Assembly: GCF_008124625.1 (NCBI RefSeq)
Contig: NZ_VNHM01000011.1
Span: forward strand, 1 to 64,000
DNA length: 64,000 nucleotides
Origin: Desulfallas thermosapovorans DSM 6562
Lineage (GTDB): Bacteria; Bacillota; Desulfotomaculia; Desulfotomaculales; Desulfallaceae
Direction of reading: 5' to 3'
The translations under genes and the position numbers were made by a program. The notes under the pieces are model-generated. The model saw only the letters and a program-made list of their open reading frames with translations. It had not been told where the DNA came from and made no database searches. This document shows, one piece after another, positions 1 through 64,000 of this stretch. Position 1 is the stretch's first letter. Every line of letters starts with the position of its first letter.

Positions 1-221
1 CGGCAATAGGCATAAAACAGAATCTTAGTCATTAAAACAGGATGATACGGTGGTTGACCTTTTATCCCTTTCTCGTATACCTTGTGGATAACCGTTAGAT
101 CCAAGTGGTCAACAAGATCACTGATAAAATAAACAAGATGTTCCTTGGGTAACCAATCCTGTGGCGCGGGCGGAAATAAATATATTTGATTTGGGTTGTA
201 TGGCTTATATCCTTTGATCAT
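1..221 (-). CDS. IS1182-family transposase, N-terminal part (cut by window edge)
   Basis: Reading the minus strand from the ATG at 221-219 gives an uninterrupted frame to the window edge (73 codons). It begins MIKGYKPYNPNQIYLFPP and continues with DWLPKEHLVYFISD and GQPPYHPVLMTKILFYAY. This is the typical N-terminal domain of IS1182/ISL-type DDE transposases, recognised from the family motifs DWLP..HLVYF and GQPPYHP. The catalytic DDE part lies outside the window, so intactness cannot be judged. The ribosome binding site is weak, as is common for IS genes. The inverted repeat of the element should lie between about 222 and 330 but could not be delimited without the other end. Its position directly behind a nucleotidyltransferase gene suggests insertion into a toxin-antitoxin locus. 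Confidence 0.8.
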   Translation of the reverse strand, partial: MIKGYKPYNPNQIYLFPPAPQDWLPKEHLVYFISDLVDHLDLTVIHKVYEKGIKGQPPYHPVLMTKILFYAYC

Positions 222-328
222 AATATTGTATATTTCGACAACTTGTACCAATTGCCCTGCTAATAGTATCTAATTTTCCTTGATTATGTTAATACTCAGA
301 CAGGCTGCTAGCCCCAAGCTATTTTCAA

Positions 329-661
329 TCATAGCGTCATCCCGTTCCGGGATACTTCATGATAAAACAGGGTTTGGTGTTGCTGATTCTTGATAAACTC
401 TGTGGTTGTCAGTACAATTGGGGAGATATTAGATGCGTATTTTAACTCTATGTCCAACAATATATCACTAATTGAGTTCATAGTTTCTTCGTTCCTTTGT
501 TTAACGACTATAAGTACATCAATATCTGATTCGTCATGAAACTTACCGGTTGATTTGGAGCCAAAAAGTTTTATATCAAATAAATTATCTTTCAAAACGT
601 CTTTTATTAGCGAGGAAAACTCATTTAAAGCTTTTTTTTCGGTTAAATTTAAGGAGAACAT
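329..661 (-). CDS. MNT-type minimal nucleotidyltransferase (MntA/HepT-like antitoxin half)
   Basis: The 110-residue protein has the polymerase-beta nucleotidyltransferase signature: a GSKSTGKFHDESDIDVLIVV stretch at about residues 34-53, i.e. GS followed by DxD metal ligands. Proteins of this size are usually the MNT partner of a HEPN RNase in type VII toxin-antitoxin pairs, where the MNT protein AMPylates and silences the HEPN toxin; that role is inferred from the family. The HEPN gene normally follows with a short overlap. Here an ATG overlaps the stop codon (ATGA at 329-332), but the frame closes after 20 codons at 270 and the transposase begins at 221. The partner therefore appears lost or split by the IS. 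Base composition is AT-rich compared with the genes downstream. Confidence 0.75.
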   Translation of the reverse strand: MFSLNLTEKKALNEFSSLIKDVLKDNLFDIKLFGSKSTGKFHDESDIDVLIVVKQRNEETMNSISDILLDIELKYASNISPIVLTTTEFIKNQQHQTLFYHEVSRNGMTL

Positions 662-715
662 GTTATTTTCACTCCCGAAATCAAATCAATAATTTTTTAT
701 ATTGTACCATATTAG

Positions 716-746
716 GGGGTCAGGCTTAAAGTTTGTTACAGTAATT
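716..746 (+). repeat. GGGGTCAGG repeat, copy 1
   Basis: Copy of the dispersed element with core GGGGTCAGGCTTAAAGTTTG, continuing TTACAGTAATTA. It is the only one of the seven copies that is not on the 3' end of a recognised plus-strand gene; the gene to its left runs the other way. It lies 150 bp upstream of the hydrolase gene, whose 3' end carries copy 2, so the hydrolase is bracketed by two direct copies. Confidence 0.85.
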
Positions 747-898
747 AAAGATTGCAATGATATAATTGCCTTATTAAACCAACCCACCATCTCCACCACA
801 AAGGATACAGCGTTTTGTAACCGGCAAAGGACTACCCGTAAACCGCTGCAGACTTCATACCGGAGGGTTGGTATCAATAGTGTAAGGAGTGAAACCCT

Positions 899-1822
899 TT
901 GTATAAAGAAATACTGCCCAATCTTTATCTGATCGAGATCCCCCTGCCCAATAACCCTCTTAAATCGCTCAATTCCTACGTTATCAAAGGACCGGAAAGA
1001 AATTTAATTATCGATACCGGTATGAACCGGAAGGAATGCTCGGAAGTAATCCATTTATCCTTGCAGGAACTGGATGTGCGGCTGGAAAACACGGACTTTT
1101 TTATTACCCACATGCACTCCGATCACTCGGGGTTGGTGGGGGCTATGGCCACGGATACCTCCAAAGTGTACTGCAGCAGGCCCGATGCCGATGTTATCCT
1201 GGGCAAAGAATCCTGGGACAAAATTTTGGCCGGAGCCCGGGCGCATGGCTTTCCCGAGGAGGAATTGAAGACCATACTGGATAAACACCCGGGTTATAAA
1301 TACGCCCCCCGGGGTGATATAAAATTTGACATTGTTCAGGACGGGGATGAGATTGTTGCCGGGGATTATCGTTTTGTATGCGTGTCCACCCCCGGTCACA
1401 CCAGGGGGCACATGTGCCTGTACGAACCGGACAAAAAAGTGCTGGTGTCCGGGGACCATATCCTTGCCGATATAACACCGAACATTTCCCTGTTTGTGCC
1501 CGGGGAGGAGAATCCCCTGGAGGATTACCTGGCCAACCTGGATAAGGTTTACCAGATGGATATTGAACTGGTGCTGCCGGGGCACCGGAGTCTGATTTAC
1601 GACGTGCGCAAAAGAATCGACGAGCTAAAACGCCACCACCGGGAAAGGGCCGAGGAGATCCTGGCCATACTGCGTAAAGGCAGCGCCAGCGCTTACCAAA
1701 TAGCTTCGCAAATGAAATGGGATATCGATTGCCGGACCTGGGAGGAGTTCCCCACAGCCCAAAAATGGTTTGCCACCGGAGAAGCCATCGCCCACCTCCG
1801 CTACCTGAGGGGTCAGGCTTAA
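899..1822 (+). CDS. metallo-beta-lactamase-fold hydrolase
   Basis: The 307-residue protein carries the zinc-site motifs of the metallo-beta-lactamase superfamily: THMHSDHSG near residue 70 (HxHxDH), GHTRGHMCLY near 166, SGDHIL near 185 and LPGHRSLI near 228. A C-terminal winged-helix-like segment follows (AEEILAILRKGSASAYQIA). This architecture (MBL plus C-terminal helical domain) is common in hydrolases of the glyoxalase II/LACTB2 type; the substrate cannot be read from the sequence. The start is TTG at 899, chosen because AAGGAG at 884-889 is well spaced; the protein begins MYKEILPNLYLIEIPLP. The last four residues, RGQA, and the TAA stop are encoded by repeat copy 2, so the natural C terminus has been replaced or extended by the element. 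Confidence 0.85.
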   Translation: MYKEILPNLYLIEIPLPNNPLKSLNSYVIKGPERNLIIDTGMNRKECSEVIHLSLQELDVRLENTDFFITHMHSDHSGLVGAMATDTSKVYCSRPDADVILGKESWDKILAGARAHGFPEEELKTILDKHPGYKYAPRGDIKFDIVQDGDEIVAGDYRFVCVSTPGHTRGHMCLYEPDKKVLVSGDHILADITPNISLFVPGEENPLEDYLANLDKVYQMDIELVLPGHRSLIYDVRKRIDELKRHHRERAEEILAILRKGSASAYQIASQMKWDIDCRTWEEFPTAQKWFATGEAIAHLRYLRGQA

Positions 1823-1840
1823 AGTTTGTTCAGGTAACTT
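1809..1840 (+). repeat. GGGGTCAGG repeat, copy 2
   Basis: The repeat starts four codons before the end of the hydrolase gene; in frame GGT-CAG-GCT-TAA it supplies Gly-Gln-Ala-stop. An inverted match to its start, GCCTGACC, lies at 1896-1903, so here the unit could extend to about 95 bp with GGTCAGGC/GCCTGACC ends. Similar inverted ends are not evident at the other copies. Confidence 0.9.
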
Positions 1841-1905
1841 ATAATTCCAAGCGCATTTTATTGCGTTTTTTGCAAACAGGGCGGGCGTTTTTATGGCCTG
1901 ACCTG

Positions 1906-1934
1906 TTGTAACAAACGTGTGTTCCTGGTATAAT
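1906..1934 (+). promoter_or_regulatory. probable sigma-A promoter of the Wadjet operon
   Basis: TTGTAA at 1906-1911 and a perfect TATAAT at 1929-1934 are separated by 17 bp. Transcription would start near 1941, giving a leader of about 55 nt before jetA. The leader contains TTCGACA at 1961-1967, the reverse complement of the Spo0A-box core TGTCGAA. That heptamer could occur by chance. The promoter lies between repeat copy 2 and jetA, so the module carries its own promoter. Confidence 0.6.
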
Positions 1935-1995
1935 GCAAAAAGGGAAACTATAAGGTATTTTTCGACACCAACCAATATCCGGCAGGAGAACTATT

Positions 1996-3417
1996 ATGCG
2001 TCTATTTGATGTTATTCCGGAAAAACTGTTCAGCGTCCTGGCCAGTCCCCTGAAGGAGGACTATGCGGCCATCTTGTTTAAAATTTATGAACAATACCTG
2101 ATGACCACCTTTGGTATCGAGCGGGAAGTGCTGGTGGACCTGATTGTTGATTATATAGAGGAAAAAGAGGAAAATGACACTTTCGGCCAGGCCTTGGAGG
2201 AGGAAATCTGGGAAGAGTCCATGGACAACCCCGCCGGTGCCCGGGGGCGGGCCGGGTTTGTGCTGCGCAAGTTGGAAACCACCGGCTGGCTGGCGGTGGA
2301 AACATACAGCGATTACAAGCAGTACGTTACCTTGAATGATTACGCCATCCGAATTTTGGAGACGCTGGAGAAAATACGGGAGAACCGCCAGGCCGAGTAC
2401 CAGGGTTTTGTGTTTGCCACCTATACCCTGCTGCACTCCGCCGAGGCCGACCGCCAGGGGAACCTGGCTCTGGAAAAGGCTTATGAGCAAACCGAGCAAT
2501 TGATTAACGGGCTGAAATCCTTAAACCACAACATCAAGCGTTATATTGAGCGGGTGCTGAGTCATAAAAGCCCGGCGGAAATACTGCGCATGCACTTTGA
2601 GGATTACAAAAGGGAAATCATCGACCGCAGCTACCACCGGCTGAAGACTTCGGATAACGTTTCCCGCTACCGGCCTCGCATAATTAAGAAGATTAACGGC
2701 TGGATGGGTGACGATGCCTGGGTGAAAAAAGCGGCGGATTTGGATGTGCGCCGGGAACGGTATCCCGACCGGGATGCGGCCCTCAGGGAGCTGTACCGGA
2801 AAATGGATTATATCAGGCAGTCATATTTGACCATGGACAACCTGCTGGAGGAAATCGACCGGCGTAACGTCCAGTACGCCAATGCCTCTTTCCTGCAGTT
2901 GAAATATATGTTGAACAGCAGTAAAAACGCCGAGGGCATGATGATGGATATCCTTGCGTATTTGGCCCGGCTGCGGGCGGAAAAGCGGGCGGGCGACCCG
3001 CTGCCCGGGCACCTGGAGCCGCTGTATAGTATTTTTACCCAGGGTTACCTGGACAACGGTTCCCTTTTTACCGCCCGGGAGAACAGCAAAAATCACCAGC
3101 CGGTGGCCATGGACGCGGTGGAAGGACCGGGGGCGGAGCAAAAGGCCCGGCGGCTTGCACATTACAAGGAAATGCTGGCCCGGCGGTTGACCCGGGAAAG
3201 GATCAATGATTATGTACTGGATAAGCTGGGCGACCGGGCGGATATTACGGCCGCAGAGCTGGGTGTCCGGGAGGCCGAAGACTTTTTAAAGCTGATTTAT
3301 GTGGCTGCTTACGCCCCTTCCCGGCTGGCCAAATACAAGGTGGATTTTTCAACTCCGGAAAGGGTTACCACCGGGGATGGGTTTAACTTTAAGAATATCC
3401 GGATCAGCCGTAAATAA
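1996..3417 (+). CDS. jetA: Wadjet system protein JetA (kleisin-like subunit)
   Basis: This 473-residue protein is the first gene of a four-gene operon whose layout and products match Wadjet, an SMC-type complex that extrudes DNA loops and cleaves small circular plasmids. JetA is the kleisin-like subunit that bridges the SMC-like ATPase. The N terminus, MRLFDVIPEKLFSVLASP, and the mostly helical, charged sequence match the JetA family of type II systems (DUF5716) rather than the DUF3375 proteins of type I. This is judged from remembered family features, not a search. The start ATG has AGGAGA upstream. jetB follows after 13 bp. Codon use and GC are like the surrounding host genes, so the operon is probably long resident or from a related donor. 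Confidence 0.85.
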   Translation: MRLFDVIPEKLFSVLASPLKEDYAAILFKIYEQYLMTTFGIEREVLVDLIVDYIEEKEENDTFGQALEEEIWEESMDNPAGARGRAGFVLRKLETTGWLAVETYSDYKQYVTLNDYAIRILETLEKIRENRQAEYQGFVFATYTLLHSAEADRQGNLALEKAYEQTEQLINGLKSLNHNIKRYIERVLSHKSPAEILRMHFEDYKREIIDRSYHRLKTSDNVSRYRPRIIKKINGWMGDDAWVKKAADLDVRRERYPDRDAALRELYRKMDYIRQSYLTMDNLLEEIDRRNVQYANASFLQLKYMLNSSKNAEGMMMDILAYLARLRAEKRAGDPLPGHLEPLYSIFTQGYLDNGSLFTARENSKNHQPVAMDAVEGPGAEQKARRLAHYKEMLARRLTRERINDYVLDKLGDRADITAAELGVREAEDFLKLIYVAAYAPSRLAKYKVDFSTPERVTTGDGFNFKNIRISRK

Positions 3418-3430
3418 AAGGGGTGGTTTT

Positions 3431-4069
3431 ATGGAGCCGGCGGAAGGGGTAAGTGTAATCAGCAGGTGGGAGCAATTATCCCCTAAAGAGCAGGAAGACT
3501 TTACCCGGATCGTGAACAAACTCCTGGCCACCACCTTTGTGACCAGGAAGAATGACGAGGACCGGCGGGATTATTATTTTATCGAGCGCAACGAGCCGCT
3601 GTTCCACAGCTATCTAAAACTGGCGGGCTGGACCCTGGCTTTGGACAAGTCCTACGGTGTGTACCAGGTGGTTAATGAGTTTGCCTTTAACCGGCTGCGC
3701 CTGAAGCTGGAGGAAAGCATCATTTTATTGATCATCCGGCTGTGTTACGAGGAAAAGCGCCGGGAGATCAGTCTGGCGGAGAATGTTATGCTGAGGGTGC
3801 GGGAGATTCAGGAGAAATATGCCGCCCTGCGGATTCGTAAAAGACCCATCGATAAGAAAAGCCTCCGGGAAACGGTGGCCCTCTTGAAAAGGTTCAATAT
3901 CGTGCGGCCCCTGGATACCGATGCCACCGACCCCGATTGCCGGTTGGAGATTTTGCCCACTATACTGTTTGCCGTTCGGGTGGAGGATATCCGCCAGGTG
4001 CATGACAAGCTGGACACGTACCGGGAGGCGGGGGAGGAAAAACAGCCCGAGGAAGGTGAAGATGAATGA
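3431..4069 (+). CDS. jetB: Wadjet system protein JetB (DUF4194, KITE-like)
   Basis: The 212-residue protein lies between jetA and the SMC-like jetC and overlaps jetC by four bases (ATGA), implying coupled translation. It has the character of DUF4194/MukE-like winged-helix (KITE) subunits: about two tandem winged-helix segments, with an HSYLKLAGWTLALDKSYGVY region and a basic helix RIRKRPIDKKSLRETVALL. In Wadjet and MukBEF such subunits dimerise on the kleisin and contact DNA. The frame is open further upstream, but the ATG at 3431 is chosen because AAAGGGGTGG precedes it and the upstream residues (overlapping jetA in another frame) look non-coding. Confidence 0.85.
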   Translation: MEPAEGVSVISRWEQLSPKEQEDFTRIVNKLLATTFVTRKNDEDRRDYYFIERNEPLFHSYLKLAGWTLALDKSYGVYQVVNEFAFNRLRLKLEESIILLIIRLCYEEKRREISLAENVMLRVREIQEKYAALRIRKRPIDKKSLRETVALLKRFNIVRPLDTDATDPDCRLEILPTILFAVRVEDIRQVHDKLDTYREAGEEKQPEEGEDE

Positions 4070-7000
4070 AACTGTTGACCCGGGTTAAGTTAATTAACTG
4101 GCACTATTTTGTGAACCAGACCATCGATATCAATGGCAGCACCCTGATCACCGGTGACAACGGCAGCGGCAAATCCACCATCCTCGATGCGCTGCAGCTG
4201 GTACTGGTTGCCGATTTGCGCAAAATTAAATTCAATGTATCCGCCTTTGATGAAACCAGGCGCAACCTTCTGGGCTACCTGCGCTGCAAAACGGGCAGCG
4301 ATTCCAGCGAGGGGCGGGTTTATTTGCGTTCCGGGGATATCACTTCCCATGTGGCCCTGGAGTTTTACGATGACGTGAAAAAGAAGCACTTTATCCTGGG
4401 GGTGGCGGTGGATTCCTATGCCGATAACACAACCTGGGATAGCAAGTACTATAAAATAGAGGATTGCCGCATCGAGGACGACCTGTTTCTGGTGGGCGGT
4501 CGGCCCCGCAACATCAAGGAACTAAAGGTGGCGCTGCGGGGGAAGAAGGGGATGGTATACGGCACCGCCGAGCATTACCGCAAGGATTTGCTGGTCAAGC
4601 TGGGTTCTCTGGGGGAGCGGTTTTTTTCGCTGCTGGTGAAGGCCATCTCTTTCAAACCCATCACCGACATCAGGCAGTTTGTTTATTCCTATGTGCTGGA
4701 GGAGCGCCACATCAACATCGAGGTGATGCGGGAAAACCTGCAGCGTTACAAGGAGTACAGCGACCTGGCGGCCAGGACCCGGGAGAAGGTGGCCGAGCTG
4801 GAGAAAATCACGGCCAAGTTTGACGAGATTGCCCGGGACCAGGAAACCGTGCTGGTCCAGGAGTACCTGATCAGGCGCGGCACCATGGACCAGGCCGCCG
4901 AAAAGCTGGCCCGCAACGCCTGGCTGGTGGAGCAAAAGCGGGGTGAGCTGAAGGCTCTGGAGGATGAACTGGAGCGCAACCGCCGGCGCAAGGGTGAACT
5001 GGCGGGTGATTACGAGGCTCACCGTGATACCCTGGCTCAAAATGAAACTTTTCAGCTGGTGGAGCGGCTCAACCGGGAGATCAGGGAACTGCGGGAAAAA
5101 CTGGCCGAACTGGGGAAAGTCAAAGACCGGGTTATCGATGCCGCCGGCCGGGAAGCCGGGGCTTTGAAAAAATTGTTGTCTGCCGCCGGGGCCGCAGGGG
5201 TTGCCGGGGAGGAAGAACCGGGGGCACCGGCACCAAGCGGCCTGGCCGGGCTGGCGGAATTGCTGGAGGCCATTGCCCGGGGACAGGTGCCCGGGGAGGA
5301 CGCGGCGGCTGCCAGGAAAAGGCTGGACGAAGGCCGGGCCTGGCTGGATGAAATTGCCTCCCGGGTCAAGGAAACCCTTTGGGAATGCAACGCCGGGTTG
5401 AAAAAGCTGCGGGATGAGGAACAGGAGCTGCGGCGGGACTTGGAAAGCCTGCGCAATAAAAAATTTGTTTATGATCCCCGGGTTACCAAACTGCGGGATG
5501 TAATTACCGCCGGTTTTCGCCGCCGGGGGCAGGAAGTGGTACCCGCCATCCTTTGCGAGCTGCTGGAGGTGCCCGACGAAAAGTGGCAGGACGCGGTGGA
5601 GGGCTGGCTGAACACCCAGCGCTTTGATTTGATTGTGGAACCCCGGCATTTCAATTTTGCCCTGGGGTTATACGAGCGATACAAGAGGGAACACAATATT
5701 TCCGGGGTGGGCCTGGTGAACACCGGGCGGGTGCTGAAATTCCTGGACCGGCAGGAAAAGGGTTCACTGGCCGAGGAGGTGCAATCGGACAACCGCTACG
5801 CCCTGGGCTATGTGCGCCAGCTGATGGGAAATGTGATGAAGTGCGAGAACGAGCAGGAATTAAAGCAGTATCGCCGTTCCATCACCCCCACCTGCATGAC
5901 TTACCAGAACAATGCGGCCCGCCAGATTAACTTCAAGGTATACGAAACCCCCTTTATCGGTCAACGGGCCTTTGCCCGGCAAATCGCCCGCAAGGAAGCC
6001 CGGCTGCAGGAGGTGCTGGCCGGGATCAAGGAATTGGCGGACCGGGTGGAGGGGTTAAATCAATTGCTGCCCCTGTGCACCGGGCGGGGGGATAATTATT
6101 TTGTGATCAGCGAGCACCTGGATGTGTTCCGGCAGAGGGCGGAGGTTCTGTCCGCCATCAAGGGCAAGCAGGATGAATTGACCGCCATTGATACCTCGGG
6201 TATCGCTGAAATTAAAAAGAAAATGGAGCAGCTTAAAGAGCAAATCAATGCCCTGGAAAAGCTGATTGGGGAACAGATGTCGGCCCGGGGCCGCCTGGAG
6301 GGCGAAATCGAATCGCTGGCCGAAACCCGTACGTCCCTGGAGGCGGCGGCGGTTGAAGCCCGGGAGGCCTTCCGTGCCCTGTGCACCGCCAATCCGGGCG
6401 TAGTGGAGAAGGGGGATAAAAGGTACGGGCGGGAACGCCGGAAAAAAGAACCGGGGGAAATCGCCGCTAATTTCCTGCACAATCGCAAGTCCATGGACAG
6501 TCTCATTTACAACAAGAAGCAGGATTTGGTGCGCATGCTCAGCGAATATGCCAACCGCCACCAGTTCGGGGGGCGGGTGGACGCCGGTGATATAAGCGAG
6601 TTTGTGGCCGAGCACCGCAAGCTGGCCCACAGTGAACTGCCCCAGTATGAAGAAAAGATTAACCAGGCCCAGCAGGAGGCCGAGGTGGAGTTTAAGGAGC
6701 ATTTCATCTTCAAGCTGAGGGAGAACATTGAAAACGCCCACATAGAGTTTGGCTTTCTCAACGAGGCTTTAAAGGGGATCAACTTTGGCTCGGATCGCTA
6801 CCGGTTCCTGGTCAAACCTTCGGAACAGCACCGCAAGTTCCATGATATGATCATGGACACCGACATGGTTGAGGGGGGCAGGTCGCTGTTCGATTCCATG
6901 TTCCGGGACCGGCACCGGGAGGCCATGGATGACTTGTTCGACAAAATTATCAACCTGCCGCCCAAATACCTGCCCGAGAGTATCGCCGAGTATACCGACT

Positions 7001-7410
7001 ACCGCACTTTTCTGGATTATGACATTAAAATTTATCACGACAATGGTGAAACTTCCACCTACTCCAAGGTTTGCCGGGAAAAATCCGGCGGGGAGACCCA
7101 GACGCCCTTTTATGTGGCCATCGTCGCCGCCTTTGTGCAGTTGTACCGGGCTAAGACCAACCGCGACAGCATTCGCCTGATGATGTTCGACGAGGCCTTC
7201 AACCGCATGGATAGTGACCGGGTGGAAAACAGCCTGGTGTTTATCAGGGACCTGGGGATGCAGGCCATCATTGCCGCTCCCACCGATAAGTGCGAGTATA
7301 TTGCGCCTCACCTGCCCACCACTTTGCTGGTGCTGCGGGACGGGCATTACAGTTGGATTGAGGATTATCACCAGTTGAAAGAAGCGGCCCTGGCCGGGGC
7401 CGGAGAATAA
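4066..7410 (+). CDS. jetC: Wadjet system SMC-like ATPase JetC
   Basis: At 1,114 residues this is the motor subunit, a MukB/SMC-like protein. The N-terminal half-ATPase has a perfect Walker A, GDNGSGKST, at residues 30-38. Long coiled-coil arms (heptad-rich Glu/Leu/Lys stretches, about 235-480 and 640-790) flank a central hinge-like region around 490-640. The C-terminal half-ATPase contains the signature KSGGETQ at 1006-1012 and Walker B RLMMFDEAFNRMD with DE at 1042-1043. All ATPase motifs are intact, so the protein should be active. Family knowledge: JetC dimers extrude loops and hand DNA to JetD for cleavage. It overlaps jetB by four bases and is followed 24 bp later by jetD. Confidence 0.9.
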   Translation: MKLLTRVKLINWHYFVNQTIDINGSTLITGDNGSGKSTILDALQLVLVADLRKIKFNVSAFDETRRNLLGYLRCKTGSDSSEGRVYLRSGDITSHVALEFYDDVKKKHFILGVAVDSYADNTTWDSKYYKIEDCRIEDDLFLVGGRPRNIKELKVALRGKKGMVYGTAEHYRKDLLVKLGSLGERFFSLLVKAISFKPITDIRQFVYSYVLEERHINIEVMRENLQRYKEYSDLAARTREKVAELEKITAKFDEIARDQETVLVQEYLIRRGTMDQAAEKLARNAWLVEQKRGELKALEDELERNRRRKGELAGDYEAHRDTLAQNETFQLVERLNREIRELREKLAELGKVKDRVIDAAGREAGALKKLLSAAGAAGVAGEEEPGAPAPSGLAGLAELLEAIARGQVPGEDAAAARKRLDEGRAWLDEIASRVKETLWECNAGLKKLRDEEQELRRDLESLRNKKFVYDPRVTKLRDVITAGFRRRGQEVVPAILCELLEVPDEKWQDAVEGWLNTQRFDLIVEPRHFNFALGLYERYKREHNISGVGLVNTGRVLKFLDRQEKGSLAEEVQSDNRYALGYVRQLMGNVMKCENEQELKQYRRSITPTCMTYQNNAARQINFKVYETPFIGQRAFARQIARKEARLQEVLAGIKELADRVEGLNQLLPLCTGRGDNYFVISEHLDVFRQRAEVLSAIKGKQDELTAIDTSGIAEIKKKMEQLKEQINALEKLIGEQMSARGRLEGEIESLAETRTSLEAAAVEAREAFRALCTANPGVVEKGDKRYGRERRKKEPGEIAANFLHNRKSMDSLIYNKKQDLVRMLSEYANRHQFGGRVDAGDISEFVAEHRKLAHSELPQYEEKINQAQQEAEVEFKEHFIFKLRENIENAHIEFGFLNEALKGINFGSDRYRFLVKPSEQHRKFHDMIMDTDMVEGGRSLFDSMFRDRHREAMDDLFDKIINLPPKYLPESIAEYTDYRTFLDYDIKIYHDNGETSTYSKVCREKSGGETQTPFYVAIVAAFVQLYRAKTNRDSIRLMMFDEAFNRMDSDRVENSLVFIRDLGMQAIIAAPTDKCEYIAPHLPTTLLVLRDGHYSWIEDYHQLKEAALAGAGE

Positions 7411-7434
7411 TTTGGTCAAAGGGGCTGTAAAGCT

Positions 7435-8682
7435 ATGCAAGACGCAGCAAAGCTGCTGCACCTGCTGTTGGATAAATTCGAAAACAGCGCCCTTTATAAG
7501 GGTGCACCCCGGAACAACCGGCGGGTTTGGCTGCGCTTCAACCGGCGCAATTTGCCCCGTTATTTTGACGATTCCACCGCCCGCCACAAGGAAAGCATCA
7601 ATGAAGGGGCTTTGCTTTTGGAGGAGCGGGGGTTGGTGGAAATTGTCTGGGAGCGGTTCGAGGAGGGCAATTTGATCAACAAGCTGGCCTTGAATCACCA
7701 CCGGTTGCAGGAAGCTTACGATTTTCTGGGCCGCCGGCCCCGGGAGGCCCGGGAGAGTGAAGTGGCCGGGCTGGCCCGTCGATACGCCCGGGGAGCCGCT
7801 CCCTGGGCGGCCGAATTTCTGGGCTGGGTGGCGGAGCGGGCGGACAGCGGGGAGAGTGTGGCCCGTTATTTGGATATTGGCGATACCCGGCGGGCCGCTA
7901 TGCTGTTCAAGGCGGTCAGGGAAGCATCCTTGCTGGAGGAGGAAACTCCCCGGCGAGTGTTCAGCCAGAGGGTGCTGGGTTCCACCAAGGCCTTTGACCA
8001 GGTGAAAAGCGCGGTGGCCCGGGCGGCGGTGGATTTCAACGCCGGCCTGCGCCGGGCCGGGCTGGAAGGGCCGGATGAAATACTGGCCGAATTGGGGATT
8101 GTGGACAACCCCCAGCATATTTTTATCAGCGGCGATTTAAAGTTTACCGTGGCGGGCAAATTGATCAATGTGTCATACTTCTACCCGGACCTTGGTATCG
8201 CCACGGAAATGGTGGGCCCCATGCAAATAGTGGCGGCCCCGGTGGATTATGTAATTACCATTGAAAATTTAACTGCCTTTTACAGCTTTATCAAGGAGGG
8301 CCGGAAAAACTGCCTGGCGGTCTACCTGGGCGGCTACCACAATGCCCACCGCCGCAACTTTTTACTGAAGATCAGGGATTTCTTCGTACAGAACGGGCGG
8401 GCAGTGTCATTTTACCACTGGGGAGACATAGATTACGGCGGCTTCACCATATTCACCCACCTGCGGGACAATTGCCTGCCCGAATTGCAACCCCTGGCCA
8501 TGGACATAGACACACTGGAAAAGTATAAAAAATTCTGCCTTCCCTTCAACAAGGAATACGCCAAAAAACTCCACCGCCTGCTGCAGGATGAGAAGTACCG
8601 GGTTTTCCACCCGGTGATTCAACACATGCTCAAAAACAACCTCCGCCTCGAACAGGAAGGGGTCAGGCTTAAAGTTTATTAA
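7435..8682 (+). CDS. jetD: Wadjet system nuclease JetD (Toprim/DUF2220)
   Basis: The 415-residue protein is the nuclease of the Wadjet system. An N-terminal winged-helix/arm region is followed by a C-terminal Toprim-like (DUF2220) domain. Toprim acidic residues are visible as Glu277 in YVITIENLTAF and the DxD of WGDIDYGG at Asp331/Asp333, so the active site looks complete. The start ATG at 7435 has AAGGGG upstream. The 3' end is unusual: the last seven residues, GVRLKVY, and the TAA stop are encoded by repeat copy 3. A G-to-A difference in this copy (TTTATTAA instead of TTTGTTAA) creates the stop one codon early. The native C terminus therefore ends near EQE, a few residues after the conserved region. 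Confidence 0.9.
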   Translation: MQDAAKLLHLLLDKFENSALYKGAPRNNRRVWLRFNRRNLPRYFDDSTARHKESINEGALLLEERGLVEIVWERFEEGNLINKLALNHHRLQEAYDFLGRRPREARESEVAGLARRYARGAAPWAAEFLGWVAERADSGESVARYLDIGDTRRAAMLFKAVREASLLEEETPRRVFSQRVLGSTKAFDQVKSAVARAAVDFNAGLRRAGLEGPDEILAELGIVDNPQHIFISGDLKFTVAGKLINVSYFYPDLGIATEMVGPMQIVAAPVDYVITIENLTAFYSFIKEGRKNCLAVYLGGYHNAHRRNFLLKIRDFFVQNGRAVSFYHWGDIDYGGFTIFTHLRDNCLPELQPLAMDIDTLEKYKKFCLPFNKEYAKKLHRLLQDEKYRVFHPVIQHMLKNNLRLEQEGVRLKVY

Positions 8683-8690
8683 AGTAATCT
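8659..8690 (+). repeat. GGGGTCAGG repeat, copy 3
   Basis: Same strand and same core as the other copies, with A for G in the TTTGTT segment. It is read in frame GGG-GTC-AGG at the end of jetD and supplies the stop. With copy 2 it brackets the whole Wadjet operon. Confidence 0.9.
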
Positions 8691-8713
8691 TATAATTGGT
8701 ATATATGAAAAAA

Positions 8714-8733
8714 CGGGCAATTGCAAACGCCCG
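8714..8733 (+). terminator. possible terminator of the Wadjet operon
   Basis: CGGGC and GCCCG arms of 5 bp are separated by 10 nt, just downstream of repeat copy 3. They are followed by AATAAAAGCTTTT rather than a pure T-run, so termination may be weak. Confidence 0.35.
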
Positions 8734-8936
8734 AATAAAAGCTTTTGGCGAGTATTGCTGTGAAGCTCTTTAATATAACCTGATTCCATAAAAATTTTTA
8801 TGAAATTGAAGGGAAAGAGTGGTTTTTTTTGAATATACTAAAATAAGGGTTATTATAAGCAATAAGATAAAATAACAAAATGCTACAGGAGCGTAACATA
8901 TATATACAATAAATAAAGCAAAAAGGAGGTAATAAA

Positions 8937-9323
8937 GTGGTTGCAACAACCAGTGCGGAAACAAAAACTGATATACGTCCTGATGAGCTAATAATGGCTA
9001 TCTTATCTCAATTGGAAGATGATACCCTAGAAAAAAATCTGGCAAAAATACATAGGGCTCTTTATTATTTAAAACAAAATCCCAAATTTGCTGATTATTT
9101 GTGGGAATTTGATTTTGATGTTATGGGATTGTCCCCTTTTTCTGATTTACTTGACCAAGTTCTTTCTAGGTTGGAAACATCTCACTTATTAGATACTAGC
9201 AATCCATCGTATGGTACTTATACAATTAAGCAGGGTTATATGAGGGAGGAATATAATAAGCTACATGATAAAAGCAGGCAAATTGTACAAGAAATGAGTA
9301 AAGAGTTGCTTGAGTATTTTTAG
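8937..9323 (+). CDS. small acidic protein of unknown function, partner of the HD phosphohydrolase
   Basis: I do not recognise this 128-residue protein. It starts at GTG with a strong AAAGGAGG ribosome binding site. It is acidic and mainly helical, with leucine-rich stretches (LIMAILSQLEDDTLEKNLAKI-type N-terminal helices) and no metal or nucleotide motifs. The C-terminal half (YTIKQGYMREEYNKL) looks like a small winged-helix or coiled segment. It ends 21 bp before the HD-domain gene and shares its low GC (about one third GC by eye, versus well over half in jetABCD and the following FAD gene). The two probably form one horizontally acquired operon. It might bind or regulate the HD enzyme; that is inference only. 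Confidence 0.7.
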   Translation: MVATTSAETKTDIRPDELIMAILSQLEDDTLEKNLAKIHRALYYLKQNPKFADYLWEFDFDVMGLSPFSDLLDQVLSRLETSHLLDTSNPSYGTYTIKQGYMREEYNKLHDKSRQIVQEMSKELLEYF

Positions 9324-9344
9324 CATTTGAGAGGTGAGAGAAGT

Positions 9345-10850
9345 GTGGGTTCTTTAAGGGATAAAGTAAATGCCTTTGTTGAAGAAAAACTGAGAAATTA
9401 TAAAGTAAATGTACGAGGTAATAAGGTCATACATGATACTATTTTAGGAACAAATTTGTTTTATGCACACGAAATTGCAGTTCTTGATTCTCCTATTCTC
9501 CAGCGATTGCGGCGAATAAGCCAGGTTGACGTTGTTTCCCTTATCTGGCCGTCCGGTAACCATAACAGATTTGAGCATTCATTGGGAGTAGCAATTATAG
9601 GTGATAAATTTATCCGTTCGCTGGCTGAAAAGGGGTTAGTCAAAAATTTTTCCGAAGAACTTTATTGCATACGGATGGCAGGGATACTTCACGATTGTGG
9701 CCATGGTCCTTTTTCACATATGTCTGAAATGTTGTTTCAGCACTGTGATGATCTAAAGGAAGAAAAAAAATCTGATCCCAAGTTGGCTGCAACAAATCCA
9801 AATGCTCACGAGATATTAAGTTATCTAATTGTAACCAGCGAAGCTTTTAAAGAATTCTATAACAAAAACATAGCTACCCAAGTGTGGGGTAGAAAAATGG
9901 ATTTGGATTTTATTGGAGAACTGATTATAGGTTATATTAGTGATTCCCAAAAAGGTTTTTTAGTAGATATAATTAATGGTGCATTTGATGCGGATAAACT
10001 TGATTATATTCAAAGAGATTCCCACTTTACCGGTGTGCAAATGATTCTTGATTTGGACAGGCTTTTTTATACATTGGATGTGATAACTGTATATAATGAA
10101 ATCAGAAGCCGTGAAGAAAAGCGCCTTACAATTGATGTAAGTGGGGTTTCGACTTTAGAACAAATAGTTTTTGATAAAATGATGCTGCAGAGTACAGTTT
10201 ATCATCATCAGAAGGTTCGTGCTGCAGAAGGTTTATTTAGCTCAATATTTGAGGAAATTTTTGAACATAAGTTGACTGTATATGGAAAACAATTTAATAG
10301 CGCTGCCGATTATCTGTACTTAACTGATGACGATATATATAACTTAGCAAAACAAAGTGATATACCGCAATCTTGTTCTATTCTAGCCCATAATTTGCTC
10401 AATAGAAATCTACCTAAAAGAGCTTTAGCAATATCAGGACGTACCGTAACAAAAGAAACGGTAAATAACTTATGGAAACTTATGAGATTATACGAAAACC
10501 CTAAAGAAATGAAGAGTATAAGGGAAAAGATTGCTGATGAAGCTAAAAAAACAGAAGCAAGAATTACATACAAGGATATTTGGTTGGATATGCCTAAAAT
10601 AGCTAAATTTAAAGAAGGAGATCAATGGGCTATAAAAAGTGAAGGTCATGATAAAGGGTATTTAACTTTGCATGATTTATTTCCAGTTGACCAGTGGGTA
10701 AAGGCTTTTTCTCAAAATAAATGGATGGGGCATGTCTATACGTATCAGCAGTATAGAGAAGTAGTACATAAAGCTAGTAAAAAGGTTATTGAAGACGAAT
10801 ACGATATTAAATTTAATGATTTTTCATACATTTGCTGTAAAATTCAATAA
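9345..10850 (+). CDS. HD-domain phosphohydrolase of the dNTPase/SAMHD1-like family
   Basis: The 501-residue protein has the full metal-site pattern of COG1078-type HD phosphohydrolases: NRFEHSLG with His78, GILHDCGHGPFSH with His116-Asp117 and the family extension HGPFSH, and FDADKLDYIQRDS with Asp217/Asp220. Characterised relatives hydrolyse dNTPs (dGTPase, SAMHD1), and several bacterial dNTPases restrict phage by draining nucleotides; that function here is inferred. GTG at 9345 is preferred over the upstream TTG at 9327 because GAGGTGA sits 7 nt before it. The gene is AT-rich, follows the 128-residue gene by 21 bp and is closed by a strong terminator at 10880. The block sits directly behind the Wadjet operon and repeat copy 3. 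Confidence 0.85.
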   Translation: MGSLRDKVNAFVEEKLRNYKVNVRGNKVIHDTILGTNLFYAHEIAVLDSPILQRLRRISQVDVVSLIWPSGNHNRFEHSLGVAIIGDKFIRSLAEKGLVKNFSEELYCIRMAGILHDCGHGPFSHMSEMLFQHCDDLKEEKKSDPKLAATNPNAHEILSYLIVTSEAFKEFYNKNIATQVWGRKMDLDFIGELIIGYISDSQKGFLVDIINGAFDADKLDYIQRDSHFTGVQMILDLDRLFYTLDVITVYNEIRSREEKRLTIDVSGVSTLEQIVFDKMMLQSTVYHHQKVRAAEGLFSSIFEEIFEHKLTVYGKQFNSAADYLYLTDDDIYNLAKQSDIPQSCSILAHNLLNRNLPKRALAISGRTVTKETVNNLWKLMRLYENPKEMKSIREKIADEAKKTEARITYKDIWLDMPKIAKFKEGDQWAIKSEGHDKGYLTLHDLFPVDQWVKAFSQNKWMGHVYTYQQYREVVHKASKKVIEDEYDIKFNDFSYICCKIQ

Positions 10851-10879
10851 ATCCATATCGCATCAAATACGTCACCCAA

Positions 10880-10902
10880 AGCAGGTAACACCTGCTTTTT
10901 TA
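10880..10902 (+). terminator. terminator of the HD operon
   Basis: AGCAGGT/ACCTGCT arms of 7 bp with an AAC loop are followed by a T-run. It is a classic intrinsic terminator 30 bp after the HD gene. Confidence 0.85.
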
Positions 10903-11078
10903 CATTGGCAGGAAATTCCCGGTGTTTGTAGAATAGATGCTTTGTCGAATACTATACGAAAATAGCGTCAGGTAATTTTTATCCTCTGCTGGTGCCGCGT
11001 TGGCGGCATGGGTGTCTATTCTATAATGAAAACAAACAGGAGTGTAATTATGTTATATTTGCGCTTCCGGGGGGCAAC

Positions 11079-13022
11079 ATGAGGCCTGCCTGTAAACCCG
11101 GCGTCACCATGGCCAACCTGATCCGGAAAACCCGTATAAACTGCAAAAACCGGAATAGCACGGTCACAAGCCATTTGACGATACTTGCCTGCCTGGTCAC
11201 AGCGGTGTTATTACTCACCCTTGCAGCCTGCACGGGACAGCCCGCTGGGGACACAAAGCCGCAGCCCGTGGCCAACCCGGCGGAGTATTATGACTTGATT
11301 GTGGCGGGCAGTGACCCCGAGGGCATAGCCGCTGCCGTATCCGGGGCCAGGAACGGTTTATCGGTGCTGCTGGTGGACACCCGGCCCGAACCGGGCGGGT
11401 TGATGACCAGGGGTTGGCTCAACAGCATCGACATGAATTATGCCCCGGACGGGGGTATATTAAATGAAGGTATTTTCGGGGAATTTTATGAGAAAATAGA
11501 AGGAGATTCATTTGACGTGACCACCGCCGCCGGGGTGTTTAACGCCATGATGAACGCCGAACCGAACCTGGACTATCTGCCGGGGGTGGAACAAATGTCA
11601 CCGGTGGTGAAGGATGGCGGTGACACCGGCGAAGGCGTCAACGCCGCTACTGTCAGGGGCATAAGCGTGGTGATGGACGGCCGGGCCAGGGAAATCCGGG
11701 CCGCAAGCCTGATTGACGCCACCCAGGACGGGGACATGGCCGCCCAGGCCGGGGTGCCCTACACCGTGGGCCAGGAGGATATTGGCCGGCAATCCCGGCA
11801 AATGGCGGCGACACTGGTTTTTAAGTTGGACAACGTGAGTTTTTGGGACTGGCTGAAGATACATTACCACCTGAGGTTCAAGGACGATAGCCGTTTCACC
11901 GGGGCCACCCGGTACAGCGCCTGGGGTTTCAGTGAATTCACCGCCCAATACCAGCCTACTACAGACCGGTTGCTGCTCCGGGGGTTGAATATCGGCAGGC
12001 AAAGGGACGGCAGTTTACTGGTGAACGCGTTGCTGATTTACGGGGTGGACCCTTTGGACCCCGGTTCCCGGCGCCAGGGGCGGGAAATAGCCGTTAAAGA
12101 GCTGCCCCGGGTGGTGGAATTCTTAAACGGCCATGTTCCCGGGCTGGCCGGGGCGCAACTGGCCGGGGTGGCCCCCGAACTGTATGTGCGGGAATCCAGG
12201 CATATGCAGTGCGAATATATATTGACGGTGGATGACGTGCTGGAAAACCGGGATTTTGCCGACCGGATTGCCTTTGGCTCCTACCCGGTGGATATGCAGC
12301 CCGCGGGGCCGGACATACCCGGCGCTGTTATCGGCAGCCCCCAGAAGTATGCGGTACCTTTCCGGTGCCTGGTGCCCCTGTATGTGGACGGGCTGCTGGT
12401 GGTGGGGCGGGCGGCCGGCTTTGATTCGCTGGCCCACGGCAGCGCCAGAACCATTCCGGTGGGCATGGCGGCGGGGCAGGCGGCCGGGGCCGCGGCGGCG
12501 CTGGCCAAAGAAACGGGCCTCTCTTTCCGGTCGCTGGCCGGTAATCCTTTGTTGATGGGCCGGCTGCAAAATATATTGAACCGCCAGGGCGTAAAACTGC
12601 AACCCTTTGAGATACCCAATGCGCTGGCTGAACACTGGTGTTACCAGGGGTTGAAATTTGTGCGCGGGCTTGGCCTGGCCGCGGGCGGGTACAAAAATGA
12701 TTACCGCCTGGACGAGGCTATGACCGACCAGGTGTTCATCAATGTACTGTCCCGGACCGTGCGGCAAACCGGTGCTCCGGTGCCCGGGCACCCCCGGCTG
12801 GTGCCCGAGGCCAACGTATTTAACATATATGACGCGTGTTACATGCTGGTGCGCTACCTGGGGCTGGACATGGGCAAAAAGGAAGCCTTTGCCTATCTGG
12901 CGCGGCAGGGGCTGTTTGAAAGGCACAAGGAACTCTGGGCGGCCTTTATGGACGAGCAAAAGCCCCTGACCCGGGGGGCCGGGTATATGCTGATCAGGGA
13001 ATGGCGCCTGGCGCTGGATTAA
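11079..13022 (+). CDS. FAD-dependent oxidoreductase, predicted lipoprotein
   Basis: The protein is about 647 residues from the ATG at 11079; ATG 11109 is an alternative, and the frame is open back to 10992. A basic N terminus and hydrophobic stretch end in the lipobox LAAC followed by a Gly/Thr/Pro-rich linker, so it should be anchored outside the membrane. The Rossmann segment YYDLIVAGSDPEGIAAAVSG with LLVDTRPEPGG, the DATQDGDMAA segment and the C-terminal FAD-binding GRAAGFDSLAHGSARTIPVG place it in the FAD_oxidored family (PF12831). The Gly-rich loop is atypical (GSDPEG for GxGxxG). The last 170 residues contain segments reminiscent of SLH modules but are not convincing. The substrate is unknown. 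It precedes the DUF5693 envelope protein. Confidence 0.75.
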   Translation: MRPACKPGVTMANLIRKTRINCKNRNSTVTSHLTILACLVTAVLLLTLAACTGQPAGDTKPQPVANPAEYYDLIVAGSDPEGIAAAVSGARNGLSVLLVDTRPEPGGLMTRGWLNSIDMNYAPDGGILNEGIFGEFYEKIEGDSFDVTTAAGVFNAMMNAEPNLDYLPGVEQMSPVVKDGGDTGEGVNAATVRGISVVMDGRAREIRAASLIDATQDGDMAAQAGVPYTVGQEDIGRQSRQMAATLVFKLDNVSFWDWLKIHYHLRFKDDSRFTGATRYSAWGFSEFTAQYQPTTDRLLLRGLNIGRQRDGSLLVNALLIYGVDPLDPGSRRQGREIAVKELPRVVEFLNGHVPGLAGAQLAGVAPELYVRESRHMQCEYILTVDDVLENRDFADRIAFGSYPVDMQPAGPDIPGAVIGSPQKYAVPFRCLVPLYVDGLLVVGRAAGFDSLAHGSARTIPVGMAAGQAAGAAAALAKETGLSFRSLAGNPLLMGRLQNILNRQGVKLQPFEIPNALAEHWCYQGLKFVRGLGLAAGGYKNDYRLDEAMTDQVFINVLSRTVRQTGAPVPGHPRLVPEANVFNIYDACYMLVRYLGLDMGKKEAFAYLARQGLFERHKELWAAFMDEQKPLTRGAGYMLIREWRLALD

Positions 13023-13243
13023 TTGGTGCAAACCAGGCCGGATTCCGGCCTGTGTGATATGTACGGTACCGCGGTACCGGCGGGCGATGACCCGGAGGGC
13101 CGTGCCATTGACGGCGGAAGTTTATGGCCCGGGCATATGGTACGTGCCCCGGAGGCCTTGCCGTTACCGGCGGGAGCGCGGGGTATGGGCGCTGATACGA
13201 GCGGGCGCTGCAACCGGTCTAATTAATTGTTGGAGGCATACCT

Positions 13244-15298
13244 GTGAACGAAAAAAGCTGGAAATTGCTATTAATCGGAGTAATTTTTGTATCCATGGTG
13301 GCCGCCGGTTACGCGGCCTGGCAAAGATTGGCCCTGGAGAGGGACCACCGCGGCGTAGAGCTGGCCGTGGTATATGATGAAGTTGCCGCCCTGGCCCGGA
13401 TGAAGGGCATTGGCACCGCCGAGGCGCTGGACCAGTTCCGTGACCAGGGTGTTACCACCGTGCTGGTAAAGGAACCCACGGTGCAGGAGGCGGCGCAAAA
13501 CGCTGAGTTTATCATGCGCACCGGGCAGGAACTGCTGGTGGGGGCCGGGCCCGGCCTAACGCAGTTGTGGGGCGAAAATTACCGGGAGGAAATCGACCCC
13601 GGACAGCGCTATTTTATCTTTACCAGTGAAAGGACATACCAAAGGGTCAGGGGCCAGCTGGAGGCCAAAGGGGTGCAGGTAAACGCCCCCGACCACTGGC
13701 AAAAGCCCGGGCTTTATGTTTTTGGAGCGTCATATCACTGGGGCTTCCTTGAGCAAATGGGGGTAGGTTACTCCGAGGAGGCCTGGCAACAAATACGGGA
13801 GGCCGGTTTGCAAACCATGGTGCAGCTGCGTACCTGGAACCAGGTTACCCCGGCGGGCCTGGATTATGTATTTGAGGATATAGCCCGTGCACCTAATTTG
13901 TCCGCCATTGCCTTCAACGATCCCCAACTGCCCGGGGTCGGAGATCCGGAATTGACCAGGCAAATTTCCTACCATATCAAGGATTTGGGTGTGCCTGCGG
14001 TACAGATAGAGTTTTTCAACCAGAAAGGCATGTCCAGTTTGGGGCTGCTGCTGGATAAACAAGTGATCAGGCTGCACAGCCTGAGCCTGGAGGAGTATGC
14101 CAAAAGGAATTTCAGCATTACCGAGATGGTGGATCGTTTCAGCCTGGCGGCCACCGAGCGCAATATCAGGGTTTTGCTGTTGCACAGTTATATGAAACCG
14201 GATGAACCCGATATGCTGCAGTTTAATTTGCAGCTGGTGGATGAAACCCGCGACAGACTGCTGGCTGAGGGGATGCATATCGAAGAGGCATCCACCCTGG
14301 AGCCGCTGCCCGTTTCCCGGGGGCTGTTGTTTGTTATTGGGCTGGGGGTTATTGCCGGGGGGATGCTGCTGCTGATGGTGATGGGGCTAACTGGCCTTGT
14401 GCCCTATATCGGCCTGGCGGGCCTGCTTTGCTGGGCGGGGCTTTTAGCCGTTGACTTCACCGGCCCGGCCCGTAAGTTGATGGCCTTTGGGGCGGTGGTG
14501 GTGTTCCCCACCCTGTCCCTGGCCGTCAATTTAAAACCGGGGCCTGCCGGGTTAAAGCCCGCATCCCGGCAGTGGCCCGGGCGGCAGGTGCGATGGGAAT
14601 CCGGGCGGCGGCCATCCACCTGGCCCGAGCCTTCCCGGCTGGGACACAGTATTGTGCTGTTGCTGCGCACCTCTTTGTATTCGCTGGTGGGGGCACTGTT
14701 GATGGTGGGCCTGCTGGCGGATATTGGTTTTATGCTCAAGCTGGACCAGTTCACCGGGGTGAAGCTGGCCCATGTAATACCTTTGGCGCTGCTGGCCGGT
14801 ATATTTTTCTTCCGCAGCCGGGAAAGGGACGCGGGCTGGCAAGAGCAGTTGAGCAGGTTTATGGATCAGCCCATACTGGTGAAATTTGCGGTGGCCGCCG
14901 GGGTGCTGCTGGTGGTGCTCTTGGTATATGTTTCCCGCACCGGCAATGAATCCGCAGCGGTATCTTCCCTGGAACTGCAGTTCCGTACCATGCTGGATAA
15001 TTTGCTGGGGGTGCGCCCCCGCACCAAGGAGTTTATGTTCGGGCACCCGCTGCTGTTGTTGCTGTTTTACCTGGGCTACCGGGATAACCGCTATATGCCC
15101 CTGTTACTGGGCGGGGCCATCGGGCAAATTTCCCTGGTGAATACCTATGCCCACATCCATACCCCCCTGGTGGTGTCTCTTTTAAGAAGCTTTCACGGGC
15201 TGTGGCTGGGTATCATTGGTGGTTTGGTGCTCATCGTTATATGGCTGATAGGGGAAAGGTTATACGAAAAATACCTGCGGGCGGGCGCAAAGGCGTGA
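13244..15298 (+). CDS. DUF5693 family multi-pass membrane protein
   Basis: The protein has 684 residues. An N-terminal TM helix (about residues 5-25) is followed by a roughly 330-residue extracellular domain with a TIM-barrel/glycosidase-like feel (AVVYDEVAALARMKGIGTAEALDQF). The C-terminal half has about 8-10 TM helices, with a basic cytoplasmic loop around 425-465. This matches DUF5693, a family I associate with csaB loci in spore-forming Firmicutes; csaB is 3 kb downstream here. A role in export or modification of a secondary cell-wall polymer is inferred from context. GTG at 13244 follows GGAGG by a normal spacing. The 220 bp upstream contain only a short GC-rich palindromic run (GGTACCGCGGTACC at about 13064) and no supported gene. 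Confidence 0.8.
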   Translation: MNEKSWKLLLIGVIFVSMVAAGYAAWQRLALERDHRGVELAVVYDEVAALARMKGIGTAEALDQFRDQGVTTVLVKEPTVQEAAQNAEFIMRTGQELLVGAGPGLTQLWGENYREEIDPGQRYFIFTSERTYQRVRGQLEAKGVQVNAPDHWQKPGLYVFGASYHWGFLEQMGVGYSEEAWQQIREAGLQTMVQLRTWNQVTPAGLDYVFEDIARAPNLSAIAFNDPQLPGVGDPELTRQISYHIKDLGVPAVQIEFFNQKGMSSLGLLLDKQVIRLHSLSLEEYAKRNFSITEMVDRFSLAATERNIRVLLLHSYMKPDEPDMLQFNLQLVDETRDRLLAEGMHIEEASTLEPLPVSRGLLFVIGLGVIAGGMLLLMVMGLTGLVPYIGLAGLLCWAGLLAVDFTGPARKLMAFGAVVVFPTLSLAVNLKPGPAGLKPASRQWPGRQVRWESGRRPSTWPEPSRLGHSIVLLLRTSLYSLVGALLMVGLLADIGFMLKLDQFTGVKLAHVIPLALLAGIFFFRSRERDAGWQEQLSRFMDQPILVKFAVAAGVLLVVLLVYVSRTGNESAAVSSLELQFRTMLDNLLGVRPRTKEFMFGHPLLLLLFYLGYRDNRYMPLLLGGAIGQISLVNTYAHIHTPLVVSLLRSFHGLWLGIIGGLVLIVIWLIGERLYEKYLRAGAKA

Positions 15299-15389
15299 TG
15301 GCGGGCGGCTATGGCGTAATTTGCCGCACCGCCGGTGGGTTAATTGAGGGCCTATTGCAAAGTTAATGGAACCACCGGACCGGCTGCCG

Positions 15390-15478
15390 CGTCATTATAG
15401 GTGAGGAGTTGCCTGGTAAACAATAATGCTTCGTGGTCGTCGTTTCCACATCCCCGTCATTACAGGTGAGGGGTTGCC
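15390..15478 (+). repeat. pair of 24-nt direct repeats in a 300-bp gap
   Basis: The unit CGTCATTAYAGGTGAGGRGTTGCC occurs at 15390-15413 and 15455-15478 with two differences, 65 bp start to start. The rest of the gap 15299-15601 shows no gene. The repeats could be operator sites for the downstream transferase or leftovers of a small element; two copies are too few to call an array. Confidence 0.6.
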
Positions 15479-15601
15479 CCAAAAACAGGGTGTGCATATG
15501 AAATTTTGGCCGCGGTTCGGGATTTTTAGCTATCTGTAAAATAATTACAAAAAGGGATGACCATTAATACTAAAGAACTATATATATCAGGTGATTTTTG
15601 T

Positions 15602-16339
15602 ATGAGAATAAACTTGTTGGGGGCACCGGTGGACTGCCTGACCATGGAGCAGGCCGAGGAGCGGGTTGCGGAACTGGTTCGCAGCGGAGGCCCCCGCCGG
15701 ATCATTACATTGAATCCCGAATTTCTTTACCGGGCTGTCCGGGAGGATCATACCCTCATGGAACTGGTGGACAGAGCGGATTTGGTAACCGCCGACGGCG
15801 AAGGTATCGTCTGGGGCGGGCGTGTGGCCGGTACGCCCTTTCCTGAAAGGGTGACGGGTATTGATTTGATGCTGCGGCTGGTGAAGCGGGCGGCAGCCGA
15901 GGGTTGGCGGGTGTTCCTTTTGGGGGCCGCCCCCGGGGTGGCTGAAGAAGCGGCGGAAAATATGGTCAAGCGCTTTCCCGGTTTGCAGGTGGTGGGGACG
16001 CAGCACGGTTATTTTAAGCCCCACGAAGAGGCCGGCATTGTGGAGACCATTAAACAAAGGGCACCCCAGCTGTTGTTTGTGGCCCTGGGGGCGCCGGCCC
16101 AGGAAAAGTGGATTGATCGCCATATTGAAAGCATCGGCGATGTGGTGGCCATTGGGGTGGGCGGCAGTTTCGACGTCATTTCCGGCCGGGTGGCCAGGGC
16201 GCCCTTGTGGATGCAGAAATTAAAGATTGAGTGGCTGGGGCGGCTGATCAGTGAACCGTCACGCTGGCGGCGCATGCTGGTGCTGCCTAAATTTGCGCTA
16301 CTGGTGCTCAGGACTTACCGTTTGGGTTACAAAAACTGA
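15602..16339 (+). CDS. WecG/TagA/CpsF family glycosyltransferase (UDP-ManNAc transferase type)
   Basis: The 245-residue protein belongs to glycosyltransferase family 26. It shows the conserved core ITLNPEFLYRA, DLVTADGEGIVWGGR (catalytic Asp region), GWRVFLLGAAPGVAE, LLFVALGAPAQEKWI and IGVGGSFDVISG. TagA enzymes add ManNAc to lipid-linked GlcNAc to complete the linkage unit of wall teichoic or secondary wall polymers at the cytoplasmic membrane face. The upstream frame is open, but the ATG at 15602 is chosen because AGGTGA lies 7 nt before it and the protein then begins MRINLLGAPVD, as in the family. It fits with the TagO-like transferase, the LCP ligase and CsaB nearby. Confidence 0.9.
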   Translation: MRINLLGAPVDCLTMEQAEERVAELVRSGGPRRIITLNPEFLYRAVREDHTLMELVDRADLVTADGEGIVWGGRVAGTPFPERVTGIDLMLRLVKRAAAEGWRVFLLGAAPGVAEEAAENMVKRFPGLQVVGTQHGYFKPHEEAGIVETIKQRAPQLLFVALGAPAQEKWIDRHIESIGDVVAIGVGGSFDVISGRVARAPLWMQKLKIEWLGRLISEPSRWRRMLVLPKFALLVLRTYRLGYKN

Positions 16340-16456
16340 TTTTTTTTGCCATCGAAACCGTTATTTTTAATTGAACAAACCTTCGATAAGATATATTATG
16401 TCGTTATAGGCTGTCCGATTTGAGGTTTTTTGGTTGTGTTGATAGGGAGGTGTCCT

Positions 16457-17734
16457 GTGAGTATGTCCATAAAAAGAAAGCGAAGGTTAAAGAGCAAGCT
16501 GCGCTTTGTCATATTCATATTATTGATGATTGGCCTCTTTGCCGGGGGTTTTGTGGCGGCCAACACTTACCTTTGGCCGCTGCTCACCGGTACGGGTAAT
16601 GTGGCTGATACCGGTGGGGCTGAAGATGACCCCATTGCCAAGCTGCCCAGCATGAATATTTTAATGATGGCTGTGGATGAGCGGGACGGTGATTCAAGTC
16701 AACTGACCGATACCATGATTCTGGCCAACATAAACAATAAAGACAACCGGATTTCGCTGCTTTCCATACCACGGGATACCAAGGTTAACTTGCCCGGACA
16801 CGGGGTCAACAAAATTAACGCGGCTGCCGTGTACGGCGGCCCCGAGCTGGCTATGGAAACGGTATCGAATCTGGTGGGGATGCCGGTGGATTATTATGTA
16901 CTCACCAATTTCAACGGCTTCAAGGGTATTGTTGATGCCCTGGGCGGCGTAACTCTTGATGTTGAAAAAAATATGTACCACCATGAAAACGCCTACGGCG
17001 GCGCCTATGATATCAATTTGAAAAAGGGCGTGCAGAGACTGGACGGCGAGCATGCTTTGATGTATGTGCGCTATCGCAGCGACGAGCTGGGGGATATCAC
17101 CCGTACCCAGCGCCAGCAAAAACTGCTTGCCGCCATTGCCGATGAGGTGATGAAACCACAGTCCATCACCAAATTACCCAAACTGATTCCGGAAATTCAG
17201 AAAAACGTGGAAACCAATTTGGGTTTGAAGCAAATGATTGCCCTGGCCCAGGCGGGCAGCAAGCTGGATAACATCCAGCTGGTCACCCAGACCATGCCGG
17301 GCTGGTTTTTGGATGAGCATGGTGTCAGTTACTGGTACGTGGACCCGCAAAATGCCAGGGAAGTGGCCCGGTCGCTGTTCGAAGAAGGTAAAGTTATGGA
17401 AGTGGTGCGGGGAGCCATGACGGGTAACACGCCAACCCAGGTGGCCATGGAGCGGACCACACCTTCGGTACCCGAGCGGGTGAAAGATTATGAACCGGAA
17501 ACCGGCACTGGCTACATTGACGATGCCGGCACTGCCGGTGACAACACCATCCCCGACTACACCGGTGACAACACCTCCGATGCCACATACCCCGGCGACG
17601 GGCAGGACGGCAACACCGGTGACGACGACGATGATTATATAGACGTTGACCAGCAAACCTGGTACGAAGCCCCGGGTGAAAGTAACCGGGAAGAACCCGG
17701 CACAAGCCACGTTGAGATCATCATCAACAATTAG
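16457..17734 (+). CDS. LytR-CpsA-Psr (LCP) family wall-polymer ligase
   Basis: The 425-residue protein has a short basic cytoplasmic N terminus (SIKRKRRLKSK), one TM helix (about residues 14-40) and an extracellular LCP domain. The LCP domain shows NILMMAVDERDGDSSQLTDTM, ISLLSIPRDTKV, the conserved NKINAAAVYGGPELA, LDGEHALMYVRYR and DITRTQRQQ. LCP enzymes move lipid-linked polymers onto peptidoglycan or protein. GTG 16457 is preferred because GGGAGG is 6 nt upstream; ATG 16463 is possible. The last 90 residues are a low-complexity Gly/Asp/Thr tail. The TAG stop abuts repeat copy 4, with G17734 shared, so this gene ends just before the element rather than inside it. Confidence 0.9.
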   Translation: MSMSIKRKRRLKSKLRFVIFILLMIGLFAGGFVAANTYLWPLLTGTGNVADTGGAEDDPIAKLPSMNILMMAVDERDGDSSQLTDTMILANINNKDNRISLLSIPRDTKVNLPGHGVNKINAAAVYGGPELAMETVSNLVGMPVDYYVLTNFNGFKGIVDALGGVTLDVEKNMYHHENAYGGAYDINLKKGVQRLDGEHALMYVRYRSDELGDITRTQRQQKLLAAIADEVMKPQSITKLPKLIPEIQKNVETNLGLKQMIALAQAGSKLDNIQLVTQTMPGWFLDEHGVSYWYVDPQNAREVARSLFEEGKVMEVVRGAMTGNTPTQVAMERTTPSVPERVKDYEPETGTGYIDDAGTAGDNTIPDYTGDNTSDATYPGDGQDGNTGDDDDDYIDVDQQTWYEAPGESNREEPGTSHVEIIINN

Positions 17735-17770
17735 GGGTCAGGCTTAAAGTTGTTTAAAGTAACTGTATTA
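17734..17770 (+). repeat. GGGGTCAGG repeat, copy 4
   Basis: GGGGTCAGGCTTAAAGTTG then TTTAAAGTAACTGTATTA; one base is shifted in the TTTGTT segment. It follows the LCP stop codon directly. The tail AAAGTAACTGTATTA is shared with copy 6, showing that the element extends about 35-40 bp. Confidence 0.85.
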
Positions 17771-17821
17771 TTTGAATAACTGGATATAGTTGACGATGAT
17801 ATGGATTGGTAATCCAACTCG

Positions 17822-17841
17822 GGCCTGGCGCGCGCCAGGCC
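17822..17841. other. perfect 20-bp palindrome in the gap before csaB
   Basis: GGCCTGGCGC followed by its exact complement forms a strong hairpin in DNA or RNA, 50 bp after repeat copy 4. No T-run follows, so it may be a weak terminator of the LCP gene or a protein-binding site. The rest of 17771-18117 shows no supported gene; a short ATG frame from 17884 has no clear ribosome binding site. Confidence 0.6.
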
Positions 17842-18117
17842 TTAACTTGTGCCTTTAACTTGAGTTTGACATTGAAATAAAAAATGTGGTGCCACCAAAT
17901 TTTATATCAACATTGGGAAGAGACTGTCATGACTGTTGATGTCAATTGTAATACTCCGGTACTCGCCTTTTGGCAGGGGCTGGTGGCGTTACCGGGTTAT
18001 GAACCCCTTTATCGTGCCGGGAGCCAGGCCGGGGCGCGTGCGACGGGTTCGGGAGCCCTTTCAGTTTGTATAAATGTATGTTAAAATATGGACAATGTTA
18101 GCAAAGAAGGGACTATT

Positions 18118-19218
18118 ATGGGCGATAAAGTGGTAATATCCGGCTACTACGGTTTTGGCAACCTGGGTGACGAGGCGGTACTGTACAGCATAATAGGGGC
18201 GCTGCGGCAAAACAACCCGGAGATGGCCATTACCGTGCTGTCCAACGACCCGCCTGCCACCGCCAGGGACTACGGGGTACACGCAGTGGATCGCTGGAAC
18301 ATGCGGGAGGTGGCCGGGGCGCTGCGGCGGGCCGATTTACTGATCAGCGGCGGGGGGAGTTTGCTGCAGGACGTTACCGGGCTGCAAAGCCTGCTCTATT
18401 ACCTGGGGGTGATCTGGCTGGCCCGGCTGCTGCGCCGTCCGGTGATGTACTACGCCCAGGGCATCGGCCCGGTGACCACCAAAGCGGGCCGGCGGCTGGT
18501 GGGCTTTACCACCGGGCGGGTGCAGGCGGTGACGGTGCGGGATGAGGAGTCGCTGCACGATCTACAGGCCATGGGAGTTAAGCGGCCTGTGCAGGTGACC
18601 GCCGACCCGGTGCTGGGCCTGCGCCGCGAGGACATAGACATGTCCGCGGGGGCGGAAATACTGCGGCAGCACGACATAACGCCGGGAACGGGCGTGGTGG
18701 GGGTTTCGGTGCGACCGCTGCCCGGTTCATCCGGCTGGGAGCTGGAACTGGCCCGGGCCTGTGACCGGCTGGCCCGGGCGGGGCGGACCATCGTCTTTGT
18801 GCCCATGCACAGCCCGGGTGATTTGGCGGTCTCCCGGGAAGTGGCGGCGGGGATGCTGGAACCGCACAAGATTATCAGCACCAAACTTACCGTACCGCAA
18901 ATGATTTCCCTGGTGGGCAACCTGGACCTGCTGGTGGGTATGCGCCTGCACGCCCTGATATTTGCAGCGGTGTGCGGTGTGCCCCCGGTGGGTATCGCCT
19001 ACGACCCCAAGGTGGAGCGGTTTTTAAACCGTATCGGGCTGGCCCCCGCGGGAAAACCCGCTGATATAAACGACCTGGAACTGGCCAACCTGGCCGAGAC
19101 CTGTCTGGCGGAAAAAGAACAGCTGGCGGCTAATATGGCCGCGAAAATGAGCGAGCTGCAAAGGGCCGCCAGCAGCACCGCGAGTTTGGCGCTGCAAATA
19201 ACCGGCCATGGCCGCTGA
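18118..19218 (+). CDS. csaB: polysaccharide pyruvyl transferase CsaB
   Basis: The 366-residue protein has the diagnostic N terminus KVVISGYYGFGNLGDEAVL and the family landmarks ISGGGSLLQDVTG, YYAQGIGPV, VSVRPL and VGMRLHALIFAA. CsaB transfers pyruvate from PEP to the secondary cell-wall polysaccharide, and the ketal-pyruvate is what SLH-domain proteins bind. A triple-SLH protein is encoded at 56436 in this window, which supports the assignment. ATG 18118 is chosen over 18088 because a GAAGGG site lies just upstream and the protein then starts at the conserved sheet. The 145-bp gap after it is GC-rich with imperfect GGCAGTGGC/GGCCG repetition and no gene. Confidence 0.93.
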   Translation: MGDKVVISGYYGFGNLGDEAVLYSIIGALRQNNPEMAITVLSNDPPATARDYGVHAVDRWNMREVAGALRRADLLISGGGSLLQDVTGLQSLLYYLGVIWLARLLRRPVMYYAQGIGPVTTKAGRRLVGFTTGRVQAVTVRDEESLHDLQAMGVKRPVQVTADPVLGLRREDIDMSAGAEILRQHDITPGTGVVGVSVRPLPGSSGWELELARACDRLARAGRTIVFVPMHSPGDLAVSREVAAGMLEPHKIISTKLTVPQMISLVGNLDLLVGMRLHALIFAAVCGVPPVGIAYDPKVERFLNRIGLAPAGKPADINDLELANLAETCLAEKEQLAANMAAKMSELQRAASSTASLALQITGHGR

Positions 19219-19363
19219 CCCGCTATCGTTGTTTGGACGGTGGTTAACGCTTGGCAGTGGCCGCTTGGCGCTGTCTATTTGGCAGTGGCTGCTGGGCCGG
19301 TGATGGCCGCTCGGCCGGTGGTGCCGTCTAGATACACAAAAAATAAATAAAGGGGTGTTGGAT

Positions 19364-19816
19364 ATGGCTGGTGTGGCCAACGGGGCCATAAATATAAAGG
19401 ATATTATGAATATACTGCCCCACCGTTACCCGTTTTTGTTGGTGGACAGGATTCAAGAACTGGTGCCCGGTGTACGGGCGGTGGGTATTAAAAACGTGAG
19501 TGTTAACGAGCAGTTTTTCCAGGGGCACTTTCCGGGCCACCCGGTGATGCCCGGGGTGCTGATCATCGAGGCCATGGCCCAGGTGGGTGCGGTGGCCGTG
19601 CTGAGCACGCCTGAATTTACCGGAAAGCTGGCTTTGTTTGCGGGTATCGATAAAGCGCGCTTCAGGCGGCAGGTGGTGCCCGGGGATGTGCTGCATCTGG
19701 ATGTGGAACTGCTGCGGGTGCGCGGCAGCCTGGGTAAGGGCAAGGGTATCGCCAAGGTGGGCGATGAAGTGGTGGCTGAGGCCGAGTTGCTTTTTGCGCT
19801 GGTGGACAAAGAATAA
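19364..19816 (+). CDS. fabZ: 3-hydroxyacyl-ACP dehydratase FabZ
   Basis: The 150-residue protein is a hot-dog-fold dehydratase. It has the catalytic His in [14 protein letters not shown], the active-site loop [20 protein letters not shown] with the catalytic Glu, and [12 protein letters not shown]. It removes water from beta-hydroxyacyl-ACP in type II fatty-acid synthesis in the cytoplasm. The start is ATG 19364, with AAGGGG 8 nt upstream. Its place between csaB and a TagO-like gene, rather than in a fab cluster, is a link to envelope lipid supply seen in related Firmicutes (inferred). It is of normal length with no damage. Confidence 0.95.
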
Positions 19817-20036
19817 CGAAGTTTTATTTCATTCAGCATAAACCGGCGCATAGTGACTCTCCGGCGCATAAAACCGCGCGCTGCGGGGGCGGGTGGACAA
19901 ACCCTGCGCATTGGCGGCTTATTTGAAGATTTCGCCGGAATATTGGCGATAACTGCGCTTTGTGCAAACCGCGCTGCCGGTGATAAAATAAAGAGACATG
20001 TCTTAAGCCGAATATTAGCCGGCTGGAGGGATTTGC

Positions 20037-21140
20037 GTGGAAAAATATATACTGCCCCTGGTGCTGGCCCTGGTATTGGGTTACCTGGTCACCCCCGGCG
20101 TGCGGGTGCTGGCCGTTAAGGCAGGGGCGCTGGATCATCCCGATCCTCGCAAGGTGCATAACGGTGTAATGCCCCGCATGGGTGGACTGGCTGTGTACCT
20201 GGCCTTTGTGCCCGGGGTGCTGTTGCTCCGGTATTTGTTTCCCGGGGCGGTGCTGCCAGTGTGGGGATTGATTGCCGGTGCCACGGTAATGCTGCTGGTG
20301 GGGGTGCTGGATGACATCCGGGGTATTTCCCCGCGGGTTAAACTGCTGGGGCAGGTTGTGGCCGCACTGGTGGTTATAGCCTTTGACATCCAGATACATT
20401 ATATAACCAACCCGTTAACCGGGCAGATGTTGTTTTTGGGGCTGCTCAGTATTCCCATCACCGTGTTCTGGGTGGTGGCCGTAACCAACGCGGTAAACCT
20501 TATCGACGGCCTGGACGGCCTGGCCGGCGGTGTGTCGTGCATAGCGGCGTTGACCATGGCTGCGGTGGCCTGGACACAGGGGCACATATTCGGGGTTGGC
20601 GGCATGCCTGAAATGATTATGCTGGCCCTGGTGCTGGTGGCGGCGGTAACCGGTTTCCTGAAGCATAATTTTCACCCGGCCACCATATTCCTGGGTGATT
20701 CGGGGTCACTGTTTCTCGGGTTTACCCTGGCGGTAATGTCCATCATGAGCCTGACCAAAAGCGCCACGGCGGTGTCGGTGATTATTCCCCTGGTCATCCT
20801 GGGGGTACCCCTGCTGGACACCTTCTTTGCGGTGATCAGGCGTTATAACAAGCATAAGCCTATATTTCAGCCCGACCGTGAACACTTGCACCACCAGCTC
20901 ATGGCCATGGGCCTGAGCCACCGGCAGACGGTGCTGGTTATATACGCCATCAGTGCTTTCCTGGGATTAACCGCTGTGGTACTGAACCTGGTGAGCGGTG
21001 ACCATGCACTGGTAATGCTGGTTATACTGGCGATGGTGCTGATTTACCTGGCCGACCGCGTGGGAGTGCTGGGCTTTTCCCACCGGATGAGGCACAGAAT
21101 GACCGATGAATACAACGAGCGGCGGTCCTCTAAAATGTAG
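20037..21140 (+). CDS. TagO/WecA-like undecaprenyl-phosphate GlcNAc-1-phosphate transferase
   Basis: This 367-residue polytopic membrane protein (about 10-11 TM helices) belongs to the MraY/WecA family. It has the Asp-rich cytoplasmic loop DHPDPRKVHNGVMPRMGG, VLDDIRGI, the NAVNLIDGLDGLAGGVS loop, FLGDSGSLFLGF and the His-rich REHLHHQLMAMG loop. It starts secondary wall polymer or teichoic acid synthesis by loading GlcNAc-1-P onto undecaprenyl phosphate. The HxxH-type loop and context (TagA-like, LCP, CsaB genes) favour TagO/WecA over MraY. The GTG start follows GGAGGG. The stop codon lies inside the stem of the terminator at 21122. Confidence 0.9.
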   Translation: MEKYILPLVLALVLGYLVTPGVRVLAVKAGALDHPDPRKVHNGVMPRMGGLAVYLAFVPGVLLLRYLFPGAVLPVWGLIAGATVMLLVGVLDDIRGISPRVKLLGQVVAALVVIAFDIQIHYITNPLTGQMLFLGLLSIPITVFWVVAVTNAVNLIDGLDGLAGGVSCIAALTMAAVAWTQGHIFGVGGMPEMIMLALVLVAAVTGFLKHNFHPATIFLGDSGSLFLGFTLAVMSIMSLTKSATAVSVIIPLVILGVPLLDTFFAVIRRYNKHKPIFQPDREHLHHQLMAMGLSHRQTVLVIYAISAFLGLTAVVLNLVSGDHALVMLVILAMVLIYLADRVGVLGFSHRMRHRMTDEYNERRSSKM

Positions 21141-21152
21141 GACCGCTTTTTT
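21122..21152 (+). terminator. intrinsic terminator overlapping the TagO-like stop codon
   Basis: GCGGTCCT/AGGACCGC arms of 8 bp with a 9-nt loop are followed by TTTTTT. The stop codon TAG (21138-21140) is at the edge of the 3' arm. Confidence 0.9.
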
Positions 21153-21639
21153 ATTCGACCAATTGATCGCTTCGATAAAAAGTTTAAGGTAAAACTTAAC
21201 GCAGGTAATCCGGAAAATATCCGGAAAACCGGTTTATTCACCACTGAGCCGCAACCGGTTTGAAAAAAGTGGGGTTCAAGAACCGGGTTTAACTTGAACC
21301 ATCCTGTGCCTTGTTAACAGAAGATTAAGAGGACTGTTACAAAAAAGGATTTATGGGTTATATATGGAAGTATTTATAAACACCGAAACAGGCCGGAGGC
21401 ATTGCCAAATATTTGAAGTGGTGCCACCCGGAGAATGTAGCATCCAATAAACTAATGTAAGCAAGGTCATTTGCCAAACATTTGAAGCACTGCCAGCATA
21501 TATATAAATGTAATATGTCGACCGGTCTGGTAAGGGTAAATATAGTTTAAAGCTGCCGGGCGCACAATTTCTTGTTCGGGGATGGGCGCGTGCGTATGCT
21601 GTTGCCAGTGAATGTGGCGGAACGGAGGAGGGTATACCA
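21153..21639. other. 487-bp intergenic region with an inverted repeat and a degenerate direct repeat
   Basis: No gene is supported here. GGTTCAAG (21273-21280) and CTTGAACC (21293-21300) form an 8-bp-arm inverted repeat. A 26-nt sequence (TTGCCAAAYATTTGAAG core followed by TGCCA) occurs at 21401-21426 and 21470-21495, 69 bp apart and about 80% alike. Both precede galU and could be regulatory. Confidence 0.5.
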
Positions 21640-22515
21640 GTGCGGATTAAAAAGGCGGTTATTCCTGCAGCCGGTTTGGGAGTGCGTTTTTTACCGGCCA
21701 CCAAAGCGCTTCCCAAAGAAATGATTCCCATTGTGGATAAGCCGACCATTCAGTACATAATAGAGGAAGCGGTAAGATCAGGCATTGAGGACATATTGAT
21801 TATTACCGGGCGGAATAAAAAGTCCATTGAGGATCACTTTGATAAATCCACCAGCCTGGAAAATCACCTGCGCAGCAAAGGTAAGGAGGATTTGCTTAAA
21901 ATAGTGGAGGAGACCGGCAACCTGGCTGAAATTCATTATGTGCGGCAAAAGGAGCCCCGGGGGCTGGGGCATGCCGTGCACTGTGCCCGGCGATTTGTGG
22001 GTGACGAGCCCTTTGCCGTGCTGCTGGGGGACGATATTGTGCACAGCGAGGTGCCCTGCCTGAAGCAGTTGATGGACTTATATGAAGAGGTGCAGGGTTC
22101 GGTTATCGGCGTCAAGGAGGTTCCCCCGGCGGATGTCAGCAAATACGGCGTTCTGGACGCCGAACCGGTCAAAGAGAACATCTACCGGGTGCACAGCCTG
22201 GTGGAAAAACCGCCTCTGGAGGAGGCGCCGTCCCGGCTGGCTATTATGGGGCGATATATTATCGAGCCCGAGATATTTGATATTTTGGCCTGCACCAAAC
22301 CCGGCGCGGGCGGAGAAATACAGCTTACCGACGCCCTGAAGGAACTGGCCCTGCAAAAGGCTATGTACGGGCTGGTGTTCGATGGCAAGCGTTACGATGT
22401 GGGTGACAAGCTGGGCTACCTCAAGGCGATGGTGGAGTTTGCCCTGAACCGGCCGGACCTGGCCGGGGAATTCCGCAATTACCTGGAAGATGTCGTGGCG
22501 GGTAGGGTAAAATAA
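21640..22515 (+). CDS. galU: UTP-glucose-1-phosphate uridylyltransferase
   Basis: The 291-residue protein opens with the nucleotide-binding signature AVIPAAGLGVRFLPATKA and continues KEMIPIVDKPTIQYIIEEA, then EPRGLGHAVHCA, LLGDDI and VEKPP, the standard GalU/GtaB pattern. It makes UDP-glucose from UTP and glucose-1-phosphate. With the GalE-like epimerase, the phosphohexomutase and the UDP-glucuronate epimerase downstream it forms a nucleotide-sugar supply set for wall polysaccharide. The GTG start at 21640 has GGAGGAGGG upstream. A variant palindromic repeat follows the gene. Confidence 0.95.
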   Translation: MRIKKAVIPAAGLGVRFLPATKALPKEMIPIVDKPTIQYIIEEAVRSGIEDILIITGRNKKSIEDHFDKSTSLENHLRSKGKEDLLKIVEETGNLAEIHYVRQKEPRGLGHAVHCARRFVGDEPFAVLLGDDIVHSEVPCLKQLMDLYEEVQGSVIGVKEVPPADVSKYGVLDAEPVKENIYRVHSLVEKPPLEEAPSRLAIMGRYIIEPEIFDILACTKPGAGGEIQLTDALKELALQKAMYGLVFDGKRYDVGDKLGYLKAMVEFALNRPDLAGEFRNYLEDVVAGRVK

Positions 22516-22526
22516 CTTACAGCCAT

Positions 22527-22610
22527 CTTTCAACCTTATATGCATGCCCATTCCAGGGCACAAAACGTCATGAAAGAATTTCTTTCAACCTTGGGAGCAC
22601 CCGGCATCAG
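22527..22610. repeat. long variant of the GGTGCCGGGTG palindromic element (imperfect copy)
   Basis: It contains TCAACCTTATATGCATGC, TTCCAGGGCACAAAACG and TCATGAAAGAATTTCTTTCA, followed by a degraded right end CACCCGGCATCAG. The interior matches the copy at 23961-24067 almost base for base, while the left arm is mostly missing. Confidence 0.8.
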
Positions 22611-22676
22611 TTTTGACGGCGCCGGTTGACTTTGATAAATTAGCGGGGTAGGTTTTTAAGCCCGTGGGAGGATTTT

Positions 22677-23609
22677 ATGCGAGTTTTGGTTACGGGGGGA
22701 GCCGGCTTTATCGGCTCCCATATAGTGGATGCACTGATTGCCCGGGGGGCGCAAACCGCCGTGCTGGACAATTTGTCCACCGGGCGGTTTGAAAATATTG
22801 ACCCCCGGGTGAATTTTTACAAGGGCGATCTGCGGGACGAAAAGTTTGTGCGGGATACATTGCGGTCCGAAAAACCCGACTATGTTATTCATCATGCCGC
22901 CCAGATCGATGTACAGACCAGCGTGGATAACCCCGCCGCTGATGCCGCCATTAACATTATGGGCACCATAAATTTGCTGGAGGCCTGCCGTGCCTGCGCT
23001 GTACGGAAAATAATCTATGCCTCCTCGGCGGCGGTATACGGCAATCCCCGCTACCTGCCCGTGGACGAGAAGCACCCGGTACACCCGCTGTCCGGATACG
23101 GTGTTTCCAAGCATACCGTGGAACATTATTTGGCGGTGTATCAGGCCTTGTACGGCCTGGATTACACTGCACTGCGTTACGCCAACGTATACGGCCCCCG
23201 GCAGGACGCCACCGGGGAAGGCGGCGTGGTGGCCATATTTACAGACCGTTTGCTGCGCGGGCAGCGGTGCCGGATATACGGCGACGGCAAGCAGACCAGG
23301 GACTTTGTCTTTGTGGGAGACGTGGCCCGGGCCAACCTGGCGGCGCTGGAGGCGGACAGTGCAGCGGGCAGCGGTGTCTACAACATCAGCACCGGCCTGC
23401 CCACATCGGTCAATGAGCTCTACAACATTTTGCGGGAAATCACCGGCAGCGGGCTAGAACCGGAATATTGCCCGCCCCGGGCCGGTGACATTGAACACAG
23501 TTACCTGGACGAAAGGGCGGCGGCCACCGGCCTTAAGTGGCGGGCAACGCGAACTTTGGTTGACGGCCTGCGGGATACGGTGGAATATTACAAACAAACG
23601 CAGGATTGA
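22677..23609 (+). CDS. galE: NAD-dependent UDP-glucose 4-epimerase (GalE type)
   Basis: The 310-residue short-chain dehydrogenase-type epimerase has the NAD-binding GGAGFIGSH at residues 7-15, VLDNLSTG, HHAAQIDVQ, YASSAAVYGNP and the catalytic Tyr-Lys pair in YGVSKHTVEHY. It interconverts UDP-Glc and UDP-Gal or the N-acetyl forms; which pair is used cannot be told from the sequence. ATG at 22677 follows GGGAGGATTTT. It lies between galU and a phosphohexomutase, all on one strand but separated by long gaps with repeats, so each probably has its own promoter. Confidence 0.88.
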   Translation: MRVLVTGGAGFIGSHIVDALIARGAQTAVLDNLSTGRFENIDPRVNFYKGDLRDEKFVRDTLRSEKPDYVIHHAAQIDVQTSVDNPAADAAINIMGTINLLEACRACAVRKIIYASSAAVYGNPRYLPVDEKHPVHPLSGYGVSKHTVEHYLAVYQALYGLDYTALRYANVYGPRQDATGEGGVVAIFTDRLLRGQRCRIYGDGKQTRDFVFVGDVARANLAALEADSAAGSGVYNISTGLPTSVNELYNILREITGSGLEPEYCPPRAGDIEHSYLDERAAATGLKWRATRTLVDGLRDTVEYYKQTQD

Positions 23610-23669
23610 AACAGGAAGATGAAGCCCGAACTGAGATCGTAGGATTTTACGGCTGATAAATAGTTACCC

Positions 23670-23700
23670 GGCCACCATTAACTGCTGGTGGCCTTTATTA
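23670..23700 (+). terminator. terminator after galE
   Basis: GGCCACCA/TGGTGGCC arms of 8 bp with an 8-nt loop are followed by TTTATTA, 60 bp after the galE stop. Confidence 0.7.
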
Positions 23701-23878
23701 ATCTACCGTGGGGCGTAAGGTGGTAATACATATTATCCCGTGGGCCGGGGGTGGAAAAGCCGGTTAAGCGACCGGCCCGCTCCCGGTCTTTTTTTATCCG
23801 GGCCAGGTATTGCCGGTACATACCGGTCCGGTGGGTGTCCTCCACTTTGGTTAATCTGAAACAGTGATTGTCACGCAT
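23678..23878 (-). CDS. possible small basic protein, unknown
   Basis: A 66-codon frame on the minus strand has an ATG at 23878 and a GAGGCGGA site upstream. The product is very basic (MRDNHCFRLTKVEDTHRTGM, with KKDRERAG later) and matches nothing I recognise. Its stop codon lies in the terminator stem of galE, which makes it less convincing. It is the only credible frame in the 729-bp gap 23610-24338, which otherwise holds the palindromic element at 23961. Confidence 0.35.
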   Translation of the reverse strand: MRDNHCFRLTKVEDTHRTGMYRQYLARIKKDRERAGRLTGFSTPGPRDNMYYHLTPHGRLIKATSS

Positions 23879-23960
23879 AATAGATCATCCGCCTCTCAAA
23901 TTTGTTGGGAAATATTATAAAAAAACCGGGTTTTTGCGTTTTGCCGGGTCACGTTTGCCA

Positions 23961-24067
23961 GGTGCCGGGTGTGAAAGGTCGATATAGCTCTCAACCTTAT
24001 ATCCATGCTTTTCCAGGGTACAAAGGGTCATGAAAGAATTTCTTTCAGACTTCAAATACCCGGCACC
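23961..24067. repeat. GGTGCCGGGTG palindromic element, long form
   Basis: A 107-bp unit has perfect 10-bp terminal inverted repeats, GGTGCCGGGT and ACCCGGCACC, and an inner GAAAGAATTTCTTTC hairpin. The interior is shared with 22527-22610. It has no coding capacity, so it resembles a MITE or REP-type element that needs a transposase elsewhere. Confidence 0.85.
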
Positions 24068-24338
24068 AGAGATTTATTCCGGCCTTTGGGGTGAAATTCC
24101 TGGTGAATTATGCATAAACAGGCATAACCCAGGAAAAATAATGTTTGTACATTATACGCTGCAAGTGGCAGAATATGTATGCGTGTGCTATAATTATTCA
24201 TTATAGATAGTGATAAAATTAAACGTTTAATCCCCGGTGCATAAGCCCGGGGCGTATGTGCATAGTGATAATAACGGTTTTCAGCAATAATTATTTCAGA
24301 CACGTCAGTGGCAAGAATAAATACGGGAGGGCTCTAAT

Positions 24339-25835
24339 TTGAGAAAATTGAAATTCGGCACAGATGGCTGGCGGGGCATTATCGCCGACGATTTTACCTT
24401 TGAAAACCTGCGCATAGTTTCCCAGGCGGTGGCCGATTATGTAAACGGACAGGGCGCGGGGCATAAAGGGATAGTGGTGGGATACGATAACCGCTTTTTG
24501 TCGGACCGGTTTGCGGATACAGTGGCGGACGTGATGATCCAGAACGGGATTAAAGTTTACCTGGCCGACAGTCCTCTGCCTACCCCGGTGACTGCCTTTG
24601 CCGTTAAGGTGCACGAAGCTGCGGGTGCGGTGATGCTCACCGCCAGTCATAATCCGCCGGAATACAACGGGTTCAAGTTTATACCCGATTATGCCGGCCC
24701 GGCGTTGCCACATATTACCGGGGCCATTGAAGAAAATATAACCCGTCTACAGAACAAGATGCTGCCGGCGCGGTGGGCGGACCAGGAGCAGGCGATGGAA
24801 CTGGCCGATGTTTTAAGGCCGGGGGATGACGCGGCCAGGGCAGCCCACCGGAAGGAACCCGCCGTGGCTGAACGGATTATCATTGATCCCCGCCCTGAAT
24901 ATTTCGAACACCTGGAGCAATTGGTGGACATGGAGGCCATAGGCCGGGCCAACCTGCAGGTGATGGTGGATGCCATGCACGGCAGCGGCATGGGGTATTT
25001 GAATGTGCTGCTGGAAAAGGCGGGCACCATGGTCAAGCAATGCCGCTGTTACCGGGACCCGCTGTTTGGTGGAGGTATGCCCGAGCCCACCGGCAAAACC
25101 CTGACCGGGGTTTGCGACTGGATCAAGGAAAGGGAGGGCCGCCTGGGGCTGGCGCTGGACGGTGACGCCGACCGGTTCGGTATCATCGACGACGGCGGGG
25201 TTTATGTAACCCCCAACCAGTTTCTGCCCCTGCTTTATCACCACCTGATCACGGTTAAAGGCCTGGTGGGGCCGGTCACCCGTACCGTAGCCACCACCCA
25301 CATGCTGGACCGTATCGCCCGCCGGCACGGCCAGGAGGTTTACGAAACCGCCGTGGGCTTTAAATATATCGGGCAAAATTTACTGGAAAAAGGCTGTGTG
25401 CTGGGCGGCGAGGAAAGCGGCGGCCTGTCCATTAAAGGGCACATTCCCGAAAAGGACGGCATTTTGGCGGGATTGCTGGCGGTGGAGATAGTGGCGATGC
25501 ACCGTAAAAACCTGCTGGCGCTGGCCCGGGATGTAGCCGAAGAATATGGCGGCCCGTTGTACAGCGAGCGCCTTGATGTGCGCACCACCCCCCTGAAGAA
25601 ACAGCCTGTGCTCGATAAGCTGGGGGAATTCAATCCCGCCGTGTTGGGTGGTACCCCGGTAGCCGGGCGGGTTACCGTGGACGGTGTCAAGTTGTTGTTA
25701 GAAAGCGGTGAGTGGGTGCTGGTGCGGGCTTCGGGCACCGAGCCCGTGTTCAGAATTTACGTGGAAACCCACCGGCCCGAGCGGGTTAAAGAGTTGAGCC
25801 GGGAGGTGGCGGTGCAAATAGGGCTGGACGACTAG
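24339..25835 (+). CDS. phosphoglucomutase/phosphomannomutase family protein
   Basis: The 498-residue alpha-D-phosphohexomutase has four recognisable loops: the N-terminal LKFGTDGWRGIIADDF, the phosphoserine loop MLTASHNPPEYNG near residue 107, the metal loop LDGDADRFGIID near 275, the sugar-specificity loop GGEESGG near 355 and the phosphate-binding RASGTEPVFRIYVE near 465. It interconverts hexose-6- and hexose-1-phosphates, feeding GalU or a mannose pathway. Specificity cannot be fixed from the motifs, though GEESGG favours glucose. The TTG start has GGGAGG 8 nt upstream. A terminator follows at 25868. Confidence 0.9.
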   Translation: MRKLKFGTDGWRGIIADDFTFENLRIVSQAVADYVNGQGAGHKGIVVGYDNRFLSDRFADTVADVMIQNGIKVYLADSPLPTPVTAFAVKVHEAAGAVMLTASHNPPEYNGFKFIPDYAGPALPHITGAIEENITRLQNKMLPARWADQEQAMELADVLRPGDDAARAAHRKEPAVAERIIIDPRPEYFEHLEQLVDMEAIGRANLQVMVDAMHGSGMGYLNVLLEKAGTMVKQCRCYRDPLFGGGMPEPTGKTLTGVCDWIKEREGRLGLALDGDADRFGIIDDGGVYVTPNQFLPLLYHHLITVKGLVGPVTRTVATTHMLDRIARRHGQEVYETAVGFKYIGQNLLEKGCVLGGEESGGLSIKGHIPEKDGILAGLLAVEIVAMHRKNLLALARDVAEEYGGPLYSERLDVRTTPLKKQPVLDKLGEFNPAVLGGTPVAGRVTVDGVKLLLESGEWVLVRASGTEPVFRIYVETHRPERVKELSREVAVQIGLDD

Positions 25836-25867
25836 CCCAAAGCGGTATATTAGCGGTATATTAATTG

Positions 25868-25899
25868 AGCCCGGGCAAAGGAGACCGCCGGGCTTTTTT
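25868..25899 (+). terminator. terminator of the phosphohexomutase gene
   Basis: AGCCCGG/CCGGGCT arms of 7 bp are followed by TTTTTTA. An 11-nt tandem AGCGGTATATT x2 lies just before it at 25841-25862. Confidence 0.85.
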
Positions 25900-26028
25900 A
25901 TTGGGCCGGCGATAGAAATTTATGTTGCGCTTTGGATGAAAATTGGTTACACTCGACTCCAGGGAACTGTGAGACGATGGTATATAAAATAACCTTTACG
26001 GAGAAGTGAAATAAAAGGAGAAAACTGC

Positions 26029-27060
26029 ATGAATCCAAATCATCAAGAGGCGGGCCAAACAAAAACCTATCTTATTACCGGAGCGGCGGGTTTTATCGGT
26101 TATTTTCTGGCCAGGCGCCTGTTGGAGCAGGGTTGCCGGGTGACCGGCATTGATAATATAAATGATTACTATGATGTAAATCTCAAGTACGCCCGTCTGG
26201 AACAGCTTAAACAGTTTGACGGGTTTACCTTTATCAAGAATGATATATCGGATAAACCCGCGGTTTTTAAAATCTTTGAACGGTACAAGCCCGGTGTGGT
26301 GGTGAATTTGGCCGCCCAGGCCGGGGTGCGGTATTCGCTGGAGAACCCGGATGCCTATATGCAGAGCAATATCATCGGTTTTTATAATATCCTTGAGGCC
26401 TGCCGGTATCATCCCGTTGAACATTTAGTGTATGCCTCATCCAGCTCTGTATACGGGGCCAATAGAAAGGTGCCCTTCGCCGAAACCGATTTTGTTGATC
26501 ACCCGGTATCACTTTATGCGGCCACCAAAAAATCCAATGAATTAATGGCCCACACCTACAGTCATCTTTACCGGATACCGGCCACGGGACTGCGTTTTTT
26601 CACTGTTTACGGCCCCATGGGCAGGCCGGATATGGCTTATTTCGGATTCACCGACAAGTATTTCAGGGGCGAGCCCATCAGGATATTCAACAACGGCGAC
26701 TTTGTCAATGATTTGTACCGGGACTTTACATATATCGATGATATTGTGGAGGGGATGGTAAGGCTGCTGGGCCATGCCCCCGGAGGTGCCGTGCCCCATA
26801 CGGTCTACAATATCGGCAACAACAAACCGGAAAAGCTGATGGTGTTTATAGCGGCACTGGAGCAGGCCCTGAGCCGGGCCACCGGCAGGGAGGTTGTATT
26901 TGACAAAATATTTGAACCCCTGAAGCCGGGCGATGTGCCCGCCACTTATGCCGACACGGGTTTATTACAGGAAGCGGTGGGATTTAAACCCGAAACTTCC
27001 ATAGAAGAAGGACTGCAGAGGTTTGCGGACTGGTACGTTGAGTATTATAAGGTGGAATGA
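26029..27060 (+). CDS. UDP-glucuronate 4-epimerase type NAD-dependent epimerase
   Basis: The 343-residue extended SDR protein has TGAAGFIGYFLARRL for NAD binding, IDNINDYYDVNLKYARL (the hallmark of UDP-glucuronate epimerases), NLAAQAGVRYSLENP, YASSSSVYG and the catalytic YAATKKSNE. It makes UDP-galacturonate from UDP-glucuronate, a likely precursor for an acidic wall or capsular polymer. No UDP-glucose dehydrogenase is in this window, so the UDP-GlcA source must lie elsewhere. The start ATG has AAAAGGAG upstream. It converges on trpB2 across a shared terminator. Confidence 0.9.
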   Translation: MNPNHQEAGQTKTYLITGAAGFIGYFLARRLLEQGCRVTGIDNINDYYDVNLKYARLEQLKQFDGFTFIKNDISDKPAVFKIFERYKPGVVVNLAAQAGVRYSLENPDAYMQSNIIGFYNILEACRYHPVEHLVYASSSSVYGANRKVPFAETDFVDHPVSLYAATKKSNELMAHTYSHLYRIPATGLRFFTVYGPMGRPDMAYFGFTDKYFRGEPIRIFNNGDFVNDLYRDFTYIDDIVEGMVRLLGHAPGGAVPHTVYNIGNNKPEKLMVFIAALEQALSRATGREVVFDKIFEPLKPGDVPATYADTGLLQEAVGFKPETSIEEGLQRFADWYVEYYKVE

Positions 27061-27078
27061 GGCAATTTACGGAACAGT

Positions 27079-27112
27079 AAACCCCCGCCGGATTAACCGG
27101 CAGGGGTTTATT
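27079..27112. terminator. bidirectional terminator between the epimerase gene and trpB2
   Basis: AAACCCC and GGGGTTT arms flank CGCCGG/CCGGCA with a short ATTAA loop. A-rich and T-rich flanks on both sides allow it to serve both convergent genes. Confidence 0.8.
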
Positions 27113-27119
27113 AATCTTC

Positions 27120-28484
27120 CTATTCCACCTTGGGCAGCTTGTCGAAGCCCCTTTGCAAATCTTCATCGGTGGGAATATAGTCCGTCATGGTCCCGTCATT
27201 ATATTGCATATAGGCGTGCATATCGAAATAGCCTGTCCCGGTGAGGCCGAACAAAATGGTTTTGGCTTCCCCGGATTCCTTGCACTTGAGCGCCTCTTCA
27301 ACGGCGCTGTGGATGGCGTGGGCGGATTCGGGTGCGGGCAGGATCTGCTCCAGTTTGGAGAACAGCACTGCCGATTCGAACACCTTGGTTTGCTCCACAG
27401 AGGTGGCTTCCATGTACCCGTCGTGATAAAGCTTGGAAAGGGCGGGGGACATGCCGTGGTAGCGGAGCCCCCCGGCGTGGTTGGCCGAAGGTATAAATTC
27501 GCTCCCCAGGGTGTACATTTTGGCCAGCGGGGTTACTTTCCCGGTATCGCAAAAGTCATAGGCGTATTTGCCGCGGGTCAGTGAGGGGCACGAAGCCGGT
27601 TCCACCGCGATAATGCGGGGGTTGGCCTTGCCGGTCAGTTTATCTTGCATGAAGGGTGCCATGAGACCGCCCAGGTTGGAGCCGCCGCCGGCACAGCCGA
27701 TAACGATGTCCGGGTACTCGCCCAGTTTTTCCATGGCGGCTTTGCTTTCCAGGCCGATTACCGACTGGTGCAGCAGCACCTGGTTCATCACCGAGCCAAG
27801 GGCGTAACGGCACTTGTCATCTTTCAGGGAAAGCTCAATGGCCTCTGAAATGGCGCAGCCCAGGCTGCCCCCGGTATTGGGGTCCTCTTTCAGGATGGCA
27901 CGTCCCACTTCGGTGGTATCCGAAGGGCTGGGGATAATTTTCCCGCCGTAGGTCTCAATGACGGCTTTCCGGAAGGGCTTTTGCTCGTAGGATACCTTAA
28001 CCATATATACCGTAAGGTCCAGGCCGAAGTAAGCGCAGGCCATGGCCAGGGCGGTACCCCATTGCCCGGCCCCGGTTTCCGTGGTCAGGGAGGTGAGGCC
28101 CTGGGCTTTGGCGTAGTACGCCATGGCCGCCGCGGCATTCAGTTTGTGGCTGCCGGATGTGTTGTTGCCTTCGAATTTAAAGTAAATCCTGGCGGGCGTG
28201 TCCAGCGCCTTTTCAAGATTGTAGGCCCTGATTAACGGCGATGGCCTGAATGTTTTATAATATTCCAGCACCTCCTCGGGTATATCGATATACCGGGTGG
28301 TGGCGTCCATTTCCTGGTTGGCCAGTTCTTCGCAGAATACCGGGTATAGATCTTCGGCGGTCAGTGGTTTGAGGGTGCCCGGGTTTAACAAAGGTGCGGG
28401 TTGTTCCGGCATGTCCGCCCGGATGTTATACCACTGCTTGGGAATTTCTTCTTCGGTCAGGTAAGTTCTGTAAGGTATTTTCAC
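27120..28484 (-). CDS. trpB: TrpB2-type tryptophan synthase beta chain
   Basis: The protein has about 454 residues from the GTG at 28484 (preceded by AGGGGGT). The longer ATG frame from 28544 lacks a binding site. It is a fold-type II PLP enzyme with the Schiff-base Lys in GNNTSGSHKLNAAAA, the phosphate loop GCAGGGSNLGG and ETGAGQWGTALAMAC. The long N-terminal extension (PKQWYNIRADMPEQPAPLLN) and the arrangement of the loops mark the TrpB2 branch, which can work without a standard TrpA. It is not in a trp operon here, but a tryptophan-specific T-box precedes it, so it serves tryptophan synthesis or indole salvage. Confidence 0.92.
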   Translation of the reverse strand: MKIPYRTYLTEEEIPKQWYNIRADMPEQPAPLLNPGTLKPLTAEDLYPVFCEELANQEMDATTRYIDIPEEVLEYYKTFRPSPLIRAYNLEKALDTPARIYFKFEGNNTSGSHKLNAAAAMAYYAKAQGLTSLTTETGAGQWGTALAMACAYFGLDLTVYMVKVSYEQKPFRKAVIETYGGKIIPSPSDTTEVGRAILKEDPNTGGSLGCAISEAIELSLKDDKCRYALGSVMNQVLLHQSVIGLESKAAMEKLGEYPDIVIGCAGGGSNLGGLMAPFMQDKLTGKANPRIIAVEPASCPSLTRGKYAYDFCDTGKVTPLAKMYTLGSEFIPSANHAGGLRYHGMSPALSKLYHDGYMEATSVEQTKVFESAVLFSKLEQILPAPESAHAIHSAVEEALKCKESGEAKTILFGLTGTGYFDMHAYMQYNDGTMTDYIPTDEDLQRGFDKLPKVE

Positions 28485-28574
28485 TATTGTTTTACCCCCT
28501 TCATTTGATGGATTATTGATGGTCGCAATGTAAATAGTGAGCATTCGGCTGTTATTATTATGCTTAAATATAAA

Positions 28575-28835
28575 TAAAAACTCTTGTCCATCTATTGGGA
28601 CAAGAGTTTAAACTCATGCGGTACCACCCGAATTGGCCAAAGGCCCACTTGTTCCGCACACCGTCATGTGCGCTCCCTTGGTAACGAGTGGAGTTCTCGT
28701 CGATCACTACTTTGCCCCGCGGCATTTGGCGATCGCCCTCACCAGTCCATTCAACTTGACTGCAACTGCCGCAATCCCAGCCCCTGCGGCTCTCTGGGAG
28801 TCCAGTTTCAAGTTTACTTCTCTGGTTCATCGGTT
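28575..28835 (-). promoter_or_regulatory. T-box leader, tryptophan specifier UGG
   Basis: On the minus strand the leader shows, in order, the stem I AGTAA bulge (in GAGAAGTAAAC, about 28820), the specifier segment GTTGAATGGACTGG with UGG at 28749-28747, the T-box sequence CGGGTGGTACCGCATG (about 28631-28616) and a terminator AACTCTTGTCCC/GGACAAGAGTT followed by a T-run (28611-28575). Uncharged tRNA-Trp pairing UGG would stabilise the antiterminator and switch on trpB2. The specifier agrees with the gene. The region 28836-29048 further upstream holds no supported gene. Confidence 0.93.
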
Positions 28836-29048
28836 GATATATACCTGACATTTTACATATATATTTAAAATTTGTCAATATCGTTCTATTTTGAATACTG
28901 GCGCCGGCACCATCAATACTTAAGTTGCTATAAAAAGCTGTTCCAAAAAAACCGTGCGGTATTTGCTTGTAATTTCTACGAGAGCCGGCTTTTGTGGTGC
29001 TCTTGTTTGTGCTGTTGAATGCTATTCGAACAAACTAATCTGGTATTT

Positions 29049-30263
29049 TTATGCCAGCGTTGCGACCGAGAATACCTTTTCCGCGGCCAGGCAAATATCC
29101 CGCATATCTTCCGCGCCCAGGGTGGGGTGCACCAGAAACATCAGCGATGTTTCCCCCAGTTCTTTGGCTGTCTTTAACCGCCCGGGCGGGCCAAGCCCGG
29201 CACCGGTAAAGGCCTTTTCCAGGTATATTTCACTGCAGCTGCCGCTGAAACAGGGAATCCCCTCGGCGCACAGGGCCACCATGATGCGGTCCCGGTCCCA
29301 CCCGGGCTTTAATTTTTCCGGCTTGACAAAAGTATAATACTTATAGTAAGCATGCTGGATACCCGCGGGCGGGATGGTCACCCGCAGCGCGGGAATTGCC
29401 GACAAGCCCCGGTCCAGGAGACGGGCGTTGCGGCGGCGCTTTTCCAGCCAGCCGGGTAATTTGCCCAGCATAACGCGGCCGATGGCGGCCTGCATTTCCG
29501 TCAGCCGCCAGTTGGTGCCGAAGGATTCATGCAGCCAGCGAAAACCGGGAGGGTGCCGGCGGTGGTACACTGCATGGTAGCTTTTGCCGTGGTCTTTGTA
29601 ACTCCATGCTTTTTCCCAGATGTCCCTGTTGTTGGTGGTCAGCATACCGCCTTCGCCGCCGGTGGTCATAATTTTGTCCTGGCAGAAGGAAAATGCGGCC
29701 ACATCACCCAGGGAGCCCACCGGGCGCCCTTTGTAGGTGGCCCCGTGGGCCTGGGCGCAGTCTTCAATAACAAACAGCCCCTTTTCTTTGGCCAGGGCCA
29801 GGATGGGGTCCATGTCACAGGGCCACCCGGCCAGGTGCACGGCAATGATCGCCCTGGTTTTGGGGGTCAGGGCTGCGGCAATGGTTTGGGCGGTGATATT
29901 CTGGCTTACCGGGTCCACGTCGGCCATTACGGGTACCGCGCCGCGCATTACCGCGCAGCTGGCCGAGGCGATGAAGGTGCGGCTGGCGACAATCACTTCA
30001 TCCCCCGGTCCTATGCCCAGGGCGTGCAGGGCCAACTCCAGGGCTACGGTGCCGTTGGCCAGGGCGATGGCGTACCGACACCCGGCAAAGGAGGCAAATT
30101 CCTTTTCGAAAAGCCGTCCCTCGGAGCCTTTCCAGTAGTTGACTTGACCCGATTTTAACACGGCGGTTGCCGCCGCTGTTTCATCCGCTGAAAAATAAGG
30201 CCAGGGGGCGAAGGGGGCGGTGCGAACCGGGCGCCCACCCTTTATGGCCAACTGTTCAGGCAT
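29049..30263 (-). CDS. DegT/DnrJ/EryC1/StrS family aminotransferase
   Basis: The 404-residue protein is a PLP sugar-aminotransferase-type enzyme with IALANGTVALELALHALGI, ASRTFIASASCAVM, IEDCAQAHGATYKGR and the catalytic Lys in AFSFCQDKIMTTGGEGGM. Family members transaminate keto-sugar nucleotides or make AHBA. The neighbourhood of nucleotide-sugar genes suggests an amino sugar for surface polysaccharide. ATG 30263 is chosen because GGAG lies 9 nt upstream and the protein then begins MPEQLAIKGGRPVRTAPF, as in the family; the frame remains open to 30413. The residue following FCQDK is Ile instead of the common Asn/His, which does not affect the core. Confidence 0.88.
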   Translation of the reverse strand: MPEQLAIKGGRPVRTAPFAPWPYFSADETAAATAVLKSGQVNYWKGSEGRLFEKEFASFAGCRYAIALANGTVALELALHALGIGPGDEVIVASRTFIASASCAVMRGAVPVMADVDPVSQNITAQTIAAALTPKTRAIIAVHLAGWPCDMDPILALAKEKGLFVIEDCAQAHGATYKGRPVGSLGDVAAFSFCQDKIMTTGGEGGMLTTNNRDIWEKAWSYKDHGKSYHAVYHRRHPPGFRWLHESFGTNWRLTEMQAAIGRVMLGKLPGWLEKRRRNARLLDRGLSAIPALRVTIPPAGIQHAYYKYYTFVKPEKLKPGWDRDRIMVALCAEGIPCFSGSCSEIYLEKAFTGAGLGPPGRLKTAKELGETSLMFLVHPTLGAEDMRDICLAAEKVFSVATLA

Positions 30264-30452
30264 GATATTATTCAACTCCGTAAATTTGCAGTTTGTATTA
30301 CAGATATATGCCGGGAGTATGGTGGCCGTCACCGGGGCGGGCTTCCATTTGGCTTGAATTTGAATTTGGATTTGATTTGGCGGTAATTTTGTCCCTTCGG
30401 GGGCAGTCACCAAAGGGTGACCCGGAGCATAGTATAATCAGGGAGGTGGCCC

Positions 30453-30689
30453 GTGGTGTTCAAAATTACCGAGCTTAACCGCAAGGATATTATAAATATA
30501 AAAACTGGTGCCAAGCTGGGTGCGGTGAAGGATGTGCAGGTTGATATGGCCGAGGGGAAAATACGGGCGCTGGTTTTGGAGGGTCCGCGTAAATTTTTCG
30601 GGCTTTTAAGCGCCGGTGGGGATATTGTGGTGCCCTGGGAAAAGATTAAGGTCATCGGTGTGGACGCGGTACTGGTGCAGGTGGATTGA
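30453..30689 (+). CDS. YlmC/YmxH family PRC-barrel protein
   Basis: The 78-residue PRC-barrel protein shows KITELNRKDIINIKTGAKLG, ALVLEGPRKFFGLL and IVVPWEKIKVIGVDAVLV, the pattern of the YlmC/YmxH proteins found in spore-formers. The function is unknown; some relatives are linked to sporulation. The GTG start follows GGGAGGTGG. A half copy of the GGTGCCGGGT element begins one base after its stop region (30691-30700). Confidence 0.85.
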   Translation: MVFKITELNRKDIINIKTGAKLGAVKDVQVDMAEGKIRALVLEGPRKFFGLLSAGGDIVVPWEKIKVIGVDAVLVQVD

Positions 30690-30690
30690 T

Positions 30691-30760
30691 GGTGCCGGGT
30701 ACGGGGGCATATATTGAAATTAACTATGCCGGTCAAACGCATTTTTTGTAAATGGCGAGT
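30691..30760 (+). repeat. half palindromic element plus first copy of the duplicated metK leader
   Basis: GGTGCCGGGT at 30691-30700 is a lone left end of the palindromic family. At 30716-30760 lies GAAATTAACTATGCCGGTC and onward, about 45 nt that recur with a few changes at 31686-31730 just before metK. Between them is a 0.9-kb segment with the DUF2442/DUF4160 pair. The rest of the gap to 30959 has no supported gene. Confidence 0.8.
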
Positions 30761-30959
30761 TTACCGTTCTCAAGTAGTTGTATGTTGCCCTGGCATTAAA
30801 ATCCCTAGTTTGCTATACATTAAAAACCCCGCAAACCCGTATAAAACAAGGGCCTGGGGGCTTTTTAACTTCGCATTACAGTTCTGGAAAATATGGTTGG
30901 TAGCATTGTCCACAGGGGTAGGAAATATTAGCTTATTATTCATAAAGGTTTTCTTATGG

Positions 30960-31199
30960 TTATTGGTAAGCTACACTTTTTTCATAAAGAACTTCTGGAT
31001 CGATATCTGCTTGATTGCACCATTCGATGCTATCAAAACTTACTCGTACCGACCTGAATAATTTTTCATCTTTCAGTTCTTTAAAAATTCCTTTGTCCAG
31101 GTAGGGCTTCACATCGAATAGTTTTTTCTCTCCGTTTTCAAAAGTTAACAGAAGTTTATAATTCTCCAGGGATTTAACATCCACTACCGATAAATACAT
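30960..31199 (-). CDS. DUF2442 family protein
   Basis: The 79-residue protein shows the DUF2442 pattern: VVDVKSLENYKLLLTFENGE, KLFDVKPYLDKGIFKEL, and SIEWCNQADIDPEVLYEKS at the C terminus. DUF2442 genes are typically paired with DUF4160 genes, as here, and the pair behaves like a mobile toxin-antitoxin-type module (role inferred). It lies 33 bp after the DUF4160 gene, and both are AT-rich compared with their neighbours. The start ATG is preceded by GGGGGGAT. Confidence 0.88.
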   Translation of the reverse strand: MYLSVVDVKSLENYKLLLTFENGEKKLFDVKPYLDKGIFKELKDEKLFRSVRVSFDSIEWCNQADIDPEVLYEKSVAYQ

Positions 31200-31232
31200 G
31201 ATAAATCCCCCCTCTATCTTAAAGGCTCAATT

Positions 31233-31487
31233 TTAAACGGCAATTCTCCATTCATTGCCAGTACCCAGTACCCAGTTTGCTAATAATTCCTCCTGCCTTA
31301 ATTCTGCCCAAGCTAGAACTAATTTAAGCTGTTTTCCAGGCAGATTCCCTTTAATTAATTCACAAGTGTTTATATCAATTATAGCTTTATATTTACCATA
31401 ATACGCATGAAAGTGTGGTGGATTATGCTCATCAGGAGCGCAATACATTCTAATTATTATTCCATAAAACATGCTAATGGTCGGCAT
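31233..31487 (-). CDS. DUF4160 family protein
   Basis: The 84-residue protein begins MPTISMFYGIIIRMYCAPDE and continues HNPPHFHAYYGKYKAIID, the signature of DUF4160 (the conserved HNPPHFHA is almost diagnostic). It is upstream of and probably cotranscribed with the DUF2442 gene. A tandem 7-nt repeat (GTACCCA x2, 31261-31274) lies in its 3' part, in frame as LGTGN. The pair appears inserted between the two copies of the metK leader. Confidence 0.9.
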   Translation of the reverse strand: MPTISMFYGIIIRMYCAPDEHNPPHFHAYYGKYKAIIDINTCELIKGNLPGKQLKLVLAWAELRQEELLANWVLGTGNEWRIAV

Positions 31488-31685
31488 TAAATCACCTTTT
31501 TATTTTTCTTACAATTACCTATACTTATTGTAACACAAAATCAAACCTTGGGGGGAAGGGGTTTGCAAATTTTTTCTAGCGGATAAAGGATAAAATCTAG
31601 TATATGCTTTTAATAACAATGTCAGCTGTTTTATTGACAGTAATTTCAGCCCTTGCTAGAATAAACTTGGTTTTTTGTCGCAATG

Positions 31686-31730
31686 GAAATTAATTATGCC
31701 GGTCAAACGCATTTTTGTGTTAATGGCGAT
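31686..31730 (+). repeat. second copy of the duplicated metK leader segment
   Basis: GAAATTAATTATGCCGGTC and onward matches 30716-30760 with three or four differences. It lies 56 bp before the metK start. Confidence 0.8.
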
Positions 31731-31785
31731 AATATATATTGCCGGGCTGCGTATTACCGTTGCAGTTACAAAGGAGGTTTATTTG

Positions 31786-32976
31786 TTGGCGAGACGTTTG
31801 TTTACTTCCGAGTCGGTTACCGAGGGTCACCCGGATAAAATAGCCGACCAGATATCCGATGCTATTTTGGACGAAATTATCGGCCAGGACCCTTACGCCC
31901 GGGTGGCCTGTGAAACCCTTGTCACCACCGGTCTGGTGCTGGTGAGCGGGGAGATAACCACCAAGTGTTACGTGGACATCCCCCGGGTAGTCCGGGAAAC
32001 GGTACGGGAAGTCGGTTATACCCGGGCCAAGTACGGGTTTGACTGCGATACTTGTGCGGTGCTTACTTCCATTGATGAGCAGTCCCCTGATATTGCCATG
32101 GGTGTGGACAAGGCCCTGGAGGTCCGCTCCGGTGAAATTGTGGACGAAAAGCTGGAGTCCACCGGCGCCGGGGACCAGGGTATGATGTTTGGGTACGCCA
32201 GCAATGAAACGCCGGAATTGATGCCCATGCCCATTTCCCTGGCCCACCGTTTGGCCCGCCGCCTGGCTGTGGCCCGCAAGACCATGGAACTGCCTTACCT
32301 GCGCCCCGACGGCAAGTCGCAGGTGACGGTGGAGTATGAGGATGGCCGGCCTGTGCGGTTGGATACCATTATTATTTCCACCCAGCATGCTCCCCGGGCC
32401 AGTTTGGATATGATCCGCGAGGATGTTATTGAAAAGGTGATCAAACCCACGGTGCCCAAGGATATGATTGATGAAAACACCCGGTATCTGATCAACCCCA
32501 CCGGGCGGTTTGTGGTGGGCGGTCCCCAGGGGGATACCGGGCTGACCGGGCGCAAGCTCATCGTGGATACTTACGGTGGCATGGCCCGGAACGGGGGCGG
32601 CGCCCTTTCGGGTAAGGATCCCACCAAGGTGGACCGCTCGGCCAGCTATGCCTTGCGTTATGTAGCTAAAAACATTGTGGCTGCGGGTTTGGCGGACAAG
32701 TGCGAGCTACAGGTGGCTTACGCCATCGGGGTGGCCCGTCCCGTGTCGGTGGCGGTGGAAACCTTCGGTACCGGCAAAGTTGACGAGGAGAAACTGGTGC
32801 GGGTGATTCAGGAAGTGTTTGACCTGCGTCCCGCCGCCATTATCAAGAACCTGGATCTGCGCCGGCCTATTTACAAAAACACTGCGGCCTACGGCCATTT
32901 TGGCCGCCGGGATATCGTGCTTCCCTGGGAGAGCACCGACAAAGTGGATGTACTGCGCAGCGCCTTTAATATGTAG
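31786..32976 (+). CDS. metK: S-adenosylmethionine synthetase
   Basis: The 396-residue protein has the full MetK pattern: [43 protein letters not shown] (ATP/phosphate loop), SQVTVEY and the [16 protein letters not shown] region. It makes SAM from ATP and methionine. The frame is open upstream to 31675, but the TTG at 31786 is chosen because AAAGGAGG lies 8 nt before it and family proteins start MxRRLFTSE. I see no SAM riboswitch in the leader. The leader is partly duplicated at 30716, which suggests the original promoter region was split by an insertion. Confidence 0.95.
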
Positions 32977-33003
32977 AAACTAATATAAGGAGAGGAGCCA
33001 AAA

Positions 33004-33028
33004 GTCCCCCGCAGGGGGGATTTTTTTT
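33004..33028 (+). terminator. terminator of metK
   Basis: TCCCCC/GGGGGGA with a GCA loop is followed by eight T residues, 28 bp after metK. The following 240 bp contain no supported gene. Confidence 0.9.
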
Positions 33029-33265
33029 GCGCAAGCAAGGGTGTGCCACCCCGCCGTTGGTGCTGTTCCGCCGGCTGGCGCTGCTTTGCTTATTAGTGTT
33101 GTCTCCGATTGGAGTTGCTCCTGGGATTTATGCTGCCTTTTCGATGGTGCCGTTTCTCCGGTGGTATCTCTCCGGCACCAAAGTTTATTCCCCCGCGCTG
33201 CTTTAATTAACCGCTGCTGGGCAAGTTGCATATGGTGGTGTAAGAGCTTGTGGGGGGTGTGGTGT

Positions 33266-33814
33266 ATGGTGGCGGTATATGTAACAGCGGCGCTGTTTGC
33301 GCTCTGGCTGGCGGTGATGCTTTACCGGGTGTGGCGCATGGTCCTTGCCGACGGGGAAACCGGTGCAAAAGCCCCGGGGGGTTCAACCGGGGAGGTTGCC
33401 GTTGGAACGGTTGAGGCCGGGATAATGGATAACGCCGGTTTTAATGTCACCGGTGGTAACCGGGATGGCGGCAGCGGTGGGACTGTGCCCCGGCGACTGG
33501 CGGTGTTGGTGCAGGATCAAGCCGGTGGCGTGGAGGGATTTGTGCACCGGCTGGCGGCGTTTTTGCATGGCAACCCGGAGTTGCGGGTGGCGCTGGTGGA
33601 TGGAGGTTCCACCGACGAGACGGGATTTATTTTGGAACGCCTGGCCCGGCGCTATAATATGGAGTTCCACCGGCTGGCAGGGGAAAAGTGCTGCTGTGAC
33701 GGAACAACTGTCCCGGGCCGGGGCCGGGAACGGGTTCGCTGTCTGGATTTGCGCGGCCTGTCCCGGGGTGAATTGCTGCTGCTTGATTTACACCGTGCGG
33801 CCGGCATGCAGTGA
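33266..33814 (+). CDS. membrane-anchored protein with a truncated GT2-like domain
   Basis: The 182-residue protein starts at the ATG preceded by GGGGGGTG. It has an N-terminal TM helix (residues 2-22), a Gly/Thr-rich linker (about 30-72), and then LAVLVQDQAGGVEGFVHRLA plus LRVALVDGGSTDETGFILE. The last part resembles the first beta-alpha units and the DGGSTDET nucleotide-binding loop of family 2 glycosyltransferases. The catalytic DxD and acceptor half are absent and the protein ends 80 residues later, so it is probably not an active transferase. It may be a regulatory or degenerate relative. It has no clear operon partner. Confidence 0.6.
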   Translation: MVAVYVTAALFALWLAVMLYRVWRMVLADGETGAKAPGGSTGEVAVGTVEAGIMDNAGFNVTGGNRDGGSGGTVPRRLAVLVQDQAGGVEGFVHRLAAFLHGNPELRVALVDGGSTDETGFILERLARRYNMEFHRLAGEKCCCDGTTVPGRGRERVRCLDLRGLSRGELLLLDLHRAAGMQ

Positions 33815-33906
33815 ACCGGGTCTTCTTCATTAATTTGTTTGCCGGGCAATGATTTACTTGCTGAAGTAAAGGTAAAGTGTTTCCTTTGTCGAATTAACTT
33901 TATAAA

Positions 33907-35655
33907 GTGGCGATGTTGTTGATTCCCGCCCGGTGGGCCGGGTTTCGGCAGCCGCGGTGCGGTTGGGGGACAGGTGGTTTACCGGGAATAACGAAGGAAA
34001 CGGGTGAAAAGGGTTTGCGTAAAGTCAGAAGGTTACCCTTTATCATATATACCTGGCTGGTTATCGTGTTGGGCATATGGCTGCTTTATTATACCTTTCC
34101 CCAGCTAAACCTGGATTTGGGGCGGGAGCTCTTGATCATGGTGGGCTTTGGGGTGCTGGCCGAGTGGTTGGCCGTGTCGTTTCCCCAGGGGCAGTTGACC
34201 GGAGGGTTTGCCGTCATCCTGTCCACTTACCTGATTTACGGGCCTGTGCCCGCGGCCTGGGTCAACGCCCTGGCCACGGTGCTGGGGCAGGGTGTGGCCA
34301 ACCGCGGCAATCCACTGCGCACCACGCTATTTAATGCAGCCCAGTATGTACCCGTGGTGCTGGGGGCTAATTTTGTCTACGTGCTGGCGGGCGGCGAGGT
34401 GGCCCGGGGATTGCACTGGGCAAACGGCTGGCCATTAACTTTGTTTATACTGGCGTACTATTTGTTTAACCAGCTTTTTGTCTACATATACACCCTGCCG
34501 GTGCGCGGCGGTTATCCCTTGCTGCAGTGGCCCGACGCATTGCGCTGGGATGGTATTACCTATTTGCTGGCTGTGCCCGTGGGCTTATTAATGGTGTTAT
34601 TGTACAACCATATCGGTATTTATGGTACGCTGCTGCTGTTTATACCCATGCTGGCGGTACAGTTTGTGCTGAGATTCTACGTACACCTGGTACTGGCCAA
34701 CCGGGAATTGCGGGTGCTGTACGAGGTGGCCGGTAAACTGGGGGGCAATTTAAATTTAAAGGAGATTTTTGATTTACTGCTGCGGGAGTCCAGGCGAGTA
34801 ACCGGCTTCCATAACGGGATTATATACCTGTGGTCGGAGGAAAAGCAGTGTTATGTGGTGGAGGCTGCCACGGGTACCCATGCCGGGTTGTTCCGGGGCT
34901 CGGTGGTACAGCGGGGCGAGGGTTTTTTGGGCCGGGCGGCCTTAAGCGGGGAGTGCCACCTGGTGGACGATGCCCGGGAGGATGAACGTACCCTGGGGGA
35001 TATAGGATTCACCCAATTGCACCGTTCCCTGGTGGTGGTGCCCCTGGTGGCCGAGACCGGGGTGCTGGGCCTTTTGGTGCTGGGGGATAAGCGGGCCGGC
35101 TTTTTTGATGATAAACATGTGCAGATACTGACCATTCTCGGCGGGCAGGCCGCGGTGGCCATTGCCAATGTGCATTTGAAGTCTCTACTGGACCGGGCGG
35201 CCATAACCGACGGCCTGACGGGGCTGTATAATTACCGGTATTTTTATCACCGCTGCCTGGGTGAGTTGGAACGGGCCCGCCGCTATGACGAAAACGTTGC
35301 GCTGGTGATGGTGGATATTAATAATTTCAAGCAGGTGAACGACCACTATGGCCACTCGGCCGGGGATGCGGTGCTGGCCGCGGTGGCCGGGGTGATTCGG
35401 GATCAATTGCGCGACGGCGACCTGGCGGCCCGCTTTGGGGGTGATGAATTTGCCGTGCTGCTGCCCCGGACAGGCCCCGCCGAGGCCAAGCACGTGGCGG
35501 ACAGGCTGCGACTGGCTGTGCGGGAGTATGTCTTTGAAGCGGGCGAGCGGCGCATTCTGGTGTACGTTACCACAGCCACGGCCACTTTCCCCGGCGATGC
35601 AGCCGGCCTTGATGAGCTGTTCAAGGTTGCCCTCAAGGGGTTGGAGCAACAGTGA
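33907..35655 (+). CDS. diguanylate cyclase with membrane sensor and GAF domain
   Basis: The protein has up to 582 residues; the start is uncertain because GTG 33907 has only a weak site and a TTG at about 34014 is possible. After about six TM helices (about 45-255) comes a GAF domain (about 280-430, with FHNGIIYLWSEEKQCYVVEA). A C-terminal GGDEF domain follows, with an intact FGGDEF at residues 510-515 and an inhibitory I-site RDGD at 502-505, spaced as in product-inhibited cyclases. It should make c-di-GMP from GTP in response to an unknown membrane or small-molecule signal. TGTCGAA at 33887-33893, in context TTTGTCGAAT, is a good Spo0A-box match 14 bp upstream. Confidence 0.85.
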   Translation: MAMLLIPARWAGFRQPRCGWGTGGLPGITKETGEKGLRKVRRLPFIIYTWLVIVLGIWLLYYTFPQLNLDLGRELLIMVGFGVLAEWLAVSFPQGQLTGGFAVILSTYLIYGPVPAAWVNALATVLGQGVANRGNPLRTTLFNAAQYVPVVLGANFVYVLAGGEVARGLHWANGWPLTLFILAYYLFNQLFVYIYTLPVRGGYPLLQWPDALRWDGITYLLAVPVGLLMVLLYNHIGIYGTLLLFIPMLAVQFVLRFYVHLVLANRELRVLYEVAGKLGGNLNLKEIFDLLLRESRRVTGFHNGIIYLWSEEKQCYVVEAATGTHAGLFRGSVVQRGEGFLGRAALSGECHLVDDAREDERTLGDIGFTQLHRSLVVVPLVAETGVLGLLVLGDKRAGFFDDKHVQILTILGGQAAVAIANVHLKSLLDRAAITDGLTGLYNYRYFYHRCLGELERARRYDENVALVMVDINNFKQVNDHYGHSAGDAVLAAVAGVIRDQLRDGDLAARFGGDEFAVLLPRTGPAEAKHVADRLRLAVREYVFEAGERRILVYVTTATATFPGDAAGLDELFKVALKGLEQQ

Positions 35656-35710
35656 TGTGTTACCGGCCGGGCTGCCCGTCTTTATAGGGTTTGCTTGCAA
35701 AACAGGCTTT

Positions 35711-35769
35711 GGTGCCGGGTGTTGAAAAGTTGAAAGTCAAAAGACCTTCAACCTTCAACACCCGGAGCC
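35711..35769. repeat. GGTGCCGGGTG palindromic element, short form
   Basis: GGTGCCGGGTGTTGAA and TTCAACACCCGGAGCC form the outer arms of a 59-bp imperfect palindrome with a CAAAAG-type centre. It lies between the GGDEF gene and comF. Confidence 0.9.
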
Positions 35770-35828
35770 ACGGGCGATGGTCAACGGTGGTGGTTTACAA
35801 TGCAATCTCCCGGGGAAGGTGATACCTG

Positions 35829-36650
35829 GTGTGGAGGGATTTGCTGCAAGCCGTAATAGAGTTGATTTACCCCTCGCGCCTGCAATGTCCCCTGTGCGGC
35901 GCCCACAGCCCGGAGGAGGCGCTGTGCCATAACTGCCGGCAGCTGCTGGCGGGCTACGCCGTTGAGGCTATTTGTGGCTGCTGCGGTTGTTTCACGGGGG
36001 TGCGGGGTGACCCGGAAATAACAGCCCGGGGCCCGGACCGGCGGGGGTGGATGGAGGAGGATGCGCTGTCACCGGGGTTGCCGGCTGGCGAAGGGAACCT
36101 GATTTGCCCCGCCTGCCGGGCTGAGCCCCGCCCCTTTGACTTGGCCCGGGCGGTGGCGCCTTACGAGGGACCGGTACGGGAAGCGGTGCACCGGTTGAAA
36201 TACCGGGGTATGCAGCAGCTGGCCCGGCCTTTGGGCGAGCTGATGGCCTCCGTGGCCCTGCGGGAGGAGGCCTTTGCCCGGACCGGTGTGATATTGCCTG
36301 TGCCGCTGCACCAGCACCGCCGGCGCCAGCGGGGTTATAACCAATCCGCGCTCCTGGCCCGGGCCGTGGGGGACTTGCTGCAGGTGCCTGTGTCGGAGCA
36401 GGTGCTGGTGAAAACAAAGGAAACACCTTCCCAAACTTCCCTGACCGGCCCCCAAAGACGGCTAAATTTGCAGGATGCCTTTGCCGTCGCAGATTCCGGT
36501 CCTGTAAAAGGTAAAATAGTTACGGTTATTGACGATGTTTTTACCACGGGCAGCACTGTTTCCATATTATCCCATCTATTGCGACAATCCGGGGCTGCCG
36601 GGGTGCTGGTGCTTACTCTGGCTGGAACGCGGCAAACCGGCAAAAAATGA
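35829..36650 (+). CDS. comF: ComF family phosphoribosyltransferase-like protein
   Basis: The 273-residue protein has an N-terminal zinc-ribbon area with several CxxC pairs (CPLCGA, CHNC, CGCCGC, CPAC), then VAPYEGPVREAVHRLKYRG, PVPLHQHRRRQRGYNQSALLA and the PRPP-binding loop VTVIDDVFTTGSTV. These are the order and motifs of ComF, needed for DNA uptake steps in naturally competent bacteria. The residues around 50-90 between the Cys pairs are longer and more variable than usual. The GTG start at 35829 follows a GGGAAGGTG region. The role in competence is inferred from the family; no comFA is adjacent. Confidence 0.88.
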   Translation: MWRDLLQAVIELIYPSRLQCPLCGAHSPEEALCHNCRQLLAGYAVEAICGCCGCFTGVRGDPEITARGPDRRGWMEEDALSPGLPAGEGNLICPACRAEPRPFDLARAVAPYEGPVREAVHRLKYRGMQQLARPLGELMASVALREEAFARTGVILPVPLHQHRRRQRGYNQSALLARAVGDLLQVPVSEQVLVKTKETPSQTSLTGPQRRLNLQDAFAVADSGPVKGKIVTVIDDVFTTGSTVSILSHLLRQSGAAGVLVLTLAGTRQTGKK

Positions 36651-36738
36651 CATGGAAGGGCAACCTATTACTGGTAAATACGACACGCATCCACTTTTAT
36701 TTTAAACTACCCACAGCTTCCACCCCTTGAAACACGGG

Positions 36739-36783
36739 TTATTAACAGACTTATTCACATTATCCACAGGTTTGGGGATAAAA
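36739..36783. promoter_or_regulatory. cluster of DnaA boxes
   Basis: Two perfect DnaA boxes abut on the plus strand, TTATTCACA (36751-36759) and TTATCCACA (36760-36768). TTATTAACA at 36739-36747 is one mismatch away, as is TTATCCCCA on the minus strand at 36783-36775. The 413-bp gap 36651-37063 holds no gene. No dnaA, dnaN or AT-rich unwinding tract is adjacent, so a DnaA-binding or titration site is more likely than the origin. Confidence 0.65.
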
Positions 36784-37063
36784 ACAGGTTTCAACAAAGC
36801 GATAATTCGACACGGGCAGGTGCGGTATTCGAAGCGCGGGACGGTAGGCCAAAGGCGGTTTTAGACCGGCATACTATTACCCGCCCGAAGCTTTGCTGCG
36901 ACCGAAGGTGCCGGTGCGGGGTGTGGTGATAGGTGCCCGCCAAAAGCCCGGCGGCGCCGGGAGGCCAGGCGTGGCAAGTCTTGACAGGGGCAGGTCTATG
37001 TGATAACATTACCCTACGTGAGTTTTAACGACCACGGGATTATTTTTTAGGAGGAATGTTTTA

Positions 37064-37261
37064 GTGTTAGGTAAGGTCAAGTGGTTTAACAAGGACAAGG
37101 GTTATGGCTTTATTGAAAGGGAAGACGGCGGCGACGTTTTCGTACACTTCTCTGCCATTCAAGAAGAAGGTTTCAAAACCCTGTTGGAAGGGCAGGATGT
37201 GGAATTCGATATAGTTGAGGGTGCCCGTGGTCCGCAAGCTGCCAACGTTGTTAAATTATAA
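37064..37261 (+). CDS. cold-shock domain protein
   Basis: The 65-residue CspA-family protein contains both RNA-binding motifs, KGYGFIE and VFVHFSAI, within [18 protein letters not shown]. It binds single-stranded RNA/DNA and acts as an RNA chaperone. The GTG start has AGGAGG upstream. It is a single-gene unit closed by its own terminator at 37270. The 5' region contains TTCGACA at 36806-36812, a possible Spo0A core. Confidence 0.95.
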
Positions 37262-37269
37262 AAACAAGG

Positions 37270-37293
37270 CCCCGGCTACTGCCGGGGTTTTTA
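37270..37293 (+). terminator. terminator of the cold-shock gene
   Basis: CCCCGGC/GCCGGGG arms of 7 bp with a TACT loop are followed by TTTTTATA. Confidence 0.9.
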
Positions 37294-37411
37294 TATTTTA
37301 TGCGGCAATACATAGATAAATCTTTTTTTCGTCATGCTAGGAATTTTGGCAGGATTTATCATGGTTTTCGGGAATAATAATAACATTACTCGCTCGAAAG
37401 GAGTTGGGAGC

Positions 37412-37942
37412 ATGAAAGTTTTGGTAAGAGGAAGAAATGTAGATGTAACAGACGCCTTAAAGGATTACGTTGAAAAACGGGTGGGTAAACTGGATAAGTT
37501 TTTGGACGGTGCTTACGAGGCCACAGTGATTTTGATGGTGGAAGGCGATTCGCACAAGGTCGAGGTTACGGTGCCCTTCAACGGTATGATACTGCGCGGC
37601 GAGGAAGCTACCGGTGATATGTATTCTTCCATTGATTTGATTGTGGACAAACTGGAAAAACAAATCGAAAAATACAAGGGGAAACTGAGCCGCCGCCGGG
37701 GTGCCGGTGATGCCAAAATGTATGCGGACCAACCCCGGCCGGTCAGCGATGATGATGAAGAGTTGCAGGTGGTAAAAACCAAGCGTTTTGCCATCAAGCC
37801 CATGCCCGTGGATGAAGCGGTGATGCAGATGAATCTGCTGGGCCACAGCTTTTTTGTTTTCTCCAACGCCGAAACCGAGCAGGTTAACGTAGTCTACAAG
37901 CGCAAAGACGGCAAGTATGGTCTCATCGAGCCCGAGTTTTAA
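37412..37942 (+). CDS. hpf: ribosome hibernation-promoting factor, long form
   Basis: The 176-residue protein joins an N-terminal ribosome-binding domain (MKVLVRGRNVDVTDALKDYV, KLDKFL) to a C-terminal dimerisation domain (VVKTKRFAIKPMPVDEAV, LGHSFFVFSNAETEQVNVVY) through a charged linker. Long HPF proteins both inactivate ribosomes and pair them into 100S dimers. The frame is open upstream to 37334, but ATG 37412 has AAAGGAG in front and matches the family start. It lies directly upstream of secA, the usual order in many Firmicutes. Confidence 0.94.
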   Translation: MKVLVRGRNVDVTDALKDYVEKRVGKLDKFLDGAYEATVILMVEGDSHKVEVTVPFNGMILRGEEATGDMYSSIDLIVDKLEKQIEKYKGKLSRRRGAGDAKMYADQPRPVSDDDEELQVVKTKRFAIKPMPVDEAVMQMNLLGHSFFVFSNAETEQVNVVYKRKDGKYGLIEPEF

Positions 37943-38105
37943 GGTAGATTTGCCTTAACTGAAAGCCTGGAATCCAAAGGGGCTACAAAAGCGGATTGGC
38001 GTTTAAAGCTTAAGCCAGCTTATATGTAAGGTGGACGTTTTGATCTCCCCGGTTGCAGGGGTGGTGCCAATTTGCTAAAATAATAATGTTATGGCGTGTT
38101 TTCAC

Positions 38106-38132
38106 GGGAACCGTAAGGTTCCCTTGCTTTTA
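38106..38132 (+). terminator. terminator or attenuator between hpf and secA
   Basis: GGGAACC/GGTTCCC arms of 7 bp with a GTAA tetraloop are followed by TTGCTTTTATTTT. It lies 21 bp before the secA start. Confidence 0.75.
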
Positions 38133-38152
38133 TTTTAGAAAGGTTGATAACC

Positions 38153-40777
38153 ATGTTAAAATTTCTACGCAATTGGTTAGATGATAACTCAAGGGAAATC
38201 AAACGACTGCAAAAGACGGTACAGAGGATAAATGAACTGGAAAAGGAGACCAGCGCTTTAACCGACGAGCAACTGCAGGCCAAAACACCGCAGTTCAGGG
38301 CGCGGCTGGAGCAGGGTGATTCGCTGGACAATTTATTGCCCGAAGCCTTTGCGGTGGTGCGGGAGGCTTCCCGGCGGGTGCTGGGCATGCGCCATTTTGA
38401 CGTGCAGCTGCTGGGTGGCATGGTGCTGCACAGCGGTAAAATTGCCGAGATGCGCACCGGTGAAGGTAAAACCCTGGTGGCCACACTGCCGGTGTACCTC
38501 AATGCCCTGACGGGCAAAGGGGTGCATGTGGTGACGGTGAACGATTACCTGGCCCGCCGGGACAGCGAGTGGATGGGGCGCGTCTACAAGTTCCTGGGCC
38601 TTACGGTGGGGCTGATTGTCCACGGGCTGAGCTGGGATGAGCGCAAGCACTCCTACAATTGCGACGTTGTTTACGGCACCAACAATGAGTTCGGCTTTGA
38701 CTACCTGCGGGACAATATGGCACTGCGGGCCGAGCAGCTGGTACAGCGGCAGCTGTACTATGCCATTGTGGACGAGGTGGACAGTATCCTCATTGACGAG
38801 GCCCGTACCCCTCTGATTATATCGGGACAGGCCGATAAGGCCACAGATCATTATTATACCTTTGCCCGGCTGGTGCCGCGCCTGCACAGGGATACCGATT
38901 ACACCGTGGATGAAAAGGCGCATACCGTGGTGCTCACCGAAGAGGGTGTGAGCAGGGTGGAGCAGATGTTGGGGATAGAGAATCTCTACGATGACGCCAA
39001 TATGGAGCTTAACCACCACCTGAACCAGGCGCTGAAGGCCCATGCCTTGATGAAGCGGGACCGGGACTATGTGGTTAAAGACGGTGAAGTGATCATCGTG
39101 GATGAGTTCACCGGTCGGATGATGTTCGGGCGCCGTTACAGCGACGGGCTGCACCAGGCCATCGAGGCCAAGGAGGGTGTGCGCATCGAGCGGGAGTCCC
39201 AAACCCTGGCCACCATCACCTTCCAGAATTATTTTCGGATGTATGAAAAGCTGGCCGGTATGACAGGTACCGCCGAAACCGAGCAGGAAGAGTTTCGTAA
39301 AATTTATAACCTGGATGTGGTGGTGATACCCACCAACAAACCCATGATCCGCCGGGATTTGCCCGACGTGGTGTATAAAACCGAGCAGGCCAAGTTCAAG
39401 GCCGTGGTGGAGGAAATTGCCCAAAGGCATGCCACCGGGCAGCCCGTGCTGGTGGGTACCATTTCCATCGAAAAGTCAGAGCTGTTAAGCAGTATGCTGC
39501 GCAAGCGGGGTATACCGCACCAGGTGCTCAATGCCAAGTACCACGATAAAGAGGCCGAAATAGTGTCCCAAGCCGGCCGGTATGGGGCTGTAACCATTGC
39601 CACCAATATGGCCGGGCGGGGTACTGACATTGTGCTGGGGGGCAACCCCGAATTTTTGGCCCAGGCCGAATTGCGCAGCCATAAGGATTATGATCCCGGT
39701 GATCCCGTTGCCGCCGGGAAGATATACCAGCAGCTACTGGAGAAATATAAGCGACAGTGTGACGACGAGCGCCGCCGGGTGGTGGAAGCGGGCGGCCTGC
39801 ACATTATCGGCACGGAAAGGCATGAAAGCCGCCGCATTGACAACCAGCTGCGGGGCCGTTCGGGGCGCCAGGGCGACCCGGGTTCCAGCCAGTTTTTCAG
39901 TTCCCTGGAGGACGATCTGATGCGGCTGTTCGGGTCTGATAATATTGCCGGCATAATGGATAAACTGGGTTTAGAGGAGGATGTGCCCATCGAGCACGGC
40001 CTGGTCACCCGTTCCATTGAAAGCGCCCAGAAAAGGGTGGAAAACCGCAACTTCAGCATCCGCAAGCATGTGCTGGAGTACGACGATGTAATGAACCAGC
40101 AACGGGAGGTAATTTACCGGCAGCGCATGCAGGTGCTGCTGGAGGAGAGCCTCAAGGACGCGGTGATCCAGATGATTACCGAATCGGTGGGGCGCAGTGT
40201 GGATGTGTACGCCCCGGATGGTGTTATTCCCGAGGAGTGGGATTTGGAGGGCTTGTTAACCCATGCCGAGCAGCTTTTCTTGCCCGGTCATCAATTGCAG
40301 GTGGATGATCTGGAGGACATGGGCCGGGATGCCCTGAAGGAAATCTTGCTGGAGAAATCACTGGCCGCTTACGAAGCCCGGGAAGCAGAGCTGGGCGCCG
40401 AGGTGATGCGGGAGCTGGAACGGATGGTCATGCTGCGCATGGTGGACGAAAAGTGGATGGATCACCTGGACGCCATGGACCAGTTGCGGGAAGGTATCAA
40501 CCTCCGGGCTTACGGTCAAAAGAATCCCCTGGTGGAATACAAATTTGAGAGTTATCAAATGTTCCAGAATATGGTGGAAAGCATCCAGGACGACGTGGTG
40601 CGCTATGTATTCCGGGTGAACGTGGTGCAGGCTCCCCAGCAACAGCGCCGGACCGTGGAAAACAAATACCAAAACGAAACCACACCGCAGCCCGTGCGCC
40701 GGGAAGCCAAAATCGGCCGCAATGAGCCCTGTCCCTGCGGCAGCGGTAAAAAATACAAAAAATGCTGCGGCAAATAA
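38153..40777 (+). CDS. secA: preprotein translocase ATPase SecA
   Basis: The 874-residue protein is full length. Walker A MRTGEGKT is at residues 100-107 (Lys106, same number as in B. subtilis SecA). [20 protein letters not shown] gives the DEAD/Walker B region, and the second RecA fold contains [15 protein letters not shown]. The C terminus carries the zinc/SecB-binding [15 protein letters not shown] motif. It drives Sec-dependent export across the membrane. The ATG at 38153 is preferred over 38144 for spacing to AAAGG. prfB follows after 50 bp, the common secA-prfB arrangement. Confidence 0.97.
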
Positions 40778-40827
40778 CTTATAAACGATAATCATCATAT
40801 AATTTTATCAAGTCCAAAGGAGTTGAG

Positions 40828-41938
40828 ATGTTTTTGTTCAGTGAATTGCGCCGGGAACTGGATCCCTTAAAAAAACGCGTGGAAGATTTGAGGGTTTCCC
40901 TTTGACATTGCCGATAAGGAACAAAAAATAGCCGAGCTGGAAAAGGAAATGACCCGGGAGGGGTTCTGGGATGATCAATCCCGGGCCCAGGAAGTAACCC
41001 AGGCCGTCACCAATTTAAAGGAACGTATCAGCGCCTTTGGCGAGCTGTACGGAGCCCTGGAAGATCTAGAGGTGCTCATCGACCTGGGTGAAGAGGAGGA
41101 CGACGGCGATTTGGTACAGGAAGCTACGGAAGCCCTGGCCAATTTGCGCCGGCAAGTGGCCGATATGGAACTGCAGGTGCTGCTCAGCGGGCCTTATGAT
41201 GCTTCCAACGCCATCGTCTCCATGCACGCCGGGGCCGGGGGCACCGAAGCCCAGGATTGGGTGTCCATGCTGCTGCGCATGTTCACCCGCTGGGCGGAAA
41301 ACCGCCGTTTTAAAGTTAACATTATCGATATGCTGCCCGGCGACGAAGCGGGCATAAAAAGTGTTACCTTTTCGGTGGCCGGTAAAAATGCCTTTGGCTA
41401 CCTGCGCTCCGAAAAGGGGGTGCACCGGCTGGTGCGTATTTCTCCCTTTGACGCGGCGGGCAGGCGGCACACCTCCTTTGCCTCGGTGGATGTGCTGCCC
41501 GAGGTACAGGACGATATTGACGTGCAGATTGACCCCGAAGATATCAAAATTGACACCTACCGCTCCGGGGGAGCCGGCGGGCAGCATGTAAACAAGACGG
41601 ATTCGGCGGTGCGTATTACTCACCTGCCCACCGGTATTGTGGTGCAGTGTCAAAATGAACGGTCCCAGATATCCAACCGCAACACGGCCATGAAGCTACT
41701 CAAAGCCAGGTTGTTGGATTTGGAAATGCAGAAAAAGGAGGCTGAACTGGCCCAAATGCGCGGTGAGAACAAGGAAATCGCCTGGGGCAGCCAGATTCGT
41801 TCCTATGTGTTCCATCCCTATTCGCTGGTCAAGGATCACCGCACCGGGGTGGAGGTGGGCAACGTGGAAGCCGTCATGGACGGCGATATTGATGAGTTTA
41901 TCAATGCTTACCTGCGGGAGCAGGCCCGCAGCGGGTAG
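40828..41938 (+). CDS. prfB: peptide chain release factor 2, with programmed +1 frameshift
   Basis: Translation from ATG 40828 (AAAGGAG upstream) gives 25 codons ending CTT-TGA at 40900-40905. A +1 slip on CTT-T (reading GAC at 40904) joins it to the long frame ending at 41938, giving 369 residues. The slip site CTTTGAC, with AGGG a few bases upstream as internal SD, is the classic RF2 autoregulatory frameshift: low RF2 lets the ribosome slip past UGA. The mature protein has the SPF tripeptide ([10 protein letters not shown]) for UGA/UAA reading and GGQ at 250-252, the same numbers as E. coli RF2. RF2 releases peptides at UGA and UAA. Confidence 0.96.
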
Positions 41939-41980
41939 AGTTGAAGAACAAAGGCTTACGGTTGTATGTAGCCGGGCATC

Positions 41981-42139
41981 GTGAATTCAAGCGGTGCCCG
42001 GTATTGTTTTAATTCGCGGATCAAGGTGGACATACCCCGCCCCCGGGACCACCGGGTAACGGTGTCCCACGGTTTTACCGGGATTAAGAAAGAGATCATG
42101 GAAATGTTATGGGAAGAAAGCGGGGCGGCCTTAATGTAA
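41981..42139 (+). CDS. possible small protein or gene remnant, unknown
   Basis: A 52-codon frame (GTG 41981 to TAA 42139) has a coding-like C-terminal part (RIKVDIPRPRDHRVTVSHGF, then GIKKEIMEMLWEESG). It has no convincing ribosome binding site and I do not recognise it. It is followed immediately by a strong terminator, which suggests a real transcript end and perhaps a decayed gene. The remainder of 41939-42507 shows only a weak basic frame at 42272 without a binding site, and TTCGACA at 42303-42309. Confidence 0.3.
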   Translation: MNSSGARYCFNSRIKVDIPRPRDHRVTVSHGFTGIKKEIMEMLWEESGAALM

Positions 42140-42143
42140 TCGT

Positions 42144-42181
42144 AAAACTCCCGGTGCCTTCATGGGGCACCGGGAGTTTTA
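42144..42181 (+). terminator. strong terminator downstream of prfB
   Basis: AAAACTCCCGGTGCC pairs with GGCACCGGGAGTTTT across a 7-nt loop, a 15-bp stem. The T-rich 3' arm gives termination; the A-rich 5' arm makes it bidirectional. Confidence 0.92.
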
Positions 42182-42507
42182 CTTGACGAGGAGGGGATTG
42201 GGAGGTTTCATGCCTGGCAAATGATGATTTTTTAATCATTTTCCATCACCTTAAGGCTATTATTGCCCTAAATGGCCCGGGTATGCAATTATTGTTCCTT
42301 TTTTCGACAACAAGGAAGGATTTCTGTTAAAAAAACAAGAATATCTATGGATTGTCGGCTGGGCGGCAAGCAAGACCATATGTGCCAATTATTGTATCCG
42401 GTTAAACTGCCGGGGCGAGCCGGGGCATTACCGGGTAAGGCGGAATATGATAAAAAAGCCGGGAAAAGCTAACATTAATGTTGTGGCCGACTGCGGGGAG
42501 ATTATCA

Positions 42508-43365
42508 ATGTCCTGGAAGATATTCACGAAGTTTTTTTGGGTAACGGTGGGGGTGGCCATTACCGCCCTGGGGCTGGATTTGTTTTTGGTGCCCAACAAG
42601 ATTGCCGCCGGCGGCACCAGTGGTATCGCCACCATATTGCATCATATGACCGGCGTCCCGGTGGGCCTGACCATGCTGGCACTGGACGTACCCCTTTACG
42701 CCCTGGGCATATACAGGCTGGGACTGGGTTTCGGCCTGCGGTCGCTGTATGGCTCGGTGAGCCTGGCGCTACTGGTGGACCTGTTCAGTTTGTATGTGCC
42801 GGTACCCACCAGGGACCCGCTTTTAGCCGGCCTTTTCGGGGGCGTGCTGGTGGGACTGGGGCTGGGCTTGGTCTTTCGCTTTCGGGGTACCACCGGGGGT
42901 ACCGATTTGGCCGCGGCCATCCTGCGCACCTACACGGGCATGAATATAGGGATGCTGTTATTTGTCATAGACGGCATGGTGGTGGTGGCGGCGGGTATTG
43001 TGTTCCAATCCTGGGAACTGGCCTTATATGCTTTAATTACCATATTTGTTACCACCCGGGTGATCGATATAGTGCAGGAGGGTATCAGTTACGCCAAGGC
43101 CTTCTTCATCATTTCCGATCATACCGGAATTATTGCCGACAGGATTTTGCATGATTTGGGCCGGGGTGCCACCGCCTTTACCGGGCGGGGACTGTTCACC
43201 GGTAACCACCGGGAGGTGATATTGACCGTGGTGGGCCGCTCCGAGGTTACCCGGCTCAAAGAAATGGTTTACGAAATCGATCCCCGGGCCTTCATTATGG
43301 TGGCCGACGTCCGGGAGGTGCTCGGGGAAGGTTTTAAGGAATACGGCAGAGGAAAGGGTATGTAG
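42508..43365 (+). CDS. YitT family membrane protein (DUF161/DUF2179)
   Basis: The 285-residue protein has about five TM helices with the family motif [20 protein letters not shown] and [18 protein letters not shown] soluble C-terminal DUF2179 domain follows ([26 protein letters not shown]-type core, [13 protein letters not shown]). Function in the family is unsettled. ATG 42508 is chosen because GGGGAG lies 7 nt upstream. The transketolase pair follows 43 bp later and may be cotranscribed. Confidence 0.9.
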
Positions 43366-43408
43366 ACTATTATTCTTCGCATTAATGGGTGTGGGAGGTT
43401 TTGTAAAT

Positions 43409-44236
43409 ATGAGTGGACAAGCGGAAAAACTGGCGCAACTGCGGGGGCGGGCCCGGCAAATCAGGCGCCACATTATTTCCATGGTGGGGGAGGCCGGCTC
43501 CGGCCACCCGGGCGGGTCATTATCGGCGGCTGATATAGTGACGGCCCTGTATTTTGATGTTATGCGCGTAGATCCCCAAAAGCCGCAGTGGCCGGAGCGG
43601 GACCGTTTTGTGCTGTCCAAGGGACACGCCGCGCCGGTGCTGTATGCCGCCCTGGCCGAGCGGGGTTATTTCCCGGTGGAGGATTTAAAAACGCTGCGTA
43701 AGCTGGGCAGCCCGCTCCAGGGGCACCCGGATATGCGTAAAACACCCGGGGTGGAGATGTCCACCGGTTCGCTGGGGCAGGGACTGTCCGCCGCCAACGG
43801 CATGGCCCTGGCCGGCAAGCTGGATGGCCTGGATTACCGGGTGTATGTGCTGCTGGGGGACGGTGAAATTGAGGAAGGTCAAATCTGGGAAGCCGCCATG
43901 GCGGCCGCCCATTTTAAACTGGACAACGTGATTGCCTTTTTGGATTACAACGGGCTGCAAATTGACGGCCCCGTCGAGGAGGTTATGTCCGCCGAGCCCG
44001 TGGCTGATAAGTGGCGTGCCTTTGGCTGGGCGGTGCAGGAAATAGACGGGCATGATATGGAACAAATACTGGCCGCGGTTGCCCAAGCCCGGGAAACCAG
44101 GGGTAAACCCAGCTTGATTATCGCCCGGACGGTGAAGGGCAAGGGTGTGTCCTTTATGGAAAACGAGGTGGGCTGGCATGGTGCTGCGCCCAAGCCCGAA
44201 CAGGTGGAACAAGCGCTGGCTGAACTGGGTGAATAG
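43409..44236 (+). CDS. transketolase, N-terminal (ThDP-binding) subunit
   Basis: The 275-residue protein corresponds to the first half of transketolase: [58 protein letters not shown] and the ThDP/Mg signature [15 protein letters not shown]. Split transketolases work as a two-subunit complex with the next gene, moving C2 units between sugar phosphates for pentose supply. ATG 43409 is chosen over 43385 because GGAGGT is near and the protein starts at the family position. Confidence 0.95.
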
Positions 44237-44259
44237 AGATCTGATAGGAGGTTTTTGCC

Positions 44260-45207
44260 ATGACTAAAAAAATAGCCACCCGGGAGGCATACGGTGCGGC
44301 GTTGGTGGAACTGGGCCGAAAAAATCCCGGTGTGGTGGTGCTGGACGCGGACTTATCCAAGTCCACCAAAACCCATGATTTCAATAAAAATTTTCCGGAG
44401 CGGTTTTTTAACGTGGGCATTGCCGAGCAAAACATGATGGGTACTGCCGCCGGGCTTGCCGCGGCGGGTAAGATTGCCTTTGCCAGTACCTTTGCCGTGT
44501 TTGCCACCGGGCGGGTGTACGACCAGATCAGGAACAGCATTGCCTACCCCCGGCTGAATGTAAAAATCGGGGCCACCCACGCCGGGATCACCGTGGGGGA
44601 GGACGGCGCCTCCCACCAGGCGGTGGAGGACATTGCCATGATGCGCTGCCTGCCCAATATGACCGTCTTTGTGCCCGCAGATGCCGTGGAAACCAGGGCG
44701 GCGGTGCTGGCGGCGGCGGAAATTGACGGCCCGGTTTACCTGAGATTGGGCCGTTCCGGGGTGCCCGTGCTGCATGACGAGAATAATTTTACCTTTGAGC
44801 CCGGGCGGGCCATAACGATGCGCCAGGGGCAAGATGCCGCCATCATTGCCTGCGGCATTATGGTGCATGCCGCCCTGGAGGCGGCGGAGGTGCTGGCCGG
44901 CCGGGGGATTTCGGTACAGGTGCTGGATATGCATACCATCAAACCCCTGGATGTGGACGCGGTGGTGGAAGCGGCCCGGGCCACGGGCGCGGTGGTTACC
45001 GCCGAGGAGCATACCATCAATGGCGGCCTGGGCGGTGCCGTGGCCGAGGTGCTGGTCGAGAATTACCCGGTGCCCATGCGCCGGGTGGGGGTGCGGGATA
45101 CCTTCGGTGAATCGGGTAAACCCCGGGAACTGCTGGAAAAATACGGCTTGACCGCGACCGATTTGGTGCGGGCGGTGCAGGAAGTGCTGCAGTGCAAAGG
45201 CAAGTAG
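44260..45207 (+). CDS. transketolase, C-terminal subunit
   Basis: The 315-residue protein contains the pyrimidine-binding domain (RFFNVGIAEQNMMGTAAGLA with the catalytic Glu, ATHAGITVGEDGASHQAVED) and the C-terminal transketolase domain (VLDMHTIKPLDVDAV, EEHTINGGLGGAVAE). It completes the split enzyme with the upstream subunit, 23 bp away, with a strong AGGAGG site. It is intact and of normal length. A terminator lies 165 bp downstream. Confidence 0.95.
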   Translation: MTKKIATREAYGAALVELGRKNPGVVVLDADLSKSTKTHDFNKNFPERFFNVGIAEQNMMGTAAGLAAAGKIAFASTFAVFATGRVYDQIRNSIAYPRLNVKIGATHAGITVGEDGASHQAVEDIAMMRCLPNMTVFVPADAVETRAAVLAAAEIDGPVYLRLGRSGVPVLHDENNFTFEPGRAITMRQGQDAAIIACGIMVHAALEAAEVLAGRGISVQVLDMHTIKPLDVDAVVEAARATGAVVTAEEHTINGGLGGAVAEVLVENYPVPMRRVGVRDTFGESGKPRELLEKYGLTATDLVRAVQEVLQCKGK

Positions 45208-45371
45208 ACGGGTGGGCGGTGCCAATATTTTGTGCTTTTAGCCTGTTAAGTGTCAAACGCGGGTATCAAAAAACAGGCTTGGTGCCAAACAGGCACCCCC
45301 TTGTAACCCGGCACCTACCGGCCCGTAATGGAAGAGGCGACGGCTAAAAAGTTTATATGTCATTAACTGGC

Positions 45372-45400
45372 AAAATACCCTGCGGGGTATTTTGTTTTTC
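45372..45400 (+). terminator. terminator after the transketolase genes
   Basis: AAAATACCC/GGGTATTTT arms of 9 bp with a TGCG loop are followed by GTTTTTC. Between it and the tkt stop lies a degraded palindromic-element end (ACCCGGCACC, 45306-45315). Confidence 0.85.
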
Positions 45401-45459
45401 CTTTTTTTGAAGGATTTGCATTGTTTGCCGTCGAAATGCCCTAGGTGAAAAAGGATTTA

Positions 45460-45480
45460 TTACTTCAACTGTCGAAGTAA
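45460..45480. promoter_or_regulatory. inverted repeat with TGTCGAA upstream of ftsE
   Basis: TTACTTC and GAAGTAA are perfect 7-bp arms around AACTGTC. The right half includes TGTCGAA (45470-45476), the Spo0A-box core. It lies 66 bp before ftsE in a 338-bp gap, so it is a candidate operator. Confidence 0.45.
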
Positions 45481-45545
45481 CTGCTGGATACGGGTGATAA
45501 CTCGACAATCACTGATAAGTATCAGAATTGATCTGAGGTGCTGGT

Positions 45546-46232
45546 ATGATTCAATTGTACAACGTTTCCAAGATATACCCCAACGAAGTTAAAGCCCTCA
45601 ACGACATTACCTTACACGTAAAAAAAGGTGAATTTGTCTTTTTAGTGGGCCCCAGCGGGGCGGGCAAGTCCACCCTGACCAAATTGATCTGCCGGGAAGA
45701 ACTGCCCAGCCGCGGGCAGGTTATCGTAAACGGTCGCAGTGTGGTGAGGATGAAAAACCGGGAGGTTCCCTACCTGCGGCGTAAAATTGGCATGGTGTTT
45801 CAAGATTTTCGCCTTATCCCCAATAAAACTGTTTTTGAAAACGTGGCCTTCGCCCTGGAGGTAACCGGTGCTTCCCGCAAGGAAATCAGGCGGGTGGTGC
45901 CGTCGGTGCTGCGCATGGTGGGTATGGAAAAGAAGGTCAACATGCGGCCCGCCCAGCTTTCGGGCGGCGAGCAGCAGCGTACCGCCGTGGCCCGGGCCAT
46001 CGTCAACAATCCGGTGCTGATCCTGGCGGATGAGCCCACGGGTAACCTGGATCCGGATAATTCCTGGGAGTTGATGAAACTTTTTATGGATATCAACCGC
46101 CGGGGTACCACCATTTTAATGGCCACCCATGCCCGGGACATCGTGGACGACATGAAGAAACGGGTGGTGCAGCTGGAAAACGGCACGATAGTCCGGGACG
46201 AGGAAGGTGGGGTATACGGCCATGATGTTTAA
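45546..46232 (+). CDS. ftsE: cell-division ABC transporter ATPase FtsE
   Basis: The 228-residue ABC ATPase has Walker A GPSGAGKST, the Q-loop in VFQDFRLIPNKTVFENV, the signature LSGGEQQRTAVARAI and Walker B LILADEPTGNLDP. With FtsX it forms a membrane complex that activates extracellular peptidoglycan hydrolases by conformational change rather than transport. It overlaps ftsX. The third gene of the operon is the M23 hydrolase expected as the target. Confidence 0.96.
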   Translation: MIQLYNVSKIYPNEVKALNDITLHVKKGEFVFLVGPSGAGKSTLTKLICREELPSRGQVIVNGRSVVRMKNREVPYLRRKIGMVFQDFRLIPNKTVFENVAFALEVTGASRKEIRRVVPSVLRMVGMEKKVNMRPAQLSGGEQQRTAVARAIVNNPVLILADEPTGNLDPDNSWELMKLFMDINRRGTTILMATHARDIVDDMKKRVVQLENGTIVRDEEGGVYGHDV

Positions 46233-47109
46233 CACCATTATGTATTATTTCCGCGAGGCCGCCACATCCTTGATACGCAACAGTTGGCTGTCCATTGCCT
46301 CGGTAGGTACCATCATTATATCGCTGCTTATTCTGGGCAGTTCACTGCTGCTGGTGCTTAATGTGCGGCAGGTGGCCTCCGATGTGGAGTCCAGCCTGGA
46401 AATCACTGTTTTCCTGGAAGAGGGTTTGGAGCAGGATCGGCTGGATGAAATGGAGGAGGAAATTAAATTTGTGCCCGGGGTGGCCCAGGTGAAGTTTGTC
46501 ACCAAGGAGCAGGCCCTGGAGGATTTAAAGGAGAGCTTCGGTGACAGGGCCGAGCTGCTCAGCGGGCTGGAGGAGGACAATCCCCTGCCCAACTCATACG
46601 TGGTGAAAACCCGGGAGGCGGCCCAGGTGCCTGCGGCGGCCCGGCAACTGGAGGAATTGGAGGGCGTTGAACAGGTGCGCTACGGGCAGGGGGTGGTGGA
46701 AAACCTGCTGGCCCTGACCCACTGGGTGCGCATTTGGGGATCCCTGGCCCTGCTGGTGCTGGGTGTGGCGGCGGTACTGCTTATCGCCACCACCATTCGC
46801 ATGTCGGTTTTTGCCCGGCGGCGGGAGATCGGCATTATGAAGATGCTGGGGGCCACCAACACCTTTGTGCGCATGCCCTTTATGCTGGAGGGGATGATCA
46901 TCGGGCTCACCGGCGGCCTCATAGCGGCGCTGCTGATAAATTTCGGTTACCTTTCGCTGCTGAACAAGGTAATGTTTTCACTGCCTTTTATTCAACTGGT
47001 TGACGATCCCGAAACCATTTACCGGATACTGGGCGGGTTGCTGGGGGCCGGTTTTATAATTGGCGCCCTGGGCAGCGCCATATCGTTGCGGCGTTTTTTG
47101 AAGGTTTAG
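46222..47109 (+). CDS. ftsX: cell-division membrane protein FtsX
   Basis: The 295-residue protein has an N-terminal TM helix (SVGTIIISLLILGSSLLLVL), an extracellular loop domain (about 55-165, including SLEITVFLEEGLEQDRLDEM) and three C-terminal TM helices, the FtsX topology. The extracellular loop binds the coiled-coil hydrolase. The start is ATG 46222 or 46225, overlapping the ftsE stop, with GAAGGTGGGG upstream. Confidence 0.95.
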   Translation: MMFNTIMYYFREAATSLIRNSWLSIASVGTIIISLLILGSSLLLVLNVRQVASDVESSLEITVFLEEGLEQDRLDEMEEEIKFVPGVAQVKFVTKEQALEDLKESFGDRAELLSGLEEDNPLPNSYVVKTREAAQVPAAARQLEELEGVEQVRYGQGVVENLLALTHWVRIWGSLALLVLGVAAVLLIATTIRMSVFARRREIGIMKMLGATNTFVRMPFMLEGMIIGLTGGLIAALLINFGYLSLLNKVMFSLPFIQLVDDPETIYRILGGLLGAGFIIGALGSAISLRRFLKV

Positions 47110-47126
47110 TAAAAAAACCTTAAGAA

Positions 47127-47160
47127 GCCGGTTAACCGGCGACCCCGGCGTTAGCCGGGG
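47127..47160. other. two adjacent GC-rich hairpins after ftsX
   Basis: GCCGGTTAACCGGC (47127-47140) is a perfect palindrome. CCCCGGC/GCCGGGG with a GTTA loop (47143-47160) follows at once. There is no T-run, so they may stabilise the upstream mRNA end or reduce read-through into the hydrolase gene. Confidence 0.6.
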
Positions 47161-47231
47161 GTTGGGCCGGGAGTATATTTGGAGCATATGTGTTGCTTTA
47201 AAAAATCTTTGACGAATGGAGGAACCAAGGG

Positions 47232-48368
47232 GTGCGTTCGGGAGGTAACAAGGGCTGGAAAAAAAGATTAACGGCTATGACCCTGGCCGCCACCATGCTG
47301 CTGGGATACGGTACGGCATACGGGGCCAGTCTGGAACAGCTGTTGCAGCAGACCAGGCAAAAGATTAATCAAACCAAGCAGCAGCAGCAGGAGAAAAAGG
47401 CGGAGATACGGGACTACTCCAGCCAGGCGGCGGCACTGGATCAGGAAATTGCCCAAAAAAACCGGGAAATAAGTAGTTTGCGGCAGCAGCTTGATGCTGC
47501 CATGGCCAGGCTGGCCCAGAATGAAAGGGAAATAGACCGGGCCGAGGAGAAGCTTGCGGAAAGCACCGAGGAACTGCACAAACGGGTTCGGGGTATGTAC
47601 ATGAACGGTAACGTGCAGTACGTTGAAGTGTTGCTGGCTTCCACCAGTTTCGGCGAGTTTTTGAATCGTTACGAATTGCTTAAGCGGGTGGTTGACCGGG
47701 ATGTAAGCGTGATTAAAGAGGTGGAAGTGCGCAAGCAGGAACTGGAGAGCAAGCGCCAGGCACTGGCCCGGCAGAAGGAAAATATAGCCGCCCTGTTGCG
47801 GCAGCAGGAGGCGGCCCGCCAGGAACTGGCCTCCAGAAGCGCGGAAAAAAGGCAGATGCTGGCCAACGCCCAGCGGGATTTCACCAAATACCAGGCTGAA
47901 GTGGACCGGTTGGAGCGGGAAGAGGAAGAAATCATCCGGCGTATCAGCATCCAAAACGCGGGACAGCAGCCCGCAGCCACAGGGGCTTACCTCTGGCCGG
48001 TGCCCGGGTATACATCCATTTCATCTCCCTATGGTTACCGGGTGCACCCTATATTAAAGACCCGGCGGTTACATACAGGTATTGATATACCGGCTCCTTC
48101 GGGTACCACTGTGGTGGCCGCCCAGAGCGGGCGGGTGATTAATGTAAGCTTTATGAGCGGTTACGGCAATGTGGTAATGATCGACCACGGCGGTGGCATT
48201 GTTTCACTTTATGCCCACCTGTCCGCCCAGCTGGTGGGCAGCGGCGCGGTGGTGGAAAAGGGACAAGCTATCGCCAGGGTGGGCAGCACCGGTATGTCCA
48301 CAGGGCCGCACCTGCATTTTGAAATCAGGGTCAACGGCTCCACAGTCAACCCGAGAAATTACGTATAA
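47232..48368 (+). CDS. secreted M23 peptidase with coiled coil (PcsB/EnvC-like FtsEX partner)
   Basis: The 378-residue protein has a signal peptide ([21 protein letters not shown], cleavage near AYGA) and then a long coiled coil (about 30-240, with heptads such as [20 protein letters not shown]). A C-terminal LytM/M23 endopeptidase domain follows with zinc ligands in HTGIDI, YAHLS and HLHFEI. The coiled coil is the docking part for FtsX, and the M23 domain cuts peptide cross-links at the septum. The gene order ftsE-ftsX-M23 supports this. The GTG start follows GGAGGAACC. Confidence 0.92.
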
Positions 48369-48472
48369 CACGGTTACCGGCACTGTTTTCCAACCGTGCC
48401 ACCACCGACCGTGCCGTTACCAACCTGCATAACAATAACCGGTGCCGCCTCCAAGGGGGGTTGCCACCAGCC

Positions 48473-48531
48473 GGTGCCGGGTGTTGAAAGGTTGAAAGAT
48501 TTTATCTTTCAACCTTTCAACACCCGGCGCC
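48473..48531. repeat. GGTGCCGGGTG palindromic element, near-perfect hairpin
   Basis: A 59-bp sequence has arms of about 28 bp, reading GGTGCCGGGTGTTGAAAGG then TTGAAAGAT against the complement, with a TTT-type centre and one arm mismatch. This is the best-preserved short form. The remainder of the 393-bp gap 48369-48761 has no supported gene; TATAAT at 48715-48720 may be the -10 of the peptidase gene. Confidence 0.93.
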
Positions 48532-48761
48532 TGAATTAATGCAGTAACATATGCCGGTACAATAAGGGACAGGCTGTTTCTACAAGATGATATGCTTCCC
48601 TGCATAGTTAAAAGGCTTTGATGTTGATGATAGAACCTGTCTACCCCGGGGGGCATTTCCAGAGAAGCGGGCCGTCCCTTTTTAGTTCTTGTAATGCGGC
48701 TTGCCTTCATGTAGTATAATATGGTATGTGATTTTATCCGGAAAATGGTAGGTGACCTGAA

Positions 48762-49913
48762 GTGAACGGATACAGGTATAAAAGCGGCGGCATTCCCCGC
48801 TGGATTACCGTGCTGGTACTGGTTTTCTTTGCTTTGTTTGTGCTGGCGGGCAGCATTATAGGCAGTAATTACAAGCAAATAGGTAATTTAATAAAAGTAA
48901 TTTCCCTGGTGCGTACTCAGTACATTGAACCGGTGGAGACTACCACTTTGGTGGACGGGGCGATGCGGGGTATAGTGGATTCACTGCAGGACCCCTATTC
49001 GGTCTACCTGGATGCCCAGACTTTTAAAAGGCTGCGGGAGCAGATCAGCGGCAGCTTTGGTGGTCTGGGCATACTGGTGGGGCTCAACAAAGAGGAACTG
49101 CTTACAGTGGTGCGGGTGTATGAGGATACGCCTGCCGCCGGTGAGGGTATGCAGGCCGGTGATATCATCATAGAGATCGATGGCCGGGATGCGCAGGGGT
49201 TGGATTTGGATACCGCCATTGGTTTAATGCGCGGCCCGGTGGGAAGTGAAATCAACCTTAGCGTGATCCGGGAAGGAGAGCCCGATCCCCTTGAGTTTAC
49301 CATTACCAGGCGGGAAATTAGTGTTCCCAGCGTGGAAGGCCGGATACTGCCCCATACCCACATTGGCTATGTGTCTGTAAGCCAGTTTAATGAGAAAACT
49401 CCGGATGAAATGTTGCAGGTACTGGCGGACCTGAAGGATCAAGGTATGCGGGGCATTATTTTGGATTTGCGCGACAACCCCGGCGGTGAGCTGACCGCCG
49501 CCACCCGGGTGGCGGATAACTTTGTCCCCGAGGGGCCGATAGTGTATATCGATTACCGCACGGGGGCCGAGGATGTCAGGAAAGCCGACGATAATTACCT
49601 GGGCCTGCCCCTGGCCGTGCTGGTCAACGGGGCCAGCGCCAGCGCTGCTGAAATACTGGCCGGAGCTGTCAAGGACACCGGGGTGGGGGTTCTGGTGGGT
49701 ACCCGCACCTTTGGCAAGGGCATTGTACAGACGGTGTTTGCCCTGGATAATAATGCCGGATTAAAGCTAACCACCGCCCGCTACCTGACCCCCAGGAAAA
49801 ACGATATCCACAAAAAGGGAGTCCAGCCCGATGTGGTGGTGGAAAACCTGCCGGACCGGCCCGGTGACGAGCAGCTGAATAAAGCCATTGAACTGGTGGA
49901 GCGGCAGCTCTAA
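48762..49913 (+). CDS. S41 family C-terminal processing peptidase
   Basis: The 383-residue protein has an N-terminal TM anchor (WITVLVLVFFALFVLAGSII), a PDZ domain (about 90-175, LGILVGLNKEELLTVVRVYE) and an S41 protease domain. The catalytic dyad is Ser294 in NGASASAAEI and Lys319 in RTFGKGIVQ. The 25-residue spacing equals that of B. subtilis CtpB. CtpB-type proteases act outside the cell or forespore and cut regulatory or wall proteins. The gene order ftsEX-ctp-MinJ-like also occurs in Bacillus. The GTG start has GGTAGGTGA upstream. Confidence 0.93.
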   Translation: MNGYRYKSGGIPRWITVLVLVFFALFVLAGSIIGSNYKQIGNLIKVISLVRTQYIEPVETTTLVDGAMRGIVDSLQDPYSVYLDAQTFKRLREQISGSFGGLGILVGLNKEELLTVVRVYEDTPAAGEGMQAGDIIIEIDGRDAQGLDLDTAIGLMRGPVGSEINLSVIREGEPDPLEFTITRREISVPSVEGRILPHTHIGYVSVSQFNEKTPDEMLQVLADLKDQGMRGIILDLRDNPGGELTAATRVADNFVPEGPIVYIDYRTGAEDVRKADDNYLGLPLAVLVNGASASAAEILAGAVKDTGVGVLVGTRTFGKGIVQTVFALDNNAGLKLTTARYLTPRKNDIHKKGVQPDVVVENLPDRPGDEQLNKAIELVERQL

Positions 49914-49980
49914 TCGCCGGCGGATAAAGGATCAGCCGAACCGGTAAACCTGTACCTCTAAGACCGGTGCTTCTACCTGC

Positions 49981-50006
49981 GGTGCCGGGTGTTAAAAGGT
50001 TGAGAG
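49981..50006 (+). repeat. half copy of the GGTGCCGGGTG element
   Basis: GGTGCCGGGTGTTAAAAGG then TTGAGAG is a left arm without the matching right arm, between the peptidase gene and the MinJ-like gene. Confidence 0.75.
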
Positions 50007-50075
50007 CCGGCGGTTTAAGGGAATGCAAGAGGCAATGGAAAGCCAGTTTAGAAGGGCCGTTTTGAGGTGAGTTAA

Positions 50076-51317
50076 TTGTTCCCCTTTGGCGATATACTGC
50101 CCATGATCATTGTTAATACCGAGCTGATGCTGCGGGAGCCCATCTTTTGGATTGTGGTGGTGCTCATCGGGCTGCAGTACCGGCGCATGAATGACTTGCG
50201 GGAAGCCTTTTACGGCATCCCGCTCAAGTTCAACTGGAGCGAGCTGGCCACCGCCCTGGTACTGGGCATGCTGGGCGGCATAGCGGGCAGTATGCTGATG
50301 GTGCTCATAGGGGTGACTCTAACCGGCTCGGGTTTGTTCTATATTTGGCCTCTGGCCATTTTGTTGATGCTGGTTGACGCCCGGTTCATATGTTTTGCCT
50401 ACGCCGGGGGAATACTGGCCCTTTCGTCGCTGCTGTTCGGTTTCCCCCGGGTTAATGTTTCCCAGGTGCTGGCCCTGGTGGCGGTATTGCACATGGTGGA
50501 AAGTTTGCTGATTTTTTTCAGCGGGCACCTGGGTGCGGTGCCGGCCTTTTTCCGGGACCGCACCGGCCGGGTGGTGGGCGGGTTTACCCTGCAAAAATTT
50601 TGGCCTATACCCATATCGGCCCTGGCATTTATGACCGGAGCCGGGGTGCCCCCGGGCAGTGTGGATATGCCCGGCTGGTGGCCGCTGATCAGTCCCGGGG
50701 TGGAGGCGGAAAATATCGTTTATATCCTGATTCCGGTGATGGCGGCGCTGGGTTACGGCGATATGGCCATTACCCGGAACCCGCGGCAAAAGGGCCGGGT
50801 ATCCGCAGGCTACCTGGCGCTGTACAGCATGGTATTGTTGCTGCTGGCGGTGCTGGCCGACCGTTCTTTGCTACTGGGGATACTGGCCGCTCTGTTCTCG
50901 CCCCTGGGCCATGAACTGGTGATTTATATCGGGCGCAAGCTGGAAATGCAGGGGGTCGCCGTTTATGTGCCCCGTTCCGGAGGGCTGGCGCTGCTGGATG
51001 TGATCCCCGAGTCACCGGCCTGGCATGCCGGCATGCGTTCGGGGGATTTGCTGGTGGCTGTTAACGGGGTGCCGGTACACAGCCGGGCGGATTTGGCGGC
51101 TATGCTATATATAGTGAACCCGCCCATACAGGTGGATTATGTCGATGGCAAAGGGCGGCGCATCCGCCGGGAACTGCTGCCCTATAACAATGAACTTCAT
51201 CCCCTGGGAATTTTGCCCGTACCCGAGGGTGATGAACAAGCGGCAGTGGTGGACCTGGGTACCGCCGGCCCGCTGGGTCGCTGGTTCTCGGATTTTTGGC
51301 GGCGGCTGAGCCAATAA
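50076..51317 (+). CDS. polytopic membrane protein with C-terminal PDZ domain (MinJ-like)
   Basis: The 413-residue protein has about eight TM helices (first 270 residues) and a cytoplasmic or extracellular C-terminal PDZ domain (SGGLALLDVIPESPAWHAGM, DLLVAVNGVPVHSRADL). Its architecture and position after ftsEX and a CtpB-type peptidase match MinJ of B. subtilis, which links DivIVA to MinD for division-site placement. The assignment rests on architecture and synteny, not on motif identity. The TTG start has GAGGTGAG well spaced. Confidence 0.8.
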   Translation: MFPFGDILPMIIVNTELMLREPIFWIVVVLIGLQYRRMNDLREAFYGIPLKFNWSELATALVLGMLGGIAGSMLMVLIGVTLTGSGLFYIWPLAILLMLVDARFICFAYAGGILALSSLLFGFPRVNVSQVLALVAVLHMVESLLIFFSGHLGAVPAFFRDRTGRVVGGFTLQKFWPIPISALAFMTGAGVPPGSVDMPGWWPLISPGVEAENIVYILIPVMAALGYGDMAITRNPRQKGRVSAGYLALYSMVLLLLAVLADRSLLLGILAALFSPLGHELVIYIGRKLEMQGVAVYVPRSGGLALLDVIPESPAWHAGMRSGDLLVAVNGVPVHSRADLAAMLYIVNPPIQVDYVDGKGRRIRRELLPYNNELHPLGILPVPEGDEQAAVVDLGTAGPLGRWFSDFWRRLSQ

Positions 51318-51486
51318 GGATGGTGCAAATTATCCGTTGACATTATCCTTTGCAGGGGGATATAATTTTACTAAACAAGGGAGCCAGGAAGGCTTTCGAA
51401 GGGGAACAGCGTAAACAACCACGGAGGTTGACGCCATATGCGTGTAACCAAGGTGGTTTTTGTCTTTTTCAGGGAGGTGAAATAAC

Positions 51487-51681
51487 GTGTGCGAAGCAAA
51501 CGCGTACCTGCGTCAGGACGGTAAAGAGGAAATCTTCATGGAAATGGTCGACAAGGTGATTCCGGAAGCGGACGGTCTGGTATTGGAGGATATTTTCGGT
51601 CGCCGCAAGCAAATCAAAGCCAAAATCGCCGAGCTGGCCCTGGTGGACCACCGCATCATCCTGGAACGGGGTCAGGCTTAA
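51487..51681 (+). CDS. CooT family nickel-binding protein
   Basis: The 64-residue protein shows the CooT pattern: start MCEANAYL with the conserved Cys2, then KEEIFMEMVDKVIPEADGLV and a C-terminal KIAELALVDHRIILE. CooT homodimers bind one nickel per dimer through Cys2 and assist carbon monoxide dehydrogenase maturation in some species. No CODH genes are in this window. The GTG start has GGGAGGTGA upstream. The last residues, RGQA, and the stop come from repeat copy 5; the native end would be near VDHRIILE, so the extension lies outside the conserved fold. Confidence 0.88.
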   Translation: MCEANAYLRQDGKEEIFMEMVDKVIPEADGLVLEDIFGRRKQIKAKIAELALVDHRIILERGQA

Positions 51682-51700
51682 AGTTTGTTAAACTAACTAT
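51668..51700 (+). repeat. GGGGTCAGG repeat, copy 5
   Basis: Full core, read GGT-CAG-GCT-TAA at the end of the CooT gene. With copy 6 it brackets the HAM1/SIR2 gene pair. Confidence 0.92.
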
Positions 51701-51748
51701 AATATTGAAATAAAACGATAAGGGTTGATTAACCTTGTTTCCATTGCA

Positions 51749-51795
51749 AGCCCAAAGCCCGTTGCCAATTGTAACGGACTTTGGGCTTTGTTCTT
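51749..51795 (+). terminator. terminator after CooT and repeat copy 5
   Basis: AAGCCCAAAG and CTTTGGGCTT form the outer arms and CCGTT/AACGG the inner arms of a long hairpin, followed by TGTTCTT. It isolates the following two-gene unit, which has its own TATAAT at 51851-51856. Confidence 0.88.
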
Positions 51796-51922
51796 ATTCC
51801 GCTGTACTGTTGTGTCTTGTCCCGCCCGGGCGTTGGAAGGGTTTTGAGGGTATAATAAAGAAATAATCATTAAGCTGTGTTATATTACCAGGGTTGTTTA
51901 CCAAGAGGAGTATCTGCGATAT

Positions 51923-52486
51923 ATGTCAAAACCGATGCGTTTTGTAACGGGCAACCGGCAGAAGATAATTGAATATGAAAAACTGCTGGATCCATTCCAG
52001 TTTATACCGGTGCGTTTAAATGTACGGGAGCCCCAGGGGGACGACCAGCGGCAGGTGGTGCGCGGCAAGGTGCTGCTGGCCTTTGGTGAGAAAAGAGCCC
52101 GGCTATTTGTGGATCATACCGGCTTAAGTATAGAATCCTGGAACGACCTGCCCGGTGGTATGACCAGGGAGATGTGGGAGCAACTGGGGATGTCCGGTTT
52201 TTTGCGGCTGATGCAGTGTGAGACCAGCCGGCGGGCTACGGTGCGCACCATTATCGGTTATTGCGACAGCCGGCGCATTCACATATTTGCGGCTGAAATT
52301 ACGGGTAACATAGCCACCGAGCCCGACGGACCCAGGGACACCTGGGAATGCTTATTTATTCCCGACGGGTGCGACAGCTCCCTGGCGGCCTTGCCGCTGG
52401 AAGAGAAATTGCAAATATCTGCCCGGGGCCGGGCGGCACGCCAGTTTAAGGATTTTTTGTCCCGTCAGGCGGTGAGGAAATGGTGA
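51923..52486 (+). CDS. HAM1/RdgB-like nucleotide-binding protein (KomB-like), altered active site
   Basis: The 187-residue protein has the HAM1/ITPA fold signature: FVTGNRQKIIEYEKLL at residues 7-22 (TGNxxK), EPQGDDQ at 36-42, GLSIESWNDLPGG at 67-79 and the C-terminal FIPDGCDSSLAAL then EEKLQISARG. HAM1 enzymes hydrolyse ITP/dITP/XTP. The general-base Asp, the second acidic residue of the usual (D/E)D(S/T)GL, is His65 here (VDHTGL), and the usual SHR near the C terminus is SAR (166-168). Catalysis is therefore probably lost and binding kept. It overlaps a SIR2 gene, the arrangement of KomB-KomC in the Kongming defence system. The ATG follows GAGGAG by 12 nt. Confidence 0.85.
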   Translation: MSKPMRFVTGNRQKIIEYEKLLDPFQFIPVRLNVREPQGDDQRQVVRGKVLLAFGEKRARLFVDHTGLSIESWNDLPGGMTREMWEQLGMSGFLRLMQCETSRRATVRTIIGYCDSRRIHIFAAEITGNIATEPDGPRDTWECLFIPDGCDSSLAALPLEEKLQISARGRAARQFKDFLSRQAVRKW

Positions 52487-53295
52487 GATATGATGAACTG
52501 ATGGACGAGTTGGCTCATGATATCCGGGAAAAGAAAATCATTCCCTTTGTGGGGGCCGGCCTGTCCCGCAACCTGGGACTGCCCGAATGGGATGTTTTAA
52601 TGGCCAGGGTGGCCGAGGATTTGGATATTGATCCCGATATACTTTTGCTGCACGGGGATTTTTTGCAGATTGCCGAATACCATATTATCTGCCATGGCGG
52701 TAGTAAAAACCGGATCAGTAAAATTATCGACCGTAACCTGCGCTCCATCGAGGTGGATATTGGCGCTTCCGAGGCCCATAAATGTCTGGTGGATATGCGC
52801 TTCCCCAAAATATATACCACCAATTTTGATGAAATGATTGAAATGGCCTTCCGGTACCACGGCGTGCCTTATTACCCCATTGCCACGCTGGACGATATCC
52901 TGGCCGCCCCGGATAACGTTACCCAGATTGTCAAGTTTCACGGCACCCTGGATCTCGACGAAACACTGGTGCTGAGCGAGACGGATTATTACAACCGGCT
53001 GGACATGGAGGGTCCCCTGGATATAAAATTGCGTGCTGATTTGCTGGGCAAAACAGTACTCTTTTTGGGATACAGCTTCCGGGATCTCAATATTCGATAC
53101 ATGTGGAGCAAACTGTTCAAAGTCATGAAGTCCAACTGCAAGGCTTATATGGTGACCATGAAGCCCAACTATGTATTCGAAACGATATACGGTAAAAAGG
53201 GCATGAAGATAATCTGCCTGGATTCGGATGATTTTTGCGCTGATTTCACCGCATTCATGGTGGACCTGCGCAATCGCGTAAGGGGTCGGGCTTAA
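52480..53295 (+). CDS. SIR2-like NADase (KomC-like effector)
   Basis: The 271-residue protein has the SIR2_2 fold: FVGAGLSRNLGLPEW for NAD binding at residues 23-37, YTTNFDEMIE with Asn115/Asp117, VKFHGTLD with the catalytic His154, and LFLGYSFRDLNIRYMW near 195. SIR2-like defence effectors deplete NAD on infection; this role is inferred. It overlaps the HAM1-like gene by seven bases (ATGGTGA), so the two are translated together and probably form a complex. The catalytic residues appear intact. The last three residues, GRA, and the stop come from repeat copy 6. No deaminase (KomA) gene is adjacent. Confidence 0.88.
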   Translation: MVRYDELMDELAHDIREKKIIPFVGAGLSRNLGLPEWDVLMARVAEDLDIDPDILLLHGDFLQIAEYHIICHGGSKNRISKIIDRNLRSIEVDIGASEAHKCLVDMRFPKIYTTNFDEMIEMAFRYHGVPYYPIATLDDILAAPDNVTQIVKFHGTLDLDETLVLSETDYYNRLDMEGPLDIKLRADLLGKTVLFLGYSFRDLNIRYMWSKLFKVMKSNCKAYMVTMKPNYVFETIYGKKGMKIICLDSDDFCADFTAFMVDLRNRVRGRA

Positions 53296-53320
53296 AGTTT
53301 TATAAAGTAACTGTATTATG
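53282..53320 (+). repeat. GGGGTCAGG repeat, copy 6
   Basis: GGGGTCGGGCTTAAAGTTTT then ATAAAGTAACTGTATTATG. One A-to-G change makes the encoded tail Gly-Arg-Ala-stop. It lies on the 3' end of the SIR2 gene; the long tail is shared with copy 4. Confidence 0.9.
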
Positions 53321-53536
53321 CAAATAAACAAATATAAAATTTAACTCCGCACTGTTGTTCACAAGACCCGGACCCAGTGGAAGAGTCGCTGTAAATCAAC
53401 ATCAACAGGATGGCAACCAGTACCCCCTGTATTGGTTTAACTGGTTATTAGCGGGTGGCCGCCCCTTAAAGTAATGCTCTCTTGGACGGGGCGGGTGGCG
53501 CCGGCGGAAAATGAGGTAAATAAAGGTGTGGCTTGC

Positions 53537-54124
53537 GTGAATACTAAATTGGAACGTTGGAACCGGGTAAAGGAGGTATGTTTACGCTGCAGCGCCTGCC
53601 CGCTGGCAGCCCGGCGTACCAATGTGGTTTTCGGCGAAGGCGTTTTGGAGGCCCCGGTGATGTTTGTCGGCGAGGGACCCGGTGAGCAGGAAGATATACA
53701 GGGGCGGCCCTTTGTCGGCCCGGCCGGGCAACTGCTGGACCGGATGCTGGCGGCCATTGGTTTGGACCGGAAAAAAAACGCCATCATATGCAACATCGTC
53801 AAATGCCGGCCGCCCGGTAACCGGGTGCCCACCCCGGAGGAGGGTGAAAAGTGCCTGCCTTTTCTAAGGGCGCAGGTGGATATAGTCAGGCCCCGGATCA
53901 TTGTATGCCTGGGGTCAACGGCGGTGCGCCACATTATCGGCCCCGAAGCGCGTATCACCAGGGTGCGGGGGCAGTGGGAGGAGCGCAAAGGGTTTTGGAT
54001 CACCGCCACCTACCACCCCGCTGCACTGCTGCGGGACACTTCCCGCAAGGCCGAGGCCTGGTCGGATATGAAATCCATTCGGGCCAAGCTGGTTGAACTG
54101 GGTCTGGTGAACCATACCCTTTAG
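53537..54124 (+). CDS. family 4 uracil-DNA glycosylase (4Fe-4S)
   Basis: The 195-residue protein has MFVGEGPGEQEDIQGRPFVG, VKCRPPGNRVP and the C-terminal TYHPAALLR, the three motifs of type 4 UDGs. Four Cys for the iron-sulfur cluster are present: Cys18 and Cys21 in CSACP, then Cys in VKCRPP and in EKCLPF 16 residues later. It removes uracil from DNA. GTG 53537 is chosen because AAAGGTG lies 8 nt upstream and the CxxC then sits near the N terminus. It overlaps the convergent yaaL-type gene by four bases. Confidence 0.93.
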   Translation: MNTKLERWNRVKEVCLRCSACPLAARRTNVVFGEGVLEAPVMFVGEGPGEQEDIQGRPFVGPAGQLLDRMLAAIGLDRKKNAIICNIVKCRPPGNRVPTPEEGEKCLPFLRAQVDIVRPRIIVCLGSTAVRHIIGPEARITRVRGQWEERKGFWITATYHPAALLRDTSRKAEAWSDMKSIRAKLVELGLVNHTL

Positions 54125-54426
54125 TTGGCTTGCTCCGTTGCATGGCATGCCTCGCCGCTTGTTGCGGTGACCGGTGGTGATTCCCATTGCCAGGCGGTGA
54201 TATTTTGCTGTTTGGCTGCCTTTAGCAGTGCGATGTACTGCCTTTCACTTGCTTTAATCTTGTGTACCGTACAATCAATCATGTTTTTATCACTGATAAA
54301 ATTAAAATCATGTTGGGCTTGTTTCCAATCCCGCCTGGCTGAGTTTACCGCCTCCAGCAGTCCGGGCGGTTCTTTTTTTAAAGGGGTCAGCCAGGACAAA
54401 AAACGTTCCAAATAATTACTATTCAC
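54121..54426 (-). CDS. YaaL-like DUF2508 protein
   Basis: The 101-residue protein has the central pattern LLEAVNSARRDWKQAQHDFN followed by NMIDCTVHKIKASERQYIALLKAAK, characteristic of DUF2508 (YaaL), a small helical protein of unknown function usually found near recR and the spoIIGA/bofA region. The GTG at 54426 has GGGAGGTGG upstream; the longer frame includes that site in its sequence and is therefore wrong. The C-terminal 20 residues extend into the convergent UDG gene and look non-conserved. Confidence 0.75.
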   Translation of the reverse strand: MNSNYLERFLSWLTPLKKEPPGLLEAVNSARRDWKQAQHDFNFISDKNMIDCTVHKIKASERQYIALLKAAKQQNITAWQWESPPVTATSGEACHATEQAN

Positions 54427-54600
54427 GCCGCCACCTCCCAAAAAATACCTATGACTGATAGTTATGCCTGTTTATTCATATTTAGCACCCTTTTACCTTT
54501 GTATAAAGAATTGCCTTGGGGCAAAGCATAACTAGAGCTTTGTTATACAACACCGGGCTTGGAAAGGAAAACGAAAGGGAACTGATCCGGAGGTGGGTTG

Positions 54601-56211
54601 ATGCGTGGCTTTAGGGTTGCGGATTGTTTAAGGTTAAATTATGTAATTGCCATACTTACCGTTGCCTTTTTGGCGGTACTGGCCATTATGCCGGGCTGCG
54701 GCAACCGGGAAGCGCAGCGCAAGCCCGCCGAACAGCCGGTAAGGATAGCCTTTGCCCTGGCCGACATAAACCGGGATGGCAACAAAACCATAAAAAAAGT
54801 GGTGGACCAGCAGAAAGAGCAATTGAATGCTGAAGTAACCTGGCTGGATGCCCGAAATGACCCCGCCCGGCAGCAGAAACAACTGGATGAACTGGCTGGT
54901 AAGCAAATTAAGGCGGTGGTGCTGCAGCCGGTTGATCCGGCCACAGCTTCGGGATTGGTGGAAAAATTGGCCCGGTCCGGGATCAAGGTGGTGGCGCTGG
55001 AAAATTTACCGCTAAACACCCCCGTAGAGGGTTATATTGCTTCGGACCATGCCATGGTGGGGCGTTTGCAGGCCCGTTTTGTACAGGAGGCGCTGGCCCG
55101 GGCCGCAGAGGCCCAGAGCGGAAAGTTCACCCCGCCCCGGGCGGGTACAATTATCCGGCCGGGTGATGAGCAAAGCGGGGCGTCCCGGGATGGACAGTTG
55201 CCATCCCAGGGCGGGTCGGAACAAGCCGGCGGGCAGCAGCAAGGTGCGGGTCAGGCTGCCGGCGGTGGCCGGCAGGGCGAATCCGGCCAACAGGGAGGCA
55301 CCGGTGGTAGCCAGGGGAGCGGCGGCGGTCAGGGACAGGTTACCGGGGCGGTGGATTATAGTGTGGTGGCCCAGTTACCCCGCCACCGTCCCCTGAACGT
55401 GGTGATATTACAGGGAGATCCGAAGGATCAACTGGCCCGGGATATTACCGCTGCCAACCAGGCGGCGTTGCAGGGGCAAAAGGATGTCAAGGTTGTAAAG
55501 GTTTATGAACATCCCCGCTGGGACCCGTCCACCGTTGCCGCCGGCCTGGCGGAGGTCATGGAAAAGGAAGATCGTATTGATGTAATCCTGGCTAATGATA
55601 GTACCCTGGCCATGGCTGCGGTGGAGTTTTTAAAAATGGGCGGTATGGATAAAAATGTTTTAACCGTGGGGGTCGGGGCGGATGAAATGGCCTCCCGGGG
55701 GGTGGTCAGCGGCGAGCATGACGCCGAGGTGGATTTGCAGCCCGAGATGCTGGGCCGGTTTGCCCTGGAGGCGGCGGTGGGGCTGGCCAAAAACGGTTAC
55801 TGGCAATACGGAGATAAGGTTAATAACGGGGATTACAGTGTGCCCGCCCGGATTGTGCCGGTGCGCCTGGTTACCGCCAGGAACGCCTACTTGCTGGAGG
55901 AGCGCTGGGAGGAGTTAAAGAAAGCCCGGGAGCAAGGGGGCGGCGGGCAGCAGCAGTCCCAGGCCGGACGGCAGGGCGGCGGGCAGGAACAGAGCAGTGT
56001 ACAAAGCCAGCCGGGTGAGCAGAGCAAGCAGGACCGGGGTGGTCAACAGGGCGGTGGTCAGGGCAAAACAACACTGCGCATCACCACCCAGGACGGTAAA
56101 ACCATGGAAGTGCAAATAGACGGTGAGGTAAAGAAAATAGAATCCGTAGGCCAGCAGGGCGGCCATGGCGATGGTCAGGGTATGGGTGACGGCGACCAGG
56201 GCGGTGGCTAG
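54601..56211 (+). CDS. periplasmic-binding-protein-like lipoprotein with Gln/Gly-rich insertions
   Basis: The 536-residue protein has a lipobox (VLAIMPGC) and a sugar-binding-protein fold of the PF13407 type: VRIAFALADINRDGNKTIKK, QLDELAGKQIKAVVLQPVDP, VILANDSTLAMAAVEFLK and VLTVGVGADEMASRGVV. A 70-residue Gln/Gly/Ser-rich segment (about residues 181-249) interrupts the domain at the hinge between its lobes. More such sequence forms residues about 443-487 and 517-536, with a short charged beta-rich piece between. No permease or ATPase genes are adjacent, so it may be a sensor or surface-binding protein. The ATG at 54601 follows GGAGGTGGG. Confidence 0.8.
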   Translation: MRGFRVADCLRLNYVIAILTVAFLAVLAIMPGCGNREAQRKPAEQPVRIAFALADINRDGNKTIKKVVDQQKEQLNAEVTWLDARNDPARQQKQLDELAGKQIKAVVLQPVDPATASGLVEKLARSGIKVVALENLPLNTPVEGYIASDHAMVGRLQARFVQEALARAAEAQSGKFTPPRAGTIIRPGDEQSGASRDGQLPSQGGSEQAGGQQQGAGQAAGGGRQGESGQQGGTGGSQGSGGGQGQVTGAVDYSVVAQLPRHRPLNVVILQGDPKDQLARDITAANQAALQGQKDVKVVKVYEHPRWDPSTVAAGLAEVMEKEDRIDVILANDSTLAMAAVEFLKMGGMDKNVLTVGVGADEMASRGVVSGEHDAEVDLQPEMLGRFALEAAVGLAKNGYWQYGDKVNNGDYSVPARIVPVRLVTARNAYLLEERWEELKKAREQGGGGQQQSQAGRQGGGQEQSSVQSQPGEQSKQDRGGQQGGGQGKTTLRITTQDGKTMEVQIDGEVKKIESVGQQGGHGDGQGMGDGDQGGG

Positions 56212-56238
56212 TGGATCACGCAGTGCGTAAGGAGGTTT

Positions 56239-56297
56239 ATGATGCTGAAGGGGAAAAAGTAAGCGGGTCCTCTAAAACAGGGGAACCGCTTACTTCT
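56239..56297 (+). promoter_or_regulatory. mini-ORF and hairpin upstream of the SLH gene
   Basis: A perfect AAGGAGG (56229-56235) is followed by ATGATG and a frame that closes after eight codons (MMLKGKK-stop, 56239-56262). Its end runs into an inverted repeat, AAGTAAGCGG (56258-56267) with CCGCTTACTT. It could be a translated leader controlling the downstream S-layer-type gene, or the eroded start of a lost gene. Confidence 0.4.
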
Positions 56298-56435
56298 TAC
56301 CGCGGGTTTAATCCCCTTTGTTTTGCCGGTCTCTCAAAATCCCCCCGGGTATTTTTCCGTACTTATTTGATTATAGAATCCGGGATAAATGCCGATAATA
56401 CAATTAGTTAATCAAATGCGGCAGGTGATTTTGAT

Positions 56436-58262
56436 ATGAAATTCGCAAAACGCGGTATCGTGATGTTGCTTGCGACCATGGCGGTAGTCTTTTTTACCGC
56501 TTTTCTAACCGGGCAGCCGGCGCTGGCTCGAAGCCCCGAAGTGGATGATCATTACCCGGACGGAGGTGACCGGGATGTGCCCATTGGCGTAACCATTTGG
56601 GTTGAATTTGACGAGGATATGGATAAGGATACTATTATCGATGGCATGACCCTCCGGGATGAAAACGGGCGGGATGTTTCCGGCAAAGTCAGTTATAACG
56701 ATAAAGAACGACGGGCTTATTTTAAGCCGGGCAAGAAGCTGGAATACGACACCCGGTACCGGGTAAGGTTATCCAGCTCTATTGAGGATGTCAATGGAGA
56801 TAATATAAGAAGTTACACCTTTTACTTCACCACCATGAGGTATCCCGTGTTGGTGGTCAATGGCATGGATGTCCCGGAGCAGGGGCTGAATGTAAACACC
56901 AGTCCTGTGAATATAACGGTGGATGCTCCGGGGGCCAGGGAAGTTGTTTTTGGGGCGGAAAGTTTGGAAAGGCGTGTTCGGAGCTATTACCTTAATAATT
57001 ATCATTTAAAACCGGGCAAAAATAATTTGTCTTTCAAAGTCGTTTATGAATATGAAGATGAAAAAGGGAATACCAAGCAGGAAACGTTGTCCTTAAGCAG
57101 GAGTATCAATCTGGTCAACACCCTGGATGAAGGGGCCGTCATAACCCATGATTTAAGCAAAAGCAATAAAATCAGTTATTTTGACAAGCAGTTGAATATT
57201 GTTTTACCCGGCGGTTTTTATTTACGGCAGAATGGTGTTGCCGCCGGCAGCCAGTTGCTGGCCTTCAAGGCCGAGAGGGCATATAGCGTCAACGGTAGCC
57301 CTGTGGTGAGCTACTTATTTAACGTGGCTCACCTGCCTGGTAAAGATGGTGGCTATATTGAGGACAGTTTCAGGGATAGAATAACGGGTATTGATGTGCC
57401 TCCCGGGGGGCAAATTTCCCTGCCTGTGGATGGCGATTTAACTGAAGCGGCCTACAGAACTGTAACGGTTTTTTACGATCGGTACGATGGTATACCGGGT
57501 AATTGGGTCAACCTGGGAGGACGTACCGATGCTAAAAAGAGAACCATTACGGTGCCCTTTAAGGGGTTGGGCCGGTATGTGGCGGTTAATAAAGTGATGT
57601 CCTTCGTGGATATCGGAGCGGCCGGTCCCGCCCGCCATTGTGTGGAGTACCTGTGGGCCAAGGGCATAATGCAGCCTGCCGAAAACACGCCTCCGGGATA
57701 CCTGGGGCTGGTGGACCAAAACGGCCGGCAGGCCGGCATCAGCCGGGGTGAATTTGTGGTGATGTTGAGTAAAGCCCTTGGTTTGGAGTTTGCGGAACCT
57801 TACGTGGGATTGGGGATCTTCAGTGATGTGTTTTATACCGGAGGAGGTTCCTTTGCGCAAAATCTGAACGGTCATGTGGTACCCGTTCCCCGGGACAGTG
57901 TCAAATATATCGAGACGGCAGCCAAAAACGGTCTGGTGGGGGGAGTCCGGGAAAAGGACGGGCGCTTTCTTTTTAAATATTTTGCCGCGTTGACCCGGGA
58001 GCAAGCCGCCAAAATTATCACCGCTGCGGCGGGGCCGGCAATAAGTGACTTTGACCAGCGGAAAACTCAGCTGGCGCTGTCGAAAATGTTTAAAGATTAC
58101 CAGTCCATAAACCCGGGCTTGCAGCCCTATGTGCTGGCAGCGTCGCAAAGGGGCTATCTACAGGGCTATGATGACTATACTTTTCGCCCCAAACAGGCGT
58201 TGACTCGCATTGAAGCTGCTGAGCTGGTATATAACCTGATGGTTAAAAATAATCTGATGTAA
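56436..58262 (+). CDS. SLH-domain surface protein with an N-terminal Ig-like (Big_5) domain
   Basis: The 608-residue protein has a signal peptide (KRGIVMLLATMAVVFFTAFL, cleavage after ALA), then a bacterial Ig-like domain (about 32-130: DVPIGVTIWVEFDEDMDKDT, YRVRLSSSIEDVNG), a middle beta-rich region and three C-terminal SLH repeats. The repeats start near SFVDIGAAGPARHCVEYLW, YIETAAKNGLVGGV and QPYVLAASQRGYLQGYDDYT, with TRIEAAELVYNLM at the end. SLH domains bind pyruvylated wall polysaccharide, the product of CsaB encoded at 18118. It is a secreted, wall-anchored protein. The ATG follows GCAGGTGA. Confidence 0.9.
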   Translation: MKFAKRGIVMLLATMAVVFFTAFLTGQPALARSPEVDDHYPDGGDRDVPIGVTIWVEFDEDMDKDTIIDGMTLRDENGRDVSGKVSYNDKERRAYFKPGKKLEYDTRYRVRLSSSIEDVNGDNIRSYTFYFTTMRYPVLVVNGMDVPEQGLNVNTSPVNITVDAPGAREVVFGAESLERRVRSYYLNNYHLKPGKNNLSFKVVYEYEDEKGNTKQETLSLSRSINLVNTLDEGAVITHDLSKSNKISYFDKQLNIVLPGGFYLRQNGVAAGSQLLAFKAERAYSVNGSPVVSYLFNVAHLPGKDGGYIEDSFRDRITGIDVPPGGQISLPVDGDLTEAAYRTVTVFYDRYDGIPGNWVNLGGRTDAKKRTITVPFKGLGRYVAVNKVMSFVDIGAAGPARHCVEYLWAKGIMQPAENTPPGYLGLVDQNGRQAGISRGEFVVMLSKALGLEFAEPYVGLGIFSDVFYTGGGSFAQNLNGHVVPVPRDSVKYIETAAKNGLVGGVREKDGRFLFKYFAALTREQAAKIITAAAGPAISDFDQRKTQLALSKMFKDYQSINPGLQPYVLAASQRGYLQGYDDYTFRPKQALTRIEAAELVYNLMVKNNLM

Positions 58263-58328
58263 TTAGTGCAGGTAATCTTAACTGAAGTGGTGGTAATGGC
58301 AACAATTGCGGGCGGGCTTTGGTTTGAA

Positions 58329-58363
58329 CCCGGTGGGTTTGGGAGTTGTCCCGGCCCACCGGG
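58329..58363. terminator. possible shared terminator hairpin
   Basis: CCCGGTGGG/CCCACCGGG arms of 9 bp with a 17-nt loop lie between the convergent SLH gene and the minus-strand membrane gene. There is no T-run on either side, so confidence is limited. Confidence 0.4.
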
Positions 58364-58459
58364 AATAATGGCATTCACCCGGCTTGTTATACATAATTAC
58401 GCAGGGTATTCGATATGGAATACAATGCCGTGTAACAAGGGCGATTATGTTCCAGGCCA

Positions 58460-59074
58460 TTATTGTGTCATTAACTGGTTATTTCCAAGTTGCTGGCTAG
58501 TTATTCTTTTCCCCCATGGTTTGAGATAAGAAATTATTACTAAAAAGAACAGTATAACAATACATATGGCAATGCCAATGAAAAGCAGCTGGCGGTCGGT
58601 AAGATAAGCCGGGTTTTGCAGGGGATGCATACCACTGGTGGCAAGGGCATTGTCTATCCAAATCCGCACATAGGTGCTGCCATAAATAATGGCGGCAATA
58701 TTACCGATCCACTTGGCTAAGACCCAGTAATGCTTGGTTAGCCCGCCCCAATGCGTTCGCATGGCGAGCCAGATGCCGGTAATGAAAGAACCGAAGGCAC
58801 CGGGAATGACCAAGAAATGATCAAAACGTTTTATGAATATATGGGAAGCATACACCAGGTTATTATCGGTGGTGAATTTCGTCAAAAGGGCCAGCAAGAA
58901 CATCCCCAGTATTCCGCTTATATATATAACGACAAAAATCATGTGAATGATGAGCCACCAGTTTTTTTGTTTGATTTTCAATCTATTTTTCCTGAATTTG
59001 GCAACAAGCAGGGTAATACCGGTTATCACTAGAAGCACAGTGAACATAATTAAACCATAAATAAAAAGATCCAT
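58460..59074 (-). CDS. DUF2269-like integral membrane protein
   Basis: The 204-residue protein has about five TM helices (IYGLIMFTVLLVITGITLLV, WWLIIHMIFVVIYISGILGM, VIPGAFGSFITGIWLAM and others). Conserved polar residues sit at membrane edges (H in LIIH, R in AMRTHWG, KW in AKWIGN). This resembles DUF2269/DUF2214-type small membrane proteins with a possible haem- or quinone-related fold; no function is known. GGGAGTGAG precedes the ATG. It is the last gene of a probable three-gene minus-strand unit headed by an ArsR-type regulator. Confidence 0.6.
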   Translation of the reverse strand: MDLFIYGLIMFTVLLVITGITLLVAKFRKNRLKIKQKNWWLIIHMIFVVIYISGILGMFLLALLTKFTTDNNLVYASHIFIKRFDHFLVIPGAFGSFITGIWLAMRTHWGGLTKHYWVLAKWIGNIAAIIYGSTYVRIWIDNALATSGMHPLQNPAYLTDRQLLFIGIAICIVILFFLVIISYLKPWGKRITSQQLGNNQLMTQ

Positions 59075-59152
59075 TTTCTCACTCCCTATCTTTAATTAAA
59101 GCCGGGTATATTATAATCCCTGATTATTGAGGATTTCTCCGGGGTTGTAGTT

Positions 59153-59416
59153 TCATTCTATTTCCCGGAGCATTTTTTCAATGGATGCTACCCGGGCGCG
59201 TAAATCGGCCAGATCATCTGAAATTTTCCTTTGCACCGCCACAGCTTCCTCCGCCAGCTTGCGATACGCCTCATCCCTGGCGATTTCCGCCTTGCTGGTT
59301 ATTTTTATTTGATAAGTTCTGAAACCTTGCCAGGCCAGTACCACAGCCAGTGGCACCAGCAGTACAAGTATAAAAATCATTCCACCAATTGGTAAAATAA
59401 CTTCTTCATTCATCAA
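59153..59416 (-). CDS. small membrane protein with a coiled-coil tail
   Basis: The 87-residue protein has one TM helix (IGGMIFILVLLVPLAVVLAW) and a charged helical tail (KAEIARDEAYRKLAEEA, then DLRARVASIEKMLREIE) likely to form a coiled coil. It overlaps the regulator gene by four bases (ATGA), so the two are translationally coupled. This resembles the phage-shock-type or anti-sigma-like arrangement of a regulator with a small membrane partner, but no family could be assigned. Confidence 0.75.
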   Translation of the reverse strand: MMNEEVILPIGGMIFILVLLVPLAVVLAWQGFRTYQIKITSKAEIARDEAYRKLAEEAVAVQRKISDDLADLRARVASIEKMLREIE

Positions 59417-59841
59417 TTATCCCCCCTTTTGTCGCCGGTAGATTTACCGGCAGTGGTGCTACCGGCTTTTTGAATGGTTAGCGTCTTTACCGCTTCTGCG
59501 ATGCTCTCCGGATTTAAAAGGATGGTAAAGGGTGCCAGCTCATAATAATTCATGGCTTTCCCGTCCTCCGCCAATTCCAGTTTGCTGGTTACTAATCCGG
59601 CGGTCTCTAATTTTTTTAGATGCATGTATAACAGCGGCCGGCTGATCTTTGCCTCGCGGGCAAGCCGGCTGACATGGATACGCCTGTCTTTTAACAGGGC
59701 AATGATTCTTAACCGGTGGGGGTTCGCCAGTGCTTCCAGTATTTTAACTAAATCGTCACCATTTATTTCCCATCCCCCCCTTTTAACGCTGGCGTATTGT
59801 GCTCCCGGGAGTTTTTGAGCAAACCGGTACTCCAATGGCAT
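59413..59841 (-). CDS. ArsR-type winged-helix transcriptional regulator
   Basis: The 142-residue protein has a winged helix: ILEALANPHRLRIIALLKDR, HVSRLAREAKISRPLLYMHL and KKLETAGLVTSKLELAEDGK, as in ArsR/HTH_20 regulators. No metal-binding Cys pair is seen, so it may sense another signal or a protein, perhaps the coupled membrane partner. The start ATG at 59841 lacks a clear ribosome binding site; the conserved part begins about 28 residues in. A perfect palindrome at 59877-59902 just upstream is its likely operator. Confidence 0.8.
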   Translation of the reverse strand: MPLEYRFAQKLPGAQYASVKRGGWEINGDDLVKILEALANPHRLRIIALLKDRRIHVSRLAREAKISRPLLYMHLKKLETAGLVTSKLELAEDGKAMNYYELAPFTILLNPESIAEAVKTLTIQKAGSTTAGKSTGDKRGDN

Positions 59842-59876
59842 TGGACTTGTATGGTGGGTATAGAAATAGTATGTTT

Positions 59877-59902
59877 CACCTGTAATAAATATATTACAGG
59901 TG
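59877..59902. promoter_or_regulatory. palindromic operator of the ArsR-type operon
   Basis: CACCTGTAATA and TATTACAGGTG are perfect 11-bp arms around AATA. The site is 36 bp upstream of the regulator start, overlapping the probable -35 area of a minus-strand promoter (TACTAT about 15 bp downstream). Autoregulation is inferred. Confidence 0.75.
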
Positions 59903-60065
59903 TTAGGTTTATGTCAATGTGAAAATTAATAAAAAGTGTATCAACTCCCGGCTTTCTTATCCAACGTTGCATGGTATGATATAATGATTTAATAATCTTG
60001 GTTAACTATTTGCCTGGTTAATAAATACGCCTGTCTTACTAACATGGCAATGGAAAGGATGACTC

Positions 60066-60518
60066 ATGTTGGTAATGGATTGTGCAAAAAATCCCGAATT
60101 TGCCCGGGCAGCGTTGGCCCAAATGAATATGTCTTATGACAGTGAAACTTTTTTGAAGTGTGTGGAAGAAGGGAATACTGCTGCTGTCAAGCTCTTTTTG
60201 GCGGCCGGTATGCCCCTTGACGCCAGAACAAAGTATGATGCCACGGCATTTATGCTGGCGGCCCATAACGGCCACAGGGAGATACTGGAGCTGCTGCTGG
60301 ACGCCGGAGTTAATGTGAACGCGGCCAGTGAGGACGGTGTTACTCCGCTGATGGCGGCTGCCCATCAAGGGCACACCGCTGTGGTGAAATTGCTGCTGGC
60401 CAGGGGAGCCGGTGTGCATGCCACCAGCAACAGCGGGTTGACGGCGCTGTTACTGGCCCAGGATAATGGAAACCCGGAGGTAATCCGGCTGCTCAGAGAT
60501 GCCGGGGCCGGGAAGTAA
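60066..60518 (+). CDS. ankyrin-repeat protein
   Basis: The 150-residue protein has about four ankyrin repeats: TFLKCVEEGNTAAVKLFLAAG, TAFMLAAHNGHREILELLLDAG, TPLMAAAHQGHTAVVKLLLARG and TALLLAQDNGNPEVIRLL, each of 33 residues. There is no signal peptide, so it is cytoplasmic and acts by protein binding; the partner is unknown. GGAAAGGATGA precedes the ATG, and TATAAT at 59980-59985 may be its -10. A terminator follows at 60678. Confidence 0.92.
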   Translation: MLVMDCAKNPEFARAALAQMNMSYDSETFLKCVEEGNTAAVKLFLAAGMPLDARTKYDATAFMLAAHNGHREILELLLDAGVNVNAASEDGVTPLMAAAHQGHTAVVKLLLARGAGVHATSNSGLTALLLAQDNGNPEVIRLLRDAGAGK

Positions 60519-60650
60519 AATAGGTTACCGGAGTAAGCATTGCTTTTATGAACTGGCCCCAAAGCCTGCTATCCATTATGGGGTACCTGAAAAGCCCTGT
60601 CATTGCCGGTCCGGGCAACTGTGCCGGCCGGCCTTTGGGGTGCTTGCGCA

Positions 60651-60712
60651 GGTGCCCGGTGTTGAAAGGTAATGAATAGACCACAGGAACAGTGCCTGTG
60701 GTCTTTATTTTG
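60651..60712 (+). terminator. half palindromic element and terminator of the ankyrin gene
   Basis: GGTGCCCGGTGTTGAAAGG at 60651-60669 is a lone left arm of the palindromic family. Directly after it, GACCACAGG/CCTGTGGTC arms of 9 bp (60679-60703) are followed by TTTATTTT, an intrinsic terminator. Confidence 0.82.
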
Positions 60713-60739
60713 ATCAGCGAAGAATTAATGGCATGCTGG

Positions 60740-61210
60740 TTAAGCCCGGTTGCTCCGGGCGATGATTTCCTGCATTATTTCATTGTTGATTTGATCGAAC
60801 TCTTCCCGGGTGTTGATTTTTCTTTCCCTCAGGCGCCTGTTCAGCAGGTAGTCGTAAATCGCCTGGTGCACGGCCTTGATGGCCAGCAGGGAGCAGTGTT
60901 TTTTCTTCTCGGGCAGCCCGCCCAGGTACTCCACCACATCATCATCGTTTAATTGCAGAGCATAATTGATATCCTTGCCCCGGGTCATTTCAGTGACCAC
61001 GCTGGAAGTGGCTATGGCCCCGGCACAGCCGTACACCCGGAATTTTATATCCTCTATGACATCCTTTTCTATGCGCAGGGTTATTTCACAAATATCACCG
61101 CAGCCGGCTTCACCCACCTTGCCGTAGCCGTTGTTGTTTTCCACCACCCCCACATTACGGGGATTTTCAAAATGGTCCAGGGTCAATTCGTTATATTCCA
61201 GTACAGACAT
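60740..61210 (-). CDS. IscU/NifU-like iron-sulfur scaffold protein
   Basis: The 156-residue protein has the scaffold pattern: YNELTLDHFENPRNVG, AGCGDICEI with Cys37 and Cys41, YGCAGAIATSS with Cys62, and KKKHCSLLA with Cys106. These correspond to the three cluster ligands plus an extra Cys. Asp39 following Gly is the conserved residue needed for cluster release. It assembles 2Fe-2S or 4Fe-4S clusters for transfer, usually with IscS, which is not nearby. The C-terminal 30 residues form a charged helix. GAGGTGA precedes the ATG. Confidence 0.92.
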   Translation of the reverse strand: MSVLEYNELTLDHFENPRNVGVVENNNGYGKVGEAGCGDICEITLRIEKDVIEDIKFRVYGCAGAIATSSVVTEMTRGKDINYALQLNDDDVVEYLGGLPEKKKHCSLLAIKAVHQAIYDYLLNRRLRERKINTREEFDQINNEIMQEIIARSNRA

Positions 61211-61495
61211 GATAGTTCACCTCATTTACTTAGTGTTGCCTCAATTATACAACCTTTCGACTAATTATGAAATATGTTTCATTACTTCTATACATAAGTG
61301 TGTTATCCCGGGAGGGCTTACCTTTGGCATTAGGAGATCTATGTTGCCAGTGCGGTACCACCGGAGGATAAAACCACCTGACGCTATTATCAGGATAGAA
61401 AACGCTTTCTCCAGGCCGGAAATAAATTCCGGGCTGCACACAAGGGAGAATTTTTTGCCGTTGCCTGGTGTGATATAATTTAGCGGGGTGAGATT

Positions 61496-63475
61496 ATGCA
61501 ATTTGAATTAAAATCCTCCTATGAACCCCGGGGTGACCAGCCCCGGGCCATCAATGAGCTGGTGGAGGGGCTCGGTGACGGTTTGAAACACCAGACCCTG
61601 CTGGGTGTGACCGGCAGCGGCAAGACATACACCATGGCCCAGGTGATCCAGCGGGTACAGCGGCCCGCGCTGGTGCTGGCCCATAACAAAACGCTGGCTG
61701 CCCAGCTGTGCAGCGAGTTCAAGGAATTTTTTCCCCATAACGCGGTGGAATATTTCGTGAGTTATTACGACTACTACCAGCCCGAGGCCTATATTCCCCA
61801 CACCGACACGTATATTGAAAAGGATTCCTCGGTGAACGACGAGATAGACAAACTGCGCCACTCGGCCACCTGCGCCCTGTTTGAGCGCCGGGACGTGATT
61901 ATTGTGGCCAGCGTGTCCTGCATCTACGGCCTGGGTGACCCCGAGCAGTACAGCACCCTGGTGCTGTCGCTGCGCCGGGGCAAGGAATACGACCGGGATG
62001 CCGTGCTGCGCCGGCTGGTGGATATCCAGTACGAGCGCAACGATGTCAACTTCACCCGGGGTACTTTCCGGGTGCGGGGCGATGTGGTGGAAATATTCCC
62101 GGCGGGCAATTCGGAGCAGGCCATCCGGGTGGACTTCTTCGGGGACGAAGTGGAGCGGTTGCTGGAATTCGATGTGCTTACCGGGGAGATCACCGGGGAG
62201 CGGCAGCACGTTTCAGTTTTCCCGGCCAGCCACTACACCGTTTCCCGGGAGCGTATGGAAATTGCCATCGCCAGTATTGAAGAAGAGCTGGAGCAGCGCC
62301 TGGCCGAGCTGCGGGGGCGGGATAAGCTGCTGGAAGCCCAGCGGCTGGAACAGCGCACCCGGTATGATATAGAAATGATGCGGGAGATGGGCTTTTGCAG
62401 CGGTATCGAGAATTATTCCCGTCACCTTACCGGGCGGCAGCCCGGGCAGCCCCCGTACACGCTGCTGGATTATTTCCCGGATGATTTTATCATGTTTATC
62501 GACGAATCCCACGTCAGCATCCCCCAGGTGCGGGCCATGTACGCCGGGGATCGCTCCCGCAAAGAGTCGCTGGTGGAGCATGGTTTCCGGCTGCCCTCGG
62601 CCTTCGACAACCGCCCCCTCACCTTCGAAGAGTTTGAGGAGCGGCTGGGCCAGGTGATTTACGTGTCCGCCACCCCCGGTCCCTATGAGCTGGAGCACAG
62701 CGGCCAGGTGGTGGAGCAAATTATCCGCCCCACCGGCCTGGTGGACCCGGAACTGTTCGTACGGCCCACCCGGGGCCAGATTGACGACCTCATCAGTGAG
62801 ATCAACCGGCGGGTGACCAGGCGGGAGCGGGTGCTGGTCACCACCTTGACCAAGAAAATGGCCGAGGACCTCACCGACTACCTGCGGGAATCGGGCATAA
62901 AGGTGCGCTATATGCACTCGGAGGTGCATACCATTGAACGGATGGAGATTATCCGGGATTTACGGTTGGGTACCTTTGACGTGCTGGTGGGTATCAACCT
63001 GCTGCGGGAAGGCCTGGACCTGCCCGAGGTGAGCCTGGTGGCCATACTGGATGCCGACAAGGAGGGCTACCTGCGCTCCGAGCGCTCGCTGATCCAGACC
63101 ATCGGACGGGCGGCCCGCAACGTAAACGGCCAGGTGATCATGTACGCCGACAAAATCACCGATTCCATGGACAAAGCCATCAAGGAAACCGAACGCCGCC
63201 GCAAACTGCAGACTGAGTACAACCTGGCCCACGGCATCACGCCCCAAACCGTGCGCAAAGCGGTGCATGAGGTGATCGAAGCCACCAAAGTGGCCGAGAC
63301 ACCGGCGGTTTACGATGCCGCCATCGAAGCCAAAAAGGGCAAGCTGAGCAAGAAGGAAATCAAAAAACTGCTGGCCCGGCTGGAAAAGGAAATGCAGGAA
63401 GCCGCCCGCCGCCTGGAATTCGAACAGGCCGCCCAGCTCCGCGACGCCATCATCGAATTAAGGGGTCAGGCTTAA
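61496..63475 (+). CDS. uvrB: excinuclease ABC subunit B
   Basis: The 659-residue protein has Walker [15 protein letters not shown], the beta-hairpin [15 protein letters not shown], Walker B FIDESHVS and helicase motifs [18 protein letters not shown] and [11 protein letters not shown]-terminal UVR domain ([20 protein letters not shown]) recruits UvrC. It loads at damage and guides the dual incision. The final residues RGQA and the stop are provided by repeat copy 7; relatives end within a few residues of RDAIIEL, so the function should be unharmed. I see no DinR/LexA box in the 285-bp upstream gap, which shows no other gene. Confidence 0.97.
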
Positions 63476-63497
63476 AGTTTGTTAAAGTAACTGTAAA
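63462..63497 (+). repeat. GGGGTCAGG repeat, copy 7
   Basis: Full core with the tail TTAAAGTAACTGTAAAATC. It is read GGT-CAG-GCT-TAA at the end of uvrB. A toxin-antitoxin pair starts 200 bp downstream. Confidence 0.92.
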
Positions 63498-63694
63498 ATC
63501 AATATATTGGCAGTATCCCTTGATTCCAGAAAATTCCTCTGGTATAGTAAGGAAATAAGTAAGGATATAAGCTGCGTAATTTTACTATTGTGCTCTAAAC
63601 TGCTATTGTGCTCTAACCCGCAGCTTGTTACCGGTAATGCTGTAATGGATAACCAGGCTTAGAAGGGAAAACCGGAGGAAAGGGGAGTTTTACC

Positions 63695-63961
63695 TTGCAG
63701 GCGGAAATGGTGAAGCTTACCAGCAAAGGACAGCTTACTTTGCCCAAGGAGTACCGGGATAAATTACGTTTGGATAAGGGGTCCAACCTGGCTGTTACCA
63801 TCAAGGGAGACACGCTGCTGCTTAAGAAGGTTTATGATATTGCCCCTTTGAGCGAAAACGATCCCGTCTGGGATATGGTGGGAATCTTTGAGGACTGCAG
63901 CCGGGCCGCTGCAGTTTCCGTGGAACATGACCGCTGCGTGGCGGATGGGGAGTTGGGCTGA
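63695..63961 (+). CDS. AbrB/SpoVT-type antitoxin (VapB-like)
   Basis: The 88-residue protein begins with a swapped-hairpin DNA-binding domain (MVKLTSKGQLTLPKEYRDKL, then GSNLAVTIKGDTLLLKK). A C-terminal tail (SENDPVWDMVGIFEDCS) follows that would embrace the toxin. The TTG start has AGGGGAG well spaced. Its stop overlaps the ATG of a PIN-domain gene (TGATG at 63959-63963), the usual vapBC coupling. VapB neutralises VapC and represses the operon. Confidence 0.9.
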   Translation: MQAEMVKLTSKGQLTLPKEYRDKLRLDKGSNLAVTIKGDTLLLKKVYDIAPLSENDPVWDMVGIFEDCSRAAAVSVEHDRCVADGELG

Positions 63962-64000
63962 TGGAGAAGATACTGGTGGATTCGGGGGCGATATTCGCCC
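63961..64000 (+). CDS. PIN-domain toxin (VapC-like), first 13 codons, cut by window end
   Basis: The frame from ATG 63961 reads MEKILVDSGAIFA, the first strand and helix of a PIN RNase with the catalytic Asp7. The rest is outside the window. It overlaps the antitoxin gene. Confidence 0.75.
   Translation, partial: MEKILVDSGAIFA

Follow-up and report, generated by a model that had tools for sequence, protein, structure and literature searches.

Depletion of dNTPs is an antiviral strategy of human SAMHD1 and of bacterial dGTPases. In the literature that we searched, Clover, which employs a nucleotide inhibitor, was the only case of a regulated bacterial dNTPase. This system, found in defense islands, consists of the dGTPase CloA and the nucleotidyltransferase CloB, which makes p3diT; CloA, whose fold and active site are common to the Dgt-type anti-phage dGTPases, is activated by dTTP, and the dNTPase becomes toxic upon loss of the regulator (PMC12265719). 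The Shewanella putrefaciens-type anti-phage dGTPase is active without a partner (PMC12265719). In Panacea, one small antitoxin domain is paired with many different toxins (PMC8832971).

The pair described here lies in a 64,000-nucleotide stretch of Desulfallas thermosapovorans DSM 6562 (hereafter, the window), situated at the left-hand end of contig C11; the genome, which belongs to Bacillota, measures 2.96 Mb. The initial annotation, made from the sequence alone, had proposed an AT-rich block beside Wadjet, comprising two open reading frames with their own ribosome-binding site and terminator, and all of these features were recovered. The GC content of positions 8937–10902 is 0.343, as compared with 0.540 elsewhere in the window (34% versus 54%), and is the lowest in the window for that length. 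Upstream, and outside the unit, a complete type I Wadjet system, JetA-JetB-JetC-JetD (1996–8682, plus strand; PADLOC matches up to E=0), ends 254 nt before the small gene. The 254-nt AT-rich intergenic leader between the two (8683–8936, plus strand) is the presumed promoter region; since sigma-70-like promoter matches numbered 8, against 10.8 expected from shuffled sequence, no promoter is claimed. At the contig end beside Wadjet, positions 329–661 (minus strand) encode a 110-aa nucleotidyltransferase-like protein of the candidate defense family PDC-S09 (E=1.2e-20).

The first gene of the unit (8937–9323, plus strand) has a GTG start and encodes 128 aa; as read from the sequence, a Shine-Dalgarno element, AAAAGGAGG (8921–8929, plus strand), stands about 8 nt 5' of GTG 8937. 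The second gene (9345–10850, plus strand) encodes a predicted SAMHD1-like HD dNTP triphosphohydrolase of about 501 aa if translated from GTG 9345, or of 507 aa if translated from TTG 9327. The GTG is more likely to be the start, because it is preceded by GAGAGGTGAGAG and because the homolog from Paradesulfitobacterium ferrireducens begins near the equivalent residue; the probable ribosome-binding site, likewise read from the sequence, is AGAGGTGAGAGA (9330–9341, plus strand). The 3' end of the two-gene unit is marked by an intrinsic terminator (10878–10898, plus strand) with a 9-pair stem, a loop of 3 and a T-run.

That the larger protein is a COG1078-type HD enzyme, as initially annotated, agrees with its Pfam and PDB matches. 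It matches Pfam HD (E=8.4e-9) and HD_assoc_2 (E=5.9e-15), both over cut-off, and its best PDB match is SAMHD1 (E=2.6e-25, or 1e-41 using the clade profile). By residue mapping, with roles taken from a review of SAMHD1 (PMC7045340), the metal-site residues His167, His206, Asp207 and Asp311 correspond to H84, H122, D123 and D223; the catalytic residues His210, Asp218 and His233 to H126, E134 and H161, glutamate replacing Asp218; Asp137, Gln142 and Arg145 of the first allosteric site to D54, Q59 and R62; and Tyr315, which serves in deoxyribose selection, to Y227. His161 is not retained in the proteobacterial branch of the HD clade defined below. Family and active-site residues place the HD protein among the SAMHD1/EF1143-like (COG1078) enzymes, and an active, nucleotide-activated dNTPase would be the natural expectation. 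It scores far below the cut-offs for Dgt-type dGTPases (TIGR01353; 35.8 versus 152 bits) and for the anti-phage dGTPase NF041026 (24.1 versus 400 bits). The clade HD proteins of proteobacteria and Desulfosarcina are longer (806–844 aa) and have an additional C-terminal domain that is missing from the window protein; the motifs of this domain, GG-x-x-D, ENK and Q-x-RRY, are of the kind expected in PD-(D/E)XK nucleases (L010:6822-7307, L011:6960-7451, L012:6864-7343, L016:3537-4067 and L017:5033-5515); these proteins are possibly dNTPase-nuclease fusions.

The 128-aa protein had been described as an unrecognized partner. This holds insofar as no library family scored above cut-off, with neither a Pfam match (also true of the homologs tested) nor an NCBIfam match, but it is qualified by the predicted winged helix, discussed below, which resembles the C-terminal domain of DarG and YwgA. 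In Paradesulfitobacterium ferrireducens, a small gene of the same Bacillota type is followed 4 nt downstream by an intact HD gene. Further Bacillota-type genes occur in the HGW-Firmicutes-14 metagenome-assembled genome (MAG), where the HD gene is broken; on a Clostridiales contig that ends at the gene; and, as a solo gene, in genome G063. A proteobacterial type of about 134–141 aa, encoded 2–25 nt upstream of a related HD gene, is carried by plasmids of Desulfosarcina, Sphingobium, Rhizobium and Methylocystis and by two viral contigs. Altogether, nine independent loci from Bacillota, Desulfosarcina, Alphaproteobacteria and viral contigs have the small gene directly upstream of the HD gene (2–25 nt), and these nine show the layout of type II toxin-antitoxin systems, in which two conserved genes are adjacent and the small one comes first. 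The pairing, whose conservation the initial annotation had left to be checked, is conserved in three phyla and marks a single HD clade. The two small-protein types have a common position, length and N-P-x-Y motif, and an hhalign comparison (E=0.031) is suggestive; the link between them, based mainly on position and the short motif, is likewise suggestive.

A scan of the genome collection with the small family gave only three loci, a number probably limited by the choice of pattern. A tblastn search of plasmids gave no match with the window protein as query and six records with the proteobacterial form; a phage search gave no match, and no loci came from scanning viral sequences with P0002 or A3.

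Several other arrangements were encountered among the HD loci. A different 147-aa protein, seemingly an unrelated type of partner, overlaps the HD start in two Bacillota genomes (L066:5603-6046 and L070:4790-5233), and the HD matches at both loci have in-frame stops. Two viral contigs (L021:4923-6806 and L023:4923-6806), perhaps from viruses of eukaryotes, encode a COG1078 HD protein followed 18 nt on by a Rab-like small GTPase gene. In the Klebsiella prophage ST11-VIM1phi8.3 (L029:2415-3947), a 510-aa HD protein is encoded near the integrase without a small partner, possibly as a stand-alone prophage cargo gene.

Maximum-likelihood analysis of 42 HD proteins groups the nine that are encoded downstream of a small gene into a single clade (support 99/100), and the paired label requires a single change on the tree, as compared with a mean of 8.3 when labels are shuffled. 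A single paired-HD clade indicates that the two genes have been passed on together, by inheritance and by transfer, among Bacillota, Desulfosarcina and Alphaproteobacteria. Both genes are intact in seven loci. In HGW-Firmicutes-14, the HD gene contains an in-frame TAA and a frameshift, and on the Methylocystis parvus plasmid (L030:3977-5925) an IS6-family transposase lies at the interrupted HD end; the small gene is intact in both. The small gene was found alone, with no clade HD, in G063 and, in two copies, on R. leguminosarum pRlX5. In G063 (L071:6828-10291), it lies between a tyrosine recombinase gene and an orphan methyltransferase gene with restriction-modification genes. No intact clade HD without a small gene was seen among the loci collected. 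Loss is therefore one-sided, the HD gene being broken or absent beside an intact small gene in four cases and the reverse occurring in none, although the four are not phylogenetically independent and the Firmicutes MAG could contain sequencing errors. Furthermore, every one of the nine paired small proteins carries the NPxY motif, and the three solo copies lack it, having EPKF, DGRSF and VDAWH at that position. Small as these numbers are, one-sided loss combined with the NPxY pattern is what would be expected for a harmful enzyme and its neutralizer. The solo copies, on the other hand, indicate that the small protein can have a role without an HD enzyme, which counts against the antitoxin reading.

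The AlphaFold2 model of the small protein is a winged helix (mean pLDDT 82, pTM 0.77). Its top Foldseek matches are the two DarG copies in the M. tuberculosis DarTG complex (PDB 7yk3; E=0.045 and 0.18, probability 0.99 and 0.87), the better of which is still weak (E=0.045, TM 0.54, 14% identity). With VIA-align, DarG (Z 6.7, aligned over 109 residues) scored no better than CRP/FNR winged helices, which reached the same level, and values of Z below 8 can reflect merely a common winged-helix arrangement. No folds other than winged helices stood out in the structural searches with the model. At the sequence level, and independently, the PADLOC DarG model matches a partial stretch of the window protein (E=9.7e-4), and DarG is also the best PDB match of the YwgA-like profile (E=0.0016). 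Searched against 2191 ORFs, the Bacillota small-protein profile and the YwgA profile match each other reciprocally (E 5.7e-4 to 2e-3), and nothing else from outside the families scored below E=10; hhalign of the small family against YwgA gave E=0.0026 with a probability of 12%, and a PDB search with the sequence profile of the small family returned chance matches alone. The lines that point to DarG and YwgA are each weak, but together they favor placing the small protein, as a compact form, in a DarG-C/YwgA winged-helix group.

The genome of D. thermosapovorans has another COG1078 gene, on contig C4 (L002:1453-3241), with a gene for a YwgA-like protein of 171 aa located 16 nt downstream. Such YwgA-like genes (170–200 aa) are common directly downstream of Bacillota COG1078 HD genes, and this was the commonest Bacillota arrangement among the HD loci collected; the names YwgA and YwfO for this arrangement follow Bacillus subtilis and are not database labels. 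The FAD-dependent oxidoreductase ORF that begins 3' of the unit, at 10992, is kept in each of the six genomes of the genus that were searched; the stretch retrieved upstream of it yielded no Wadjet, small or HD gene in any of them. Because this neighbor is conserved in same-genus genomes that lack the block upstream of it, the block is accessory DNA, and it was probably acquired horizontally. A single-copy housekeeping HD gene, an outcome that the initial annotation had recognized as fatal to its proposal, is ruled out by the second COG1078 gene and by the relatives without the block. The Bacillota-type small family is rare: with the genome of the window counted in, it occurs in 2 of the 113 genomes from the class and in 2 of the 398 from the phylum.

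In four loci, the unit adjoins known defense systems: Wadjet, CBASS and, twice, Septu. On the Desulfosarcina plasmid, a CBASS cyclase with NucC and WYL lies beside it; on the Sphingobium plasmid, Septu PtuA/PtuB; and on the Rhizobium plasmid, PtuA. Downstream of the unit in Paradesulfitobacterium is a gene matching the candidate family PDC-S01. No established defense system was found among ten neighbors of YwgA-type HD genes that served as a control, although both this control and the sample are small; at one control locus, we read neighboring proteins as Sir2-like. Plasmids are rich in defense genes anyway. The suggested association with defense islands is supported by several independent loci.

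The two-gene unit has the appearance of a hitherto undescribed anti-phage or toxin-antitoxin module. We consider the chances evenly balanced that the block is a mobile effector-regulator pair, in which a dNTP-depleting HD effector would be restrained by a small winged-helix antitoxin. The small protein, whose gene comes first in the presumed operon, would bind the HD enzyme and hold it inactive, probably via the NPxY loop kept by all paired copies. Phage infection or another insult would then remove the small protein or shift the dNTP pool, and the released enzyme would drain dNTPs, so that DNA replication of phage or plasmid would stop; we infer that the pair may defend against phage through such nucleotide depletion. 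More tentatively, and on balance rather doubtfully, the pair may define an undescribed immunity or toxin-antitoxin class, in which a SAMHD1-like dNTPase is inactivated by a bound mini winged-helix antitoxin of the DarG-C/YwgA type; in this extended form, the widespread YwgA-like neighbors would likewise be regulators, and the proteobacterial nuclease fusion would be a two-headed effector.

Direct restraint is favored over its rivals because of the one-sided loss and the NPxY pattern. The small protein might alternatively be a DNA-binding winged-helix repressor or sensor of operon transcription, leaving the HD enzyme to be governed by expression level and nucleotides and not by direct protein inhibition. 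We regard this as unlikely: although the predicted winged helix resembles the DNA-binding domains of CRP/FNR and SarS, the small gene comes first in the operon behind a 254-nt AT-rich leader, and solo copies could repress other genes, no basic recognition helix was established, the structure that fits best over the whole length is a domain that binds a toxin, and retention of NPxY only beside an HD gene points to a protein partner. Constant pairing with a single HD clade would also suit a small protein that switches the HD enzyme on, as an obligate subunit or a sensor of phage; dNTPases of this family act as oligomers, which could hold such an adaptor, and the pair would still be a defense system. 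An activator would, however, be useless without the HD enzyme, and the small gene stays intact where the HD gene is broken or absent, which makes this reading rather improbable.

It is quite improbable that the pair is an accessory dNTP-homeostasis unit, that is, an extra housekeeping pair like YwfO/YwgA or EF1143 that lies near defense genes by chance in a variable region. Ordinary COG1078 enzymes are indeed often paired with YwgA-like proteins, one of them in the same genome, and a weak relationship links the small family to YwgA; yet the HD proteins form a separate clade of patchy distribution, and the AT-rich composition, the carriage on plasmids and viral contigs, and the Wadjet, CBASS and Septu neighbors all speak against a housekeeping role. 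That the small protein, like CloB, synthesizes an inhibitory nucleotide is scarcely credible. The same logic of dNTPase and regulator is known from Clover (PMC12265719), and the window protein has a DFD string, but it lacks a Pol-beta-type nucleotidyltransferase motif ([D/E]h[D/E]..h[D/E]h). The acidic pair is not conserved, its second residue varying from FDFD in the window to FQFD, FSFD and FHFD in other Bacillota and FSVT or FVET in proteobacteria; in addition, there is no nucleotidyltransferase profile match, the model is a winged helix, and the HD protein lies far under the Dgt-family cut-offs. As it does not appear to be a nucleotidyltransferase, the small protein is not CloB, and the unit was not assigned to Clover.

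With direct restraint as the preferred reading, it is moderately likely that the unit is a new SAMHD1-type toxin-antitoxin module. The pair is not described in the literature that we searched, a body that does not extend to the 2023 NAR survey of nucleotide-targeting effectors (10.1093/nar/gkad879). If the reading is correct, a SAMHD1-like enzyme regulated by a protein, with a small and clonable partner, would represent a second mode of control beside that of Clover, and a function would be suggested for the uncharacterized YwgA-like proteins encoded alongside COG1078 dNTPases in many Bacillota.

Among known systems, Panacea (PanAT, DUF4065; PMC8832971) resembles the unit in having two-gene loci; no small-family member tested matched Pfam DUF4065 at E up to 1. 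With the Shewanella putrefaciens-type anti-phage dGTPase (NF041026), the unit has in common an HD-superfamily enzyme, which in the unit is predicted to deplete nucleotides and may serve in defense. In DarTG, the C-terminal domain of DarG (7yk3) is the structure that the small protein matches best, and it also resembles this protein weakly in sequence; DarG, however, has a macrodomain and neutralizes the DNA ADP-ribosyltransferase DarT, whereas the small protein has no macrodomain and its presumed target is a dNTPase. The EF1143/YwfO-type COG1078 enzymes with YwgA belong to the same enzyme superfamily and have an adjacent small winged-helix-like partner with weak reciprocal profile similarity, but that partner is encoded downstream and measures 170–200 aa, whereas the window-type partner is encoded upstream and measures about 128–151 aa; moreover, the window-type HD proteins form a separate clade that is patchy and defense-associated, whereas the YwgA type is common in the phylum. 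Like Clover, the unit is a two-gene combination of a dNTPase and a putative regulator in defense islands. However, CloA is of the Dgt type and the window HD protein is SAMHD1/EF1143-like, while CloB is a nucleotidyltransferase and the small partner, which lacks such a motif, is a predicted winged helix. The logic of the two systems thus seems similar, and both proteins appear to be of another kind.
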